Assembly: GCA_022760475.1 (NCBI GenBank)
Contig: JALEFZ010000095.1
Span: forward strand, 62,001-126,000
Source: Bacteroidia bacterium
GTDB taxonomy: Bacteria > Bacteroidota > Bacteroidia > J057
Direction of reading: 5' to 3'
Length of the DNA: 64,000 nt
Position numbers and translations under genes: made by a program. The notes beneath the pieces are model-generated. The model was not told the DNA's origin. It made no database searches and saw only the letters and a list, made by a program, of their open reading frames with translations. Shown in pieces: positions 1 through 64,000 of this stretch (positions within the stretch are counted from its first letter, which is position 1; every line of letters begins with the position of its first letter).

Positions 1-126
1 ACCTTCCATGAAATTTGCCATGAGGTAGGATTGAAAGACAGCTCTTCATTCGGTAGACTTTTCAAAAGAAGTTTTGGAGCCACTCCACAGATCTACCGTC
101 AAAAGAATGCACACATTATGAGATAA
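1..126 (+). CDS. AraC-family transcriptional regulator, C-terminal fragment
   Basis: The open frame runs in from the left edge and ends at the TAA at 124-126, so only the last 41 residues are visible. They read as the second helix-turn-helix of an AraC/XylS DNA-binding domain: a VGLKDSSSFGRLFKRSFG helix pair followed by the typical ATPQIYRQ end of the fold. Such proteins bind promoter DNA as activators or repressors. The ligand-binding or sensor part lies outside the window, so the signal and targets cannot be read. The gene points toward the convergent lipoprotein gene at 210-2498. Confidence 0.8.
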   Translation, partial: TFHEICHEVGLKDSSSFGRLFKRSFGATPQIYRQKNAHIMR

Positions 127-209
127 GATTATACCCTAATGTATAAAAGGAATAAGCTGCTTGGGATTCCAGGCAGCTTATTCTGTTTTTACTTATATCA
201 AGTCGCGAA

Positions 210-2498
210 TCATTCCCATTTTTTATACCACTCCTCCAGGACTTCTTCAGCTTCCTTACCACAAGGAGTGAAGCTCTTCTGCACAGATTTGGCATAGCCG
301 AGATAGGATGGCCATTTCCACCAATAAGCTCCCTTGAACCAGGGCTGCCCATCTAAAGCCTTTAGGGAGGCCTGGTAAGACCTACTTTGGGCAAGCTTGT
401 CAACTCCTCGGCCATTGGGTTCTTCATGAGGATTTTTCCATGCCTTTTCTACCGAACGGTAACCCACTTCGGTAAACACAATGGGTTTTTGAGTCCTGTT
501 ATAAATCGCCTCCATTTTCTTATTGATGGCCATCGCCCCTTGAAGCAATTCTTCATCACTGGGTTCATCCTTTTCACTTAAGGGATAATAAGAGTTCACA
601 CCTATGAAGTCCAGTTCATCAGCAAATGCAATCTTCTCGGCTTCATCCCCCCAATTTGCTGCATAGGTAACCGGACCACGGTATACCTCTCGCACATCCT
701 TCACCAATTGACGCCAGAGTTCGGGATTCTCCAGGGTAGCATTGACAAATTCTACCCCTACACAGAAATATTCAAAGTCAAACATCGCAGCAACCATGGC
801 ATAATGCATGATCCATTGTTTGTAGTAATTGTGCCACGCTAGCCAATCTTCTTTGCTCTCCATTTTGACAGCCCCAGGCCATGCTCCACCATAGTATATC
901 TGAGGCTTCAACAGGCTCTTTAACTCATATTCCGAAGCATGATACCTGGCAAAAACAATGCTCATGGAGTTTTCCCCTCCTGCGCCTTCCCATAAACGAT
1001 ATTTTTGTGGCTTGCTGGTATTTCTACTTCCCGAATAAGGCACAATGGCTATTGAGTTTCCATGTAATCTATGGATTTTAGACAATGCCTCCTTTCCAAG
1101 CTGGGAGGCGTAGCCGTCGTATACGTTGTAGCCCTCATGGGCGAAGGTCATTCCCCTGTGAAACTGCAATGATGCTGGAGTTCGGGCCTCTGGGGTTTGA
1201 CCAAATGAAGCCAGGTACTCTTTATATTCTTGAAAAAACGGTTTAATGAGTTCTTGTGATGACTCGGGATCGTTGCAGGCTTGAACCAATACTTCCTTGT
1301 GCTTTTCTGCCAAAAAATGTATCAAACCACCCACGGTAGCTCCCCTGATATACATGGAGCTTCTTTCATAATTTTGATTATCCCAAAGGTCTTCCTCTGG
1401 AAGCAAGGCATTGGCTTTCTGAAGTCGAATCGCCCATTCTAGGGCACCTTTTTTTTGCCACTTGGAAGAAAAGAAGTGAGAAAATCCCTCAGCCAGGAAG
1501 TCAGGAAAACGCTTGCCCCAAAGACTCTGAACCAAATATCCATTAAAGGACTCAAACTCCTGATCCAAGACTGCCCTATGGTAAATCTCATGGACTTGGG
1601 CGTTTCGGAAGTCGGAATATCCCTGAAACATCTTCCGCCTTTGCATGCCCATCAATTCTGCATCTTTATACAAATGGTAAACAAAGGGGGTAGGCTCAGG
1701 GAAAGAATCGAAAAAACTTTGGATTTGTTGCCATCGGAGCTCGACCCGTTGGTTTACCTCCTTTTTTTGATTTTCTGTGAGGTCAAAACCGTGAGCTTTC
1801 AGTGAGAACACTGGCCCTTTGATGACAAACTCCTTTTCATTTACAAAATTCCAGGAACGCTCAGCATCATATTCCCAGGACTCTCCAAAGAGTCCAAGTA
1901 GTAGTCTCTCCGACTTTCTTGATACCTCAAACCCATAATTACTCCATAATGGATTTGAGAAATCGGTCATAGAGGGTCCAGTCAGTTTATCCGTAATGGC
2001 TTGATCACTTAAGCCAGTAATTATATTCAGGGGATTTTGGGGATTGAGTGGATTAGGAATGAAGTTTAACCCAAGGCTGGTCAGTGGGTCTGTAAAAAGT
2101 TCATTGGCGAGCTCCAATTGAGTTGAACTTATGGAAACGGGCAGCTTGTTTCGGATCTTTTCAATAATGGGATTTCCTGCTGTTGTCCCGATCAAAAGGC
2201 ATGGATGGTTCACGATGAGGCTGTCATCTACTTCAGCAGCTTGGTGTAGTTCAATGCCATACCATGAAGGTAGGTTTTTCTTGATATTGGTGAGTAGTTC
2301 GGCCCATTTCTCTGTAGTTTCAGCTTGCTCCCCTTGATAGATCACCTGCATTTTTCTTTCCTGCCGGAACTTTCTTATTAATTCTGCCCGGGTAGGCAAG
2401 TTCGTTGAACTTTGCTGGGCTTTGCTGGCAGGGGGGCTACAGGCCAGTAATCCGCCAAGGCTTAGCGAGATGATGGAAAAAATCCTAAGTAGGTTCAT
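210..2498 (-). CDS. Lipoprotein: gluzincin-like HExxH domain fused to a GH113-like glycoside hydrolase
   Basis: A 762-residue protein, starting at the ATG at 2498 because this gives a clean lipoprotein leader with lipobox LLAC (Cys20); the longer open frame to 2543 does not. The N-terminal half carries HEIYH (about residues 303-307), followed 30 residues later by the Glu of AEGFSHFF (about 337). That is the zinc-site layout of gluzincin metallopeptidases such as M1, although the spacing is longer than the usual 18-19. The C-terminal half (about 465-762) looks like a TIM-barrel glycosidase of the GH113/GH5 type: the Glu in VGVEF (about 583) is the likely acid/base, FTEVGYRS (about Glu677) the likely nucleophile, with WWKW near the end. 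GH113 enzymes act on beta-mannan; the substrate here is not shown. The protein should sit on a membrane or the cell surface. The peptidase activity is inference; the glycosidase call is firmer. Confidence 0.7.
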   Translation of the reverse strand: MNLLRIFSIISLSLGGLLACSPPASKAQQSSTNLPTRAELIRKFRQERKMQVIYQGEQAETTEKWAELLTNIKKNLPSWYGIELHQAAEVDDSLIVNHPCLLIGTTAGNPIIEKIRNKLPVSISSTQLELANELFTDPLTSLGLNFIPNPLNPQNPLNIITGLSDQAITDKLTGPSMTDFSNPLWSNYGFEVSRKSERLLLGLFGESWEYDAERSWNFVNEKEFVIKGPVFSLKAHGFDLTENQKKEVNQRVELRWQQIQSFFDSFPEPTPFVYHLYKDAELMGMQRRKMFQGYSDFRNAQVHEIYHRAVLDQEFESFNGYLVQSLWGKRFPDFLAEGFSHFFSSKWQKKGALEWAIRLQKANALLPEEDLWDNQNYERSSMYIRGATVGGLIHFLAEKHKEVLVQACNDPESSQELIKPFFQEYKEYLASFGQTPEARTPASLQFHRGMTFAHEGYNVYDGYASQLGKEALSKIHRLHGNSIAIVPYSGSRNTSKPQKYRLWEGAGGENSMSIVFARYHASEYELKSLLKPQIYYGGAWPGAVKMESKEDWLAWHNYYKQWIMHYAMVAAMFDFEYFCVGVEFVNATLENPELWRQLVKDVREVYRGPVTYAANWGDEAEKIAFADELDFIGVNSYYPLSEKDEPSDEELLQGAMAINKKMEAIYNRTQKPIVFTEVGYRSVEKAWKNPHEEPNGRGVDKLAQSRSYQASLKALDGQPWFKGAYWWKWPSYLGYAKSVQKSFTPCGKEAEEVLEEWYKKWE

Positions 2499-2610
2499 TT
2501 TCTGTAAAACGATAGCAGGTACATAGGGTTCTGAAGTGAACAAGGTTAATTTTGCTCACTTAGAACAATATACTCAAGGAGTAGATTGAATTCCCTAAAC
2601 AGGGCTCATT

Positions 2611-2973
2611 TTATATCTCCTCGTCCAATTCGTGTAATGGAATTTCTTTGATTTGACCTTCATCCTCTTCATCATAATCGTCCTCTTCCTCATCCTCATC
2701 AATGGGAGGGCTGACAGGTTTATTGTGAGATTTCACCATGTCATTGGACAGTTCTACCTTCATGGCAGTATCTCCGATGACCAAACCATTTAGGGCTTTC
2801 AGGGCAGCTTCGGCCTCTCTATCCCTTTTCATTTCTACAAATCCCAAAGTTGGGGTTAGGCCATCCAGACTTCTGAATATCTTAACGGAAACCACATCAC
2901 CATGCTCTTCAAAAATTTCTTGAAGGCGGATTTTATTGATGGATGGATCAATTGAAGAAACACGCAGTCTCAT
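2611..2973 (-). CDS. RRM-type RNA-binding protein with acidic tail
   Basis: A 120-residue cytoplasmic protein. Residues 1-76 form one RNA recognition motif: RNP2-like LRVSSI at the start and RNP1-like LGFVEMKR near residue 43, with the usual beta-alpha-beta spacing and an ALKALNG second helix. Bacterial single-RRM proteins bind single-stranded RNA; the targets here are unknown. Residues 90-120 are highly acidic (runs of D and E), an unstructured tail that could mask the basic RNA face or bind a partner. The gene stands alone, with about 270 nt of AT-rich sequence upstream. The family call is firm, the cellular role open. Confidence 0.85.
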   Translation of the reverse strand: MRLRVSSIDPSINKIRLQEIFEEHGDVVSVKIFRSLDGLTPTLGFVEMKRDREAEAALKALNGLVIGDTAMKVELSNDMVKSHNKPVSPPIDEDEEEDDYDEEDEGQIKEIPLHELDEEI

Positions 2974-3244
2974 GAAATTTGTTGTTGGAAATATAATTCT
3001 AATATGAAAAAAAAAATCTTTACTCCCCTAATTGATGCATGAGAATTAAGCAGAATAATGAAAACTATTTTAAGTAGTCGAGCAATCTCATTTCGGTATC
3101 CTTTGGGTCATTTTTTCCAAAAAATACCGAATTCAATATGCTCAGCTATTTAATTCCCTAAATCAAAAAATACCCATATCCAGATTTATATATTTAAAAC
3201 CTTTCGCCAATAGTTGCTGTTGAAGATTAGAAATAAAGGAAAAG

Positions 3245-3703
3245 ATGAAAACTAATACCGCAGTTACTCAAGTGATATGGAAAATGGGAGCCGTTCTCAT
3301 TGGGCTGAGAATCATGATCCAGTCATTATTTGCATTCCAGTTTGGGCTGGAGTCGATCTTTTCAGGTAATGGGCTCCCCCTTGTAGAAATGGGAATCACC
3401 ATTGCAGTAATGATCTATGCGGGCTATCAATACCGAGACAAAAATCAGATTCAGATTAGCCTTCAAGAAGGTTTTATTGTCATGCTTGGGGTATATGCAG
3501 TTGGTAGTTTAGGAAGTATTATCTGGCAAATGATCTGGGCAAACTACCTCAATCCGACCTTATTGGAACTTGCTCCTGACCCTACCTTTTATAGTGCTTC
3601 AGGTATTTTTAATAACTTTTTCAGTTCTGTGGTTATGGGATCCATCCTTTCATTGGTATTTGCGTACATTCTTTCAAGAAGAAGAGCAAAAATTTCTTCT
3701 TGA
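3245..3703 (+). CDS. Small four-helix membrane protein, DUF4199-like
   Basis: 152 residues, almost entirely hydrophobic, with four likely membrane helices near residues 12-32, 45-62, 78-100 and 122-146, and a basic SRRRAK end. Length, helix number and the short charged loop after helix 2 (YQYRDKNQIQ) fit the Bacteroidota family DUF4199, whose function is not known. No catalytic motif is visible. The TGA stop lies within TTGA, which also offers a TTG start for the next gene, so the two could be translationally coupled. Confidence 0.65.
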   Translation: MKTNTAVTQVIWKMGAVLIGLRIMIQSLFAFQFGLESIFSGNGLPLVEMGITIAVMIYAGYQYRDKNQIQISLQEGFIVMLGVYAVGSLGSIIWQMIWANYLNPTLLELAPDPTFYSASGIFNNFFSSVVMGSILSLVFAYILSRRRAKISS

Positions 3704-3717
3704 AACAGCAAAAATCC

Positions 3718-3996
3718 ATGTCAAAGAAGGTCGCTTGTGAACTGTGTGAAAGGGAGGGCTTACCTACGACCAAACACCATGTCATTCCAAGAAAAGTCCA
3801 CAAAAACAAATGGTTTCGCAAGAACTTCAGCCGCGAAGCCATGAATGAAACCATTGATCTCTGTAAAAACTGTCATCGACAGATTCATCTTTTCTTTTCT
3901 CACAAAGATTTGGCGAGGAAATACCATTCGGTTGAGCTTCTCCTGGAAGAAGAGCGGGTCAAGAACTATGTCGAATGGATTAGAAAAAGAGGATAA
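3718..3996 (+). CDS. Small HNH-type zinc protein
   Basis: 92 residues from the ATG at 3718. A TTG at 3700, overlapping the previous stop, would add six residues and cannot be excluded. The order Cys7-x2-Cys10, His20-His21 in HHVIPRK, and Cys49-x2-Cys52-His53-x3-His57 is the HNH/treble-clef nuclease layout with two structural zinc-binding CxxC pairs. Stand-alone HNH proteins of this size are common in Bacteroidota and mostly uncharacterised; some nick DNA. No phage or restriction genes lie nearby, so the target is open. A hairpin with a T-run follows at 4078. Confidence 0.7.
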   Translation: MSKKVACELCEREGLPTTKHHVIPRKVHKNKWFRKNFSREAMNETIDLCKNCHRQIHLFFSHKDLARKYHSVELLLEEERVKNYVEWIRKRG

Positions 3997-4067
3997 ATTC
4001 GTCTGGAGATAAGCCTTGTTTTCCACAAATCGGGATAAGTCCAGGAACCAAAAGAAATAATTTCAAC

Positions 4068-4075
4068 TACTTTTG
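4068..4075 (+). promoter_or_regulatory. Possible -7 box of a Bacteroidota promoter upstream of dcd
   Basis: TACTTTTG matches the Bacteroidota sigma-A -7 consensus TAnnTTTG. No clear TTG -33 element lies 19-21 nt upstream. Transcription would begin near 4080, inside the hairpin at 4078-4101. Confidence 0.35.
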
Positions 4076-4077
4076 TG

Positions 4078-4105
4078 AATCAATCCTTGAGGGGATTGAT
4101 TTTTT
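4078..4105 (+). terminator. Hairpin with T-run between the HNH gene and dcd
   Basis: AATCAATCC (4078-4086) pairs with GGATTGATT (4093-4101), and a run of Ts follows. It probably ends the HNH transcript. Because a promoter-like box lies just before it, it could instead act as a leader hairpin for dcd. Confidence 0.55.
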
Positions 4106-4123
4106 CATATGACAGCTTGAATA

Positions 4124-4660
4124 ATGATTTTAACTGACGCAAAAATATTAGAGGAAATAGAGGCAGGAAACATCCTGATCGAGCCTTTTCATCGTGATTG
4201 TCTGGGCAGCAACAGCTATGATGTCCACCTGGGAAAATATCTTGCCGTCTACAGGGATCGCGTTTTGGATGCCAGAAGGCACAATCAAATCGATGAAATT
4301 GTAATGGGCGAGGAAGGCTTCATTTTGCAGCCCAACACCCTCTACCTGGGTGTAACCCAGGAGTATACAGAAACCCATTCTCATGTGCCATTCCTTGAGG
4401 GAAAAAGCTCTGTGGGAAGATTGGGAATTCACATTCATGCAACTGCTGGAAAGGGTGATGTAGGATTTTGTAATACCTGGACGCTCGAAATTACTGTAGC
4501 TCAAGCTGTAAAGGTATATCCAGGGATGCCCATTGGTCAATTGATTTATTTTGCAGTTGATGGAGACGTGATAAATGCCTACAACAAGAAACCAGGTGCA
4601 AAATACACTGACAGGACTTTAAAGCCTGTTGAGTCCATGATGTGGAAGAACAATTTTTAA
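4124..4660 (+). CDS. dcd: dCTP deaminase
   Basis: 178 residues, the normal length. Dcd converts dCTP to dUTP plus ammonia, feeding dTMP synthesis. The family motif GKSSVGRLGI (residues 93-102) holds the conserved Ser and Arg residues, and WTLEI supplies the likely catalytic Glu122; the downstream GMPIGQLIYF segment is also typical. The C-terminal KYTDRTLKP matches the flexible lid that closes over nucleotide in this trimeric family. Some family members are bifunctional and also hydrolyse dUTP; the sequence alone does not settle this. A strong terminator follows at 4689. Confidence 0.93.
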   Translation: MILTDAKILEEIEAGNILIEPFHRDCLGSNSYDVHLGKYLAVYRDRVLDARRHNQIDEIVMGEEGFILQPNTLYLGVTQEYTETHSHVPFLEGKSSVGRLGIHIHATAGKGDVGFCNTWTLEITVAQAVKVYPGMPIGQLIYFAVDGDVINAYNKKPGAKYTDRTLKPVESMMWKNNF

Positions 4661-4688
4661 GGAAGGACTTTCTTTTTAAATACAAAAT

Positions 4689-4723
4689 GAGTTTGGTCAG
4701 CTAAGCCAAACTCCTTTTTTTTT
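4689..4723 (+). terminator. Rho-independent terminator after dcd
   Basis: GAGTTTGG (4689-4696) and CCAAACTC (4706-4713) form an 8-bp stem with a 9-nt loop, followed by a C and about nine Ts. It lies between the convergent dcd and E1 genes. Confidence 0.85.
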
Positions 4724-4739
4724 GAGTGTAGTTGTCGTA

Positions 4740-6830
4740 TCAATAGGAAAGCAGAGCTTCTAATTTTGCTTGTACTTTTTCAGCATTCGGCAGCATGGTA
4801 GCTTCCAATACAGAATTCAGTGGAATAGCTGGCATTGGAGCTGCGCCCAGGATATGAACCGGAGCATCCAATTGCTCGAACAGTTCAGAACTGATTCGTC
4901 CAGCAATCGATTCTGCGAAGGAATTCATTTGAACCTCCTCAGTCAATAGCAGGACTTTATTATGTCTTTTTACAGCTGCTTCAATGGCAGGCCAATCCAG
5001 TGGCTCCAGGGTCCTCAAATCCAGGATTTCGACTTGACCAGGATAGGCTTTAGAAGCATTTATTGTCCAATGGACTCCCATTCCGTAGGTGATCACCACA
5101 CAGCTTTCGCCATTTTCAATGGCTTCCTCGCTGGCAGCCTGATAAACGTTGGCTTTTCCAAGTGGAATGACATAATCATCACTGGGTTCGATGGTTCTTG
5201 ATGCCTTTGATCCGGGAACTTTCCCCCAATACAAGCCTTTGTGTTCAAACATTACCACCGGGTTGGGATCAAGGAAGGCGGCCCTCATCAGGCCCTTCAT
5301 ATCAGCTGCATTTGAAGGATAAACTACTTTCACACCACGGATGCTGAGGATGGCAGATTCTACAGAAGAAGAGTGGTATGGGCCTCCACTTCCGTATGCT
5401 CCGATGGGTACCCTGATCAGGGATTGTACTGGCCATTTTCCATTGGATAGGTAGTAAGATCGACTTACTTCTGCGTACAACTGATTCAAGCCGGGCCAAA
5501 TGTAATCTGCAAACTGAATCTCAACGATGGGTTTGCATCCTACTGCAGACATGCCGACCGTACTCCCAATAATATATGCTTCCTGAATGGGAGTATTGAA
5601 GACCCTTTTATGTCCAAATTTTTTGGTCAGGAGAGCCGCTTCGCGGAAAACACCTCCTAGGTTTCCACCTACATCCTGGCCATAAAGCAGGGCTTCAGGA
5701 TATTCTTTCAGGATATTTTCTACCGCATGAAGGGCTGCATCGACCATCATGACTTCCTCTCCACCTTCAGGTTTACGGGTTCCGGCCTCCTCAGAAACAG
5801 GGCTGGGGTGGAAGGTATGTGTAAACAGATCCGAAGGCCTTGGGTCATCAAGACTTAGGGCTTTTTTATATTGCTCCTCTACGAAAGTTTGCTTTTCCTG
5901 CTGAATGTCAATTAAGGTAGTTTCCTTCACCCCTTTTTCCATCAGGTAATGGTGCAAGTGGATCAGGGGATCTTCAGGTTTATGCTCTTCCAGGTCGGTG
6001 CGATACCATTCTTTGCGCACACCGGAGGTGTGGTGATTCAACAATGGAACAGTGGCGTGGACCAAAAATGGTCTCCTTTCTTTACGGATGGTTTTTAGTA
6101 CTTCCTGAAGGGTCAGGTAACATTCTTCAAAGTGGCTGCCGTCAATGCTTCGGGTTTCAATGCCTTTGAATCCTTTGGCGAATTCTGCTGCATTCTGGTT
6201 GTACATCTCGGCTCCCGTGGCAGAAATACCCCATCCATTGTCCTGAACAAGGTAAAGCATGGGCATTTGATGCAAGGCAGCCATTTGCATGGCTTCGGAA
6301 ACTTCTCCCTCAGTCATCGCCCCATCTCCGATGGAACAAACAGCCACAGGCGGAGCCTGACCAGTGTCCAGATTGGATATGCCTTGTTCTTCGAGGTATT
6401 TCATCCCCTGCCCTACTCCCGTAATGGGAATGGCCTGCATACCAGTAGAAGAGGATTGGTGAGGGATTTTAGGCATATTCTCCCTTCTGAGAGAAGGATG
6501 TGAGTAGTAGGTTCTTCCCCCTGAGAATGGATCGTCCCTTTTTGCGAGCAATTGAGCCATCAATTCATATGGCTCCATGCCTATCCCTAGAAGAATGGAA
6601 TCGTCTCTGTAATAAGGAGCTACAAAATCCTGCGGCAACAGTTGCATCCCCAAGGCGAGCTGAATAGCTTCATGCCCCCTTGAGGTTGCGTGAACGTACT
6701 TGTTTGTTACTTCTTTATTGGCTTCATAAAGTTCTGCCATGGCCTTTTCTGTACACATAAGTCCGTAAGCCGTAAGCAGGGTTTCCAGTTTAATTTTTTC
6801 CTTGGTAGTCGACGAGGTTTTTGTAGCCAT
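4740..6830 (-). CDS. 2-oxoacid dehydrogenase E1, fused alpha and beta subunits (branched-chain type)
   Basis: About 696 residues from the ATG at 6830. An upstream in-frame ATG at 6884 adds 18 residues without conserved features and would sit almost on the predicted transcription start. The first half is an E1 alpha chain with the thiamine-diphosphate motif GDGAMTEGEVSEAM ending in N198 (GDG at about 168-170). The second half, from about residue 365, is an E1 beta chain (YGQDVGGNLGGVFREA, then RVFNTPIQEAYIIGSTVGMS). Fused E1 chains of this length are common in Bacteroidota and usually annotated as branched-chain 2-oxoacid (2-oxoisovalerate) dehydrogenase. They decarboxylate 2-oxoacids from Val, Leu and Ile and pass acyl groups to lipoyl-E2, supporting iso-fatty-acid synthesis. 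No E2 or E3 gene is nearby. Pyruvate as substrate cannot be excluded. Confidence 0.85.
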   Translation of the reverse strand: MATKTSSTTKEKIKLETLLTAYGLMCTEKAMAELYEANKEVTNKYVHATSRGHEAIQLALGMQLLPQDFVAPYYRDDSILLGIGMEPYELMAQLLAKRDDPFSGGRTYYSHPSLRRENMPKIPHQSSSTGMQAIPITGVGQGMKYLEEQGISNLDTGQAPPVAVCSIGDGAMTEGEVSEAMQMAALHQMPMLYLVQDNGWGISATGAEMYNQNAAEFAKGFKGIETRSIDGSHFEECYLTLQEVLKTIRKERRPFLVHATVPLLNHHTSGVRKEWYRTDLEEHKPEDPLIHLHHYLMEKGVKETTLIDIQQEKQTFVEEQYKKALSLDDPRPSDLFTHTFHPSPVSEEAGTRKPEGGEEVMMVDAALHAVENILKEYPEALLYGQDVGGNLGGVFREAALLTKKFGHKRVFNTPIQEAYIIGSTVGMSAVGCKPIVEIQFADYIWPGLNQLYAEVSRSYYLSNGKWPVQSLIRVPIGAYGSGGPYHSSSVESAILSIRGVKVVYPSNAADMKGLMRAAFLDPNPVVMFEHKGLYWGKVPGSKASRTIEPSDDYVIPLGKANVYQAASEEAIENGESCVVITYGMGVHWTINASKAYPGQVEILDLRTLEPLDWPAIEAAVKRHNKVLLLTEEVQMNSFAESIAGRISSELFEQLDAPVHILGAAPMPAIPLNSVLEATMLPNAEKVQAKLEALLSY

Positions 6831-6892
6831 GTCAAAGTTGATCTTTTGAGAAAAGAGAGGCGCCTGTCCAGGCGAAATATTCATTTAGCAAT

Positions 6893-6900
6893 CAAAAATA
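6893..6900 (-). promoter_or_regulatory. Possible -7 promoter box of the E1 gene
   Basis: On the minus strand this reads TATTTTTG, a match to TAnnTTTG. Transcription would start near 6887, which favours the start codon at 6830 and gives a leader of about 57 nt that contains the hairpin CGCCTGgaCAGGCG (about 6861-6874). Confidence 0.35.
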
Positions 6901-6970
6901 GAAAAATAATGGTACACTAACTAATGATTGTTAGCCTATGTAGAATTTAATATAAAGCTCCCCAAAAGTA

Positions 6971-7003
6971 AAAGGCCACCCCACTAGGAGGGCAGCCTTT
7001 CTT
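6971..7003 (-). terminator. Terminator of the glucose/sorbosone-dehydrogenase-like gene
   Basis: On the minus strand GGCTGCCCTCC pairs, with a small bulge, with GGGGTGGCC, followed by TTTT. It lies 24 nt past the stop of the gene at 7027. Confidence 0.65.
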
Positions 7004-7026
7004 CCATATTGAGGTGCGGAATTTCT

Positions 7027-10000
7027 TTATTCTATCAGAATCTTTTCAGTGATGCTACCAAGGGAATGTCTAACCTTTATGAAGTAAACACCTTTGGACC
7101 AGTCAGTGGTTGAAATCATCACTTTGGAGATGCCTTCCTGCTTTTCGAGCAATCCCTTGGCCACTACCTTACCTAATGCATCAAAAATCTCATACTGTGC
7201 AGCTGTGTTCTCCGGTAAGAAATACCTGAGGGTGAAGCCATCTGTAGCAGGATTAGGATATATATTTACCCTCAATTGCTTAGACAGATCTAGAGACAAA
7301 ATTCGGATAGGCCCGAGGGTTTCCTGGCCATTGAAATCAAACTGACGAATTCGATAGTAAAGGGTCTGAACACCCAGATCTGCAATATTCTTATCCGTAT
7401 AAGCATAAGAGTTGCTATGACCGGTAGGCTCCTCCATGACCAGGGTCGCAATCTTTTTATATTCGGTACCATCTGTAGACCTTTCTACTTCAAAATGGCT
7501 TCCTTTTCCATCCTGAGCTACCTCCCATTTCAATAAGCCATCCAGGCCTTCTACGCTAGCTTTGAAATCCAGCCATTCTACGGGGAAGGTGGTCTGAGAA
7601 GCCCTCAAAAAGAATGTGGAGAAGGAACTCACATCGTATACCAGTTCATGCGCTCCGTCAGGGCCTGTGCCTAAAGAAGTGCTAACAGGAAGTACCGTTG
7701 TAAGGGAGCCATTTCCAACCTCACCCAATTTGCCATTGCTATATTTTTCCAAAACGAGATCGCTTAGGCTTGAAACCGTAGGGTTGCTTTCCTTCAAGGC
7801 ATCAAACTCTGAAGGCAAAACATATAACTTGATTCTCACTGGGGAAGCAAAGGTCTTTTGCGTACTGATCTCAAATGAACGAGTCAGGTAGTAGAAATCG
7901 CCATATACAAAGGGATCATTGCCATGATCAAAGGTCTCTACAGTTACCAATCCCAGATCCTGGTTGTTGTCATTGATGGAGAGCAAAACTTCTTCATATT
8001 GATCCTGGATTTCGAGGAATGCATTGTTAAACTCGGAAACACAGGAACCGTACTGGCCTCGCAAGGCTACACGATCGGCAATACTTGACACACAGCTTGC
8101 ACATTCTGCTGCTCCGAGGCTGCTGGCACTTCCATTTGAGGAGATCGTTACATTATCGAGGAAGTATGTCTCATCCAGAGTGGAATTGATCGTCCTTACA
8201 ACCAATTCAATTCTGCTTCCTGAAATGGGTCCAGAAGTAAAAGTGGTTGTAGCAGCAGGAATGGCAGAACCAGTCATGTCAAGCAGCAACTGCTCTGCTC
8301 CTCCATCCAATTTGTAATACACCCTGAAGTAATCAGGATTTTCAAATACTCCATCTCCTCTATAATCAAAAGAAACGGTTACACTGCTTTCTGAACCGAT
8401 ATAAACAGAATCAGATGTCCAAATCGCTTCCCCATCCAGGTTGGTACCCAAAAGTGCCTGTCCAGAAGTTCCATAAGTTGCGTTGCCTCCCAGGTTGCTG
8501 CTATTGGCGTCCCATTTGGTTCCACCATCGTCAGTCAACAAGTTGTCAGGAAGGTGGAATTCTTCCCTCCAAAGCAATGGATATGCACCTCCATTGAAAG
8601 AGGCAATCCGACCTGCGCCAATAGGCTCTTCGAAGGTTCCGTCAGGCAACTGCCAGCGAACCGCCAGGTTGTCTCCGCCACCGCCTTCTTTGAATCTTGC
8701 CTCAAAATAATAACGTTGCCCTGCAACAAGGCTTACAGATCCCTGCTGGTCATCGGGATATTTAGCCCACTGTCTTGAACTTGTCCAACCTGGAACATTG
8801 GCAATAGATACCTTATTGGCAGGATCATCATCAATGCTGATGAATAGTTCTCCCTGGTCATCTGAAGCAATCCAGAAGTTGTAAGTCCCGGTTTGAGGCG
8901 GGAAGATATATCCCCTGATCCGTCCTCCGTAGTTATCAGCTACATTGGTAGGGGTCTCTATTTCAGTAAGTGCCTGAACTGAACTTGGGATATCTATGTC
9001 CCAATCGATTGTAGACAGGTTGGTACCGCTCACGTTGTTCCAACGCTCGTACTCGACCTCACCAGTTGGGGTCCCATAAATGGCTGATCCACAAAGGACT
9101 GGAATGACGCTATTGGTGGTGTTGCTCAGGCCATCCTGGTCAGTTACTGTCAAGGAAACGGTATAAGAACCTTCCTCAAAAAATACGTGCGTAGGGTTGA
9201 TTTCATTCGAAGTAGTCCCATCGCCAAAGTCCCACTGATAACTCACAAGGGGGCCATCCAGGTCATAAGAGGAAATCCCATCAAATGAGAATTGGGTAGG
9301 CTTTTGTGAAAGTTCCTTGAAGATAAACCTTGCCACAGGATTGCTGCCACTACCTCCACAATCAGGATAAACGTCCTTTTCGAAGATGGAAGTCAATCCA
9401 CCAGTATCTGTAACCTTCAGTCTAATTCGATAAAAATAAAGGACACCATCACAGCCTACAGGGCTAAGAACAGTATTGGTAGCAGCCACCTGGTCTACAG
9501 GTTCTGCATGGTTGTGGTTATCATGATATAGGAATGTCTGCCACTCCATTTTCAAGTCAGCAGGATTATCTTCTACATCAGTTACAACTGCGGTCAGGTT
9601 GATATTTTCTGTCCCGCTGTAATAATGCTTGCTATCGATGCTGGTAGAAAGGATAACGGGAGCGGTATTATTCAAGGAAATAACCAGGCTGTCAACGTCA
9701 GGAAATCCATTTCCATCATCTACGGTCAATTTCACCGTGAATTTCTGGGGGCTATTGCTTCCTGTTGAGAATGTATGGTTGGGATTCATGTCGGTACTGG
9801 ATTGGCCATCACCGAAATCCCAGCTATAGCTCAGCGGATCGTTTTCTGGATCAGAAGACCTGTTGCCGCGGAATGAAACCAGCAGCCCGTCCTGCCCTTT
9901 GGTCTGGTCAGCCATGATGATGGCATCTGGTGGAAGGTTGGTTCCAACGTAGGAGATTTTTCTAACTACCGAACCAAAATTCACATAGTAGATCGCACCA

Positions 10001-11373
10001 GTTGTTGGGCTGGTAGCCAAACCGGTTACAGCACCTCCATTTGGAAGGAATGAGTTAACCTCAAGGGGTTGATTGTTGGCATCGAATACAAATTGCTGAA
10101 TCCAGCCCGTCCCATAATCTGCCTGATAATAGGAATTACGGTATTGAGGAGGAAAATCTGTACCGGTGTACCAAACTCCGCCAATGGAACAGTTTCCATT
10201 GAAGCTATTTCCAGCGACAGGATTGCCTCCGTCACCCATGTTGTACAGGACTCCGTCTTTCATCACCCTGGCCGTACGGCCATTTCTCCAGTCAAATACC
10301 GGAGGATCATGTGGAGGAATTCCATTTGTACCTGGCTGATAAAGGGGATTGTTATACCTGCCCTCTAGCCCAAATCCCTCATACCATGGCCATCCAAAGT
10401 TCATGTTAGCTGTATCACAAATGCTGAATTCTTCTCTTTTTCCCCAACCTACATCACCTATAAAAAATTCTCCCGGATCTCCTGCAAGGGGATCTGTACT
10501 ACCTGTTCCTGGCTTTCTGGTCATTCGGCAAGGATTCCTAAGTCCTCTGGCCCAGATTCGAGATTCAATCGATTTAGGCTTCATTGGATCGTAAAGGGGA
10601 TTAGAAGAGATGCCATTACCGTTTGAAGGGTCTATCCTGACCATCTTTCCATTGAGAGACCAGGTAACCTGGCTCCTGTAGGCTCCAATATTTTCGTTTC
10701 TACCGGTGGTGGTATCCAGAATTCCATATTGAATACAATCGGGGATCCAGCCTCCACCTATGGGGCCACCCTCATCTACCACACTATAACTTGCAGCATC
10801 TCCACAGGTAGCCAGCAGGGTACCATCCTGGCCAAACTGCAAGAATCCCACATGGTGAGATTGGTGGGTACATGGAAAACCTGTTTGAGGGGTATCTCCT
10901 AGCAATATTTGCCTGGAAAGGGGATCAACCGTCATCACATCGATGGCTGAACCGGGATTGGTTACTGTATATCTGGTGATCCTGCCATAAGCAGCATAAA
11001 AATTATCCGTAGCAGTATTTCCCAGGTCGTAATGGTAGAAATCTACGGTATAAAGCAGATAAATATGACCATTATTCAGGAAATCGGGATCAAGCTGTAC
11101 ACTTAACAGGCCAAAATCTCTCCAGCCACCTACTTCATCACTTAAATCTAGTAATGGATTACTTGTCCTTAATCCATCTTCCACAACGAAGATTCTTCCG
11201 CCTCGTTCCCAGACGTACATTCTTCCCAGAGCATCAAAGGTTAGTCCAATTGCTTGATTGAATCCTGAAGAATAAACCCTGTCGACAAATCCAGCAGGCT
11301 GGGCTTGGAGACTGAGTCCAAAAGTCAGGGTCAAAAGCATTAATAAAATTACTTTTGGTAGACGTTTTTTCAT
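7027..11373 (-). CDS. Secreted glucose/sorbosone-dehydrogenase-like protein with PKD and PA14 domains and T9SS sorting tail
   Basis: 1448 residues with a cleavable signal peptide ending near SLQAQ. Residues of about 28-475 form a six-bladed propeller of the GSDH/PQQ-dependent sugar dehydrogenase type (GLTFDALGRMYVWERGG, LLSVQLDPDF, GLRNPCRMT, FIGDVGWGKREE). Two PKD domains follow, each with WDFGDG (near 520 and 710). Then comes a PA14-type carbohydrate-binding domain (about 770-925: FPPQTGTYNFWIASDDQGEL), a jelly-roll segment, and a T9SS type A sorting domain starting at YPNPATDGF. The likely role is extracellular oxidation or binding of sugars at the cell surface, with PKD and PA14 as spacers and binding modules. 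Whether it binds PQQ cannot be told from sequence alone. It is separated from its neighbours by its own terminator. Confidence 0.82.
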   Translation of the reverse strand: MKKRLPKVILLMLLTLTFGLSLQAQPAGFVDRVYSSGFNQAIGLTFDALGRMYVWERGGRIFVVEDGLRTSNPLLDLSDEVGGWRDFGLLSVQLDPDFLNNGHIYLLYTVDFYHYDLGNTATDNFYAAYGRITRYTVTNPGSAIDVMTVDPLSRQILLGDTPQTGFPCTHQSHHVGFLQFGQDGTLLATCGDAASYSVVDEGGPIGGGWIPDCIQYGILDTTTGRNENIGAYRSQVTWSLNGKMVRIDPSNGNGISSNPLYDPMKPKSIESRIWARGLRNPCRMTRKPGTGSTDPLAGDPGEFFIGDVGWGKREEFSICDTANMNFGWPWYEGFGLEGRYNNPLYQPGTNGIPPHDPPVFDWRNGRTARVMKDGVLYNMGDGGNPVAGNSFNGNCSIGGVWYTGTDFPPQYRNSYYQADYGTGWIQQFVFDANNQPLEVNSFLPNGGAVTGLATSPTTGAIYYVNFGSVVRKISYVGTNLPPDAIIMADQTKGQDGLLVSFRGNRSSDPENDPLSYSWDFGDGQSSTDMNPNHTFSTGSNSPQKFTVKLTVDDGNGFPDVDSLVISLNNTAPVILSTSIDSKHYYSGTENINLTAVVTDVEDNPADLKMEWQTFLYHDNHNHAEPVDQVAATNTVLSPVGCDGVLYFYRIRLKVTDTGGLTSIFEKDVYPDCGGSGSNPVARFIFKELSQKPTQFSFDGISSYDLDGPLVSYQWDFGDGTTSNEINPTHVFFEEGSYTVSLTVTDQDGLSNTTNSVIPVLCGSAIYGTPTGEVEYERWNNVSGTNLSTIDWDIDIPSSVQALTEIETPTNVADNYGGRIRGYIFPPQTGTYNFWIASDDQGELFISIDDDPANKVSIANVPGWTSSRQWAKYPDDQQGSVSLVAGQRYYFEARFKEGGGGDNLAVRWQLPDGTFEEPIGAGRIASFNGGAYPLLWREEFHLPDNLLTDDGGTKWDANSSNLGGNATYGTSGQALLGTNLDGEAIWTSDSVYIGSESSVTVSFDYRGDGVFENPDYFRVYYKLDGGAEQLLLDMTGSAIPAATTTFTSGPISGSRIELVVRTINSTLDETYFLDNVTISSNGSASSLGAAECASCVSSIADRVALRGQYGSCVSEFNNAFLEIQDQYEEVLLSINDNNQDLGLVTVETFDHGNDPFVYGDFYYLTRSFEISTQKTFASPVRIKLYVLPSEFDALKESNPTVSSLSDLVLEKYSNGKLGEVGNGSLTTVLPVSTSLGTGPDGAHELVYDVSSFSTFFLRASQTTFPVEWLDFKASVEGLDGLLKWEVAQDGKGSHFEVERSTDGTEYKKIATLVMEEPTGHSNSYAYTDKNIADLGVQTLYYRIRQFDFNGQETLGPIRILSLDLSKQLRVNIYPNPATDGFTLRYFLPENTAAQYEIFDALGKVVAKGLLEKQEGISKVMISTTDWSKGVYFIKVRHSLGSITEKILIE

Positions 11374-11649
11374 TGAAATGGTAAATAGATTCCCAATAAA
11401 AATAACAGGCGCTAGTAAGAAAGGGGCAAGAAAGGGATAAAATCTATTGTTGAATTCAAGATAATAAACATCAAAAAATATACCTAGAAATGTTGCAATT
11501 AGATTTTTTATTCAGCTAAATCAGAAAGATAGCCTGTAAAAGGAGGTAAGTTTTTTTTGCAAGTACCTTAATTTAGCTTTTGAATATTAAGTTAGATATG
11601 AGATTTTCTTCTAAAATTAATCTAGACTTCTAATTTTATTCATCAAAAA

Positions 11650-12234
11650 TTAATCGGATAACTTTTGATGAATACTTCGCTTGATTCTACTCAAGCTCTC
11701 AGCTTTTATTCCCAAAAAATTGGCGATGTATTTTTGGGGAACTCGTTGTAGCAATTCAGGCCGTTCTTCAAGCAACTTCCGATACCTATCTTCAGATTTT
11801 AGTGTCAGTAATCCATGGGCCATTTCAGAGATCCGATTGGCTGTTTGTTCTGCCATCAGCCTGCCAAAAGTTTCTAATTCGGGAAAATCTTTATAGGCTG
11901 CTAATAATCTCCCATAAGGGATAGATAAGCAATGGCAGTCCTCCATACATAAATAATTGTACCGAGAGGGAGTTTGCTGGTTCAGGCTGATGAAATCGGT
12001 AAAGAATTGCCCTTCCATGCTGAAGTCGCAGGTAAGCTCTTCTCCGTCAGGTTTGACAAAATAATGCCTGACACAGCCTTTTTGTATGAAGTATAACTCC
12101 TTCCACACATAAGACTCTTCCCTTACTTTGGATCTTTTTGGAAACTTTATTTCTGTCGCTATGGAAGTTATCCGTTCTTCCAATGGTAAGGAGACATCTA
12201 CAACGCTCGAAATTTTAGCCAGCAAATCTTGCAT
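11650..12234 (-). CDS. Crp/Fnr-family transcriptional regulator
   Basis: 194 residues. The N-terminal part is a cyclic-nucleotide-binding-type beta-roll (LYFIQKGCVRHYFVKPDGEELTCDFSMEGQFF), and the C-terminal part a winged helix-turn-helix near residues 160-190 (VPQKYIANFLGIKAESLSRIKR). This short form is widespread in Bacteroidota, often in many copies. It lacks the four-Cys iron-sulfur motif of Fnr, and the residues that contact cAMP in Crp are not evident, so the signal is unknown. It is divergent from the fungalysin gene at 12574 across 339 nt of AT-rich DNA, making that gene a possible target. Confidence 0.88.
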   Translation of the reverse strand: MQDLLAKISSVVDVSLPLEERITSIATEIKFPKRSKVREESYVWKELYFIQKGCVRHYFVKPDGEELTCDFSMEGQFFTDFISLNQQTPSRYNYLCMEDCHCLSIPYGRLLAAYKDFPELETFGRLMAEQTANRISEMAHGLLTLKSEDRYRKLLEERPELLQRVPQKYIANFLGIKAESLSRIKRSIHQKLSD

Positions 12235-12573
12235 GCCTCAAGGTACTTAAAGAAATATAAATTAAATTGAAGTCTCTCCCCTGAAAGTTGGTAATCCCCT
12301 TCCAATTCGCGATCATATAGGATTTTTATAATATTTTGTGGTGATTTAATTTGAGAAGAGAAACAATTATCTGGATTTGGTCGAGACAGGGACAAAAATC
12401 AAGATAATTTTTTGTTAGATTAACGATCTTATTAAAAGGTCTAATGGGTCAATAAAATCAAAAGAGTAAAGGATAAATCCATATTCGCTTTTGAAAGCTG
12501 TAACAAACAGAGGCCCCCAGGCTTTCTTTATTAACGAACAAATATCATTGAAACGAATTAACTACGATTTTTG
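12235..12573. other. Non-coding divergent promoter region
   Basis: 339 nt between the divergent crp-like and fungalysin genes, AT-rich, with no convincing ORF. The only structure seen is a weak hairpin with arms GAAAGC (12493-12498) and GCTTTC (12521-12526) shortly before the fungalysin start. No clear paired -33/-7 promoter could be assigned. Confidence 0.5.
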
Positions 12574-15500
12574 ATGAATATGCTTACCAAACACTTAAAA
12601 ATGCTCGCCATAATTCTGGCAGGCTTTTTATTTTTTCCTCAAAAAGTTGATGCCCAAGCTTTCCAAAAAGGGCTCCTTCAAAAACATCTCTCTACCTTTG
12701 CTCAGGAAAAGGGTTTTAGCCAGGCAGATGTTTCAGATTGGGACATTACACACTCCCATACTACCTCTCACAATGGTGTCTCTCATGTCTATATCCAGCA
12801 GCAATATCAGGGCATCCCGATATACAATGCCGTGGCAAACTTTGCCTTGCAAGATGGGAAGGTGGTACACATGAACCAGAGCTTTGCAAAAAGACTCTCT
12901 CAGAGCGTAAATACCAGCCAGCCTGGCATGAATGCCTCTCAAGCGATTGCAGAAGCTTGCCAAAAACTAGGCTTAGCCAATCCAAGCAATCTGGAAGAGA
13001 TGGAATACCGGAAAGGTGGATATATTATCTTCACTGACGGTGGAGTTTCTCAGGCTGAAATTCCTGTAAGATTGATGTATCAGCCTGGTCCCGAAGGGGA
13101 GTTATTTCTGAGTTATGACCTTGCCATCATGCCCAATTCCGGTCAAGACTGGTGGTCTGTCAGAATTGATGCAAACACAGGAGAACTTCGTTCGAAAGAG
13201 AACTGGATGCAGTCTTGCTCCTTCCCTGATCATCCTAAAGGAATTCACAAGCACAGCCATAACCATAAGCACAGTCATTTTTCACATGTAGCTGCCAGAC
13301 AGGCCAACATGATGGGGGGAACTTACAGGGTATTCCCATATTTTACAGAAAGCCCTAATCATGGTCCCCGACAGTTGATCGTAAATCCATCGGATAGCCT
13401 TGCCTCCCCATTTGGATGGCATGATACCGATGGAGTTGCCGGAGCGGAGTTTACCATTACGAGGGGGAACAACGTTTGGGCTTCTGAAGACAGAGATGCC
13501 GACAACCAGCCTGGTTACTCTCCCGATGGAGGAGCAGGATTGGTATTTGATTTCCCTTTGAACCTTTCTTTGCAGCCAGATTCCAGCCTTGATGCTGCCA
13601 TCACGAACCTTTTTTATAAGAATAATGTCATCCATGACATTTTCTATTACTATGGTTTTACTGAAGCAGCTGGAAACTTCCAGGCTAATAACTATAACAG
13701 AGGTGGGGTTGACGATGATTTTGTATTTGCAGATGCACTTGATGGAGGTGGTTTGAACAATGCGACCTTTGGTACACCTCCAGATGGGTTCAATCCAAGG
13801 ATGACTATGTTTTTGTGGTCGCCTGCAGGATCAGTAAATGTGCTTACAGTAAATTCACCAGCTACAGTTGCAGGTGGATACCCGGGAAATGTTGCAACAT
13901 TCGGGCCTGCCATTCCTGCTGCTGGTATAACTGCTGATCTTGTTCTTGCAACAGATGGTCTGGGTGACCCCAATGATGCTTGTGATCCCCTTACAAATGG
14001 GCCAAGTCTTAGTGGAAAGATTGCAGTGGTAAGAAGAGGAAACTGTAACTTCGTAGACAAAGTTCAGGCAGCTCAGACTGCAGGAGCTTTGGCGGTTATT
14101 ATTGTCAATAATGTTGGTGGGGGATCCTTTTCACCTGGAGGGAATGGCCCTGCCATAACTATACCCTCTGTCATGATTTCTCAGGCAGATGGCAATGCCA
14201 TCATCGCTGCCCTGAATGGCGGACTCACTGTAAATGGTACATTGAACGATGCCATTTCTCCAAACATTGACGGAGACTACGACAACGGTATCATTACCCA
14301 CGAATATGGACATGGAATTTCTATCCGCCTGACAGGTGGAGCAGCTACCAGTAACTGTCTGAGCAATGCTGAGCAGATGGGAGAGGGTTGGAGTGATTAC
14401 TTTACCCTTATGTTGGGGCTTGATACCAGCTTTACCGACAGAGGTATAGGAACCTTTGCCATTGGGCAAGGTATCACCGGAGGTGGTATTCGTCCAGCCA
14501 GGTATTCACGAGATCTTTCAATTAATCCATTTACATATGCTGCCACCAATCAGACAGGTTCCATCTCCCAGCCTCATGGGATCGGATTTGTATGGTGTAC
14601 CATGCTTTGGGACATGACCCTTGATCTGATAGATACCTACGGATATGATTCTGACATCTATAGCGGAAGCGGTGGAAACAACATAGCCCTTCAATTGGTC
14701 GTGGATGGCTTGAAACTTCAAAGCTGTAACCCAGGTTTTGTAGATGGTCGTGATGCAATCTTACTTGCTGACCGCCTAAACAATGGCGGTGCCAACCAAT
14801 GTCTAATCTGGGAAGCTTTTGCCAGAAGGGGATTGGGTGTGGGTGCAAGTCAGGGTAGCTCAGGAAGTAGAACTGACCAGGTAGAGGCTTTTGACCTCCC
14901 AACCGTCTGTCAGACCCCTACTGCTCCTCCTTTTGCGAACTACTCATTCACTATTGATCAGATTTGTGGTACCAGGGTACAGTTTACAGACCTTTCACAG
15001 TCTACTCCTCAGGCTTGGAGATGGGACTTCGGAGATGGGGCAACAGATACAGTAAGAAACCCTTCGCATGAGTACAGTCAGGGAGGGACCTACATTGTTA
15101 AATTGGTAGTAACCAATTCTCTTGGAATGGATTCCAGTTTGAAAAACATTTTGATTACCCTTCCCGCAGGGCCTACTGCTGCAGATCAAAATACTTGTAT
15201 CGGCGGACAAGTTTTATTAACCGCTTCAGGTGGAGCGAGGTACTTCTGGCAGACCAGCCAGGGTGATACTATTTCGACGAACCCACAGCTTCCGACCCCA
15301 CCCCTGTTTGACGATACGACATTCTTCGTCAGTCAGATCACTGATGGTGACACCAATAATGTAGGCCCCATAGATGGTAGTTTCGCTGCTGGTGGATACC
15401 ACAACACAGGCTTCACCGGAGCCCTGAACTTTGAAGCATTTAGCGAATTTGAACTGATTTCTGCCTGGGTAGATGCCGGAAGTCCTGGCCCTCGTACCAT

Positions 15501-16302
15501 TTTCCTTTGGAGCAGCATCAATGGGGGTGGAAACATTGTAGACTCCATTACTGTAAATATTCCTGCTGGCCCACAAAGGATCAACCTGAACTTCAGAATT
15601 CCAGGACCGGGTATATACAGTGTAGGTGGTACTTCTATTGACCTATTCAGAAACAGTGAGAATGCCGCTTACCCATATGTGATCAACGGAATCCTTTCTA
15701 TCAACTCATCATCTGCAACGACAGGACCATCTGAGTTCTACTATTATCTATATGATTGGGAAGTAAGGGGTCCTTCTTGTGTGAGTGAACTGGTACCAGT
15801 TACGGTTACGGTTTCTTCAGCAGACTTCAGTTTTGTAGAAGACAGCACAAATAGAACCTTTACCTTCACAGATGAATCTGACGATGCTACTTCATGGTCA
15901 TGGGACTTTGGTGATGGCAATACTTCTACCCTACAGAATCCCGTTCATACCTATGCACTTCCAGGCGACTACAGGGTTACCCTTGTGATCAATGGAAGCT
16001 GTTTTAAGGAGGACTCAATCAAAGCATCTATCATTGCAGGGCTAGAAGATTTGAATCAAATGGACATTAAGCTGTTGCCAAATCCTGCCAGCAAGCGCAC
16101 CTTGCTTAGTTTTGGTGAGTCATTCAACTATGACGTTGCACTAAGGATGACCAACATGGAGGGAAAACTTATTGAGAACAGAACTTTGAAAGCCGGTTCT
16201 CAAGAGATTTCATGGGACCTTCAAAACCTGAGCAAAGGAATTTACTTTATCCAGGTTCAGGCGAAGGAGAAAACACAGACAATCAAGCTGTTGGTTGAAT
16301 GA
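12574..16302 (+). CDS. Secreted M36 fungalysin-type metallopeptidase with PA insert, two PKD domains and T9SS tail
   Basis: 1242 residues from the ATG at 12574, with a signal peptide ending near VDAQA. An FTP/PepSY-like propeptide (about 28-200) precedes the catalytic domain. Zinc ligands are His576 and His580 in HEYGH (Glu577 catalytic) and Glu604 in EGWSD, the M36 arrangement. A protease-associated (PA) domain is inserted before the active site (KIAVVRRGNCNFVDKV, about 470-550). PKD domains with WDFGDG lie near 785-865 and 1082-1155, separated by an Ig-like region. The last 85 residues are a T9SS sorting domain beginning at LLPNPASKR. It should digest extracellular protein after propeptide removal. 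It stands in tandem with a paralogue at 16456, and a terminator follows at 16319. Confidence 0.92.
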   Translation: MNMLTKHLKMLAIILAGFLFFPQKVDAQAFQKGLLQKHLSTFAQEKGFSQADVSDWDITHSHTTSHNGVSHVYIQQQYQGIPIYNAVANFALQDGKVVHMNQSFAKRLSQSVNTSQPGMNASQAIAEACQKLGLANPSNLEEMEYRKGGYIIFTDGGVSQAEIPVRLMYQPGPEGELFLSYDLAIMPNSGQDWWSVRIDANTGELRSKENWMQSCSFPDHPKGIHKHSHNHKHSHFSHVAARQANMMGGTYRVFPYFTESPNHGPRQLIVNPSDSLASPFGWHDTDGVAGAEFTITRGNNVWASEDRDADNQPGYSPDGGAGLVFDFPLNLSLQPDSSLDAAITNLFYKNNVIHDIFYYYGFTEAAGNFQANNYNRGGVDDDFVFADALDGGGLNNATFGTPPDGFNPRMTMFLWSPAGSVNVLTVNSPATVAGGYPGNVATFGPAIPAAGITADLVLATDGLGDPNDACDPLTNGPSLSGKIAVVRRGNCNFVDKVQAAQTAGALAVIIVNNVGGGSFSPGGNGPAITIPSVMISQADGNAIIAALNGGLTVNGTLNDAISPNIDGDYDNGIITHEYGHGISIRLTGGAATSNCLSNAEQMGEGWSDYFTLMLGLDTSFTDRGIGTFAIGQGITGGGIRPARYSRDLSINPFTYAATNQTGSISQPHGIGFVWCTMLWDMTLDLIDTYGYDSDIYSGSGGNNIALQLVVDGLKLQSCNPGFVDGRDAILLADRLNNGGANQCLIWEAFARRGLGVGASQGSSGSRTDQVEAFDLPTVCQTPTAPPFANYSFTIDQICGTRVQFTDLSQSTPQAWRWDFGDGATDTVRNPSHEYSQGGTYIVKLVVTNSLGMDSSLKNILITLPAGPTAADQNTCIGGQVLLTASGGARYFWQTSQGDTISTNPQLPTPPLFDDTTFFVSQITDGDTNNVGPIDGSFAAGGYHNTGFTGALNFEAFSEFELISAWVDAGSPGPRTIFLWSSINGGGNIVDSITVNIPAGPQRINLNFRIPGPGIYSVGGTSIDLFRNSENAAYPYVINGILSINSSSATTGPSEFYYYLYDWEVRGPSCVSELVPVTVTVSSADFSFVEDSTNRTFTFTDESDDATSWSWDFGDGNTSTLQNPVHTYALPGDYRVTLVINGSCFKEDSIKASIIAGLEDLNQMDIKLLPNPASKRTLLSFGESFNYDVALRMTNMEGKLIENRTLKAGSQEISWDLQNLSKGIYFIQVQAKEKTQTIKLLVE

Positions 16303-16318
16303 TCAGAATTAAGGAATT

Positions 16319-16354
16319 AAAAAAGGGGCAAGACTTATTCTTGCCCCTTTTTTA
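16319..16354 (+). terminator. Strong rho-independent terminator after the first fungalysin
   Basis: GGGGCAAG and CTTGCCCC form an 8-bp GC-rich stem with a 7-nt loop (about 16325-16347), preceded by As and followed by Ts, so it could work in both directions. It separates the two fungalysin genes into different transcripts. Confidence 0.92.
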
Positions 16355-16455
16355 TTGTCATCACTTCTAGTCATAATTTTTTAACTTAAGGAAGAGAACC
16401 AAACATATCTTTGGCCCACAGCTTCTTATTTAAATATCAACCTACAAACACTGCC

Positions 16456-19400
16456 ATGGGAAAATCAATCTACCCTCTCCATAAAATTTCCATCCTGGGA
16501 TTTTGTCTTTTTATATGCCTCTTCCCCATCCAAAAAGTAATCTCCCAGGAAAAGGGACTAGAAATCGTAAACTCTCACGTCCAAAACCTTAAGATTAAGC
16601 CATTTACCAAGGAAGATTTTCAGCATTGGACTTTGAGCAGCAATCACACCACTTCCCACAATGGGGTAAGCCACTATTATCTACAACAAAACTGCAACGG
16701 AATCCCTGTTTACCTGGCCATCATGAACCTCGCGATCAAGGACGGAAGGGTAAGGGCGATGGGGAACAGGTTCATTCCCCATGTAAATCAACGTTTCAAT
16801 ACAGATAAACCCTCGATCTCAGAAGAAGAAGCTATTAACTTCGCTTGTAAGCATCTAGGAATTGCCATAAAGGAAGGTCTTGTTCAAATCAGCAGTGAAA
16901 AGGGCGGAAAAAAGGTATTTTCAAAGGGAAAATTCTCTTTTGAGGATATTCCTGTCAAGCTGGTTTATTTCCCAATGGCTGATAGCAGCTTAAAGTTGTG
17001 CTGGGATCTTTCGATCTACCCCAAAAATGGCCACCACTGGTGGAGTATGCGAATAGATGCCTCAAATGGGCAAGTTTTGGACAAAGTCAGTTGGACATTG
17101 GAGTGCAAACTTCCAACCCATTTGCATGGCAAACAAGGATCAGGGATTCCTCCCCACCATCACTTCAAGGAAAACTTTAGCAGCCATGCAACAGGCAATT
17201 ACAGGGTGTTTAACTATCGAGTAGAAAGCCCTAATTTTGGTAGTAGAAGCCTGGAAATCAATCCCTCGGATAGCCTGGCCTCCCCCTTTGGCTGGCACGA
17301 TACCAACGGCATCCTGGGGGCAGAGTTCACAGATACCCGAGGGAATAATGTCGATGCCTATGCAGATTTAAATGGCAATAATACCCCAGCTTTTAGGCCA
17401 GATGGAGGTATAAATCTGGTATTTGATTATCCTTTAGACTTGAATATTCCCATAGACTCCCTGACCAACACTGATGCGGCGGTCACAAATCTTTTCTACA
17501 ATTCAAATATCCTGCATGACCTTCTATACTATTATGGTTTTACAGAGGCAGCTGGAAATTTTCAACGCAATAATTATAACCGAGGAGGTTTGGGCAATGA
17601 TGAAGTGCTTACGGAGGCTCAAGATGGCCTTTCCCTCAATAACGCAATATTTTCCAGCCCTCCTGATGGGTTCAATCCTCGAATGCAGATGTTTCCATTT
17701 CTTCCCAACCTGAGGGGAAATTACCTGCATATTACTTCGCCAAATTCAGTTGCCAGATCATATGAGGCTGTACCTGCCATCTTCTCTCCAAGGCCTGCCG
17801 CCAGCCCCATCCTGGGCAAGGTAGTTTTGGCGGAAGACACAGTAGGCTTGCCATATGATGGATGTGAGAGCCCGATCAATCTCAATGAAATTGCGGGGAA
17901 CTTTGTCTTGCTTGATTTGGTGGGCTGCCCACCTACTGAAAAGATACTTGAAATGCAGAATGCCGGAGCTGCGGCAGTTCTTTACTATCTCCCTATTTCA
18001 CGTCCCCCCTTTCCATTAGGCGGAAACCCAGCTTCTCCTGTTACCATCCCCAGTTTGATGATCGCAAAAGAAGATGCAGACAGCTTACTTATCGTCTTAA
18101 TGGCTGGCGATAGCATTTTTGCCAGTCTCTCCGATCCATTCATGGGAGCACCTAAGCCACTTATTGCCTCCGATTATGCCAATGGAGTCATAGCACATGA
18201 ATATGGCCATGGAGTTTCAACCAGGCTTACAGGGGGAAGACTCAATGCTACTTGCCTGCGCAATGATGAACAAATGGGTGAAGGCTGGAGCGACTTCTTT
18301 TATCTTTATATGAGCCTTGATACGGCTATCAAAAATCGAGGAATTGGTACCTATATATTGGATCAAAACCCTATAGGTCCTGGGGTTCGGGAGCGTAAAT
18401 ATTCCCAGGATACAGCCATCAATGAATATACCTATGCCAGTACCAATGACCCCATGTTGACTACAAAGCCACATGGGATTGGCATGGTATGGGCAAATAT
18501 GCTTTGGGAAATGACATTTGATTTGATAGATGTCTATGGCTATGACCCTGATCTTTATACAGGAACAGGTGGAAATAACATTGCCTTACAATTGATCATG
18601 GACGGGCTGAGCTTGCAACCATGCCAACCGGGTTTCGTCGATGGGCGAGATGCGATCCTCATGGCGGACAGCCTCAACAATGGAGGCGCAAACCAATGCC
18701 TGATTTGGCAAGCCTTTGCACGAAGGGGGCTTGGGTTAAGTGCCAATCAAGGAAGTCCCACCAACAGGTCTGATCAAATAGAAGCATTCGACCTTCCTGC
18801 TTCCTGCATCATTCCGGTAGCTCCCCCGATCGCGAGTTTTGGCTTTCAAATTGAGGACTCCTGTAGCTTGAAAATTCAGTTTTTAGACCAATCAGACTCC
18901 ATACCCACCAATTGGAGTTGGTCTTTTGGGGACGGCACAACAGATAGCGTGGCAGATCCCTTGCATAGCTTTCCATCTTCGGGAACTTATCAGGTTCGCC
19001 TAGTGGTGAGCAATCCACTGGGGTCTGACACCATTAGTCAACAAATTACCATTTCTCTTCCAGCAGGTCCCCAACTTACAGATCAAGAAATTTGCCTAGG
19101 AGATTCTATACAATTTAGCTTGCCTGCAAATGGAAATTATACATGGACAAGCACCACAGGTGATACCCTTGCAAATACCCCTACATTTAGCATCCCACAA
19201 ATCAATAGAGATACCAGCTTTCTGGTCAGTCAATTTATACAGGGAATCATGGCTCAACTTGGGCCAGCAGATTCCTCATTTGGTCCAGGTAGCTACCCCC
19301 CAAACCGTTCAAGAGACTTTGGAGGAACCAACTTTGAAGCCTTCAGGCCTTTTACGCTGGTTTCGGCCTGGATACATGCAGATACGGTAGGCAGTTGGTC

Positions 19401-20907
19401 TATTATCTTGAGGGATGCCTATTCGGGAGGGGGAAACATCATTGGTAATGCCTCATTTTCAATTAATCAAGTGGGTGGGCAAAGGGTTCAGTTAAGTCTG
19501 AGAATTCCTGGACCAGGCCAATACAGCATTAGCGGCAATCTATACGGGCTTTACCGAAATGATCAAGGCAGTTACCCCTATTTTTTACAGGGAGTTGCAA
19601 GCATCAGTTCTGGGTATGGGAGCATAGGAAGTGGCCCTTATTATTCATTTTATGATTGGGAACTCAGTGAACCGGATTGCCAGACGGATTTTTCGGTGGC
19701 GAATGTGCGGGTTGTGGATCCTTCTTTCACCTTTTCCCCTCAGACAGCTTCCGGAGAGGTGAGCTTTAGCAATTCCACCAACAATGGCCAGACATGGCTT
19801 TGGGACTTTGGTGATGGCAATACCGCCAACAGCCAGAATCCTATTCATACTTATCATGCAACAGGAACTTATCTGGTCAGCCTGAGCGTAAACGGGCTTT
19901 GCGTTTTCCAGGATAGCATTCAGATTGTTAGCCTGGCCAGGCCAATTGCAGATTTTGGGTCTCAAATCTCAAGCAGTTGTAGCAGCGTGCTTACCTTTAC
20001 AGATTCCTCTGTTCAACTGCCTGAATCCTGGATCTGGGATTTTGGAGATGGGAATATGGACAGCGCACAAAATCCCGTTCATCGCTATGAAGAGAGTGGA
20101 AGCTACCCTGTTACCCTTATTGTAAGCAATGGGCAAGGTGCTGATACCATTCAAAAAATTGTAAAGGTAAACTTGCCTGCTGGACCTGTGCTTGCAGATG
20201 AGATCATTTGCGAAGGGGATAGCATTAATTTGACAGCTTCGGGTTCAGGAACATACATTTGGTTTGATGTAGTTGGAGATACTCTTTTTAGAGGAAGTAC
20301 ATTTGGTACAGGCTCATTATTCAAGGATAGCAGTTATTTTATTAGGGAAGTTTTCTTGAATTCAATGGGTGAGATCGAATGTTTCAGCGAATTGGTAGAA
20401 GTAAAGGTCGAGGTATCTATTGCGGATTTTAGCTTCTTGGAAGTGAACCCTCCAGGCACAGTTGAATTTACCGACCTGTCGAAGGACGCCATTTCATGGT
20501 TGTGGGACTTTGGAGATGGCAACACATCTACTTTGCGAGACCCTATTCATTTCTACAATTCAATAGGGAATTATGAAGTTAGGCTAAGAATCAATGGAAG
20601 GTGTACGCACAAAGATACAATAGCAGTAACTTTGCTGAATAATGAGGCCCTTCTAGCTATACCAGCTTTCAGGCTGATTCCCAATCCGACACAAGGCAAA
20701 TGTGAACTGGTTTTTGGTAAGCCAACAGTCGAAAAATTCCAAGCCAGGATACTGAACCTTTCAGGGCAGGTAGTTAACGAAATGTCATTGGCAGCGGGAT
20801 TGCAGTCGTATACACTTGAGTTGGAGAACCTAAGTCCAGGAATCTATTTCCTTGAAGTTCAGTCATCTAAATCACGACAAGGCATTAAATTCATCATTAG
20901 CGAATAA
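16456..20907 (+). CDS. Secreted M36 fungalysin-type metallopeptidase with four PKD domains and T9SS tail
   Basis: 1483 residues from the ATG at 16456, which gives a standard signal peptide (ICLFPIQKVISQ); the open frame reaches a TTG at 16411. It is a paralogue of the upstream gene in the same domain order: propeptide, M36 catalytic domain with HEYGH (His581, Glu582, His585) and Glu609 in EGWSD, and a PA insert. The PA insert is shorter and has lost most of the first copy's core motif. Four PKD domains follow (WSFGDG or WDFGDG near 820, 1115, 1190 and 1350) against two in the first copy, so the PKD-plus-spacer unit has been duplicated. The protein ends in a T9SS domain (LIPNPTQGK). All zinc ligands are present, so it should be an active secreted peptidase. 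Confidence 0.92.
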   Translation: MGKSIYPLHKISILGFCLFICLFPIQKVISQEKGLEIVNSHVQNLKIKPFTKEDFQHWTLSSNHTTSHNGVSHYYLQQNCNGIPVYLAIMNLAIKDGRVRAMGNRFIPHVNQRFNTDKPSISEEEAINFACKHLGIAIKEGLVQISSEKGGKKVFSKGKFSFEDIPVKLVYFPMADSSLKLCWDLSIYPKNGHHWWSMRIDASNGQVLDKVSWTLECKLPTHLHGKQGSGIPPHHHFKENFSSHATGNYRVFNYRVESPNFGSRSLEINPSDSLASPFGWHDTNGILGAEFTDTRGNNVDAYADLNGNNTPAFRPDGGINLVFDYPLDLNIPIDSLTNTDAAVTNLFYNSNILHDLLYYYGFTEAAGNFQRNNYNRGGLGNDEVLTEAQDGLSLNNAIFSSPPDGFNPRMQMFPFLPNLRGNYLHITSPNSVARSYEAVPAIFSPRPAASPILGKVVLAEDTVGLPYDGCESPINLNEIAGNFVLLDLVGCPPTEKILEMQNAGAAAVLYYLPISRPPFPLGGNPASPVTIPSLMIAKEDADSLLIVLMAGDSIFASLSDPFMGAPKPLIASDYANGVIAHEYGHGVSTRLTGGRLNATCLRNDEQMGEGWSDFFYLYMSLDTAIKNRGIGTYILDQNPIGPGVRERKYSQDTAINEYTYASTNDPMLTTKPHGIGMVWANMLWEMTFDLIDVYGYDPDLYTGTGGNNIALQLIMDGLSLQPCQPGFVDGRDAILMADSLNNGGANQCLIWQAFARRGLGLSANQGSPTNRSDQIEAFDLPASCIIPVAPPIASFGFQIEDSCSLKIQFLDQSDSIPTNWSWSFGDGTTDSVADPLHSFPSSGTYQVRLVVSNPLGSDTISQQITISLPAGPQLTDQEICLGDSIQFSLPANGNYTWTSTTGDTLANTPTFSIPQINRDTSFLVSQFIQGIMAQLGPADSSFGPGSYPPNRSRDFGGTNFEAFRPFTLVSAWIHADTVGSWSIILRDAYSGGGNIIGNASFSINQVGGQRVQLSLRIPGPGQYSISGNLYGLYRNDQGSYPYFLQGVASISSGYGSIGSGPYYSFYDWELSEPDCQTDFSVANVRVVDPSFTFSPQTASGEVSFSNSTNNGQTWLWDFGDGNTANSQNPIHTYHATGTYLVSLSVNGLCVFQDSIQIVSLARPIADFGSQISSSCSSVLTFTDSSVQLPESWIWDFGDGNMDSAQNPVHRYEESGSYPVTLIVSNGQGADTIQKIVKVNLPAGPVLADEIICEGDSINLTASGSGTYIWFDVVGDTLFRGSTFGTGSLFKDSSYFIREVFLNSMGEIECFSELVEVKVEVSIADFSFLEVNPPGTVEFTDLSKDAISWLWDFGDGNTSTLRDPIHFYNSIGNYEVRLRINGRCTHKDTIAVTLLNNEALLAIPAFRLIPNPTQGKCELVFGKPTVEKFQARILNLSGQVVNEMSLAAGLQSYTLELENLSPGIYFLEVQSSKSRQGIKFIISE

Positions 20908-20911
20908 AATA

Positions 20912-20957
20912 GGCTGTCCAGGGTTTGAAATTACCTTGGGCAGCCATCTTTTCTTTA
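20912..20957 (+). terminator. Terminator after the second fungalysin
   Basis: A 13-bp stem with G-T pairs, GGCTGTCCAGGGT against ACCTTGGGCAGCC (20912-20944), with an 8-nt loop, followed by a T-rich stretch. Confidence 0.8.
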
Positions 20958-21149
20958 TTTAAATATGCAGGAACTGTTTGAAGTTTATCTTTTTGGACAA
21001 TGGGCGCTCTTCAAAAATCAAAGAATATGGCTTTTCTTTTTGATCGCTAATATTTGAAAAGTACAGGGTCCAAGTGGCCATTTGCAAGCCCAAAGCAAAT
21101 CAGCAAAGATTGTCATAAATTTTTTCGCTCCTGCGGCTAATTTAGCCCC

Positions 21150-21182
21150 AACCCTGACAGGGTTTTAAACCCTGTCAGGGTT
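21150..21182. repeat. Palindromic repeat, copy 1 of 2
   Basis: AACCCTGACAGGGTT followed after three bases by its reverse complement AACCCTGTCAGGGTT, giving a 15-bp perfect hairpin in which each arm is itself nearly palindromic. A second copy lies at 54141-54172. Both sit in intergenic DNA next to a terminator, as expected of a dispersed extragenic palindrome. Confidence 0.85.
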
Positions 21183-21236
21183 ATGTTAAAAATAACACCC
21201 ATTTCCAATTAGCTAATCTCCAACTAGCATGTCTTC

Positions 21237-22205
21237 TCAATACCCTTGATTTACCAATGCAGGATTGCCCATTTTTCCGGATCTATAGTTCTGGATGCAC
21301 TGAATAATCTGTTGTTCATTATTCATCACAAATGGACCATAAGAATAAACTGTCTCCTTTAAAGGTTCCCCTCCTAAAATGAGAAACTCTGCGCCATGTT
21401 GGGAGTAAAGATTGATCAGGCTTTCTCCTCGGTTAAACAAAGCCAACTGATTTGCTACGAGAGCTTTTTGACCTTCAAGTTCCAGGCTTCCCTTTACCAC
21501 ATAGACAAAAGCATTGTGCCCAGGATTAGTGGGTAGATCCATCCTGCCATTCTCCTTCATTTTTACATGGAAGTAAAAAGCTGGACTCAAAAGGTCAATC
21601 TTCGATTTCTTACCAAAGGCTTCGCCAAGGATGACCTTCAGGGAATAATCCTTTTTATCCACGCTAGCCATGGAAGGATCTCTAAATACATCTGTAGACG
21701 GATCTATAAATTTATGTGCCGCAGGAATATTCAGCCAAATCTGAAATCCATGAACCCTGCCCCCCTCTTCAATCATCTTCTTTCCACCTTCTTCCATGTG
21801 GATGGCACCTTTACCGGAGTTGAACATCATGAATTCACCTCGGGAAATTTGAAAATCATAGTTGAGACTGTCTTTGTGATGCCCTGAACCTTCCAATAAA
21901 TAAGTAGTCGGGATAACCCCGGCATGTGGATGGGCTTCCACCTTATAAGGGTCCTTACCGGGAGTAATATCCACCGGACCAAACTCGTCCAGCAATACAT
22001 AGGGAGAAACCAGATCTGTATGCCCCCCAGCAAAAGCCCTGAGAATAGGAAGGGTCCCCACCATTGACTTATTGGCATCTAATATATAAGCAACTTTACG
22101 ATTGCCCTTCATCTCAAACATTCCCGAATTGGCCTTGAAAAATAAGGGAGTAGCTATGGTAGTCCCCAAAATAGCCGAGCCTTTTATGAATTTTCTACGT
22201 TTCAT
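21237..22205 (-). CDS. Pirin-family cupin protein with twin-arginine-type leader
   Basis: 322 residues. The N-terminus MKRRKFIKGSAILGTT is a twin-arginine-like leader common in Bacteroidota, so this pirin is probably exported folded, unlike cytoplasmic pirins. The pirin cupin carries the metal-binding set His92 and His94 (HPHAG) plus His136 and Glu138 (GAIHMEE), and the YLLEGSGHHKDS segment. Pirins bind Fe; some have quercetin 2,3-dioxygenase activity and others act in redox-linked regulation, so the substrate is not certain. It is divergent from the molybdopterin oxidoreductase at 22360. The intergenic stretch holds an 18-bp sequence identical to one before yceI at 40482, which suggests shared control. 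Confidence 0.87.
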   Translation of the reverse strand: MKRRKFIKGSAILGTTIATPLFFKANSGMFEMKGNRKVAYILDANKSMVGTLPILRAFAGGHTDLVSPYVLLDEFGPVDITPGKDPYKVEAHPHAGVIPTTYLLEGSGHHKDSLNYDFQISRGEFMMFNSGKGAIHMEEGGKKMIEEGGRVHGFQIWLNIPAAHKFIDPSTDVFRDPSMASVDKKDYSLKVILGEAFGKKSKIDLLSPAFYFHVKMKENGRMDLPTNPGHNAFVYVVKGSLELEGQKALVANQLALFNRGESLINLYSQHGAEFLILGGEPLKETVYSYGPFVMNNEQQIIQCIQNYRSGKMGNPALVNQGY

Positions 22206-22232
22206 TTTCCTTAAATTATATCCTAATCTAAA

Positions 22233-22250
22233 AAACGATGTTTAAACAAC
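22233..22250. promoter_or_regulatory. Putative operator shared with yceI
   Basis: AAACGATGTTTAAACAAC, identical over 18 bp to 40482-40499. It contains the 10-bp palindrome TGTTTAAACA and lies between the divergent pirin (28 nt from its start) and oxidoreductase genes. The regulator is not known. Confidence 0.6.
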
Positions 22251-22359
22251 AAAGTTTAATTTACCCTCATTTTTTCCTTATACCTACAAAAATTTTCTAG
22301 TATCACAGGATTGATTCGAACTTTCTGTGGACTTATTTATATTGAAAAAAATTGGATTC

Positions 22360-24669
22360 ATGGATTCACCCTCAAATAAAAGAAGCATTAGCCCCATCCC
22401 TAAACCTGAATTTACGGGAATAAGCCTGGCAGAACCATCCACCTATGCTGCCGGTGCAACTGGAGTAAAGGTTGCCCTGGAACATACTTTTAAAGAAATG
22501 GGGGTATGGAAATCCTTAAAAGCGCTGATGCACATGAACCAAAAGGATGGCTTCGATTGTCCAGGTTGTGCCTGGCCTGACCCTGATAAAAAGCGGTCCA
22601 GCTTCGCTGAGTATTGTGAAAATGGAGCCAAGGCCCTGGCCGAGGAGGCCACAAATCAAAGGGTAGATCCTGACTTTTTTGCACTTCATAGCATTGAAGA
22701 AATTGCCTCCTGGTCGGATTATAAGATAGGAAAGAGTGGCAGAATTACCCATCCAGTCATCTTAAGACCGGGAAAAGATCATTATGAAGCCATAGAATGG
22801 GAAGAGGCCTTTGAAGAAATTGCCAAACAACTCAATGCGCTCGAGAGCCCTGATGAGGCTGTATTCTATACCTCTGGTCGTTCGTCCAATGAAGCTGCCT
22901 TTTTGTATGGATTATTCGCCAGGGCGTATGGCACCAATAACATGCCAGATTGTTCCAACATGTGCCATGAGTCCAGCGGAGTCGCTCTAAAAGAAAGCCT
23001 GGGTATTGGGAAAGGGTCTGTGTTATTGGAAGACTTTGAAAAAGCTGAGGTGGTCATGATCCTTGGGCAAAATCCAGGAACCAATCATCCCAGAATGCTT
23101 TCTGCCCTTGAAAAGTGCAAAAAGAATGGCGGAAAGATCGTAGCAATCAATCCACTCATCGAAGCTGGACTTAAGCGTTTCAAAAACCCTCAGAAACTCG
23201 TTGGCTATACCGGTTCTGGAACCGAACTGGCTGATCATTACCTACAAGTAAAAATCAACCAGGACATTCCCTTACTAAAAGCCATCATGAAGAAACTTTA
23301 CCTGCGTGATAAGCAGGGGGAGCCCATTTTTGACCATGACTTCATTCACAACAATACCCGAGGCTATGAAAGCCTGATCATGGATTTGGCTACTTATCAA
23401 CTCGAAGAACTGATAGAAAGATCAGGGGTGGATGAGGCCTATATAGATCAAGTAGTTGACTTATTGGCATCTAGCAAAAAGATCATCATTTGTTGGGCGA
23501 TGGGGCTGACACAGCACAAAAACGGAGTTGAGAATATCCGCGAGTGTGTAAACCTCCTTTTGCTCAAAGGCAGCATAGGCAAGGAGGGTGCAGGCACTTG
23601 TCCGGTAAGAGGACATTCCAATGTTCAGGGAGATCGGTCGGTAGGTATTGTATCCAAGACTACTCCCCAGGTTGCTGAGTCCATCGAAAAAGCCTTCGGC
23701 TTTAAAAGTCCTGAAGGCAAAGGGCTTGATACCGTCCATTCCATAGAGGCCATGCACGAAGGCCGTGCCAAGGTATTTTTTGCGCTTGGAGGGAATTTCC
23801 TTTCAGCTGCTCCAGATACCCTTTATACAGCTAAAGCCCTTCAAAACTGTGAATTGACAGTCTCGGTCAGTACCAAGCTGAATCGTACCCATACCCTCGC
23901 CGGAAGGACTTCAATTATTCTACCTACCCTTGGCAGATCTGAAAAGGATTTGAAAAATGGTAAAGCCAGAAAACTAAGTGTTGAAAACAGCATGGGAAAG
24001 GTCCACGCCACCAAGGGGCTACTCAAGCCTGCTAGCGATCAGCTCATGAGCGAACCTGAGATCATCGCCAGACTGGCTAAACATACACTTCAAAGTAAAG
24101 TGAAGGTCAATTGGCTGGAAATGGGAGAAAACTATGAGTTGATCCGGGAGAAAATCGCCGAGGTAGTAAGCGGATTTGAAGATTATAATGAAAAGATTTC
24201 GAGTAAAAACTCCTTTTACCTACCCAATAATGCCAGAAAAGGCGATTGGTCTTCCCTACCCTATGGGCAGGCTCACTTCGCCAATTGTGCCCTGCCTGAG
24301 CATTCCCTGGAAAAAGATGAATTCCTTTTGATGACCATTCGTTCCCATGACCAGTTCAATACCACCATCTACGGACTCAATGACAGGTATCGGGGAGTCA
24401 AAAATGAAAGAAGGGTTCTTTTCATGAATATTGATGATATGGAAAGAATGGGACTTAAAAAGCAAGACCTGGTGAATATCAGTAGTGAATACGATGGAGT
24501 CAAAAGGGTGGCTGAACAGTTTTTGGTTATTCCCTATTCCATTCCCAAACAAAACCTCGCTTGCTACTTCCCGGAGAGCAATGTATTGGTGCCATTGATG
24601 CATTTTGCTGATAAGAGCCACACCCCAATTTCGAAGTCCATCAAGGTAAAACTGGAGAAGATTTCCTAA
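22360..24669 (+). CDS. YdeP-like molybdopterin oxidoreductase (formate-dehydrogenase alpha-subunit family)
   Basis: 769 residues from the ATG at 22360; a GTG at 22327 adds 11 unlikely residues. The protein follows the FdhF/YdeP branch of the DMSO-reductase superfamily: an N-terminal DCPGCAWPDPDK motif (Cys67, Cys70) rather than the full four-Cys iron-sulfur site of formate dehydrogenases, then YTSGRSSNEAAFLYGLFARAYG, MCHESSGVALKESLG, QNPGTNHPRM and the C-terminal molydopterin-dinucleotide-binding domain with the LTIRSHDQFNTTIYGLNDRYRG-type segment. It probably binds bis-MGD. The electron donor is unknown, and formate oxidation should not be assumed. There is no FdhD or electron-transfer subunit next to it. 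Confidence 0.85.
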   Translation: MDSPSNKRSISPIPKPEFTGISLAEPSTYAAGATGVKVALEHTFKEMGVWKSLKALMHMNQKDGFDCPGCAWPDPDKKRSSFAEYCENGAKALAEEATNQRVDPDFFALHSIEEIASWSDYKIGKSGRITHPVILRPGKDHYEAIEWEEAFEEIAKQLNALESPDEAVFYTSGRSSNEAAFLYGLFARAYGTNNMPDCSNMCHESSGVALKESLGIGKGSVLLEDFEKAEVVMILGQNPGTNHPRMLSALEKCKKNGGKIVAINPLIEAGLKRFKNPQKLVGYTGSGTELADHYLQVKINQDIPLLKAIMKKLYLRDKQGEPIFDHDFIHNNTRGYESLIMDLATYQLEELIERSGVDEAYIDQVVDLLASSKKIIICWAMGLTQHKNGVENIRECVNLLLLKGSIGKEGAGTCPVRGHSNVQGDRSVGIVSKTTPQVAESIEKAFGFKSPEGKGLDTVHSIEAMHEGRAKVFFALGGNFLSAAPDTLYTAKALQNCELTVSVSTKLNRTHTLAGRTSIILPTLGRSEKDLKNGKARKLSVENSMGKVHATKGLLKPASDQLMSEPEIIARLAKHTLQSKVKVNWLEMGENYELIREKIAEVVSGFEDYNEKISSKNSFYLPNNARKGDWSSLPYGQAHFANCALPEHSLEKDEFLLMTIRSHDQFNTTIYGLNDRYRGVKNERRVLFMNIDDMERMGLKKQDLVNISSEYDGVKRVAEQFLVIPYSIPKQNLACYFPESNVLVPLMHFADKSHTPISKSIKVKLEKIS

Positions 24670-24688
24670 GAAAACCCTTCATCAGCCG

Positions 24689-24750
24689 CTACAATTTGAA
24701 TGTACTTTTCTACATGTTAAGAGGTCATATTTTTTTCCCTCAAATTGTAG
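24689..24750. repeat. Inverted repeat upstream of the TPR gene
   Basis: CTACAATTTGA (24689-24699) and TCAAATTGTAG (24740-24750) are perfect 11-bp reverse complements 40 nt apart. They end 24 nt before the ATG of the TPR gene and could be a regulator-binding pair or an mRNA stem covering the T-rich stretch between them. Confidence 0.55.
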
Positions 24751-24774
24751 TATGTTGCACCCAAAATTAAGCTG

Positions 24775-25785
24775 ATGGCTGAGTATAACGAAGGAGAAAT
24801 ATCCCAAATGATTCAGGCTGCATGGGAGCACATGGACCTGGGAGAATACGATGAGGCAGAAGAAATTGCCACAAAATTGCTACACTCTGAGGAAGAGGCA
24901 GGCTACCCCTTGATGGCGGGAATTTTGACTTTGAAGGAGGAGCCAGAAGAGGCTGTAAACCTCCTGAAAGAAGGGATTGACAAAAATCCCAATTCATGGA
25001 GATTGAAACTGGAACTGGGCAACCTCTATGGACAGCTTCAAAATATCCCGGTAGCCATGGCTATTTTTGATGAAGCCTCTCAATTGCCAGGAGCAGAAGT
25101 TCATTGGATTGAGCTTAACCGAGGCATAGCCTATTTCAAGGGGGGCATGGTCGACGATGCACTGAATACCCTTCAGGTCATCGACCATCCAGAGGCCATC
25201 AACGAAGCCTTTTCTCTCCAACTTGAGATCCTGGATATTTTGGGACAGCACCAACTGATTCTGGCCATGGCCAAGGAAGAGTTGGCCCTGCTTTCTGCCC
25301 CCAAAGATCCCGAGGAAAATCAGACCCTTTCCAATATTTATTCAAGGGTAGCAACAGCATATTGGTATGAAGAGGAAGACAATGCAGATGCCATTCAGTA
25401 CCACCTGAAAAGAGCCATTGAGCTGGATCGAACCAACCAACAATCGCTGTGGCTGATCAGGGAAATGGACCAAGAGTATTCTGAAGAAGCACACATCTAC
25501 GAATTAATTGTAGAAGGCAGGTTGGTATTGCTTGACGATGAGGAGCAGGAAGTGGTATATCCTTTCCATTCTGAATATGTGGTCCTGGCAAATTCTCCAC
25601 AGGATGCCCTCGAAATGATCAAAGAATTCGAAATCGAATATGTCGACAAAACTTCCCTGGAGATTCTGGAGGCTACCTCCGAAAGCAATGATGAAGAGGA
25701 ACCCTTGGGCATTTACTATGTCGGAGACTTGATGTTTGTGGATGGAGAAGAAGCAGATGAGGAAGAAGAGGAAATAGAAGAATAA
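24775..25785 (+). CDS. Tetratricopeptide-repeat protein with acidic ends
   Basis: 336 residues, no signal peptide, so cytoplasmic. From about residue 10 to 235 it is helical with TPR-like repeats (GEYDEAEEIATKLL, PEEAVNLLKEGIDKNPNSWRLKLELGNLYG, ADAIQYHLKRAIELDRTNQQSLW), typical of protein-protein scaffolds. The last 100 residues are different: a beta-rich segment (VLLDDEEQEVVYPFHSEYVVLA) and a strongly acidic DEEEEEIEE end. The partner is unknown. The gene precedes pgk on the same strand with a 95-nt gap, so co-transcription is possible but not shown. Confidence 0.75.
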   Translation: MAEYNEGEISQMIQAAWEHMDLGEYDEAEEIATKLLHSEEEAGYPLMAGILTLKEEPEEAVNLLKEGIDKNPNSWRLKLELGNLYGQLQNIPVAMAIFDEASQLPGAEVHWIELNRGIAYFKGGMVDDALNTLQVIDHPEAINEAFSLQLEILDILGQHQLILAMAKEELALLSAPKDPEENQTLSNIYSRVATAYWYEEEDNADAIQYHLKRAIELDRTNQQSLWLIREMDQEYSEEAHIYELIVEGRLVLLDDEEQEVVYPFHSEYVVLANSPQDALEMIKEFEIEYVDKTSLEILEATSESNDEEEPLGIYYVGDLMFVDGEEADEEEEEIEE

Positions 25786-25880
25786 TCATTTCGGACTTAG
25801 CAAATCTTTGTCTAATTTTCACGCGCCTGAAGGACAGGCAATATTCATAAGACTACCTTCCCTTAATTAATTTCTACCTT

Positions 25881-27062
25881 ATGAAATACATTGAAGAGGC
25901 CCAAGTACAAGACCGCAAAGCTCTGATCCGTGTGGACTTTAATGTTCCTTTGGATGAGAATTTGGAGGTTACTGACGACAGACGTATCCGTGAAGCCATA
26001 CCAACCATCAAGCATATCCTTGACAATGGTGGCAGTTGCATACTTATGTCTCACCTGGGACGTCCCAAAGAGAATGAAGATAAATTTAACCTGAAACATA
26101 CACTGGGCACATTGAAAAAGTATGTAGATGTACCCATTCACTTTGCTGAAGATTGTATCAGCGATGAATCCTTTGAGTTGAGCGCGAACCTGAAGCCGGG
26201 TGAGATCCTTGTTTTGAACAACCTTCGTTACTACAAGGAAGAAAAGAAGGGTGATGAGGCATTTGCTGAAAAGCTCTCCAAGCATGGGGATTATTGGGTA
26301 AACGACGCCTTCGGTACAGCTCACAGGGCACATGCTTCTACAGCAGTGATTTCGAAGTTTTTCGAAGAAAAATACTGTGGAAAGCTCCTTCAGAAGGAGA
26401 TCGAGTTTGCCAATAAGGTATTGAACAGCGATGACCGCCCAATCTGTGCCATCATGGGTGGTGCAAAAGTCTCTGACAAGATCACCATCATAGAGAACCT
26501 GCTCGAAAAGGTAGACTACCTATTGATCGGTGGAGGCATGGCCTATACCTTCCTTCGCGCCAAAGGTTACAACATCGGTACTTCTCTACTTGAGTTGGAA
26601 AAGGTACCTACGGCTGCCGCCCTCATTAAGAAGGCCAATCAAAAGCATGTAAAATTGCTTACACCTGTGGACAGTGTAGTTTCTTCCGAGTTTGGTGAGA
26701 ACGGAACGGTAAAAGTTGTTCGCAATGAGGACTTCCCGAGCGATATGATGGGTCTGGACATCGGTCCTGCGACCTTCGAATACTACTATGACACCATCAT
26801 GGCTTCCAAGATTATCCTTTGGAATGGCCCCATGGGCGTATTTGAGATGGAGAAATTCGCTACAGGAACCAATGCTGTGGCCAAGGCGATCGTAGAGGCT
26901 ACCGATAAAGGTGCCTTTACCCTGATCGGAGGTGGAGATTCTGCCGCAGCTATTTCCAAGGCTGGCCTTGAAGATAAGGTTTCCTACGTATCCACTGGTG
27001 GTGGTGCCATGCTGGAATTCCTGGAAGGAAAGACCTTGCCAGGTATCGCTGCACTGGATTGA
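25881..27062 (+). CDS. pgk: Phosphoglycerate kinase
   Basis: 393 residues, the usual length. Converts 1,3-bisphosphoglycerate and ADP to 3-phosphoglycerate and ATP in glycolysis. Characteristic segments are RVDFNVPLD near the N-terminus, SHLGRPK, the basic-patch residue region NDAFGTAHRAHAS, GGAKVSDKI in the hinge, WNGPMGVFE, and GGGDSAAA with STGGGAMLEFLEGK at the nucleotide-binding C-domain. No unusual feature. A terminator follows within 25 nt. Confidence 0.97.
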   Translation: MKYIEEAQVQDRKALIRVDFNVPLDENLEVTDDRRIREAIPTIKHILDNGGSCILMSHLGRPKENEDKFNLKHTLGTLKKYVDVPIHFAEDCISDESFELSANLKPGEILVLNNLRYYKEEKKGDEAFAEKLSKHGDYWVNDAFGTAHRAHASTAVISKFFEEKYCGKLLQKEIEFANKVLNSDDRPICAIMGGAKVSDKITIIENLLEKVDYLLIGGGMAYTFLRAKGYNIGTSLLELEKVPTAAALIKKANQKHVKLLTPVDSVVSSEFGENGTVKVVRNEDFPSDMMGLDIGPATFEYYYDTIMASKIILWNGPMGVFEMEKFATGTNAVAKAIVEATDKGAFTLIGGGDSAAAISKAGLEDKVSYVSTGGGAMLEFLEGKTLPGIAALD

Positions 27063-27082
27063 ATTTGGAAAAAATAAAGCAA

Positions 27083-27111
27083 GGCCGTCCGTAATTGGGC
27101 GGCTTTTTTTT
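27083..27111 (+). terminator. Rho-independent terminator after pgk
   Basis: GCCGTCC (27084-27090) pairs with GGGCGGC (27097-27103), including one G-T pair, followed by eight Ts. Confidence 0.9.
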
Positions 27112-27155
27112 CGGAAAATCAAATTTATACCTAATCCCACTATATCAATGCCACA

Positions 27156-27590
27156 TTAGGCATCCTTGGCAAGGGGATTCATTCGATCACAATACTTTCC
27201 CATTAGCATCTGATAAAACTCCCTGGATTCATTATATCCCATGGGTTTTTGATAGAATCCAGATGCCCCTAATTTTTGGCTCTTTTGCCTGTCATCTTCT
27301 TTACCTAGACTTGTCATCATCACCACTGGAAATCGCTTGAGCTTTTGATCCTGTAATATTTGAAGCAGCTCAAGCCCGTCGATTACAGGCATATTTACAT
27401 CCAGAATCAGACAAGCTATTGGGATTTCCGCATCTTCACCGGATTGAAGATAAGCCAATGCGGTTCTCCCGTTAGAAAATGTTCGCAACAATAAATCATT
27501 CCTAGACTTCAGAAGTGAATGGGTGGCTAAATAACTATCCATTTCATTATCATCCACAATGAGTACTCTACGGCTATACTCTTTTTCCAT
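27156..27590 (-). CDS. Single-domain response regulator (receiver)
   Basis: 144 residues with only a CheY-like receiver: acidic pair Asp13-Asp14, phospho-acceptor Asp64 in LILDVNMPVIDG, switch Thr93 in VVMMTSL, and Lys115 in YQKP. There is no output domain, so it must act by binding a partner such as a hybrid histidine kinase. No kinase gene lies nearby. It converges on pgk. Confidence 0.92.
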   Translation of the reverse strand: MEKEYSRRVLIVDDNEMDSYLATHSLLKSRNDLLLRTFSNGRTALAYLQSGEDAEIPIACLILDVNMPVIDGLELLQILQDQKLKRFPVVMMTSLGKEDDRQKSQKLGASGFYQKPMGYNESREFYQMLMGKYCDRMNPLAKDA

Positions 27591-27734
27591 GACTTATCAG
27601 GCTTTGCTTATGTTTAGGTTACCTAATTAAAAATCATGCATTAATTGAATTATTCAAGCTAATTACTCAAGTTCTCCTTTCATATTTTAGAAGTGTTCAT
27701 ATCCCTTAAAAGTCCTGGGGCTAATAATTTTAAT

Positions 27735-27766
27735 GGCCTTTGCCTGCAACTCGCCAGACAAAGGCC
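27735..27766. terminator. Hairpin downstream of the vWA gene
   Basis: GGCCTTTG (27735-27742) and CAAAGGCC (27759-27766), an 8-bp perfect stem with a 16-nt loop, 64 nt past the stop of the minus-strand gene at 27830. The minus-strand side has only a poor T-run, so a terminator role is uncertain. Confidence 0.45.
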
Positions 27767-27829
27767 GATCCATAATTAAATCAACTTTACAAAAGTCTCA
27801 ATAATCTAACATTCTGAAACCACCATATT

Positions 27830-29791
27830 CTAATTCATCAGCTTAGCCTTCTTTACCAAAGAAATAAACTCAGCCCTATAACCTTCGTCATCTACTCCCT
27901 TTGCTCCTTTTGCCAATTGGATAATCTGATCATAATTGAAGTCTCCCTTATATTTTGAATCTCTTAGCATCATCCCAAAACCAGCTACAGAAGAAGCAAA
28001 CCTAAGGTTCTCACTTGCCTTTTTAAAATCCACAGCTTTCCCCTCAAAAGTCTTGACTATCAGCTTACTTTTACTCTCTTCTGGATGCTTGTACCTGAAT
28101 TTAACCGTAAGCCATTCTTTAGATAAGTTATTCTCAGCAGGCTGGAGTTGTTGATATTTTAATGGATCTACTCGGGCCACACTATTGTCGAGAAGCCCGG
28201 CTGGGATGATTTCATATAAGGCTGTTACAGTATGTCCAGCTCCCAATTCTCCTGCATCTTTTTTGTCGTCATTGAAGTCTTCCTTTGCCAGAATCCTGTT
28301 TTCATAACCAATCAATCTATAGGATTGAACCTTGGCAGGATTGAATTCAATCTGTATTTTTACATCCTTGGCAATGGTAAATAGTGTACCTCCAATCTCC
28401 TCAACAAGCACCTTTTGAGCTTCCAGAATGTTGTCGATGTAGGCGTAGTTCCCATTGCCCTTGTCTGCCAGTTTTTCCATTTTGGCATCCTGGTAATTCC
28501 CTGTTCCAAAGCCCAGCACAGTCAGAAATACTCCTGCTTCTCTCTCCTTCTCGATCATTTTTACCAATTCATCATCGCTGGAAATCCCCACATTGAAATC
28601 TCCGTCTGTAGCCAGGATAAGCCTGTTATTTCCGCCTTCGATGAAGTTTTCGGTTGCCACTTCATAGGCCAATTTGATCCCTGCGGCACCTGCGGTTCCC
28701 CCTCCTGCACGCAGCCTTTTTAGGGCATCTTTTATCATCCTTTTGTTGTTTCCTGAAGTCGATGGCAAAACCAGGCCTGAAGAACCCGCATAAACTACCA
28801 ATGCCACCCTGTCTTCTGGCCTGAGTTGTTCTACAAGTAACTCAAGTCCTTTAATCAGGAGGGGTAATTTGTTAGGCGAGGACATCGAGCCGGAGACATC
28901 CACCAGGAACACCAGGTTAGAAGCAGGTGCTTCCTCCATGCTTACTTCCTTGCCTTTCAGGGCTACCTGTAGCAGTTGATGTTGATCATTCCAGGGACAA
29001 TTGGCCATCTCAGTGATGATATTGAAGGGATGCTCACCCTTGGGCTCAGCAAAATCGTAGGAGAAGTAATTGATCATTTCCTCAATTCGAACAGCGTTTT
29101 TAGGTGGCATTTGATTCGAATGGATGAACCTGCGTACATTGGCATAGGATGCTTTATCTACATCAATTGAGAAAGTGGATAAAGGAGTTTCCTCGACTTT
29201 TCGAAAGTTGTTTTCAACAATTTCATCGTATCCCTCTCCGCTGCTTATAATCTTCGCAGTTTCCCCCACGGCCTTTTCCTGCTGCTTTAATTGATATTTT
29301 AGTTTTTCAGTTTCATTTTTTAATTCAGAAAGTTGTTCTTGAAGGGCAATAGTTTCCTCCATCTCCATTTTTTGGACAGGAGCTGAATTTGTAGGCGCAG
29401 GCTTATGGCTTTTGTTTTTCCGCTTTTTGCGGATTCGTACCTTATTTACCCCAACTGTTGCACCCGTAACAACGACTTCGTCCAGTTGGATTCCATCACT
29501 TTTCAGATTTACGTTGATCTTATTCCTTCCCTTGACTTTTTCCTCATGGGTTTCCATTTCTATAAATCTGAAAATTAAAATTGCATCCTCAGGAACATCT
29601 TTAAGGATATATCTCCCTTCGAAGTCGGTATAGGTACCCTTGGTTGTCCCCTTGATAATAACTGTTGCTCCTGCCAGTCCTTCGCCTGTGTCAGCGGATT
29701 TGACGGTTCCCTGTACGGTGATCAATTGGACGCTATCTGCTGAGATGAATAACAGCCCAAGTAAAGCTATGATTATGCCTAGTCTTTTCAT
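27830..29791 (-). CDS. von Willebrand factor A protein with carboxypeptidase-regulatory-like N-domain
   Basis: 653 residues from the ATG at 29791 (MKRLGIIIALLG), which gives a signal peptide; a longer frame to 29854 starts in the hairpin-rich leader. Residues 25-97 form a carboxypeptidase-D-regulatory-like beta sandwich ending in IQLDEVVVTG, the sequence that joins this domain to the plug of SusC/TonB receptors, though no receptor follows. Then come a basic patch (RIRKKRKNKSHK), a coiled coil (about 145-175), the YfbK-type vWF N-domain, a VWA domain with MIDAS motif DVSGS (298-302), and a DUF3520-like C-terminal part. Such proteins are thought to bind ligands through the metal site at the cell envelope. 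Specific function unknown. Confidence 0.82.
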   Translation of the reverse strand: MKRLGIIIALLGLLFISADSVQLITVQGTVKSADTGEGLAGATVIIKGTTKGTYTDFEGRYILKDVPEDAILIFRFIEMETHEEKVKGRNKINVNLKSDGIQLDEVVVTGATVGVNKVRIRKKRKNKSHKPAPTNSAPVQKMEMEETIALQEQLSELKNETEKLKYQLKQQEKAVGETAKIISSGEGYDEIVENNFRKVEETPLSTFSIDVDKASYANVRRFIHSNQMPPKNAVRIEEMINYFSYDFAEPKGEHPFNIITEMANCPWNDQHQLLQVALKGKEVSMEEAPASNLVFLVDVSGSMSSPNKLPLLIKGLELLVEQLRPEDRVALVVYAGSSGLVLPSTSGNNKRMIKDALKRLRAGGGTAGAAGIKLAYEVATENFIEGGNNRLILATDGDFNVGISSDDELVKMIEKEREAGVFLTVLGFGTGNYQDAKMEKLADKGNGNYAYIDNILEAQKVLVEEIGGTLFTIAKDVKIQIEFNPAKVQSYRLIGYENRILAKEDFNDDKKDAGELGAGHTVTALYEIIPAGLLDNSVARVDPLKYQQLQPAENNLSKEWLTVKFRYKHPEESKSKLIVKTFEGKAVDFKKASENLRFASSVAGFGMMLRDSKYKGDFNYDQIIQLAKGAKGVDDEGYRAEFISLVKKAKLMN

Positions 29792-29870
29792 TGGAAGTAG
29801 TATTGGTTGATAAATGACATTTCCTAAGGGAGCAAGGATATTGGGAGATTCCATAAAGTGGCTGGAATCT

Positions 29871-30060
29871 TTATGCGGTTCTGGTTAGATCCGCCGTCAC
29901 TAGGCTTTCAGCCTTAATCCACAGGAGGACATCAGCGGTGGGGTTTACAGGCGGGCAGCCCCTAGGAGATGAGGCTAGCCTAAGCGATGCTCTCAGTCTG
30001 GGAGGTGTAGCCACTCAAGTTATACTCATAACCTGCATGCCACCACCACCCTTCCCATAT
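29871..30060 (-). other. GC-rich hairpin-rich intergenic element (possible repeat or structured RNA)
   Basis: About 190 nt between the Wzc-like and vWA genes, clearly more GC-rich than other intergenic DNA here. On the minus strand it has several possible stems: AGGCT-GAA-AGCCT near 29901-29913, GGGG...CCCC around 29941-29965, and GTTAT-GAGT-ATAAC near 30018-30032. One minus frame is open from a GTG at 30014 to a TAA at 29871 (47 codons; includes KAESLVTADLTRTA). From memory, similar short peptides recur in Bacteroidota annotations, which would point to a dispersed nucleotide element rather than a real gene. I could not match it to a known riboswitch. Confidence 0.45.
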
Positions 30061-30083
30061 TATCCAGAAGGATAACGAAGGGT

Positions 30084-32264
30084 TTAAAGATTCAAGTTTC
30101 TCAATTCTACCTTGTTCAAAATGGCTCCCATGACCTGCTCATCCAGGTCTCGTAGGTAATTGATAGACGCTTTGTCTCGCTGGTTAATTCCCTGGGCAGC
30201 AGAAAAGACAGGAATTACTTTACCGACATACTTTGCCAATTCTCTGGAATCAGCATAGGAATTAAGTGGCGAACCTTCCATCAAAATGAGGTCATAATTA
30301 TTGCTGAGGTCTTCCATCAAGTCCTGAAAACGATCTTCAGGGAAAATTTCTGAAGGAGATAGATTTCCTCCCTCACAACCAATTACATCCACTCCATCAA
30401 ATAGTGAGGGCGTAATGAGCTTACGCCTTGATATTTCTCCATTGAGGTATTTCTCCAGGCTAGGGTCAGCACCGATGATCTCGGTCAAAGACTTATCCTT
30501 GAAATTGGTATCAATCAAGATCACCTTCTTCCCATTCAGGCTAAGAGAGTAAGCCAAGGAAACCATGAATGAGGTCTTTCCGACCCCATCTTTGGTACTG
30601 GTAATCAGCAAACTTTTGATGTTATTTTCAGTAACCTCAAACCTTATCTTCCTCAGCAATTGCTTGTAGGTTTCAAGGCTTTTGTTTTTATGGGTCTCAC
30701 TGAAGAGTGAAACCAAATCAAGGTTATTGGTATTCAATTGGTTCAGAGATCCCAACAAGGGAAGTCCAGTCAAAGGCCCAAATTGTGACGGGAACTTCAC
30801 CGAAGTATCCAGGTATTCCAAAACGAAAGTCACCACTATTCCCAGAGAAAGCGCTACAAGACCTGAAAGGATGGTCAAAAGCAGAATATTCGAAGGTTCA
30901 GGCTTCTGAGGCGGCTGCACAAAGGCAACCTGACTGATGCTACCCGTGTCAAAGCCCTGTGAAGCCAGTTCAGCTTCGTTGAGCTTGGTAAGTGCAAGCA
31001 GGTACACATCTCTGGCACGTTCTACCTCCTGGGCATAAACAGAAGGTTCTGACTGCAGAGAAGCAAAACTGCTTGGCTCACGGCTCATTTGCCTGAGTTC
31101 TATATTGATGGCCTTGATTCGGTCGCGATACAACTCAACTTTTACCTGTTCTTCCACAGCCTCCTGAATCGCCCCATCATCTGAGCTTTGAGGATTCATT
31201 TTTTGAGCCAGTGGAAAAAGTGCCTCCTCCAGATCCTGACTGACAGTCATCAGGGAATCCTTGTATTTATCATTCTGGAAGTAGGAATGAACATAATTAT
31301 AGCTCAATCGAGCCATTTTTTCATTGAGCACTACGGGGTTTTTCTCCCCTCCCCTATCATCCAGGTTCATGTAAGCCTGAATGGAATATGGAATGGTCAG
31401 ATTGGCCCTGTTTCTCAAATTTTCAAGTTTTTCTTCAGATTCTGACTTAGCCCTGCTCATTTCATCGCGCTCAAGCTCAAAACGCTCAATCACCTGGAAC
31501 ATTTCTCCCATGGGATTTTCGACCTCGGAAAGCCCATTTTGCCTTCGATAATTTTCCCATTCACGGATTCGCTGGGTCAACTCTGCCTTCCTGATATCCA
31601 CCTGACGAGCAAAAAACTCAGTCGATTGACGGGATTGAAGGGCACGGTTGCTGAAATTATAGCGAATGAATTCCTGACAAAGGGTATTGGCAACAAACTG
31701 TGAAAGATGCGGATTTTCAGAAGCGTAAATGATCTGAATAAGATCCGTTCCCGGAATACGTGCTACTTTTAAAGTGGATGCCAAGGATTTGGCATCATAT
31801 TTTAATTCCTTGAGAATTCCCAAATGCTTGGCATCGATCTCATCAGAGGAACGTAGTGCCAGTAAAGAGTCGGACCTTTCCTGAAAATTCCGTTTGGCAT
31901 TCTCCAGTTCAGCCGCAGAATAGTTGCTATTAATTTTTTCCCAAGACCTGAACTGTGAACTCTTTTTCAAGTCGTGAAAATATAGTTGATAAGAAACCTG
32001 ACTCAATACGACAGGGTTCTTGATGGTCTCTACCAGGGTTTTCAGCTTTGTTTCAAGCTCGAACTTCTGTAAAGGCCTGTTTCTTTGGTTGAGAATGAAT
32101 GGATTGTTAAAGTCAGACAGACCAGTACTCAACTGGGCAGAGACTTTGTACACAGCAGGGGCTTGCATGGCAATCAAATAGGTAGTGATCAATGCAATGC
32201 TTGTAATCGCAAGGATCAACCACTTTCTTCTTGATAATACCCTTAAAAAGTTGATAAGGTCCAT
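30084..32264 (-). CDS. Wzc/GumC-like polysaccharide co-polymerase with BY-kinase-like domain
   Basis: 726 residues from the ATG at 32264. It has a Wzz-type N-terminal membrane helix (about 17-34), a long periplasmic coiled-coil region, a second helix near 470-490 and a cytoplasmic P-loop domain. Walker A is STKDGVGKTSF with Lys563, and Walker A' is VILIDTNF. The Walker B position reads LILMEGSP where active BY-kinases have an Asp (LxxDTPP), and the C-terminus lacks the usual tyrosine cluster. So chain-length control or export of a surface polysaccharide is likely, but autokinase activity is doubtful. The Wzz-like gene at 32382 lies upstream on the same strand, suggesting an operon. No glycosyltransferases or Wza are in the window. 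Confidence 0.82.
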   Translation of the reverse strand: MDLINFLRVLSRRKWLILAITSIALITTYLIAMQAPAVYKVSAQLSTGLSDFNNPFILNQRNRPLQKFELETKLKTLVETIKNPVVLSQVSYQLYFHDLKKSSQFRSWEKINSNYSAAELENAKRNFQERSDSLLALRSSDEIDAKHLGILKELKYDAKSLASTLKVARIPGTDLIQIIYASENPHLSQFVANTLCQEFIRYNFSNRALQSRQSTEFFARQVDIRKAELTQRIREWENYRRQNGLSEVENPMGEMFQVIERFELERDEMSRAKSESEEKLENLRNRANLTIPYSIQAYMNLDDRGGEKNPVVLNEKMARLSYNYVHSYFQNDKYKDSLMTVSQDLEEALFPLAQKMNPQSSDDGAIQEAVEEQVKVELYRDRIKAINIELRQMSREPSSFASLQSEPSVYAQEVERARDVYLLALTKLNEAELASQGFDTGSISQVAFVQPPQKPEPSNILLLTILSGLVALSLGIVVTFVLEYLDTSVKFPSQFGPLTGLPLLGSLNQLNTNNLDLVSLFSETHKNKSLETYKQLLRKIRFEVTENNIKSLLITSTKDGVGKTSFMVSLAYSLSLNGKKVILIDTNFKDKSLTEIIGADPSLEKYLNGEISRRKLITPSLFDGVDVIGCEGGNLSPSEIFPEDRFQDLMEDLSNNYDLILMEGSPLNSYADSRELAKYVGKVIPVFSAAQGINQRDKASINYLRDLDEQVMGAILNKVELRNLNL

Positions 32265-32381
32265 AGACAAATTATCTCAGGTCCAAATAATAGAATTATC
32301 CCCCGAATTAAAAGTTTATACTCGTAATAAATTCCTTCAAATCTTGCACCCTGTTCTTAGCAAAAGGCAACATTCTTCACA

Positions 32382-33671
32382 TTAAAAATCTCCCTCCAAA
32401 TCAAGTCCTGCATCAACAGCCCTTTTTGCTGGGGGTTTGAACAAATGAATAAAGTTCATTTGATGTAAAAAGATAAGCCATAACAATAAGGTAGCAAGTC
32501 CAGCTTGTAGGGCGAGAAACAAACTGGTATAGGGGCTGGGATGCCTCGTTTTTCCCTTGATTACCTGTATCAATAGCTTATCAGTATAATTTATTGCTTG
32601 CTCAATCTTTTCTTTATCTTTTTCCAAAGCAGCCAGAGAGTATTTGGTAGAGTCTACCGATACCTGAATGGGTTGAAGGATATTTTCTTCACGACTTTTC
32701 ACCTTTCCTCTCAATTTATCCAGCTGTTTATCAATCGCTTCCAGCCGTTTTCTACTTTCTTCGAATTGAATCCTCAAGCCTTCGAGATCCTTGGTTCCCT
32801 TATTGGCAGTAGGATTTTGAACCTTAATGCTGTTTTTTTCTTCCGCTTCCTGGTAAAACTTTTCCAAATCCAGGTAACGCTTCTCTTCCTGGGAGCGGGT
32901 GTTTTCCAGCCTTTTGATCCTCATTTTGAGTTCCCACAATTCTTCATCAATGACCTCCCCATCGGTATCAGGTTTTACATCCATTTTAGCCATATTGCCC
33001 TTCAGGTCTTTCTTCTTTTTCTCATATCGCTTGACAAGCACCCTTAGCATATCTTCAAGGCGATCGCGTTCGCTCTTGCTGACCAATTGAATGAATTCTT
33101 CACAAAAGGCATTCACCATGAATCCTGACATTTCCGGACTGCGACCATTGGCCTGAACCTGGATCAAACTGGTGCCTGGAATCTGTGTGGCATTAAGCGA
33201 AGTTCGAAGTTGGTTTGGAAGGTATTTCATGGCCCTCATCACAGAATGAAGCCTCCTTGACTCATCTGTATCCAGGAGATTGGGATCAAGATTTTCAAGC
33301 TTCTGCTGGAAGGTATGTTTGATCTCGTCCAGGCTTTCCTCATCATATTCTTCCAGAAATCGATGCCGCAGGAAAGGATTTTCTCCCAAATCATGAAGCC
33401 CCAATCGATAGCCCAACAGAATAAGAGGTGGGTCAGAGGTTATCTGTCCTACCATTTCCTGTACCCGTTTATTCAAGGTAAATTCATTGATCAGACGGGT
33501 TGAATCCTTGTAAGGATCCAGCCACAAGGCTTCATTTACCTGAATTTGGGCTTCAGAAGTGTAGGCAGACTGAAAGGCTTGGAAAATGAGGTATACAGCC
33601 CCTGCCATTACGGTAGGCACCAAAAGGATAGTAAATATTTTGGATAAAAAGCCGTTCTTCCTCGTCGCCAT
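32382..33671 (-). CDS. Wzz/GumC-like chain-length determinant protein without kinase domain
   Basis: 429 residues. One membrane helix near residues 12-33, a periplasmic part with a strong coiled coil (about 205-375, rich in K, E and R), a second helix near 385-405 and a short cytoplasmic tail. The segment IPGTSLIQVQANGRSPEMSGFMVNAFCEEFIQ resembles the matching part of the Wzc-like neighbour (IPGTDLIQIIYASENPHLS), so the two share ancestry and probably form a mixed complex. It lacks any nucleotide-binding domain. Role inferred: regulating polymer length or export of an exopolysaccharide. Confidence 0.72.
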   Translation of the reverse strand: MATRKNGFLSKIFTILLVPTVMAGAVYLIFQAFQSAYTSEAQIQVNEALWLDPYKDSTRLINEFTLNKRVQEMVGQITSDPPLILLGYRLGLHDLGENPFLRHRFLEEYDEESLDEIKHTFQQKLENLDPNLLDTDESRRLHSVMRAMKYLPNQLRTSLNATQIPGTSLIQVQANGRSPEMSGFMVNAFCEEFIQLVSKSERDRLEDMLRVLVKRYEKKKKDLKGNMAKMDVKPDTDGEVIDEELWELKMRIKRLENTRSQEEKRYLDLEKFYQEAEEKNSIKVQNPTANKGTKDLEGLRIQFEESRKRLEAIDKQLDKLRGKVKSREENILQPIQVSVDSTKYSLAALEKDKEKIEQAINYTDKLLIQVIKGKTRHPSPYTSLFLALQAGLATLLLWLIFLHQMNFIHLFKPPAKRAVDAGLDLEGDF

Positions 33672-33825
33672 TTTATCTTAATACGGTTTGGGGCAAAATA
33701 TTGACTTTTTTAGTAAAAAGATCAATCTCAATCTAAACAATCTCCGACAACTATTTCTAATTGTGGACATTATCCAGGTTTACTGGCGTTTGAATTGCAA
33801 CAATTGAGCCAGCATTGGCATCAAA

Positions 33826-34725
33826 TCAAAAAGGAAGTGGCTCTCCTTCCACCAAGGTCCTTTTGTGGAAAAGTTCCTTCAATTTCAGAGTCATTGTACC
33901 AATTTCTCCATCTCCAATTATCCTCCCGTCCAATTCTAATACGGGACTTAATTCTCCCATGGTTCCAGTAGTAAAGACCTCATCAGCAGCATGAAACTCC
34001 GCTACGGATACATTTCTTTCAAAAAGCGGGATCTCATTTTCCTTACAGATTTCCATGATAAGTCCTCGGGTGATCCCAGGCAGGCAGGCATGAGGCAGTG
34101 GCGTATGTACTTCGCCCTTCCTGACCATGAATACATTGGTTGCATTCGTCTCAGCCACAAAGCCATTCAAATCAAGCATCAACGCATCATCCACACCTGC
34201 AACATTGGCCTCTACCTTGGCAAGGATGTTATTGATAAGGTTGTTGTGATGAATTTTCGAATCAATGCAAGAAGGGGAATTTCTTCTAATGCTACTGGTA
34301 ATCAAGCGGATACCTGACTTGTCATAGATTGGGGGCTTCCACTCAGCCAATACGATTAAGGTAGACCCAAATTGATTAAGCAAAGGGTCCATGCCTGAGG
34401 TGGTTTTTAAGCCCCTGGATAAGGTCATCCTGATATGGGTCTCATCGCGCATTCCATTGGCTTCCAAAGTCTTGAAGATGGCCTGTTTGATGTAATCCCT
34501 GCTCGGAATCTCCGAAAAAGCCATCGCCTTTGCTGAGGCAATCATCCTGTCAATGTGATGATCCAAGGAGAATATTCTTCCATCATAAACCCTCAGCCCT
34601 TCCCAAACGGCATCACCGCCTTGTACAGTAGAATCAAAAACCGAGACTTTTGCTTGATCTCTATGGAAAAGCTCGCCACCAATATAGACCTGGATATCGG
34701 CATTTTTAGGGTTGTATTTTTGCAT
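33826..34725 (-). CDS. Class IV aminotransferase, branched-chain type
   Basis: 299 residues, the normal IlvE/class IV length. These fold-type IV PLP enzymes transfer the amino group between branched-chain amino acids (or D-amino acids) and 2-oxoglutarate. The likely PLP lysine is Lys157 in SKIHHNNLINNILAK; GFVAETNATNVFMV carries the cofactor-binding Glu, and TTGTMGELSPVLELDGR is the phosphate-binding end. Close relatives include D-amino-acid transaminase and aminodeoxychorismate lyase, so substrate preference is not certain. It follows a sulfotransferase-like gene by 47 nt on the same strand, so the two may act together. Confidence 0.85.
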   Translation of the reverse strand: MQKYNPKNADIQVYIGGELFHRDQAKVSVFDSTVQGGDAVWEGLRVYDGRIFSLDHHIDRMIASAKAMAFSEIPSRDYIKQAIFKTLEANGMRDETHIRMTLSRGLKTTSGMDPLLNQFGSTLIVLAEWKPPIYDKSGIRLITSSIRRNSPSCIDSKIHHNNLINNILAKVEANVAGVDDALMLDLNGFVAETNATNVFMVRKGEVHTPLPHACLPGITRGLIMEICKENEIPLFERNVSVAEFHAADEVFTTGTMGELSPVLELDGRIIGDGEIGTMTLKLKELFHKRTLVEGEPLPF

Positions 34726-34772
34726 GAAATTAGGGTGTTATGTAGTAATAGTATTTGATTTAACAAGTAAGC

Positions 34773-35501
34773 CTAAGCAATGATTGATCGCTCAAAAAGT
34801 CTGTCGTAAAATGGTTTGGCTTCCGCTTCCACTTTTCTCAATTCCTCCTTCAGTTCTACCCTCTTCTCCTGGTAAGGCTTAAATCCATTGGATTTGTGGA
34901 CGTTGGCATACCAATGCTTTGCCCAAATGCCATCCTCTGGCCTGCCACCCGTCTCCCAATTCAGCATGGCTTCATCGAATTCCAATTCCAGTTCTTCGCA
35001 TAATTTACCCAGCACATACCTGGGATTTTTAAGGACTTCATTGGAATCTAGCACAATGGCCTTTCCACCAAGGCGCTGTACCTCCTGAAATATTTCCCAT
35101 TGCCTTCCAATTCCGATGTCCTTCAACGCAGGTTCGGGCACTACCTTCGAAAAAGAATGAATCACTTGATCCGGCCTGCGAATCAGAAAAACCTGCTTCA
35201 TTTTATTCAAAAATCGGCTCCCATCCAGATCGATATAGTGCTGTCCCATATTTTTGACAAAAAGGGATTTCCCTGCCTCATGCCATGCAGCCAATTGCTC
35301 CATGATTTCTTGGCCATTGTCTGACATGGAAGCAATCACATCCTCCCTTCCAGGATGCTGAATCCCTGTTTTTTTGAGATAATATGCATACAGAGGCTCA
35401 TCTACCACCTTTATGTCAGCTCTTTGGGCAAAGCTATACATCATAGTTGTTGAAATATTTCGTGGCCCTGCCCACATATTGATATTTGAAAAAGGGATCA
35501 T
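34773..35501 (-). CDS. Sulfotransferase-like P-loop protein
   Basis: 242 residues, cytoplasmic. The N-terminal WAGPRNISTTMMYSF (residues 10-24) matches the 5'-phosphosulfate-binding loop of PAPS-dependent sulfotransferases, and VFLIRRPDQVIHSF resembles the 3'-phosphate-binding strand and helix; the C-terminal half is helical and rich in charged residues. A sulfotransferase would move sulfate from PAPS to a small molecule, but the substrate cannot be read and no PAPS-synthesis genes lie nearby. It sits directly upstream of the class IV aminotransferase, which suggests a shared amino-acid-like substrate (inference). Confidence 0.68.
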   Translation of the reverse strand: MIPFSNINMWAGPRNISTTMMYSFAQRADIKVVDEPLYAYYLKKTGIQHPGREDVIASMSDNGQEIMEQLAAWHEAGKSLFVKNMGQHYIDLDGSRFLNKMKQVFLIRRPDQVIHSFSKVVPEPALKDIGIGRQWEIFQEVQRLGGKAIVLDSNEVLKNPRYVLGKLCEELELEFDEAMLNWETGGRPEDGIWAKHWYANVHKSNGFKPYQEKRVELKEELRKVEAEAKPFYDRLFERSIIA

Positions 35502-35656
35502 ATCTAGCTGTATTTATATGGCTTGGAAATTTAGAAAAAATACAAAACAACGCCAGCCTTAGACAAGGGAATTCCCTTCAAATAATGTGAATTTCTATAT
35601 ATGAAAGACTGTATTAGAGAAATGCTGTTTTAGACATATATTCGCTACCTAAATAC

Positions 35657-36655
35657 ATGAACTTGCATCCAGAATTGAAGATGACCACTTCCGCCCAGTT
35701 GAAAACGATCGTTGATGAGTATGTAAACTCTTTGGAGTTTTCATCCATGAAACCGGCAAACCTCTATGGTCCCATGGCCTATATCCTTTCTATGAAAGGC
35801 AAAAGAATCAGGCCTATCCTTACCATGCTTGCCTATCAGGCCGTTTCGGGGCAGGACCCAAAGAATGCCCTGAAATTGGGCACTTCTGTAGAATTGTTTC
35901 ACAACTTCACCCTGATGCACGATGACATCATGGACAGGGCACCATTCCGGAGAGGGATGCCATCTGTCCACATCAAGTGGAATGAAGATGTTGCCATCCT
36001 TTCTGGAGACGCACTTTTTGCCTTTTCCATGGGGATGGTCATTGAAGAGTTTCCGGAAAAAGCCGCAGCCCTGGCCAGGGAATTTTCCCAGGTATCCATG
36101 GCTGTTTGTGAGGGGCAAATGGAAGACATGGACCTCGCCAAGGAGGATGAGGTAGAAATACCAATTTATGTTGAAATGATCCGTAAGAAGACTGCTGCCT
36201 TGCTGGGTGGTTGTCTGGCATTGGGAGCCATTGCGGCAGGAGCTGATGAAGAACTGGTAGAAAAGTTTCGTGCCTATGGCGAATCTCTGGGGATTGCCTT
36301 CCAGCTTCAGGACGACCTGATGGATGCCTTTCCCCCAGAAGGTTTTGGCAAACAAGTAGGCGGAGACATTATTGAAAATAAAAAAACCTACCTGCTGCTA
36401 AAGGCAAGAGAACTTGCAAGCGCAGGCCAGCAAAGTGAGCTCAATCAGTGGTTTTCAACTCAGGAATGTAATTCGGACGAAAAAGTTGCAGCTGTATTGA
36501 ATATCTTCAATGCGACGGATGTCAAAGGACATACTCAGGCACTGATTCAGGATTATTTTGAAAAAGCCATCAGCTTGGGAGAAGAATTGGCTGAGGAGAC
36601 CCATTTTGAGATGCTTAAGGATTACCTACAGGTTATCTCAAAAAGAAAGTTGTAG
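35657..36655 (+). CDS. Polyprenyl diphosphate synthase
   Basis: 332 residues. It condenses isopentenyl diphosphate onto an allylic primer. Both aspartate-rich motifs are present: DDIMD (89-93) with following RRG, and DDLMD (219-223); the KGKRIRP segment (47-53) binds diphosphate. In MHDD the residues before the first motif include Phe84 and Thr85, so the product is probably short to medium (C15-C20), but chain length should not be taken as settled. An alternative start at 35681 exists. The rhomboid gene follows on the same strand after 89 nt. Confidence 0.9.
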   Translation: MNLHPELKMTTSAQLKTIVDEYVNSLEFSSMKPANLYGPMAYILSMKGKRIRPILTMLAYQAVSGQDPKNALKLGTSVELFHNFTLMHDDIMDRAPFRRGMPSVHIKWNEDVAILSGDALFAFSMGMVIEEFPEKAAALAREFSQVSMAVCEGQMEDMDLAKEDEVEIPIYVEMIRKKTAALLGGCLALGAIAAGADEELVEKFRAYGESLGIAFQLQDDLMDAFPPEGFGKQVGGDIIENKKTYLLLKARELASAGQQSELNQWFSTQECNSDEKVAAVLNIFNATDVKGHTQALIQDYFEKAISLGEELAEETHFEMLKDYLQVISKRKL

Positions 36656-36744
36656 GCTTAAATTTCAGCCGACAGATTTGTTCCAAAACTGTATTTTTTA
36701 ATCTTTGTGATCTTATTTTCTTTGAACAAAATCAAGAAAGTAAG

Positions 36745-37380
36745 ATGAGCATTTCGTATTTACTAGAAGCACCTGTCTCTTTGAGCCTATTTATCCTTAC
36801 CCTGGCCATAAGCATCCTGGGTTTGATCAATGAAAATTTCAGAGACAAAAACTTGCTAGTTCCCTACGACACCCTGGTTTATAAGGAGTATTGGAGGATA
36901 TTGACCAGTGGCTTTATCCATGGAAACGGGATGCACCTCTTGATGAACATGATCACCTTTTTCTTCTTCTCTTTTATGTTGGAGCACCGGATTGGTCATG
37001 GTCAATTCGCCCTTCTATATTTTGCTTCCCTTGTAATAAGCAACCTCATGGTTTTGATCCGATATAGAAAAGATACAGCTTACGAGGGCAGTTTGGGAGC
37101 ATCTGGAGCTATCAGTGGCGTGGTACTCGCATCAGTCATCTGCGCACCTTACCTGAAATTTGGGTTTCCAGTCATTTCTGAAATGTACCCCATCCTCACA
37201 CTTCCCGCCTATGTGGTCGCTGGAGCTTATGTCATATTCAGTCTGGTATTCACCCTCGTTCCTAATAAAATGAAGGTGAACCACGATGCTCACTTTTGGG
37301 GCTCACTGGCTGGAATAATATTGGTATTTATCCTCAAACCCGGTCTTTTGGTTTACCTGGAAAGGTATTTTAACCTGTAA
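36745..37380 (+). CDS. Rhomboid-family intramembrane serine protease
   Basis: 211 residues with six likely membrane helices. The catalytic dyad is visible: Ser120 in GASGAISG and His183 in NHDAHFWGSLAG, plus HGNGMHLLMNM in helix 2, which matches the conserved His and Asn. It cleaves membrane proteins within the bilayer; substrates are unknown. Size is that of the core six-helix bacterial form without extra domains. Its stop directly abuts the stop of the convergent gene at 37381, leaving no room for a separate terminator. Confidence 0.93.
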   Translation: MSISYLLEAPVSLSLFILTLAISILGLINENFRDKNLLVPYDTLVYKEYWRILTSGFIHGNGMHLLMNMITFFFFSFMLEHRIGHGQFALLYFASLVISNLMVLIRYRKDTAYEGSLGASGAISGVVLASVICAPYLKFGFPVISEMYPILTLPAYVVAGAYVIFSLVFTLVPNKMKVNHDAHFWGSLAGIILVFILKPGLLVYLERYFNL

Positions 37381-38304
37381 TCAGGCAGTTGTCCATGCCG
37401 GAGCTTCTGCTTCAATAGTCTCAAGTGCCTGACTCAATGCTTTATTGAAATATGTTGCAAGGGTAGCTACCTGCGAATCAGCATCTCCTTGTAGGGAAGA
37501 AATAGGCAGGATAGCTCCTGTCCAATTTCCACTTGTACACCATTTGCCATTAGCTAATTCGGGAAAAGTTTCTGCCTTAAATTCTCCTTCTCTACGCCAG
37601 GGATTGACGTAAAAATAATGTTCCTCGTGCACTCCATCATGGATCGCCATGCCAATGCTTATGGTCTTGGTCATTTGTCCCTGTTCGTCCCTTTCAAGTA
37701 CCAGGTAGCTCCCCACATCAAAATGATGGGGCCAAGTCGCTACCTCCGTACAGTCAGTGAATTGCTTGACTACTTCCAATATGGCCAAATGCGCATTTGA
37801 CCTGATTCTTTCAAAGTTGAGCACTTCTTGGAGTTGACTATCATTGTAATGTTCAAAATACCGCCCTCCCCTATCCGTATGGTGCTCAGGGATGTCATAA
37901 TGTAAATTCAGATTAAACAATTCCGCCTCGTAGCTACCAATGGTTCTTAATGCAGCTTTAATTTCTGATGTCAAATCGGCCTTGCTTTTGTTGAGCACAT
38001 CAAAGATGAAAGCTTGGCCTCTATCAGATACCCATAAGCTAAGTTGAAATGCTGAGGGAAGAAAACTCATTTGAATATGAGGATTGGCTTCACTTTTCTT
38101 CCCGACAAAGCCCCTTCCATCGATCCAGTGCATATTGGTCTGGCTGTCGTCATCCTTATGCTCAAAATATCTTTTCCCAAGCATGGCAGGAAACTGGGCT
38201 AGCCTATGAATTTCGTCCGTTATATTATTTAAATCCTCACAATTAGATTGATCAATGGTTTTCCAATGGTCTTTCAGCAAAGAAATATGGGCTTTTCTCA
38301 ACAT
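37381..38304 (-). CDS. Conserved-looking protein of unknown function
   Basis: 307 residues, no signal peptide or membrane helix, so cytoplasmic. I do not recognise the family. Features seen: many aromatic and His residues, WPHHFDVGSYLVL (about 189-201), a SIGMAIHDGVHEEHYFYVNPW segment, and an N-terminal helical part. WPHHFD followed by a beta-rich half is somewhat like DUF5996 proteins, but I would not assign it. There is no clear catalytic motif. It stands alone between the rhomboid and serine-pathway genes. Confidence 0.6.
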   Translation of the reverse strand: MLRKAHISLLKDHWKTIDQSNCEDLNNITDEIHRLAQFPAMLGKRYFEHKDDDSQTNMHWIDGRGFVGKKSEANPHIQMSFLPSAFQLSLWVSDRGQAFIFDVLNKSKADLTSEIKAALRTIGSYEAELFNLNLHYDIPEHHTDRGGRYFEHYNDSQLQEVLNFERIRSNAHLAILEVVKQFTDCTEVATWPHHFDVGSYLVLERDEQGQMTKTISIGMAIHDGVHEEHYFYVNPWRREGEFKAETFPELANGKWCTSGNWTGAILPISSLQGDADSQVATLATYFNKALSQALETIEAEAPAWTTA

Positions 38305-38396
38305 TATGGATATGATTTGGGGTCAATGTAATGTCAAAATTACGCCTTCCCTACTTTGAAAAAAGTTGGATGCATGACAAATACAACATATTAACA

Positions 38397-40298
38397 TCAA
38401 TACAAGACCCTGAACTTGATGGTTTCTTTGATACCTTTTAGTTCATCAAGAACAGCCTCATCATATGCCCTGTCAATGTCGATGATCGCATAACCAATTT
38501 GTTCATTGGTTTTCAGGTATTGCCCAAGAATATTGATATCATGGCCTGCCAAAATTTTGGTTACCTGACTCATGATTCCAGGGACATTCTTATGGATATG
38601 TAGCAAACGATGAACCTTGCCCTGTTCTGGCAATTGCAGATTAGGGAAGTTGACACTTCCAAAGGTATTCCCTGAATTGATGTAATCCATGACCCTGGAT
38701 GGGACATAATGGGCAATATTTTGCTGAGCTTCCTGGGTACTTCCGCCTACATGGGGAGTCAGGATCACATTATCCAAACCCAACAACTCAGACACAAATG
38801 GGTCATCGTTGCTTTTGGGTTCCGAGGGGTAAACATCTACCGCTGCCCCTTGCAAATGTCCATTCTTGAGGTATTTAACCAGGGCTTCGATGTTCACTAC
38901 CTTACCTCTGGCAAGGTTCAGGAAAACCGCCCCAGGTTTCATGGCAGCAAATTCATCTTCTCCAAAGATGTTCTGGTTATCTTCTCTTCCATCCACATGT
39001 AGGGTTACAATGTCAACCATGCTCAATAGGTCATGGAGCTTGTTGACTTTGATGGCATTGCCCAAGGCAAGTTTCTCAACCAGGTCATAATAGTAAACTT
39101 TCATGCCCAAGGCTTCTGCCAGGACTGAAAGCTGAGCTCCAATGTTTCCATAGCCAATGATACCCAAAGATTTACCCCTTACTTCATAGCTATCTTTGGC
39201 TGACTTATTCCATTTTCCCTGGTGCATCAGTCGATTAAAGTAAGGAACCCTTCTCATCAAAAGGATAATCTCACCTATGGCCAACTCAACCACTGAACGG
39301 GTATTGCTGTAAGGCGCATTGAAGGCAACCACACCATGATCCGCTGCTGCTTCCAGGTCAATCTGATTGGTTCCAATACAAAATGCCCCGATTACCATAA
39401 GTCTATTGGCATGCTCGAGTACCCTGCGGGTAATCTGAGTTTTGGATCGTATCCCTATGATGCTGACTCCTTTGATTGCCTCGATGAGTTCATCCTCGCT
39501 CAACGCCCTGCTAACCGTGCTTACCTGATAACCTTCAGACCTGAAATAATGCTCGGCATGAGGGTGAATATTTTCCAGTAGAAGTACCTTGATCCTATTT
39601 TTGGGATAGGAAAGTGCCATGGGGAAGTTGTTGAGGAATAAAAATTCCTCCATGGTAGGTACAATGTGGTCAGCCTTGCCTAAAATTCCTTCACTCAACT
39701 TATTTTCGGTAAAGGCAAAAAACTTATCTGCTATGCCTTTTTCCTTTACTTGATAATCTGTGTAGGAATCTCCCAAAATGAGGACTTCTCCCTTTAGTTC
39801 TAGGTCCTGGATGAGCTTGCTTTTGCCTTCATTCGTAGCGATTTTTCGATTGGTGTCGAATCCCACGATATAGCCATCCTCATCGAAGATGAAGGCATTG
39901 GCGAAGACCCTCTCCGAGCTGATTTCGAAATCCTCCAAAACAGGTAAGATTATTTCTTCGAAGCTATAGGAGTAGATGAATACATTGGCTTGCTTTAGAA
40001 AATCCCTGTTGCGATTTATAGAAGGCGAAATCATGCCTTTCAGCTTTTCTACCAGTAAGGGAATATGCTCTTTCCTGGCCTGCAACAACCTTATCCTTCT
40101 GATGATCCCCTCCTCTACCGAAAGTTCTCCCCCCTCCATCAAACTGCTGATGGTTTTGATTTTATCTATTATTCCCTCTTTCTCTGGATGAATGGCGAGG
40201 CTTATTTCCGCCAATTCTACGAGAGAATCGACCTGTATGAAGGTCTGGTCAAAATCAATAAAAACTTGTTTTTCCACTAGCGTTTCTTGTGTATTCAT
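38397..40298 (-). CDS. serA: Phosphoserine-phosphatase-like HAD domain fused to D-3-phosphoglycerate dehydrogenase
   Basis: 633 residues. The N-terminal 220 form a HAD hydrolase of SerB type: nucleophile motif IDFDQTF (Asp15, Asp17) and GDSYTDY near 172-178. From about 232 it is a SerA-type dehydrogenase: NAD-binding LGIIGYGNIGAQ, substrate and catalytic Arg in GIRSKTQI, and PHVGGSTQEAQ with the catalytic His. A C-terminal ACT domain (about 560-633) could bind serine for feedback control. Thus the first (3-phosphoglycerate oxidation) and last (phosphoserine dephosphorylation) steps of serine synthesis sit on one chain; the transaminase SerC is not in the window. Fusions of this kind are known in Bacteroidota. 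The HAD part keeps the key residues but its substrate is inferred. Confidence 0.88.
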   Translation of the reverse strand: MNTQETLVEKQVFIDFDQTFIQVDSLVELAEISLAIHPEKEGIIDKIKTISSLMEGGELSVEEGIIRRIRLLQARKEHIPLLVEKLKGMISPSINRNRDFLKQANVFIYSYSFEEIILPVLEDFEISSERVFANAFIFDEDGYIVGFDTNRKIATNEGKSKLIQDLELKGEVLILGDSYTDYQVKEKGIADKFFAFTENKLSEGILGKADHIVPTMEEFLFLNNFPMALSYPKNRIKVLLLENIHPHAEHYFRSEGYQVSTVSRALSEDELIEAIKGVSIIGIRSKTQITRRVLEHANRLMVIGAFCIGTNQIDLEAAADHGVVAFNAPYSNTRSVVELAIGEIILLMRRVPYFNRLMHQGKWNKSAKDSYEVRGKSLGIIGYGNIGAQLSVLAEALGMKVYYYDLVEKLALGNAIKVNKLHDLLSMVDIVTLHVDGREDNQNIFGEDEFAAMKPGAVFLNLARGKVVNIEALVKYLKNGHLQGAAVDVYPSEPKSNDDPFVSELLGLDNVILTPHVGGSTQEAQQNIAHYVPSRVMDYINSGNTFGSVNFPNLQLPEQGKVHRLLHIHKNVPGIMSQVTKILAGHDINILGQYLKTNEQIGYAIIDIDRAYDEAVLDELKGIKETIKFRVLY

Positions 40299-40462
40299 GC
40301 GGCAATATTACGGATTTTTCAAAAGACAATTAGAACAGTTGAACATTCGATAATGATTTTTCTCCCGAGTTGGAAAGATGGAAGATTCAGGAAGGAATGA
40401 AAAATGTCTTTGAATTGACCATACAGAAAAAAAAGTCCAGTTTTTTCAAAACATTAATGTTC

Positions 40463-40499
40463 AAACATCGTTCATGATGTCAAACGATGTTTAAACAAC
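40463..40499. promoter_or_regulatory. Operator-like inverted repeats before yceI
   Basis: AACATCGTT (40464-40472) and AACGATGTT (40483-40491) are exact reverse complements. The right arm extends into AAACGATGTTTAAACAAC (40482-40499), identical to 22233-22250 before the pirin gene and holding the palindrome TGTTTAAACA. Just upstream lies the 10-bp palindrome ACATTAATGT. The site ends 20 nt before the start codon, where a repressor would block transcription. Confidence 0.65.
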
Positions 40500-40519
40500 C
40501 ATCACTTAACTTTCAAACA

Positions 40520-41104
40520 ATGAGAAATTTATTCCTATTGGCCTTGGCCTTTTTTTTCGCAAGCACTGCATCTGCACAGACTACCTGGGGTTTTGACGCT
40601 GTTCACTCTAACGTAGGATTCAGCATTACCCACCTTGTAATTTCTGAGGTAGATGGAAGTTTCGCCAAGTATGAAGGCAAACTAACTACTTCCAAGGAGG
40701 ACTTCACTGACGCCAACATTGACTTTTCTATAGATGTAGCATCCATTAACACTGGAAATGAAAAGCGTGATGGTCACCTGACAAGCCCTGACTTTTTTGA
40801 CGCGGCTAACCACCCAAAGATCACTTTCAAAGGAAAGTCTATGAAAAAAGTAAAAGGCAATAAGTACAAGTTGACTGGAGACCTTAGCATGAAAGGAGTT
40901 ACCAAAGAAGTTGAGCTAGACGTAAAATACTCTGGTACTGTACAAGATCCATACGGAAACACCAAAGCTGGATTCAAAATCACTGGTGAATTGAACAGAT
41001 TCGACTACGGTCTTAAGTGGGACGCTGCTACTGAAAGTGGTAACCTGGTAGTAAGCAAGGAAGTAGAATTGGACATCAATGTTCAGTTGGTAAAAATGAA
41101 GTAA
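40520..41104 (+). CDS. YceI-family periplasmic lipid-binding protein
   Basis: 194 residues from the ATG at 40520; the in-frame start at 40487 lies inside the operator and adds nothing conserved. Signal peptide MRNLFLLALAFFFASTASAQ, then the YceI lipocalin-like barrel: TTWGFDAVHSNVGFSITHL, GKLTTSKEDFTDANI, DGHLTSPDFFDAANHPKITFKG, and the closing NRFDYGLKWD. YceI proteins bind polyisoprenoids or fatty acid derivatives in the periplasm and are often induced by stress or alkaline pH in other bacteria. Shares an operator-like sequence with the pirin gene. A UUCG-loop terminator follows. Confidence 0.93.
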   Translation: MRNLFLLALAFFFASTASAQTTWGFDAVHSNVGFSITHLVISEVDGSFAKYEGKLTTSKEDFTDANIDFSIDVASINTGNEKRDGHLTSPDFFDAANHPKITFKGKSMKKVKGNKYKLTGDLSMKGVTKEVELDVKYSGTVQDPYGNTKAGFKITGELNRFDYGLKWDAATESGNLVVSKEVELDINVQLVKMK

Positions 41105-41130
41105 TTCACAGATAGCATATCTCTAAATGG

Positions 41131-41161
41131 GTAGCATTCTTCGGAATGCTACTCTTTTTTT
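41131..41161 (+). terminator. Rho-independent terminator after yceI
   Basis: GTAGCATTC-TTCG-GAATGCTAC (41131-41152): 9-bp perfect stem with a stable TTCG tetraloop, followed by TC and about seven Ts. Confidence 0.95.
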
Positions 41162-41236
41162 ATGAAATAGACTATTTTTTTACGTAGAGATAAATGACCG
41201 AATCAGGTTAACTTACAACAAACAAATTCTAGTAAC

Positions 41237-42754
41237 ATGAAGCACCTGTTATTTGTCCTCATTATTTTAAGTTGCTCAATTTCATTTGCACAAATTGACT
41301 CCAAAACAAGGGTTGAGTTTGAGCTAAAAGATGGATACATAAATGAGACCTTATATCCATTTAAAAAATATGGAGTCATTATGGGCTCAAGAACGCGTAG
41401 AAAAGTTGGCCCTAACTATTTATACAAGTTTGAAAAGTTTGACAAAAACCTTAAGCTCCAGGATGAGGTAGAATTCAAGATTCCCGAAAATTTTGGTAGC
41501 CCCATTCGATTCAGTGATGAAGAAAAACTCTACATCATTTATAAAAAATCCTATGATGAGTACCAGGCATATTCCGTAAATGCCCAGAGCCTAAAAGTGG
41601 AAAAAATCACGGGTAAGTTAAAGCCAAGGACTACCATCACAGGTATGAAAGTGCTCAATGACTTTGCCTACTGTCAAGCCAAAGTCGGGAGGATACGCAG
41701 CATACTTGTAATTGATTTATTCACAGGTAATGCCAAATACTATCCCATCAAGGTCAAGAAGTTCTCTCCCAAGAAACTCGAAATTGCAGATATGCAAATC
41801 CTCGAAAATACAGAGGAAATCATTGTTTCTGTTGAAGCCAAAATTTCGAAGAAGCAGAATGAGTTTCATGCCCTCAAGTTGGATAAATTGGGAAGACTTT
41901 CCTCTCAGGACAACTTTTTCAAGGGAGTCGATCCCAACATCCTCAACGCGACCTTCGGTGCGGTAAATGAAAACCAATACCTGGTAACGGGAACTTTTTC
42001 AAACAAAGACAGGGTTCAATCGGAAGGATTTTATATAGCCTCTTTGAAGGGTGGCGAAAGAGATTTTGTCAGATTCTATAAGTTCTTCGACCTGGAAAAC
42101 TTCCTGAGTTACCTGCCAGAAAAGCGAAAGGCAAAAATTGAAAAAAAGCAGGCCCGTAAGAAGAGCAAAGGCAAGGAGCTCAAGTTGAGGTACCTACTTG
42201 AGACCCATGAAATCATCAATGTCGCTGATGGCTTTATCTTATTGGCTGAGGCCTATTACCCCACCTACAGAACTGAAAGTTATACCAGCACACAAACCAT
42301 CAATGGAGTAACACGAAGGGTAACCCAGACCAGAACTGTCTTTGACGGTTATCAATATACCCATGCATTCCTGGCAAAATTTGACTTTGAAGGAGAATTG
42401 ATCTGGGATCAGACCTTTGAATTATGGCAGGCAGAAAAACCCCTGACTCCTCGGAAATTCATTGAAGTTCAGGAATCCAAAGGCGATCAAATCAAGATGG
42501 TTTTCACCAGTGGGAGAAGAATTATATACAAGGCCTTTGGCTTGGATGGAGAGGTCATCAAGGACAAGAGCCTGGACTTTATTGAGACTGGCTTTCAAGG
42601 AGACAGAGCCAGGTGGACCAATTCTAACATCATGTACTGGTACGATGGATTTTTCCTTACCTATGGGAGTCAGAAGATCAAGAATAAAATTGACAAGGGC
42701 GCAGATCGTAAACGAAAGGTATTCTTTATCAACAAAGTAGCTTATGAATTATAA
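41237..42754 (+). CDS. Secreted or periplasmic protein of unknown function
   Basis: 505 residues with a signal peptide (MKHLLFVLIILSCSISFAQ). The rest is beta-rich with repeated strands of the pattern 'F..KYDKNLKL', 'F.LDKLGRL', 'KFDFEGELIWDQTF', as in a propeller that pairs a value with a source, but no named family is clear. Residues of about 285-320 are a very basic segment (KRKAKIEKKQARKKSKGKEL) inside the fold. There is no T9SS tail or lipobox. Function not assigned. Confidence 0.65.
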   Translation: MKHLLFVLIILSCSISFAQIDSKTRVEFELKDGYINETLYPFKKYGVIMGSRTRRKVGPNYLYKFEKFDKNLKLQDEVEFKIPENFGSPIRFSDEEKLYIIYKKSYDEYQAYSVNAQSLKVEKITGKLKPRTTITGMKVLNDFAYCQAKVGRIRSILVIDLFTGNAKYYPIKVKKFSPKKLEIADMQILENTEEIIVSVEAKISKKQNEFHALKLDKLGRLSSQDNFFKGVDPNILNATFGAVNENQYLVTGTFSNKDRVQSEGFYIASLKGGERDFVRFYKFFDLENFLSYLPEKRKAKIEKKQARKKSKGKELKLRYLLETHEIINVADGFILLAEAYYPTYRTESYTSTQTINGVTRRVTQTRTVFDGYQYTHAFLAKFDFEGELIWDQTFELWQAEKPLTPRKFIEVQESKGDQIKMVFTSGRRIIYKAFGLDGEVIKDKSLDFIETGFQGDRARWTNSNIMYWYDGFFLTYGSQKIKNKIDKGADRKRKVFFINKVAYEL

Positions 42755-42821
42755 GTTTTCAGGAATTCTTCTGCATGGCATTTAGATCCTTCGCCTCCGC
42801 TCCTAATGACTTGGGAACAAT

Positions 42822-42850
42822 AAAAAAAGGCTGCCCGAAGTCGGGCAGCC
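42822..42850 (-). terminator. Terminator of the DUF2807 gene
   Basis: On the minus strand GGCTGCCCG-ACTT-CGGGCAGCC forms a 9-bp GC-rich stem (42829-42850), followed by seven Ts, 23 nt past the stop of the gene at 42873. Confidence 0.93.
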
Positions 42851-42872
42851 TACCTATAAATAATCCTCACGA

Positions 42873-43676
42873 TTAGTTCGCATCTTCAAGGGTTCCTGAA
42901 CCCGAAATGGTAGAGTTGATGCTGGCAGGGGTTCCTTTGAACCTTACATCTCCAGATCCTGAGATCGTTGCATCCAATGTACCACCGTCTACTCTGATGT
43001 CGGCATCACCTGAACCAGAGACTGTAATGTCTGTGTTTACTGTAAACAATCCAAAGGAGAATACATCACCAGATCCAGAGATTCTGGTCTTGTGGTCTTG
43101 AGACTTTCCGTTTAAGGTAAGGTTACCAGATCCTGAAATTACTGACTCCGTGCTGGTCGCTACATAATCCATGATCATCTTTCCTGAACCAGAAATGGTG
43201 AATGAAGCATTGTTTACCGCATTGGCGGCTTTCAGCTCAAGTTCCCCAGAACCTGAAACAATCCCTCTAAAGTCTGAGTCCAATATCAAGCTGTCTTTGA
43301 TGACCATTTCTCCAGAACCAGAAACGGTAAGCTCACGCTGAGGCTGTGTGCTTGGTACAGTGATGAATACATCAAGGTCATAGCTGAAGAAACATCCATC
43401 AACATCGATGATGAGGTCTCCACTTTCTACCCTTACATCAAGGGCTTCAAGAACATTCTGATCTCCGACAAATACTACTTCCTGGGTATTTCCCTGGACT
43501 ACCTCCACTGTTGCAGAGGTTGCAAGTTTGATAGCAGAGAAAGCTGGCAGACTTAGGCTGTCAGTCTCTACGATTCCATTTCCATTCCTACATATTCCCT
43601 CAGTGGTACATGAGGTTTGAAACAAGGTAATTGCAAAGGCTGAAAGAAGGGTAAGTAAAACGATTGACTTTTTCAT
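42873..43676 (-). CDS. DUF2807 (GIN-domain) envelope lipoprotein with SGSG repeats
   Basis: 267 residues. The leader ends in LFQTSC, an unusual but possible lipobox for this phylum. The mature part is the DUF2807 'putative auto-transporter adhesin head GIN' domain: a right-handed beta-helix in which SGSG recurs eight times at roughly 20-residue intervals (TVSGSGEMVIKD, ... TISGSGTLEDAN). Such proteins are common and abundant in Bacteroidota; the biological role is not known. Exposed SGSG turns line one face of the helix and could bind a ligand. Confidence 0.88.
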   Translation of the reverse strand: MKKSIVLLTLLSAFAITLFQTSCTTEGICRNGNGIVETDSLSLPAFSAIKLATSATVEVVQGNTQEVVFVGDQNVLEALDVRVESGDLIIDVDGCFFSYDLDVFITVPSTQPQRELTVSGSGEMVIKDSLILDSDFRGIVSGSGELELKAANAVNNASFTISGSGKMIMDYVATSTESVISGSGNLTLNGKSQDHKTRISGSGDVFSFGLFTVNTDITVSGSGDADIRVDGGTLDATISGSGDVRFKGTPASINSTISGSGTLEDAN

Positions 43677-43917
43677 GATTTTGGTATTTGGTATCTAGTG
43701 TTGTTTGTTATGCCTCAATTACCATATTTGTCTGCGAAGGGATGCAAGAAAGAAGGATGAATACCCAAATTTGGGGAGTGAATGTTGGCCTTTGGGGATT
43801 GAAAAAATTTGTCATTGTTGCCAATTGGTGTTAGAACTTTATTTTTTTTAACCAAAATTGCTTTCTCAGTGTTAGTATATCTGTTTTGCTATGTTTTCTC
43901 TTCACTAACTAACTACA

Positions 43918-46365
43918 ATGCGAGTCAATAAATCATCCTTAATTTTAACCTCTTTCCTCTTGATTTTTCTTGGTCAAATAAGTGGCCAACCCTCCAAGCC
44001 AAAAAATGATCAGGTGATTGCCCTTTCTGGGAAGGTGGTAGATGCAGAGGAAGCTATACCCCTTGAATTTGCAACCATTCGGGTATTTAGCTCAGAAGAT
44101 AGCAGTGTAGTTGGTGGTGAACTCACCAATAAAGCAGGAGAATTCCTGATCAAACTCGGAAGAGGAAATTATTACCTCATCATCAATTACCTGGGCTATG
44201 CTGATAAAATTGTTGGGGACATTGATTTAAACAGCGGAAAGAATAAAAAAGACCTTGGAGCCATTAGCATGGAAAAATCTGTGGTCGAAGTAGATGAGGT
44301 AGAAATATCTGCAGAAAAGAGCCAGGTCGAGTTCAAACTTGATAAGCGGGTCTACAATGTAGGCAAGGATGTAACCGCTATGGGTAGTACTGCTGATGAA
44401 CTGCTTCAAAACCTGCCATCTGTTGAAGTCGACGGGGAAGGAAATGTTAGCCTGAGAGGAAGTCAGAATGTGAGGATATTGATTAATGGAAAGCCTTCAG
44501 GCTTGCTTACCGGAGGGCCAGACGCCTTGCGGTTGTTGCAGGGAAACCTTATTGAGAAGATAGAAATCATCACCAATCCTTCTGCCAAATACGATGCAGA
44601 GGGAGAGGTCGGCATCATCAACATTGTATTGAAAAAAGACCGCACCAAAGGCCTTAATGGATCATTCACAGTCAATGCAGGCTATCCCCAAAACTTTGGC
44701 GGATCAGCCAATGTGAACCTCCGCAAAAAATGGCTCAACCTTTTCCTCAATGCCGGAGTCAATTATAGAAATGCCCCCGGAAGGGCATTTTTTACACAGA
44801 GCAACAGCTTTGCAGACACCAGTTTTTCTTCCATCACCGATCGACAATTCACACGAGGGGGCATCACACCTTCTGTCAGGTTTGGTTCAGAATTTTTCAT
44901 CAATAAAAATAACACCATCACCCTGGCCGGTAATGCAAGATTTCGTTCAGGAGAAAATATCACGACCATCAAATACACTGATTTTGATGAAGATGAGGTC
45001 CAAACCAGCATTACAGAAAGGGTAAGTACCGAGACTGAATCCCAAAACACCTTTGGCTTGGACGCCAATTATACCCGAACATTCAAGCAGAAAGGCAGAA
45101 AATGGACGGCAGATTTTAATTGGGATAGAACCGATGACCAGGAGTTTTCAGCAGTAGCTCAAGCCTTGCTTGAAGGGCAGGGAGACGATCCTGTGGATCA
45201 GCAAATAGCGAATATAGAAGATAGAGAGACATTCCTTCTTCAAACAGACTACATCCATCCCTTGAAGAGGAAGTTCAAATTCGAAGGAGGAGGACGAGCC
45301 TCTTACAGGACATTCGACAACGACTATCGGGTAGAGTCTTTCATCGGCGGGGAGTGGGTTCCTGATGAGGAGTTTTTCAACCGATTCCTATACCTGGAAG
45401 GGATTTATGCAGGCTATGCAATTCTTAGTCAGGAAAAAGAAAAATTATCCTACCAGTTGGGATTGAGGCTTGAGCATACAGACATTGTGACGGAGTCGGA
45501 AATGACTGGAGAGCGCAACCCACGAAATTATACCAACCTCTTTCCAAGTGCAGGCATATCTTATAAGGTAAAACCGAGTACAACGGTTCAATTTAGCTAC
45601 AGCCGGAGGATTTCAAGGCCGAGTGCTTGGAGTTTGCAGCCTTTCAGAAACTTTGCCGATGCCAGAAATACCTATGAGGGTAATCCCTTTCTTGATCCGG
45701 AATTCACGCAATCATTTGAACTGGGAATGTTGGACTACCAGAAAAAGGGATCATTTTTGTTCAGTGTATACTACAGGTACCGCACCAATGTAATTGAACG
45801 AATCACTGTATTTGAAAATGACCGTGCAAGGATTTTCCCGATCAACCTGTCTACGCAAAATGCATTTGGTCTGGAGACCAATGTAACTCGAGACCTTTTT
45901 CCATGGTGGAAGCTGAGTGCCAATGCCAATTTTTCCCGCGCCATCACCAGTGGCGTTTATGAAGACAGTACTTTCTTCGCCGATACCTATATCCTGATCG
46001 GTCGCGCCAATTCCAGGTGGTCTGCAAAAAAATTGGGCGTCGTTCAAGCCACCTTCAGTTACCGTAGCCCCAGAATTACCCCCCAAGGACGCTCAAGAGC
46101 GATTTACGCTTTGGATCTGGGATTCAACAGAGACATCCTCAAAGGAAAGGGCAGCCTCAACTTCAATGTAAGGGACGTATTCAACTCCAGGAAATACAGA
46201 TCCGTAGTTGAAGGCCCTGGATTTGAGAGGACTTTGCTATACCAGCGTAGACTGAGACAATATACCTTGTCATTCAATTACCTCTTGAACCAGGATCGCA
46301 AGAAAGGGAGACGCGGTGGAAGAAGACCGGGAGGCAACTATGGGGGCAATGATTTTGGTTATTAA
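43918..46365 (+). CDS. Outer-membrane TonB-dependent-receptor-like protein
   Basis: 815 residues with a signal peptide (ending near ISGQ). Order: carboxypeptidase-regulatory-like domain (about 32-115, ALSGKVVDAEEAIPLEFATIRVF), plug domain (STADELLQNLPSVEVDGEGNVSLRG, IEIITNPSAKYDAEGEVGIINIVL), and a 14-strand-type barrel (about 245-795). This is the OMP_b-brl_3 branch of TonB receptors, which lacks a clear TonB box. No SusD partner is present, so the substrate is unlikely to be a polysaccharide by the usual SusCD logic. The last 20 residues are Arg/Gly-rich (RGGRRPGGNYGGN), which is unusual after a barrel. Confidence 0.88.
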   Translation: MRVNKSSLILTSFLLIFLGQISGQPSKPKNDQVIALSGKVVDAEEAIPLEFATIRVFSSEDSSVVGGELTNKAGEFLIKLGRGNYYLIINYLGYADKIVGDIDLNSGKNKKDLGAISMEKSVVEVDEVEISAEKSQVEFKLDKRVYNVGKDVTAMGSTADELLQNLPSVEVDGEGNVSLRGSQNVRILINGKPSGLLTGGPDALRLLQGNLIEKIEIITNPSAKYDAEGEVGIINIVLKKDRTKGLNGSFTVNAGYPQNFGGSANVNLRKKWLNLFLNAGVNYRNAPGRAFFTQSNSFADTSFSSITDRQFTRGGITPSVRFGSEFFINKNNTITLAGNARFRSGENITTIKYTDFDEDEVQTSITERVSTETESQNTFGLDANYTRTFKQKGRKWTADFNWDRTDDQEFSAVAQALLEGQGDDPVDQQIANIEDRETFLLQTDYIHPLKRKFKFEGGGRASYRTFDNDYRVESFIGGEWVPDEEFFNRFLYLEGIYAGYAILSQEKEKLSYQLGLRLEHTDIVTESEMTGERNPRNYTNLFPSAGISYKVKPSTTVQFSYSRRISRPSAWSLQPFRNFADARNTYEGNPFLDPEFTQSFELGMLDYQKKGSFLFSVYYRYRTNVIERITVFENDRARIFPINLSTQNAFGLETNVTRDLFPWWKLSANANFSRAITSGVYEDSTFFADTYILIGRANSRWSAKKLGVVQATFSYRSPRITPQGRSRAIYALDLGFNRDILKGKGSLNFNVRDVFNSRKYRSVVEGPGFERTLLYQRRLRQYTLSFNYLLNQDRKKGRRGGRRPGGNYGGNDFGY

Positions 46366-46400
46366 TGGGATCAACCAAAGTCGATAAATATTTTTCATAG

Positions 46401-46440
46401 TTTTTTTAGAACGAATTGGAACCAATTCGTTCTAAAAAAA
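46401..46440. repeat. Perfect 19-bp palindrome
   Basis: TTTTTTTAGAACGAATTGG (46401-46419), a two-base AA loop, then the exact reverse complement (46422-46440). The T-run lies 5' and the A-run 3' on either strand, so it cannot work as a standard terminator. It may be a protein-binding palindrome or an element end. Confidence 0.9.
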
Positions 46441-46571
46441 AAATACCTCGTTGCCTGAGTTTATCCAAATAAAGAGAATTGATCAATTACCCCAAGTTGC
46501 CATTTAGAATGGCTATCAAAGTCAGTGAACAGTAAGGCTTATTAACAAATGCTAAAATACTTCTAAACGGC

Positions 46572-46706
46572 TTGACAAAGATTCTTCGCTGTCGCATAGC
46601 TAGACAAGTTGCCCTCCTATTTTACATGCTGCTAGGACGTAGATATCTAAAGCGAAGTTGTCTTCTTCAGAAGCGAATCTGAAAAATGAGCGACGAAAGA
46701 TCTTTA
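46572..46706. repeat. Imperfect inverted pair, REP-like
   Basis: AAAGATTCTTCGCTGTCGC near 46577 and the near reverse complement GAGCGACGAAAGATCTTT near 46689 face each other about 95 nt apart. The motif resembles extragenic repeats I remember from Bacteroidota, but no other full copy was noticed here. Confidence 0.5.
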
Positions 46707-46796
46707 AAACCTAGCCAGAAGTTAGGTAACTGGCGACTTGAGCTAAATAGAAAGGTTGAAAAACTGCCTACCATTGAACTCTAGCTCTACTTGAAA

Positions 46797-47831
46797 TTAC
46801 TTAATGGCATCAATCATAAGAAGAACCCCAGCTTGTAAATTAGCAATTTCAGTTTTGTAAGACTCAAAATCCAAAATTCCGACCCTATATTCTGTTACAA
46901 CCGTTTCGAATCGAGAAGATAGAATCACTAAATTATTATAGTTTTGCCTTTCATTCCCTCTCAGGTAGTAATATTTGAATAAGTAGTCGAATGTTTCCTT
47001 GATTTCGTTTTTCCCCACCAGGTTTTTTAAATGGATTTTCAAGGCATCATTATTAGGAAAATCCTCTAAATTCAGGCCATTTGCTTTTTCTATTAACACC
47101 TTCGAGTTTTTGGTAATCTCTGTACTTATCTTTAATTCTTTTTGACTATTATCCCAGAGTTTGTTGAAATTATTGTAGTAGGTATCGTATAGATCTTCTG
47201 GTTGTTCGTAATCATCTACACAAATTATCCAAGGATTATCGACCGCCGATGAACCTACCAAGACATGGCCTTTAAAGGCATATTGGGAAATGATGTACAC
47301 CGGAAGTTCTGTAAACTCACTAGTAAATTGGATCTCCAGGTTAATATTCTTTTTGGAAGCCTCAATTTTAGCTAATTGTTCAATAATGGTTTCAGGTTTA
47401 TTTAATCCTACAGGCTCAACAACTTCTCTTTTATTATTTAGAGCAGCGATAATTTTGCTTAGTCCCTTATTCAACCTGATTATATTGTCATTCTTCTTAA
47501 GTGACCTTGACCTCATGTATGCAATCTCAGAAAACGGGTTGAGAAGGAGTATCTGAATCTTATAACCAAATTCGGAAGACAGAGAAACTATTTCAACCAA
47601 AAGGTTTTGCGGAAAAGTATCCGAAAAAAAACTATCCAGTATTTTGACATATGCATACTTACCATCAAGCCTTTTGGGGAGATAATCATCTAAAGCAGAA
47701 AATCCGATCCTTTTGGCTTTTTCAAACCTATTTTGTAAGCTCTTTGGGAATTCTTCTGGTAAAGCCACCTCCTGAATTCCATAAAAACCTTTGAAAGGTT
47801 CTGATTTATAATTTTTTCTCTTATTACTCAT
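46797..47831 (-). CDS. Protein with unknown alpha/beta domain and C-terminal effector-associated domain (EAD11-like)
   Basis: 344 residues, no signal peptide. Residues of about 252-344 match, from memory, effector-associated domain 11: GKNEIKETFDYLF, then NNLVILSSRFETVVTEYRVGILDFESY and TEIANLQAGVLLMIDAI, the same LLSSR...eeR.GiI...ey...nri...LL.lid pattern. EADs are small helical adaptors that bring effectors to NTPase or protease cores in bacterial conflict systems through like-with-like contacts. Residues 1-250 form an alpha/beta domain (LLVEIVSLSSEFGYKIQILLLNP, then KGHVLVGSSAVDNPWIICVDD) that recalls degenerate phospholipase-D-like or DUF5919-type sensor domains; no HKD active site is seen. 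AT-rich and overlapping the YbaK-like gene by 8 nt, so translationally coupled. The EAD call is a pattern match, not a search result. Confidence 0.6.
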   Translation of the reverse strand: MSNKRKNYKSEPFKGFYGIQEVALPEEFPKSLQNRFEKAKRIGFSALDDYLPKRLDGKYAYVKILDSFFSDTFPQNLLVEIVSLSSEFGYKIQILLLNPFSEIAYMRSRSLKKNDNIIRLNKGLSKIIAALNNKREVVEPVGLNKPETIIEQLAKIEASKKNINLEIQFTSEFTELPVYIISQYAFKGHVLVGSSAVDNPWIICVDDYEQPEDLYDTYYNNFNKLWDNSQKELKISTEITKNSKVLIEKANGLNLEDFPNNDALKIHLKNLVGKNEIKETFDYLFKYYYLRGNERQNYNNLVILSSRFETVVTEYRVGILDFESYKTEIANLQAGVLLMIDAIK

Positions 47832-48372
47832 CTCTAAATTGTATAAAGTCTAACACACTATTATTCTGAGCCTCCAATAATAATTTCGGAGAAAACTTGA
47901 CATATCCATTAAGTTCACCATCATTCGTCCACACAAAACTTTCCTGAAATACCGTAGGAGAAATTACATGGTGCAGATTCCATAAACTTATCAATAAAGG
48001 ATTAACAGTCCCTTTGATTGAATTGAATGTAGATAATTCCTTATCTGTGGCTAACCTTATTTTAGTTTTGTTCCCAAAAATATCTCTATGAATCTTATTG
48101 ACTTTCTTGGGATCTATTCTCTCATTTCCTCTTAAGTGAAAAAGTAAAAATCCACCTCTTAACTTTAACATGATTGACTTTAATTCTTGGTGAGGTTTTA
48201 TACCCCTCACCCGTATTGCATCTTCACAATTATTGACTGGTTCATGAGCATTTGGTTTCCAATAAAACTTTTCGGAAAATTTTGTTTGAATGATCTCTGA
48301 CAAATGCTCAATCCTAGTAGGTAATGCTATTTTAGTAATTTTTTCAACTACTACTTTATTGCTTAGAATCAT
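47824..48372 (-). CDS. Stand-alone YbaK/ProX-type aminoacyl-tRNA editing domain protein
   Basis: 182 residues, no other domain. The order HEPVNNCEDAIRVRGIKPHQ, LKSIMLKLRGGFLLFHLRG, ERIDPKKVNKI, KIRLATDKELSTF and KGTVNPLL follows the YbaK/prolyl-tRNA-editing fold. The Lys in QELKSIMLK sits where family members have the catalytic Lys of the deacylase site. Such proteins hydrolyse misacylated tRNA such as Cys- or Ala-tRNA(Pro). It ends in ATGAGTAA, which overlaps the start of the EAD-bearing gene. No tRNA synthetase lies near, and the composition is AT-rich, so a housekeeping trans-editing role is less likely than a function tied to the partner (inference). Confidence 0.72.
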   Translation of the reverse strand: MILSNKVVVEKITKIALPTRIEHLSEIIQTKFSEKFYWKPNAHEPVNNCEDAIRVRGIKPHQELKSIMLKLRGGFLLFHLRGNERIDPKKVNKIHRDIFGNKTKIRLATDKELSTFNSIKGTVNPLLISLWNLHHVISPTVFQESFVWTNDGELNGYVKFSPKLLLEAQNNSVLDFIQFRDE

Positions 48373-48850
48373 GGTTTATTTAAAATAATTATTTTATATG
48401 AAATATAGTAAATCTGACCTTATAAATTTTTCTTAAATCAGATTTGGGCTTTTCATATTTAAAGGAATTTCCTCTATTTAAGACGTAACTTTTTAGAATT
48501 GACACCTTGTGAATTGGAAAGTCTCGATACAACATGCTTCAGCCATAAAGATCTCATCCAGACGCTGCCAAAGTCATGATAAGTTGCTCCATATCAAGCC
48601 ATAGAAATTGACCCATAAAAAAACACAGCTGACTATATTTTGATGGGAGGGTTATATTCAAGTTCTGAATATACATTTTTACCTAAATAGTTATTTGTCT
48701 CAATACAGAATGACCAAACGATAACAAATCGTTCAGTCAACAGGGTAAGATCTTAATGAATGCGACAAGCCTGAAAAAGGGGTAGGGATTACTTTGTATA
48801 TTTTTACTTTAAATAAAAAAATAAGACGGTGAGTTATGCCAACCCTATCC
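48373..48850. other. 478-nt AT-rich intergenic region upstream of the YbaK/EAD pair
   Basis: Very AT-rich just before the YbaK-like start. No supported gene. The only structure noticed is a short inverted pair, GGTAGGGAT near 48780 and ATCCCTACC near 48847, about 60 nt apart, at the border with the lipoprotein gene. Confidence 0.5.
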
Positions 48851-49264
48851 CTACCGCCTGGATACCCTTCTGTACTTCTGCGCACAAGGCTCTATACAAA
48901 AGAAATTAAGTATAAGAGACTGGCCATCGACAGAATAGTCAACTTGCCAGGTAAGGGATGCACAATCACCTGAACGAAGTACTTTCTCGCTTACAGAATA
49001 GGTTCCCTGCATACTTGAGCCTGACTGTGCGGAGAATTTGCATAAGGCGGTATTGGAGGTAAAGGTGCCATCATTGAGGAAGCGGATTTCCGCATCGCTG
49101 TCTACGGGCTGGAAAGTCCCACTCCCATCACCGGGATCAGCCAGTACTTCCTCCAATCGCCATGTGCCCAATAAGTTGGGGTCAGTAACCCCTTCAATGA
49201 TCTCTTGAGTACATGAACTGAAGGTCAAAATGGCAATAAGCAGAAGAAAATTAGCCGTGCTCAT
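48851..49264 (-). CDS. Lipocalin-like lipoprotein
   Basis: 137 residues. Leader with lipobox FSSC (Cys18). The mature part LLGTWRLEEVLADPGDGSGTFQPVDSDAEIRFLNDGTF is the opening of a small lipocalin-like barrel often seen in Bacteroidota lipoproteins, with EIRFLNDGTFTSN and three or four later Cys residues that may pair. Ligand unknown. Divergent from the nitrilase gene. Confidence 0.75.
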   Translation of the reverse strand: MSTANFLLLIAILTFSSCTQEIIEGVTDPNLLGTWRLEEVLADPGDGSGTFQPVDSDAEIRFLNDGTFTSNTALCKFSAQSGSSMQGTYSVSEKVLRSGDCASLTWQVDYSVDGQSLILNFFCIEPCAQKYRRVSRR

Positions 49265-49337
49265 TTACTTTTTTTTAATAAAGACGCTTACCTTACTGAA
49301 TGTGCTGATCTTTTTTTCTTTTAAATGAATATAAGCA

Positions 49338-50249
49338 ATGCCCCATCCATATAACATACTAAGAGCCTGCGTGATACAGGATAGCCCGGTATTCTTTGAC
49401 AAAGCCGCTACCCTTGAAAAAGTCAAAAAACTTGTCGATCAACATAGCACCAACTGCGACTTGATGCTCTTTCCTGAATCCTTCATCCCTGCCTACCCTA
49501 GAGGATTTGACTTTGGGGCGAAGGTTGGAAGCAGAAGCATGGAGGGAAGAGAGCTGTACCACACATATTGGCGAGAGAGCTTCGAATTGGGGACAGAAGA
49601 TGAAGAACAATTATCCGAAATAGCCCGACTAGCCTCTATTTTCCTAGTGATTGGGGTAACAGAGCGAACGGCAAAAAATGGAAGCCTCTATTGCTCGATG
49701 TTGTACTTCAACCCTGAAGGCAAACTGATGGGAGTCCATCGCAAGATTAAGCCCACCGGAACCGAACGGCTCATTTGGGCGGAGGCGGGTGCTGAATCTC
49801 TGGTAAGTTTCCAAACTCCCTATGGCATCATGGGCGGACTCATTTGTTGGGAAAACTATATGCCACTGGCCAGAATGGCCATGTACAAGCAGGGAGTTCA
49901 ACTCTACATGGCTCCTACTGCTGACTCCCGGACAGCGTGGACAGCTTCCATGCAACACATCGCCCTGGAAGGAAGATGCTTTGTTTTAGCAGCTAATCAG
50001 TTCATTAGCAAATCAGAATATCCCGAGAAATATCAAAAATTCGTCAAAGAGGAAGATGAAATATTATGCCGAGGAGGTAGCTTGATTGTGTCACCCTTGG
50101 GGGAAATACTCGCTGGGCCATTGTATGGTGAAGCGGGAGTGCTTTCTGTAGAGTTGGACCTGGACATGATCATCAAGGCCAAACTCGACTTTGATCCCAT
50201 TGGGCATTATAACCGCAGCGATATATTCAATTTCAGTATAAATGGATAG
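49338..50249 (+). CDS. Nitrilase / carbon-nitrogen hydrolase family protein
   Basis: 303 residues, the usual length. The Glu-Lys-Cys triad is visible: Glu47 in LFPESF, Lys136 in HRKIKPT, Cys170 in GGLICWENYM. GGLICWEN and the long N-terminal FIPAYPRGF are typical of the true nitrilase branch, which turns R-CN into the acid and ammonia, rather than the amidase branches; aliphatic or aromatic substrate preference cannot be read. Cytoplasmic and apparently monocistronic, divergent from the lipoprotein upstream. Confidence 0.9.
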   Translation: MPHPYNILRACVIQDSPVFFDKAATLEKVKKLVDQHSTNCDLMLFPESFIPAYPRGFDFGAKVGSRSMEGRELYHTYWRESFELGTEDEEQLSEIARLASIFLVIGVTERTAKNGSLYCSMLYFNPEGKLMGVHRKIKPTGTERLIWAEAGAESLVSFQTPYGIMGGLICWENYMPLARMAMYKQGVQLYMAPTADSRTAWTASMQHIALEGRCFVLAANQFISKSEYPEKYQKFVKEEDEILCRGGSLIVSPLGEILAGPLYGEAGVLSVELDLDMIIKAKLDFDPIGHYNRSDIFNFSING

Positions 50250-50392
50250 CCTTATTCACAATTTATAAAATATATCAAAAACTAGATATTTCACATTATC
50301 AACTTCCTTAACAATTTGGAAACCTGAACAGGGAAATTACTTAACTGATAATTGTCTATTTGGGGCGAATCTTACCAAATTCTAATTATCAT

Positions 50393-53300
50393 ATGAAAAT
50401 CTCTACTCAAGTGATTATTTTGGTACTTATGATTGCGACGAGCCTTTCGGCTTTCGGGCAATCCAAAGTGCTGAATTTTGTTTCAACCTACGATGCGGGT
50501 TCCTTCGATGAGGGTGCAGCCGAGATCGTAGCCTATTATGGCAACCGTCTTTTCTTGACCAATGCAGAAAATGACGCCCTTGATATCATCGATATCACTG
50601 ATCCTTTCAAGCCGACCCTGATCAGGTCAATCGACATTACCACCTATGGTGAAGGCCTGAACTCTGTAGCAACCAGTTCTTCTGGAAACGTAGCAATGGC
50701 CATCGAAGGCATGGATCAAATGCCAGGTAAAATCGTCGTATTAGATACTGCGGGTGCCCTTATAGCTGAGTATGCCGCTGGCGTATTGCCCGACATGGTA
50801 ACTTTTACGCCTGATGGGAATTACATCATCTCTGCCAACGAAGGCGAGCCAAATGACGATTACGATGTAGATCCAGAAGGCTCTATCACCGTAGTAGACA
50901 TCAGCGGAGGTGCCGCTACAGGTGTGGTTTCTCAAATCACGCTAACTGCCTGGAACGACCAGAAGTACTCCTTGATCAATGCTGGTGTGCGCATCTTCGG
51001 TGTGGATTCAACCAATTCCGACCTGATAGCCAATGTAGCCAACGACCTGGAGCCTGAGTACGTAACCGTAGATCCTAACAGCGACAGCATCGCATATGTA
51101 GTATGTCAGGAAAACAACGCCATGATCGTAATCGACTACAAAAATGCCGTAGCCGTTGACATCCTGCCTTTCGGATTCAAAGATCATAGCACAGGTACTG
51201 CAACCCTACAGGAATTCAGAATCAATGACCTTCCCAACTTGCCTACACTGGGTACACCCGTATATGGAGGTGGACAACCAACTGTAAAGCTGGGTGGATT
51301 CTCTGGTCTTTGGTATGACGCTGCTCGGTCTACCAGCACCAATGCTGTATTCTACGCCATTCCTGACCGTGGCCCCAACGATGGCGCAGTTAACAGAAGT
51401 ACCCTTACTCGCCCAATGGCGAAAAACCTTCGCCCATTCAAATTGCCTGACTATCAAGCCAGGATTGTGAAGTTCAGTGTAGATTTGACCACAAATACAC
51501 TAACCCTTGACTCAGCAGATCAAATCTTCCTGACTGCTCCTGATGGAGTTACTCCCATCTCTGGACGTGGAAACATCCCTACCATAGACGAAGTTCCTGT
51601 TACCTACACTGACCCAAATACCCCTTACAACGATAGCTCATTCTTCGATGGAACGACCTATTATCACCAACTTCCCTATGACCCATATGGTGGAGATTTT
51701 GAGGGAATTTTCAGGGCACCTGGCAGCGGAAATTACTTTATGGTTGATGAGTACAGACCAGCTATTTACGCCTTTAACAGTACTGGTGTAATGCTAGCCC
51801 GATATATTCCAGGGGCAATTGGAAAGGAAATTTTCTTCTCTGAATATGCAGAGGGTTCTTCCAACAACAAATACCTGGAGATCTACAACCCAACTGATTC
51901 TACCATTGACTTCAACAATTACCTGCTTGTAAACTGTTCCAATGGTTGTAATGTAGCAGGAGAATGGGATTTTGACAATACCGCCCTTATCGCCAATAAG
52001 ACCTTGGCTCCTGGGGAAGTTTTTGTGATTGCTCACCCTTCTGCTCAGGCTGATATCCTGGCCCAGGCTGATACTACCTTCCAATTCCTATCCAACGGTG
52101 ATGATTGGTATGGAATCGTTAGAGCTTCTGACAGCTCCATTGTAGACCAGGTTGGAGAATTCTCTGTAACGGATCCTGGATCTGGTTGGGATGTAGCCGG
52201 GGTTCCTGCCGGAACCAGGGATCAAACATTGATCAGAAAAAGATTTGTAACCAAAGGGAACGCAGACTGGAACATTGCAGCCAGCGGAGATAGCATCAAC
52301 TCTGAGTGGATCGTTGAAATTCGTCCTACTGCAGATACCGTATTGGCTACCCTGGGTTCTCATGAGGCAGATTACACTGAATATGCTATTGACAACCTAG
52401 GCACTAACGGCCTTACTTTACCAGCAGTTTACAACAACAGAAGAGCCAACCGCGGATTCGAAGCAATTGCTCTAGACACCGATAGAATAAGAATAGCTGC
52501 CTTCATCCAGACCCCTATGGATAATCCAAATAGTGGAGTAAGACACAGCGATGTGGTTCGTATCCTTATGGTTAATGGAGGGGGTGTTCCTGTTGCAGAA
52601 TATGTTTACCTACTTGAGCAAAATTCTCGTTCCAGATTTGGAATTAGCAGGGTAGACAAAATTGGTGATGCAGTTTACATTGGAAACGACAAGTACTGGG
52701 TTCTTGAAAGAGATTCTTCCAATCCTGATGAAGAAGAAGGGAAAAAATACGTATTCGAAATTGACCTCTCTGGTGCGACCAACATCCTGGGAACCGAACT
52801 TTCCAACAGAACTGAAGGTGCTACCCTAGAGTCCATGTCTGCGGATGAACTTGCTGCTATGGGCATCAGACCTGCTGCAAAGCGTAAGGTGGTTAATCTT
52901 CCTTCCATCGGCTACCTGGCTTCTGACAAGCCTGAAGGCCTGGCCTTGATTCCTGGCGTTGGGATGGCTGTTTTGAACGACAACGACTTCGGTTTGGCTG
53001 GCGCAGGTGTTAGCGACAACAGCATCCTGGGCATCATCTGTTTCGGAGACAACTACAGCCTGGATGCTTCCAACCGCGACGACTCTATCCGTTTCGAAAA
53101 CTGGAACGTATTCGGTATGTACCAGCCTGACGCAACCAAAGCCTACGACTTCAACGGTGATACCTACATCTTCACTGCCAACGAAGGTGATGCACGTGAT
53201 TACGATGGTTTCTCTGAAGAAGAAAGAGCGGGTGACCTCGACCTTGATCCAGTTGCCTTCCCTGACTTCGCCAACCTACAGATGGATGAAAACCTGGGCC

Positions 53301-54064
53301 GTATCAACACTACCACTACCCTTGGAGACCTTGATGGAGATGATGACTACGATGAGATCTACGTATACGGTGCCCGTTCATTCTCTATCTGGGACAAATA
53401 TGGAAACCAGGTTTGGGACAGCGGAAACGACTTTGGTAAAATCGTAGCAGACTCTGTACCTGCTCACTTCAACTCTACCAATGACGACAACGATTCCTTC
53501 GACAACCGTTCTGATGACAAGGGTACTGAGCCTGAGGCCATCGAACTGGGTACAGTAGACGGAACTGTTTATGCCTTCATCGGTCTTGAGAGAATGGGTG
53601 GAATCATGGTATATGACGTTACTGATCCTAAGGCTCCTGTATTCGTAGAGTACGAGCTAAACAGAGACTTCAACTTCCCTGCTGACACTTCAGCGGCTGG
53701 AGACCTTGCTCCAGAGGACATCAAGTTTATCACTGGTGATGACAGCCCGGTTCCTGGAACTGCCATGATCGCTGTTGCAAACGAAGTATCGGGTACAGTT
53801 ACCCTTTACTCTGTAGGTGATAAGTTGAGCATCAATGTAGAGGAGGAAGTAGAAACCAACACTCCATTGGTGGTATATCCCAACCCTGTAAACGGAAGCC
53901 AGTTGTTCTTCAACAAAGTTGGCAACTACACCATCTTCAACATGGTTGGACAGCAAGTAGCTACAGTTGAGAACGCCAAAAACGTAAACGTATCAAGCCT
54001 TAAGCCTGGTGTTTATGTGATTCGTTCTGACAAGAATGAGGCGACTCGTTTTGTTAAGAAGTAA
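50393..54064 (+). CDS. Secreted choice-of-anchor-I protein with phytase-like and lamin-tail domains and T9SS tail
   Basis: 1223 residues from the ATG at 50393, signal peptide ending near LSAFGQ. Residues of about 25-265 are the first part of a choice-of-anchor-I propeller (STYDAGSFDEGAAEIVAYYGNRLFL). About 290-790 holds an 'esterase-like activity of phytase' domain (GGFSGLWYDAA, AIPDRGPNDGAVN), itself interrupted by a lamin-tail-type domain (about 480-590, FSEYAEGSSNNKYLEIYNPTD). The choice-of-anchor-I part then resumes (YDFNGDTYIFTANEGDARDYDGFSEEERAGD), and a T9SS domain ends the protein (VVYPNPVNGSQLF). Probably a cell-surface enzyme or binding protein; phosphate release is only suggested by the phytase-like domain. 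Codon use looks strongly biased, as in highly expressed genes. Confidence 0.82.
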   Translation: MKISTQVIILVLMIATSLSAFGQSKVLNFVSTYDAGSFDEGAAEIVAYYGNRLFLTNAENDALDIIDITDPFKPTLIRSIDITTYGEGLNSVATSSSGNVAMAIEGMDQMPGKIVVLDTAGALIAEYAAGVLPDMVTFTPDGNYIISANEGEPNDDYDVDPEGSITVVDISGGAATGVVSQITLTAWNDQKYSLINAGVRIFGVDSTNSDLIANVANDLEPEYVTVDPNSDSIAYVVCQENNAMIVIDYKNAVAVDILPFGFKDHSTGTATLQEFRINDLPNLPTLGTPVYGGGQPTVKLGGFSGLWYDAARSTSTNAVFYAIPDRGPNDGAVNRSTLTRPMAKNLRPFKLPDYQARIVKFSVDLTTNTLTLDSADQIFLTAPDGVTPISGRGNIPTIDEVPVTYTDPNTPYNDSSFFDGTTYYHQLPYDPYGGDFEGIFRAPGSGNYFMVDEYRPAIYAFNSTGVMLARYIPGAIGKEIFFSEYAEGSSNNKYLEIYNPTDSTIDFNNYLLVNCSNGCNVAGEWDFDNTALIANKTLAPGEVFVIAHPSAQADILAQADTTFQFLSNGDDWYGIVRASDSSIVDQVGEFSVTDPGSGWDVAGVPAGTRDQTLIRKRFVTKGNADWNIAASGDSINSEWIVEIRPTADTVLATLGSHEADYTEYAIDNLGTNGLTLPAVYNNRRANRGFEAIALDTDRIRIAAFIQTPMDNPNSGVRHSDVVRILMVNGGGVPVAEYVYLLEQNSRSRFGISRVDKIGDAVYIGNDKYWVLERDSSNPDEEEGKKYVFEIDLSGATNILGTELSNRTEGATLESMSADELAAMGIRPAAKRKVVNLPSIGYLASDKPEGLALIPGVGMAVLNDNDFGLAGAGVSDNSILGIICFGDNYSLDASNRDDSIRFENWNVFGMYQPDATKAYDFNGDTYIFTANEGDARDYDGFSEEERAGDLDLDPVAFPDFANLQMDENLGRINTTTTLGDLDGDDDYDEIYVYGARSFSIWDKYGNQVWDSGNDFGKIVADSVPAHFNSTNDDNDSFDNRSDDKGTEPEAIELGTVDGTVYAFIGLERMGGIMVYDVTDPKAPVFVEYELNRDFNFPADTSAAGDLAPEDIKFITGDDSPVPGTAMIAVANEVSGTVTLYSVGDKLSINVEEEVETNTPLVVYPNPVNGSQLFFNKVGNYTIFNMVGQQVATVENAKNVNVSSLKPGVYVIRSDKNEATRFVKK

Positions 54065-54086
54065 GTTTGAATTGATTCAATAGAAT

Positions 54087-54125
54087 AAGGGGAGCTGTTT
54101 CAGGACAGTTCCCCTTTGTTTTTTG
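54087..54125 (+). terminator. Rho-independent terminator after the choice-of-anchor-I gene
   Basis: AAGGGGAGCTGTTT pairs, with a mismatch, with GACAGTTCCCCTTT (54087-54117) around a short CAG loop, followed by a T-rich run. Confidence 0.85.
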
Positions 54126-54140
54126 GGAAAAATGTCACAA

Positions 54141-54172
54141 AACCCTGACAGGGTTATAACCCTGTCAGGGCT
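54141..54172. repeat. Palindromic repeat, copy 2 of 2
   Basis: AACCCTGACAGGGTT-AT-AACCCTGTCAGGGCT, the same hairpin as at 21150-21182 with one end mismatch and a one-base shorter loop. It lies between convergent genes next to a terminator. Confidence 0.85.
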
Positions 54173-54182
54173 AACTGTAAAA

Positions 54183-55052
54183 TCAATCACGGCGAAGCCG
54201 CAATGGTCGTGGATCTCCATCAAATTCCTCCGAAACAGTCAACTGTTCATGCTTGTCTGTTCCAAGTCTATGCCTGAAGATATCCCAATTCCCATTTTGA
54301 TTGCTACCATAGTATAGCCATTTGCCATTCGTAGACCACCTGGCAATCAGTTCCCAGCCCGGCGTCTCAGTAATCCGCTCAACTTCTACAGCAGGATCTT
54401 CCAAGTTCATCACATATATTTCCTGGTTATCACTCCCATCACGATTGCTGCTAAATGCCATGAATTTGCCATCAGGTGAGATGTCAGGAGCTTCGTCATT
54501 GAAAGCATTTCGAGTCAGGTTCACCAACTCCTTCCCTTCTAAATTCATTTTAAAAATTTCCTGATTCCCCTTATGATTGGTGGTGAAGGCAATTTCATGG
54601 CTATTGGGAAACCACACTGGCTTAAACTGTTCCCCCTCCATATCCTCCGTAAGATTCCTGAATTCCTTCCCCCCTATTTCACTCACAAAAATATCTCCCT
54701 TACAGGCATACAATTCCCATTTCCCATCTGGTGAATACAACACATTTTTATCATCCAGTATGCAATTTGTCGGATGGGCAATCCTCCGACCCTTCATGTC
54801 AAAAAGCCCTTTTTCCATCCTGAAAATACTGTCTCCCTTTTGCATGAGATAAGTCAAGCTGCCATCAGCCCTTAAACTGGGTGCCCATTCCTCAAATTCA
54901 GTATTGGCAATGGCAATCAATTCTCTATCCTCCAAATCCAACAAAAAAATATCTGAATTGCCGCTTTGGCTCGTACTGTACAGGATAAACTCCCTTTTCA
55001 CACAAGAACTAAAAAGCATCAAGATTAATAAAAGGATGGGGTAAGGTTTCAT
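54183..55052 (-). CDS. TolB/WD40-like beta-propeller lipoprotein
   Basis: 289 residues with lipobox LFSSC (Cys17). The mature part is made of about six repeats of the TolB/PD40 type, each with a pattern such as NQEIFKMNLEGKELVNLTRN, DEAPDISPDGKFMAFSSNRDGS or NGNWDIFRHRL. This propeller is found in the TolB component of the Tol-Pal system and in many Bacteroidota envelope lipoproteins. Without TolA, Pal or other tol genes nearby, a Tol role is not supported; it more likely binds a peptide or sugar at the envelope. Confidence 0.85.
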   Translation of the reverse strand: MKPYPILLLILMLFSSCVKREFILYSTSQSGNSDIFLLDLEDRELIAIANTEFEEWAPSLRADGSLTYLMQKGDSIFRMEKGLFDMKGRRIAHPTNCILDDKNVLYSPDGKWELYACKGDIFVSEIGGKEFRNLTEDMEGEQFKPVWFPNSHEIAFTTNHKGNQEIFKMNLEGKELVNLTRNAFNDEAPDISPDGKFMAFSSNRDGSDNQEIYVMNLEDPAVEVERITETPGWELIARWSTNGKWLYYGSNQNGNWDIFRHRLGTDKHEQLTVSEEFDGDPRPLRLRRD

Positions 55053-55103
55053 GAATGGGTCTTTTTGAATAAAAAAATGACTTGTGTGAACTTAATTTAG
55101 CAA

Positions 55104-55142
55104 ATAAAAAAACTCCGAAGGCAATGGTTCACCTTCGGAGTT
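55104..55142 (-). terminator. Terminator of the PKD/outer-membrane-barrel gene
   Basis: On the minus strand AACTCCGAAGG and CCTTCGGAGTT (55111-55121 and 55132-55142) form an 11-bp stem followed by about seven Ts. Confidence 0.93.
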
Positions 55143-55162
55143 TCAAAATATCTTTTCAGTCC

Positions 55163-56977
55163 CTAGAACAGGATTTGAACACCTGCATTGTAAGATTTGT
55201 CTGTATTGGGAGTAAATGTTCCTCCTTGTGTGTTGGCAGGAATCCTGGTAAAGGGTTCATTCTCCTGCAACAACTGATAGGCAAAGAAAATCTCTAAATG
55301 GGTAGACCTGAATCCCACCCGGAATTCTCCATAGAAGATTTCAAGGTCAAAACCTTTAAACTGGTTGAAGGGGTCCTTGCGAGGGTCTGATTCTTCTGCC
55401 TGCTGGAAGGTGCGCTGCACCCCCCCCATTCCCTGGATAAATATCCTTCTCCAAGGCTTGAATTCTACACCCGCTGCAAGGTTTGCAGTTCCTCTGGAAG
55501 TTCCTCTAAACCAAACCAACGGCAAGCCCGTCTCTGTATCAATTGAATCCCTCAAACTCGACCATCTGAATGGCCTGTCGTCCAATGGAGTAGCTCTACG
55601 AACAGGGATCACTGACAGGTCAACAAAACCAGCCCATCTCCTGTCATTGGTGAATCTGTATCGAATCTGTCCAGTGGCCCCCAGTCCATATTCCGGCAAT
55701 TGGCCCCTGTATCTCTTGAATACTGCTCCCCCAGCCAACTCAATTCTTGGTTCTGGTTCTTTTGGAATGACTACCGTTACGCTATCATTGTTTCCACAGC
55801 AGCAGGTCGTCATGACCACCTTGGGTGCCGGTGGAGCAGGACATTGTACGCGAATAGGAGTTTTTTCTAGGGTATCAATGCGTCCCTCACAATTTTGCAC
55901 ACGATAGTACATCATCCAGCAAGAGTCAGGTTGAATCACGACCGGGGTACACTCAGGGCAAGGGGGACATGGATCTGGCTTACGGGCAATGGTGGTAGTA
56001 TCAGGGCCACGAGGCGTAGGAGTCTCACCTTGTGCCACAACGATAGGCTGATTGGTCATGGCAGTATCGCCCTCATTGTCTGTTACCGTAAGGATAACAT
56101 CAAATGTACCAGCCTTTACAAAGGTATAACTCGGGTTTTCTTCATCAGATGTTCCACCATCACCGAAATTCCACTTATAAACTTTGATTAACTGGGAATC
56201 CTGATCATTGTCATATGAATTATCTCCCTTAAAATTCACCGTCAAAGGAGTTTTTCCCTCGGTTTTGTCAGCTGTGATGATGGCTGTTGGAGGGGAGTAA
56301 GGATCGTATTCACAATCCAAATCTCTAGGAGGATTGGGATAGGGATTCTCATACCAACTTTCATAATCTTTCTCAAACCATACCTTTCCAATATAGGTCT
56401 CATTCACCTCCAATACCCTTCCATTGAGTTTTTCTGCTATAAAAATTCTTCCCTTTTTCGTATTGATGTGGATTTGATAGGCAAAAGTGGTGTCTTTATA
56501 GCCCGAACCGGTAAAGTGAAGGTCATTTGTTTTTCTTCCCCCTGTTGCCCAAGGAGGACAAAATGTATAATAGCCCGATCCAAAGGTAATTTCATTGGAA
56601 ACTTTACAGAGATCACCAAAGACTCTCGAAAAAGGTTTGTCCCTCATGAAAGCATATTCTGCCTGATCAATGATCTTTCTGGCAGAATCTCTTAGGTCTT
56701 TATCTTTGGTAAGCTGGTGAAGTATGGCATAGGAGATCCAGTCTTTGGATACAGCCTTACAAAAATCTGGGTTTGCCTTTTTTAAGGCTTCGGGTACGGG
56801 TCGGGTTGGATCAGCGGCCTCAAGATCACCCACCATATTGTAAGTGTACACAACTCCGTCAGGATCAGTCAAGGTGCGGAAATTGTCGTAAACCTTGGTG
56901 GTTTGGGCGAGATTGGTAAGGGGCCAAATTGTAATAATTCCAAGAACAAGAAAAAACTGTAGGGCAGCTGCTTTCAT
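55163..56977 (-). CDS. PKD-domain protein with Cys-rich linker and C-terminal outer-membrane barrel-like region
   Basis: 604 residues with a signal peptide ending at NLAQ. Residues of about 26-215 are an unrecognised domain with four Cys. A PKD domain follows (229-315, WNFGDGGTSDEENPSYTF). Then comes a Pro/Cys-rich linker with nine Cys between 337 and 394, ending in TTCCCG. Residues 410-604 are alternating strands ending in an aromatic residue (AGVQILF), typical of a small outer-membrane barrel such as PorP/OmpA-like forms. It should be an envelope protein with a surface or periplasmic PKD spacer. No T9SS tail. The joined architecture is uncommon, and its role is unknown. Confidence 0.7.
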   Translation of the reverse strand: MKAAALQFFLVLGIITIWPLTNLAQTTKVYDNFRTLTDPDGVVYTYNMVGDLEAADPTRPVPEALKKANPDFCKAVSKDWISYAILHQLTKDKDLRDSARKIIDQAEYAFMRDKPFSRVFGDLCKVSNEITFGSGYYTFCPPWATGGRKTNDLHFTGSGYKDTTFAYQIHINTKKGRIFIAEKLNGRVLEVNETYIGKVWFEKDYESWYENPYPNPPRDLDCEYDPYSPPTAIITADKTEGKTPLTVNFKGDNSYDNDQDSQLIKVYKWNFGDGGTSDEENPSYTFVKAGTFDVILTVTDNEGDTAMTNQPIVVAQGETPTPRGPDTTTIARKPDPCPPCPECTPVVIQPDSCWMMYYRVQNCEGRIDTLEKTPIRVQCPAPPAPKVVMTTCCCGNNDSVTVVIPKEPEPRIELAGGAVFKRYRGQLPEYGLGATGQIRYRFTNDRRWAGFVDLSVIPVRRATPLDDRPFRWSSLRDSIDTETGLPLVWFRGTSRGTANLAAGVEFKPWRRIFIQGMGGVQRTFQQAEESDPRKDPFNQFKGFDLEIFYGEFRVGFRSTHLEIFFAYQLLQENEPFTRIPANTQGGTFTPNTDKSYNAGVQILF

Positions 56978-57315
56978 TACCAGGTAGATTTTGGTGGAAT
57001 TCGCAAATAATGGGCCGAATAAGCTTCTTTATTCCGTAAATATTGTTTGTAAACAAGTTTCCTCATAGTAGAAAATAGACTTTCTTGTAACAAACAAACC
57101 AAAGATAAGCTATATATCGAATTACCCAAAAATATGACTAAACGGAAGTTTTGTTTCAAATATTCGAAACTACTTTCTCCACTAGCTCATACAACGAGCA
57201 AACCATCAGAAATAGTTCAAATCCATTAAATTATTTGAAGATTTGTTGAATATTTTTCTACTGGAAGAAGATTTTTGCCTGATACTGAATAAATTCGGCA
57301 TCAAAATTTCAAGGC
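56978..57315. other. Intergenic region between divergent envelope and polyamine genes
   Basis: 338 nt, AT-rich, no gene. It holds two near-palindromes that could bind regulators: TTGTTTGTAAACAA near 57042 and GTTTCAAATATTCGAAAC (57153-57170, 16 of 18 positions symmetric). Nothing else was seen. Confidence 0.5.
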
Positions 57316-58455
57316 ATGATTGATTACAATAAAATCCCATCCCCATGCTTTTTGATGGAGGATCAAAGGTTGAAATCCAATCTGGTTAAGATAAATTCTG
57401 TAGCCAAGGAAGCAGGGATAGATATCATCCTGGCCCTTAAAGCCTTCGCCAACTGGACATACTTTCCTTTGATTGGAGAATACCTCCATGGAGCTACGGC
57501 TTCTTCCTTGCATGAGGCTCGCCTCATTTTTGAGCAGATGACAAAAAAAGCACATGTCTACACCCCTGCCTTGATCCCGGAGGAGTTTGATGAATTATTG
57601 ACCTATACATCCCACCTTACATTTAATTCTTTCAAGCAATTTCAAACCTACAAAGAGAGGGTTAACTCACATCAATATCCCATTTCCATGGGAATCCGCG
57701 TGAATCCTGAAGCATCTGCCTCTGAAGTTGACATGTACAACCCCAGCCTTCCCGGAACGCGCTTCGGAGTCATGGCCAGCCAAATGCCTGCAGAGCTTCC
57801 AGAAGAAATCGAAGGCCTGCATTTCCATGTTTTATGCGAAGCCAGTTCCTACGACCTGGAAAAGGTCCTTGCTGCCTTCGAGGAAAGGTTTGCTCACTAC
57901 CTTCCACAAATCAAATGGCTAAATATGGGCGGGGGACACCTCATTACAAGGGAGGGTTATGATGCTGAGCACCTGATCCGGTTGTTGAGCAATTTTCGAA
58001 AAAGGTATGACCTGAAAATCATCCTCGAACCCGGTAGTGCCATCGCATGGGAAACAGGGGTGCTCGTAAGCAGGGTACTTGACATAGTAGAGAACCACAA
58101 CATAAAAACAGCCATCCTGGATGTTTCCTTTACCGCTCATATGCCTGACACACTCGAAATGCCCTACCAGCCCAGGGTTTTGGGAGCAGATTCATCTATA
58201 GTGGAAGGGAAACATGCCTACAAGCTCGGAGGTTCAAGCTGCCTTTCCGGGGACTTTATGGGAGATTATTCTTTTGAGAATGAACTGAAAATCGGAGATC
58301 CCGTGATCCTGATGGACATGATGCATTATACAACGGTAAAAACCACCATGTTCAATGGCATCAAACATCCAAACCTGGGAAGGATCACCGAGGCAGGAGA
58401 ATTTGAGATGATCCGTGAATTTGGATACGAAGACTACAAAAGCAGACTGGGCTAA
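57316..58455 (+). CDS. nspC: Carboxynorspermidine/carboxyspermidine decarboxylase
   Basis: 379 residues, the normal NspC length. A fold-type III PLP enzyme that decarboxylates carboxyspermidine (or carboxynorspermidine) to spermidine. The PLP lysine is Lys42 in ALKAFANW, a signature of NspC as against other alanine-racemase-fold decarboxylases; GLHFHVLCEA, LNMGGGHL and LEPGSA bind PLP phosphate, and GSSCLSGD holds the partner-subunit Cys. It faces the carboxynorspermidine dehydrogenase gene at 58513, so the two steps are encoded side by side. Confidence 0.93.
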   Translation: MIDYNKIPSPCFLMEDQRLKSNLVKINSVAKEAGIDIILALKAFANWTYFPLIGEYLHGATASSLHEARLIFEQMTKKAHVYTPALIPEEFDELLTYTSHLTFNSFKQFQTYKERVNSHQYPISMGIRVNPEASASEVDMYNPSLPGTRFGVMASQMPAELPEEIEGLHFHVLCEASSYDLEKVLAAFEERFAHYLPQIKWLNMGGGHLITREGYDAEHLIRLLSNFRKRYDLKIILEPGSAIAWETGVLVSRVLDIVENHNIKTAILDVSFTAHMPDTLEMPYQPRVLGADSSIVEGKHAYKLGGSSCLSGDFMGDYSFENELKIGDPVILMDMMHYTTVKTTMFNGIKHPNLGRITEAGEFEMIREFGYEDYKSRLG

Positions 58456-58462
58456 TGAAAAT

Positions 58463-58493
58463 TCGGAGGCAACAAAGCAAATGCTGCCTCCGA
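58463..58493. terminator. Bidirectional terminator between nspC and the dehydrogenase gene
   Basis: TCGGAGGCA (58463-58471) and TGCCTCCGA (58485-58493) form a 9-bp stem with a 13-nt loop between the two convergent stops. Modest T-runs on both sides. Confidence 0.8.
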
Positions 58494-58512
58494 TTGCATG
58501 ATTTATTTTTAC

Positions 58513-59718
58513 TTACAATTCCAGATCAATGTCAAACTTCTCTTCCCATGATAAACCATGAGGACCCAGTTTATCCAGAAAGGGGTCGGGATTAAATTCT
58601 TCAACATTGAAGACACCTGCCCCACTCCAATGCCCTTGAAGAAGCATCATTGCCCCTGTCATGGCTGGAACGCCTGTGGTATAGCTCACCCCTTGGGCAC
58701 CTGTCTCATCAAAAGCTGCTTGATGGCTACAGTTGTTCCAGATGTAGTAGGTTTGCTCCTTTCCATCCTTGATGCCCTTGATGCGACAACCAATGGAGGT
58801 TTCTCCTGTATAATTGTCTCCCAGTTCTCCAGGATCAGGCAAAACGGCCTTCAAGAATTGCAAAGGAATGATTTCCTGGCCATTGTAATTCACCGGATCA
58901 ATCCTGGACATCCCAATGTTCTGAATGACACGCAGGTGAGTCAGGTATTCCTCTCCAAACGTCATCCAAAACCTTGCCCGTTTGATAGAGGGATAGTTTT
59001 TCACCAAAGACTCCAATTCTTCATGGTAAAGTACGTAGGACTCCCTTGCCCCGATATTCGGGTAGTTCAGGGGTTTATGTATTTCAAATGGTTTGGTTTC
59101 AACCCATTCACCATTTTCCCAATAGCGCCCATTCTGGGTAATTTCTCTGATGTTGATTTCAGGATTGAAATTCGTGGCGAAGGCTTTTCCGTGGTCTCCG
59201 CCATTGCAATCAACGATATCCAGATAATGGATTTCATCGAAATGATGCTTGGCTGCCCTGGCAGTAAAGACCCCCGTAACACCAGGATCAAACCCGCATC
59301 CCAGGATAGCAGTTAAGCCCTTTTCTTTAAACCTGCCTTGATATGCCCATTGCCAACTGTATTCAAATTTCGCTACATCCTTGGGCTCATAGTTCGCGGT
59401 ATCCAGGTAATGAACCCCTGTTTCGAGGCAGGCATCCATAATGGTCAAATCCTGATAAGGCAAGGCTACATGAATGACCATTTCAGGTCCGAATGACCGA
59501 ATCAGTTCCACCAATTCAGGAACATTTTCTGCATCAACCTGGGCACATTTAAAGTTCTTATGGCCGGTATCCCTCACCACATCCAGGGCAATTTCATAGC
59601 ACTTGGAAATGGTTCTGCTGGCAAGCATGATTTCACTGAAGACTTCGGGATGTTGGGCACATTTGTAGGCCACCACCCTTCCGACCCCACCTGCACCAAT
59701 GATCAATACCTTTGACAT
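58513..59718 (-). CDS. Carboxynorspermidine/carboxyspermidine dehydrogenase (saccharopine-dehydrogenase family)
   Basis: 401 residues from the ATG at 59718; the longer frame to 59862 adds an AT-rich stretch not found in the family, and MSKVLIIGAGGVGRVVAYKCA is the expected start. The Rossmann motif GAGGVG binds NAD(P)H; GCGFDPGVTGVF, DCNGGDHG and GAREXYVLYHEELESL (X is S) are typical segments. It joins aspartate-semialdehyde to putrescine (or diaminopropane) to make carboxyspermidine (or carboxynorspermidine), the step before NspC. It is convergent with nspC and divergent from agmatinase. Confidence 0.9.
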   Translation of the reverse strand: MSKVLIIGAGGVGRVVAYKCAQHPEVFSEIMLASRTISKCYEIALDVVRDTGHKNFKCAQVDAENVPELVELIRSFGPEMVIHVALPYQDLTIMDACLETGVHYLDTANYEPKDVAKFEYSWQWAYQGRFKEKGLTAILGCGFDPGVTGVFTARAAKHHFDEIHYLDIVDCNGGDHGKAFATNFNPEINIREITQNGRYWENGEWVETKPFEIHKPLNYPNIGARESYVLYHEELESLVKNYPSIKRARFWMTFGEEYLTHLRVIQNIGMSRIDPVNYNGQEIIPLQFLKAVLPDPGELGDNYTGETSIGCRIKGIKDGKEQTYYIWNNCSHQAAFDETGAQGVSYTTGVPAMTGAMMLLQGHWSGAGVFNVEEFNPDPFLDKLGPHGLSWEEKFDIDLEL

Positions 59719-59871
59719 ATATGATATGCTTAAGAAATTTGGTTTAAGGCTAAATTTTTCCCGTAAATCTATAAATAGCAGCAAAATATAGCTTGTCTTT
59801 TTTTTATTTTTATCAAAAAAAATCAACCTACTTACTTGCCCCCGAAAAAGGAGCCTAAACACAACACAGAG

Positions 59872-60897
59872 ATGTTCGACCCAAACACAGTAACCGTCAA
59901 AAATGGCAACTTCATGGGACTGCCAATCGACGAAGAAAATGCCAACTTGATCCTGCTCCCAGTTCCCTGGGATGTAACGACCTCTTTCAAAGATGGCACC
60001 TCAACCGCCTCTCAGAATATCCTGGAGGCCTCCTATCAGTTAGACTTTGCCAATCCCTATAGCCCCGATGCCTGGAAAAAGGGAATTTTTATGCCTCAGG
60101 TAAATCAGGAAATCGGTAAGCTGAACAACGCCTCTAGAAAAAAGGCCATCGAATACATTGAATTCCTCGAATCTGGTGGAGAACTTTCACAAAGCACGGA
60201 AATGGCAGAAAAACTATCTTCCATCAATGCCGCCTGCGAAGAAATGAAACAGTTTGTGTTCGATCAAACACTCAAATACCTCAACAAAGGCAAATTGATT
60301 GGGCTCATAGGCGGAGACCACAGCGTTCCCCTGGGATACCTGGAAGCCCTGACAACCGTACACAATTCTTTTGGAATCCTGACCATAGACGCCCACATGG
60401 ATTTAAGACATGCCTATGAAGGATTTACTTACTCCCATGCCTCCATTTTCAAAAATGCCCTTGACATCCCCCAGCTTTCCTCCATCGTGCAGGTAGGAAT
60501 AAGGGATTGGTGCGAAGAAGAGGAAGAGTTGGTTAGCAATTCCAGGGATAAAGTCAGGGTTTATTATGATCACCAAATCAAAGGTCGTATGTACGAAGGA
60601 CAATCCTTCAAAGACATTTGCCAGGACATCATTTCAGCCTTGCCCAAGAAAGTATACATCAGCTTCGACATTGATGGATTGGACCCCAAATTGTGCCCTG
60701 AGACAGGAACACCAGTACCAGGAGGGCTAGAACTAAGCCAAACGAACTATTTGATTCAACAAATCATTCAGAGTGGAAGACAACTGATTGGTTTTGACCT
60801 GTGTGAGGTAGCTGGCTTAGGAAATGAATGGGACGGCAATGTAGGTGCAAGGGTTTTGTACAATCTTTCTTCCTTTCTTCTACATCAATCAAAATAA
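59872..60897 (+). CDS. Agmatinase / arginase-family ureohydrolase
   Basis: 341 residues from the ATG at 59872 (a TTG at 59836 adds 12 residues). The binuclear Mn site is complete: GGDHS (His150), DAHMD (Asp173, His175, Asp177) and SFDIDGLDP (Asp266, Asp268). It is about 30 residues longer than most agmatinases, from an N-terminal extension and a helix near 80-125. Agmatinase hydrolyses agmatine to putrescine and urea; arginase and formiminoglutamase are relatives. The neighbouring carboxyspermidine genes favour agmatinase feeding putrescine into that route. Arginine decarboxylase is not in the window. Confidence 0.85.
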   Translation: MFDPNTVTVKNGNFMGLPIDEENANLILLPVPWDVTTSFKDGTSTASQNILEASYQLDFANPYSPDAWKKGIFMPQVNQEIGKLNNASRKKAIEYIEFLESGGELSQSTEMAEKLSSINAACEEMKQFVFDQTLKYLNKGKLIGLIGGDHSVPLGYLEALTTVHNSFGILTIDAHMDLRHAYEGFTYSHASIFKNALDIPQLSSIVQVGIRDWCEEEEELVSNSRDKVRVYYDHQIKGRMYEGQSFKDICQDIISALPKKVYISFDIDGLDPKLCPETGTPVPGGLELSQTNYLIQQIIQSGRQLIGFDLCEVAGLGNEWDGNVGARVLYNLSSFLLHQSK

Positions 60898-60902
60898 GTT
60901 AT

Positions 60903-60940
60903 CGCCTGCAAGGAATTGAATGCTTGCAGGCGATTTCTAG
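60903..60940. terminator. Bidirectional terminator between agmatinase and the M24 peptidase gene
   Basis: CGCCTGCAAG (60903-60912) and CTTGCAGGCG (60923-60932) form a perfect 10-bp stem, lying a few bases past both convergent stop codons. Confidence 0.85.
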
Positions 60941-62272
60941 TTATTTTCTGGGAATGGGGAAGATTTGAGTAGCCCTGCCATCCAGGAATTCAAAAGATTC
61001 GCCATCAAAAAGGCCATTCTCTTCAAGCATGATCCTGATACTTTTGTTCCATTCCGGCACTTTGGAGGCAGCATACAGTTCAATGGAATAGGCAGTATTG
61101 GCAAACAAGGGATAATCTCCATTTCCTTTTACGCCTTGCTGCTTGTCCCACATCCCAATGGTTGGTCCCGCTGCATGCCCGTGAAAACCAATGGGATGGG
61201 TATAGATCGAGGCCTGAATCCCTTCTTTCTTGGCTTGTTCGAGGGCATCGAGCAGGATCTGATTCCCGGATTTTCCTTGCTTAAACTCAGAAAGAAGGAT
61301 ATCCTGTAGCCTGTTTCCCTTTACAAAAGCCTCTTTTAAGCCTTTGGGAATGTCATCTTCGTCAGGTTTAAGGACATAAAAATGCTGTTGCTGATCAGAA
61401 TTAAGCCGCAGGTAGGTAATGCCAAAGTCCACGTGTAGAAGGTCTCCATATTGGATAATGTCGTCCTCCGGCCTTTTGGAAAAGGATCGGAGAAATGCAT
61501 TGTCTCCCATGGAAGCGCGTTGGATAGAAACAGAAGGGTGAAACCAGGTATCCAGCCCCAGTTTGGTTACACGATCCCTGAGCCACCACACCACATCATC
61601 GGAGGTTGTCTTACCTGGAGTAATGACAGCCTCTGAAAATGCCTCCTGGAGGATTTGATGGCCCATGGCACAAACCAGTGGGTAGATTTTCTTTTCTTTC
61701 TCAGATCGGGTTTCCAACCATGAAATGGCCAGTTTTTCAGCAGAAACGACCTTTTTTTGATATTCTTCAGGAAGTTTCTCTTGAAATTCTTCAAATTCTG
61801 TTTTTACAAGGCCATCTGCCAAGGCAAAATACCTGGAATAATTTAATCCTATTTGTTCGGGATTTTTCTCCTTAATGATCTGTACCAAAGCCTCCCATTG
61901 ATCAGGATAAACATTGAGGTTCCACTGCCCCTTCAACAATTTTCCTACACTATATCTTGCAATGGCAATTTTTTCGAGGCCTTTGTTTCCATTGTAGAAA
62001 ACCATGATGGTACGCCTTCTGGCGGACAACCAGGTAGCTGGAAGCATGGTTTTCATGACAGGATCTTCATTGTATTCTCGAGAAATGACAATCCACATAT
62101 CAATACCTGCCTTTTCCATCAATTGAGGCAAGAGGTTTTCCATGCGTTCTTGAAGGATTTCATCAATGAGGGCTGCCCGCTCCTGTTCGTCCAAAATTTG
62201 ATCCAAAGGATTCTGTGCCTGAGAAATGGGGATTAAAAAGAATAACAAAAGGAAGAATTGAAGATTTTTCAT
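60941..62272 (-). CDS. Secreted M24-family (Xaa-Pro aminopeptidase-like) metallopeptidase
   Basis: 443 residues from the ATG at 62272, with a signal peptide (FFLIPISQA). The N-terminal domain (about 25-190) is the creatinase-like fold, and the C-terminal pita-bread domain carries likely metal ligands: Asp in LHVDFGITY, Asp in LNSDQQQHFY, His in HGHAAGP, Glu in SIELY, and Glu in RIMLEENG. M24 enzymes remove N-terminal residues before Pro or cleave dipeptides such as X-Pro. The second Asp position is less standard, so activity is likely but not certain. The signal peptide suggests a periplasmic site. Confidence 0.85.
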   Translation of the reverse strand: MKNLQFFLLLFFLIPISQAQNPLDQILDEQERAALIDEILQERMENLLPQLMEKAGIDMWIVISREYNEDPVMKTMLPATWLSARRRTIMVFYNGNKGLEKIAIARYSVGKLLKGQWNLNVYPDQWEALVQIIKEKNPEQIGLNYSRYFALADGLVKTEFEEFQEKLPEEYQKKVVSAEKLAISWLETRSEKEKKIYPLVCAMGHQILQEAFSEAVITPGKTTSDDVVWWLRDRVTKLGLDTWFHPSVSIQRASMGDNAFLRSFSKRPEDDIIQYGDLLHVDFGITYLRLNSDQQQHFYVLKPDEDDIPKGLKEAFVKGNRLQDILLSEFKQGKSGNQILLDALEQAKKEGIQASIYTHPIGFHGHAAGPTIGMWDKQQGVKGNGDYPLFANTAYSIELYAASKVPEWNKSIRIMLEENGLFDGESFEFLDGRATQIFPIPRK

Positions 62273-62346
62273 GAAGTTCAAGTTGAATGGTTAACTCGAG
62301 ACATTCAAAATATCATATTCTTGCCTTAATCTAAAACCCTCAGAAG

Positions 62347-62889
62347 CTAAAATGACCAGTTATTAAGGTATTTGATGAAGATCTTGGCGATGTTTCGGGC
62401 ATCATCAATTCCCCTATGGTGGGTACCTTCCAATGTAAATGAGTCCATTTTCAAGGCATGTCCCATCCCAAGCGGTTTTATCAAACCCTTGATCCTTTGG
62501 TGCTGGTGCTTGATACTTATATGGTGCTTTAGCCAGGAAATGTCAAGATCGTGGTAATTGCAGTCCTTTTCAAACTGCTTTTTGTCATAAAACCCCCATG
62601 AGCATAAGAAATATTCCTCCCTTCCAACTCCTATCCATTCCTGAAACTCTTCTATAACCTTTGGAAAAGTAGATGCATCATCCACCTCCTTTTGGCTAAT
62701 GGTGGTCAACTCGATACAAAATTCACTTAAAATGGGATTTCGTACTGGCTTGATGAATTTTTCAAACTCAGACACGACCTTCCCTTCCTCGTTGATCTTT
62801 AAAGCACCTATCTCAATGATTTCATTTTCCTTGTTCTTGTTTCTTTCAAACCAACAAGTAGCTTCAAGATCTAGTACGATATATTTCAT
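62347..62889 (-). CDS. DEDDh 3'-5' exonuclease (ERI-1/KapD-like)
   Basis: 180 residues with all four acidic metal ligands and the His: Asp7 and Glu9 in VLDLEATCW, the EIIEIGAL strand, SWGFYDKKQF with the second Asp, and HHRGIDDARN with the catalytic His and last Asp. The TCW after DLEA is characteristic of the ERI-1-like branch, so an RNA exonuclease (or KapD-like) role is more likely than a polymerase epsilon subunit. It follows the membrane-protein gene by only 9 nt, so the two are one operon. Confidence 0.88.
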   Translation of the reverse strand: MKYIVLDLEATCWFERNKNKENEIIEIGALKINEEGKVVSEFEKFIKPVRNPILSEFCIELTTISQKEVDDASTFPKVIEEFQEWIGVGREEYFLCSWGFYDKKQFEKDCNYHDLDISWLKHHISIKHQHQRIKGLIKPLGMGHALKMDSFTLEGTHHRGIDDARNIAKIFIKYLNNWSF

Positions 62890-62898
62890 GCAACTGCC

Positions 62899-63306
62899 TT
62901 ATAAGAACTCTTTGATACTTCCTACCCATCCCAGTGCCGCCAAGCCAAGGCTGAGTACAATCGCTATCCCGAGTGAAAGTGATCGAAGCAATTGGGCTGT
63001 TAATTTATTTGTGATGAATCCCAATCCACTTGCCCCATAAGACGCTAGTAAGAACATCCAGGACTCACTGCTTCCATTGATAGCCATTGGAAAATAGATA
63101 AAGAACCAAAAATTGATGAGCATCCACTGAGGAAAGGAATTTGCTTCTGAACCTCCAGGACGAAGGTATCCTACCCAAAATGAAAGAATTACTGTTGAGA
63201 TGTAGGAAACAAGGTTTCCAAAAAGAAACCTCAGTCCGAGGTGGATCGCTATGATGGAAATCCCCAGCACAACATCGGTGATGATGGATCTTGCTCTATG
63301 GTTCAT
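62899..63306 (-). CDS. Small four-helix membrane protein
   Basis: 135 residues from the ATG at 63306; the longer frame to 63333 would start inside a terminator stem. Four likely helices near 8-28, 31-47, 62-80 and 105-128. No catalytic motif and no family recognised. It is co-oriented with the exonuclease gene across a 9-nt gap, so it is probably the first gene of a two-gene operon. Confidence 0.65.
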   Translation of the reverse strand: MNHRARSIITDVVLGISIIAIHLGLRFLFGNLVSYISTVILSFWVGYLRPGGSEANSFPQWMLINFWFFIYFPMAINGSSESWMFLLASYGASGLGFITNKLTAQLLRSLSLGIAIVLSLGLAALGWVGSIKEFL

Positions 63307-63317
63307 GTTACAAATAT

Positions 63318-63349
63318 AAAAAAACTGTGCCATCAGATAAATGGCACAG
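63318..63349 (-). terminator. Terminator of the truncated right-edge gene
   Basis: On the minus strand CTGTGCCAT and ATGGCACAG (63325-63333 and 63341-63349) form a 9-bp stem followed by seven Ts, downstream of the gene ending at 63514. Confidence 0.9.
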
Positions 63350-63513
63350 TCAAGTCAAACCAAACTATTACATAAACCAATTTCGCAAAAAAATTGCCTA
63401 ATTAATGAAATTAAATATCTATATGTGATAATTAATCTCTTGAATGTAATTTAAAGAATTAGGCGTTCTTTTGCAATTATCGCATACAAATAGTCTGTTA
63501 ATAATGAGGCTTT

Positions 63514-63999
63514 TTAATCAGAATTAGTTTTTGTCTTTTTCTTATTTTCCAATTGCCCGATCCCTTTGTCCAAAGATTTTATAAGCTCCCCCTCCAGATT
63601 CGCATATTCATAAGTCAGCAGCTTAATGGTTCTAATACAATCAGAGACCTTCGTTTCAGAATCTATAGACAGGAGTTGATCCACTAAGCGGTCGCCATAA
63701 TCCACCTGAATTCTGATTTTATCCTGAATGATTGAGAAATACCTGATTTTTTTGAATGACATTTCACCCAGGGTCCCATTTATTTTTGCGCTTTCATAGG
63801 CGACACTTTCAAGTGCAGGAAGCTGGATTCCCTTCCAGGACGGCATATCCTGCAAGGAGAAAATTGAAGTGCTGGAAATTCGCTGGTCTTTTTCCTCCTT
63901 CGTGAGCTGCTTACCGATAGAATCTATTTCTACCCTAAGTTTTTTATGGTACTCAACCGTTCGTTCAAGGCTGTTTTTGTTTTCTTTCAGTTCCTCCAC
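63514..63999 (-). CDS. Unknown protein, N-terminus beyond the window
   Basis: 161 residues are visible; the frame is open to the right edge, so the GTG at 63999 is probably not the true start. The fragment is helical and charged (EELKENKNSLERTVEYHKKL), with a beta-like middle, and ends in a basic tail KKKTKTNSD. The ELKEN...L.....H segment and its length recall DUF6090-type Bacteroidota proteins that begin with a membrane helix, but I would not insist. Strong terminator downstream. Confidence 0.55.
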   Translation of the reverse strand: MEELKENKNSLERTVEYHKKLRVEIDSIGKQLTKEEKDQRISSTSIFSLQDMPSWKGIQLPALESVAYESAKINGTLGEMSFKKIRYFSIIQDKIRIQVDYGDRLVDQLLSIDSETKVSDCIRTIKLLTYEYANLEGELIKSLDKGIGQLENKKKTKTNSD

Positions 64000-64000
64000 C

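Follow-up and report, generated by a model that had tools for sequence, protein, structure and literature searches.

The 64-kb stretch of DNA that was analysed (the window) holds one 18-bp sequence, AAACGATGTTTAAACAAC, at two places, 22233–22250 and 40482–40499, directly upstream of a pirin and a yceI gene, respectively. The question raised by this locus is why two single genes should have the same sequence in their promoter regions. That they do, as an earlier note on this DNA had claimed, is real: allowing up to three mismatches gave no further match in the 64-kb window, and 100 dinucleotide shuffles of the window gave on average 0.03 matches to the 18-mer and never two. Pattern searches over the complete genome (6.86 Mb, 96 contigs) returned the exact 18-mer only twice, upstream of pirin and yceI. 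The sequences flanking the two copies are unrelated. Fifteen 18-mers are repeated in the window, nearly all of the others in paired long open reading frames (ORFs) or in local inverted repeats. Separate from these promoters, an identical stretch of 23 bp (around GGGACTTTGGTGATGGCAATAC) is found at 15901–15923 and 19801–19823 in two neighboring very long ORFs and probably reflects a repeated protein domain. A long perfect inverted repeat (CCCTGACAGGGTTATAACCCTGTCAGGG, 54143–54170) lies past a large ORF ending at 54064, and another one with T/A-rich ends (CCAATTCGTTCTAAAAAAA, 46401–46440) is located between two genes and resembles a terminator.

The core TGTTTAAACA is a perfect palindrome, as had been noticed before. 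The conserved unit is an 18-bp palindrome at 22235–22252 and 40484–40501, with respect to which the 18-mer is off-center. The alignment of 29 sites gave the consensus TYRATGTTT-AAACATYRA, a 9-9 bp palindrome. The pirin locus comprises the following features:

22235..22252, minus strand: putative pirin operator, 18-bp palindrome with the core TGTTTAAACA at 22239–22248, which reads TTGTTGTTTAAACATCGT on the pirin strand and holds most of the 18-mer
22250..22257, minus strand: inferred promoter AAACTTTG, one mismatch compared to the Bacteroidota −7 box TAnnTTTG, directly adjacent to the operator
21237..22205, minus strand: pirin family protein of 322 amino acids with Pirin and Pirin_C domains (start 22205, end 21237)

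The assignment to the pirins is based on Pfam scores of 62.4 bits for Pirin (cut-off 26.1) and 97.4 bits for Pirin_C (cut-off 27). The distance between the ATG and the motif is 27 nt and not 28 nt as given earlier, while the 20 nt stated for yceI were correct. Placed against the inferred −7 box, the single site of the pirin promoter would cover the transcription start. The sequence TTTGTTGTTTAAACATCGTT is common to this promoter and the yceI-marR upstream region of a genome from another genus (G006). The site also lies upstream of a divergently oriented molybdopterin oxidoreductase gene (ORF from 22327, plus strand; intervening region 22251–22326), which is possibly affected by the same operator.

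The yceI promoter region is more complex:

40454..40471, plus strand: putative yceI operator A, TTAATGTTCAAACATCGT, core TGTTCAAACA at 40458–40467
40484..40501, plus strand: putative yceI operator B, ACGATGTTTAAACAACCA, core TGTTTAAACA at 40488–40497, holding most of the 18-mer
40464..40491, no strand: inverted repeat AACATCGTT/AACGATGTT, arising from the two oppositely oriented operators
40520..41104, plus strand: yceI, encoding a YceI family protein of 194 amino acids with an N-terminal signal-peptide-like stretch

The YceI domain (PF04264) scored 164.7 bits (cut-off 23.7), and the real start of yceI is the ATG at 40520, which is followed by the signal peptide MRNLFLLALAFFF and is the start from which the 20 nt are counted. 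Proteins of this family are periplasmic, bind polyisoprenoids or quinones and have a lipocalin-like fold. A −7 box was looked for in the yceI promoter of the window, but not found. The inverted repeat reported earlier does exist (40464–40472 and 40483–40491) and is explained by a second full site, ATGTTCAAACAT, whose center is located 30 bp upstream of that of the first and which has the opposite orientation. An RNA hairpin formed by this repeat in the 5′ untranslated region would be a different explanation, and the 18-mer could also be a mobile or duplicated repeat rather than a protein-binding site. We consider both very improbable, even though the leader of yceI folds a little more stably than its shuffled versions (z −1.84) and that of G004 more so (z −2.65): the leader of G006 does not (z −0.42), the hairpin is not conserved in relatives, the leader has no match in Rfam, and the pirin promoter carries a single site with no partner. 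Folding is a by-product of palindromic operators, and two exact copies per genome with unrelated flanks argue against a mobile element.

A candidate for the protein that binds these sites was provided by the genome itself. The earlier note had suggested as checks a genome-wide search for the motif and a look for a MarR, HxlR, or TetR gene with the same site, and both spoke in favor of its interpretation: the motif is rare, and the third-best genomic match (two mismatches, identical core) lies ahead of a gene of the MarR family, at a distance of 61 nt:

contig C70, locus L003, 1578–2051, plus strand: marR, encoding a MarR-family protein of 158 amino acids

Both MarR domain profiles matched the C70 protein (PF12802, 40.3 bits, cut-off 27; PF01047, 38.5 bits, cut-off 24.6). 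The AlphaFold2 model (mean pLDDT 88) displays helices, two wing strands (92–96 and 104–108) and a predicted recognition helix (79–88), and it superimposes on the MftR–DNA complex 8ylg with a Z score of 15.7 (rmsd 2.4 over 149 residues). A palindromic operator of 16–20 bp is expected for this family, and the 18-bp palindrome is found at the promoter of marR itself as well as at yceI, pirin, and mhqO.

Four exact copies of TTGTTTAAACAT are present in the genome, three of them at pirin, yceI, and marR. The relaxed core WTGTTYRAACAW gave 18 sites, six of which lie ahead of, and at most 125 bp away from, pirin, yceI (two sites), a second yceI (yceI2, 119 nt), marR, or an mhqO-mhqD operon (82 nt). 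The latter encodes a ring-cleaving dioxygenase, which matches PDB entry 3oaj ("putative ring-cleaving dioxygenase mhqO") with an E value of 6e-75, and an MhqD-type carboxylesterase. A gene for a SnoaL-like protein is also preceded by the site. Nearly all remaining WTGTTYRAACAW sites lie in coding DNA or ahead of unrelated genes, and the total of 18 barely exceeds background (13 for the reversed-pattern control in the same genome). Because of this and because not every yceI or pirin gene has a site, the site alone is insufficient to define the regulon; the striking part is the identity of the downstream genes.

Several further genes with degenerate or distant sites are candidates only. These encode a DoxX protein (C19:6897), a superoxide dismutase (SodA, C22:12411), a Dps-like protein (C59:161265), a UbiA-like protein (C17:109911), a BrxA-like protein together with a thioredoxin (C49:364208), and a second MhqO (C70:217401). 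The sodA gene, recognized by eye, is preceded at 19 nt by TAATTGTTTCAACATTAA (locus L199, site 1501). The Dps-like gene, likewise recognized by eye and without a match in Pfam, follows TCAATGTTTTAACATCGT (locus L221, site 1566), which shares the CATCGT extension, at a distance of 57 nt. Four other sites were rejected. The luciferase-like monooxygenase gene at C49:7670 has three orthologues without a site, and there was no support in relatives for C94:9873 (a perfect core ahead of an unrelated gene for a 930-aa protein), C73:21222 (ahead of a gene for a large PIG-L/LmbE-type protein), and C13:153670 (where a coding frame begins).

Related genomes provided independent evidence for the main idea of the earlier note. 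All 13 genomes of the family have an orthologue of the C70 MarR, as do most of the 60 relatives that were examined. The gene adjoins yceI in G002, G004, G006, G033, G034, and G046, among others (at least seven further genomes), which confirms the adjacency of MarR and YceI for other Bacteroidota; the earlier note had mentioned MarR-type repressors as occasional neighbors of pirin and yceI genes. The gene order marR-yceI-mhqO-mhqD is present in Nitritalea halalkaliphila and Algoriphagus aestuariicola (L093, 10001–12911, and L111, 10001–12679, respectively), with ATGTATATACAT ahead of the cluster. Regulon genes that are dispersed in the window's genome are thus gathered in one place here.

The operator precedes yceI in G001, G002, G003, G004, G006 (both copies), G008, and G009, pirin in G003, G005, G006, G010, and G029, and mhqO in G007. 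At a distance of up to 150 bp from the start, a perfect core was detected for 6 of 18 yceI, 4 of 22 pirin, and 2 of 30 marR genes, compared to dinucleotide-shuffle expectations of 0.03, 0.01, and 0.02, respectively. Not all yceI and pirin genes carry the site, and no clear site was seen directly upstream of marR in roughly half of the family's 13 genomes. In an unbiased scan, all 68 WTGTTTAAACAW sites of the 13 family genomes were collected and the genes downstream listed. The 65 downstream proteins, six of them from the window's genome, included YceI (nine), pirin (seven), SnoaL-like proteins (four), glyoxalase/VOC proteins (three, two of which are MhqO), and MarR (two); a LigB-type extradiol dioxygenase (G008) and a thioredoxin are among those found once. 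When the window's genome was omitted, eight YceI (0.09 expected, P 6.8e-14) and six pirins (0.05 expected, P 1.9e-11) were left. The SnoaL-like orthologues with a site belong to the window's genome (G000), G001, G007, and G010.

A chance identity of two AT-rich upstream sequences, conceivable insofar as short AT-rich palindromes arise randomly (see the reversed-pattern control above), can be dismissed almost with certainty. It is at odds with the shuffles of the window and is refuted by the fact that the site is met again in other genera, ahead of the same families of genes (P of about 1e-11 to 1e-14).

The sites occupy two kinds of position. In the yceI promoters of G001 and G006, the site directly follows a TAnnTTTG −7 box on its downstream side and so covers the transcription start, and the pirin promoter of the window has a near match to this box; the box is exact in G001 yceI and in the second yceI of G006. 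In the cases of G005 marR, G007 mhqO, and L100 marR, the site is located approximately 30 bp upstream of TAnnTTTG and covers the −33 region. Several yceI promoters contain tandem sites 14 bp apart, compared to 30 bp and opposite orientation in the window. Both positions fit steric repression by occlusion, and the bound protein would probably act as a repressor.

The regulators and their operators vary in concert. Asp78 and Arg85 are present in the MarR proteins of 15 loci with TGTTTAAACA, Asn78 and Lys85 in those of six loci with TGTATATACA, so that all 21 loci agree. According to the AlphaFold2 model, residue 78 is at the start of the predicted recognition helix and residue 85 within it. A tree built without columns 78 and 85 shows three changes of operator type, one of them on well-supported branches, and each time both residues changed along with the operator. 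The covariation amounts to one to three independent events and is suggestive of a specificity code, but not statistically significant.

The sites could alternatively be bound by one of the two MarR relatives encoded in the genome, on contigs C19 and C91 (45% and 38% identity), or by an unrelated transcription factor, with the C70 marR as just another target. The existence of these relatives allows for this, as does G010, in which a further MarR-family gene is located divergently beside the SnoaL gene and has one site in common with it. However, the C19 paralogue has an Asn/Lys helix and the different palindrome TTTGTATATACAAA upstream, in accordance with the covariation rule, and it is the C70 orthologues that adjoin yceI and carry the site. 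We regard this alternative as unlikely. The C19 paralogue gene (L228, G000:C19:112600-117000; 1978–2403, minus strand) has TTTGTATATACAAA directly ahead of its start and is situated just upstream of an NADPH-dependent FMN reductase-like gene. In G008, a MarR paralogue with 38% identity is encoded directly upstream of a pirin gene (L174).

The shared sequence is probably the operator of the C70-encoded MarR, which would be an autoregulated repressor of a regulon for the detoxification of quinone- or quinol-type compounds. Judged from the sequence comparisons, the shared operator and the identity of the regulator are well supported. The binding of the regulator to the operator, its repressing effect, and the inducer are predictions, the latter two drawn from Firmicutes MhqR and E. 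coli YhaJ. A MarR dimer would bind the 18-bp palindrome TYRATGTTT-AAACATYRA. At the pirin promoter and related yceI promoters, where the site overlaps the −7 box or lies just downstream of it and covers the transcription start, bound protein would repress transcription; at marR and mhqO of the relatives, steric repression is expected from a site approximately 30 bp upstream of TAnnTTTG. The site of marR itself would mediate autoregulation. An aromatic or quinone-like ligand might release the repressor, and marR, yceI, pirin (quercetinase type), mhqO-mhqD, and the SnoaL-like gene would then be induced together.

In Bacillus subtilis and Staphylococcus aureus, the genes mhqRED, mhqNOP, azoR2, and mhqA make up the MhqR regulon, and the YhaJ regulon of Escherichia coli comprises yqjF, yhaK, yhhW, ygiD, and ybiJ. 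MarR folds are all alike, for which reason sequence and fold are a weak guide to MhqR orthology: profile searches with the C70 MarR matched S. aureus MhqR (9qdr) with 8.8e-13, whereas the nearest solved relative, 3u2r, scored far better (5.7e-28). Firmicutes MhqR is a MarR-type quinone repressor controlling mhqO and mhqD homologues, and its operator in S. aureus is a 9-9 bp palindrome at the transcription start (−6 to +12; PMC6798810). The system described here shares with it the regulator family, the palindrome architecture, the mhqO/mhqD homologues (assigned to the regulon by site and synteny only), and, as far as the geometry predicted for the pirin and some yceI promoters goes, the operator at the transcription start. 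It differs in the operator sequence (TYRATGTTT-AAACATYRA compared to TATCTCGAA-aTCGAaATA) and in the addition of yceI, pirin, and SnoaL genes. In addition, His111, which forms the quinone pocket of S. aureus MhqR together with F11, F39, and E43 (PMC12893000), has no counterpart in the C70 MarR, the only histidine of which is H18. The different operator and the absent histidine do not allow the C70 MarR to be called an orthologue of MhqR; it would work like MhqR without being classed as such.

The LysR-type regulator YhaJ controls the pirin genes yhaK and yhhW and the LigB-type ygiD via one promoter motif in response to quinol-like or aromatic compounds (PMC5031710). Pirins and a LigB-type dioxygenase recur here, the latter in G008, and DoxX is a weak candidate in the window's genome; on the other hand, the regulator gene carrying the site is of the MarR type, motif and phylum differ, and the YhaJ regulon is devoid of yceI. 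Palindromic operators and the fold (Z of approximately 15 to 8ylg MftR–DNA, 22oz HpaR, and 9qdr MhqR) are also shared with HpaR, MftR/PecS, and further MarR repressors that respond to ligands, the targets of which are different; the NCBIfam HpaR model gave 48 bits for the C70 MarR with a cut-off of 121.

A response to quinones, quinols, or aromatic compounds is the likeliest purpose of the regulon, since MhqR controls mhqO and mhqD, YhaJ controls pirins and a LigB-type gene, and YceI is of a polyisoprenoid- or quinone-binding type. The quinone-type signal suggested in the earlier note has gained support from the site at mhqO-mhqD and the joint marR-yceI-mhqO-mhqD clusters of two genera, with the signal itself deduced by analogy. 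It is also quite possible, if less than probable, that the operator is real and bound by MarR, but that its inducer is of another kind (antibiotics, fatty acids or isoprenoids, organic hydroperoxides, and plant phenolics are examples) and that the genes serve the envelope or a general stress response. Members of the MarR family sense many ligands, the absence of H111 means that the ligand may not be a quinone, and weaker candidate sites precede the oxidative-stress genes for SodA and the Dps-like protein. Thiol sensing is conceivable as well, with Cys97 present in 44 of 74 MarR orthologues. Against this, substrates of an aromatic or quinol kind are suggested by the genes that share the site (mhqO-mhqD, pirin, and those for dioxygenases of the LigB and VOC types) and by the precedent of YhaJ.

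While switches of this type are well known, the regulon itself seems to be undescribed: no literature joining MarR, pirin, and YceI or describing the regulon was found in a search that covered papers outside subscription journals, which is no proof of novelty. More tentatively, we put forward as a serious possibility a family-wide Bacteroidota MarR regulon that unites YceI, pirins, SnoaL-like, and MhqO/MhqD-type proteins in one quinone/quinol response, with Asp78/Arg85 or Asn78/Lys85 setting the specificity for TGTTTAAACA or TGTATATACA. Within the MarR family, this covariation of helix and operator offers a small, testable specificity code. YceI and the bacterial pirins are common proteins whose physiological roles are poorly settled. 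One MarR operator over yceI, pirin, and mhqO-mhqD across many genera suggests as their role the handling of quinol, quinone, or aromatic toxicants, and a yceI or pirin promoter could serve as a reporter for finding the signal.
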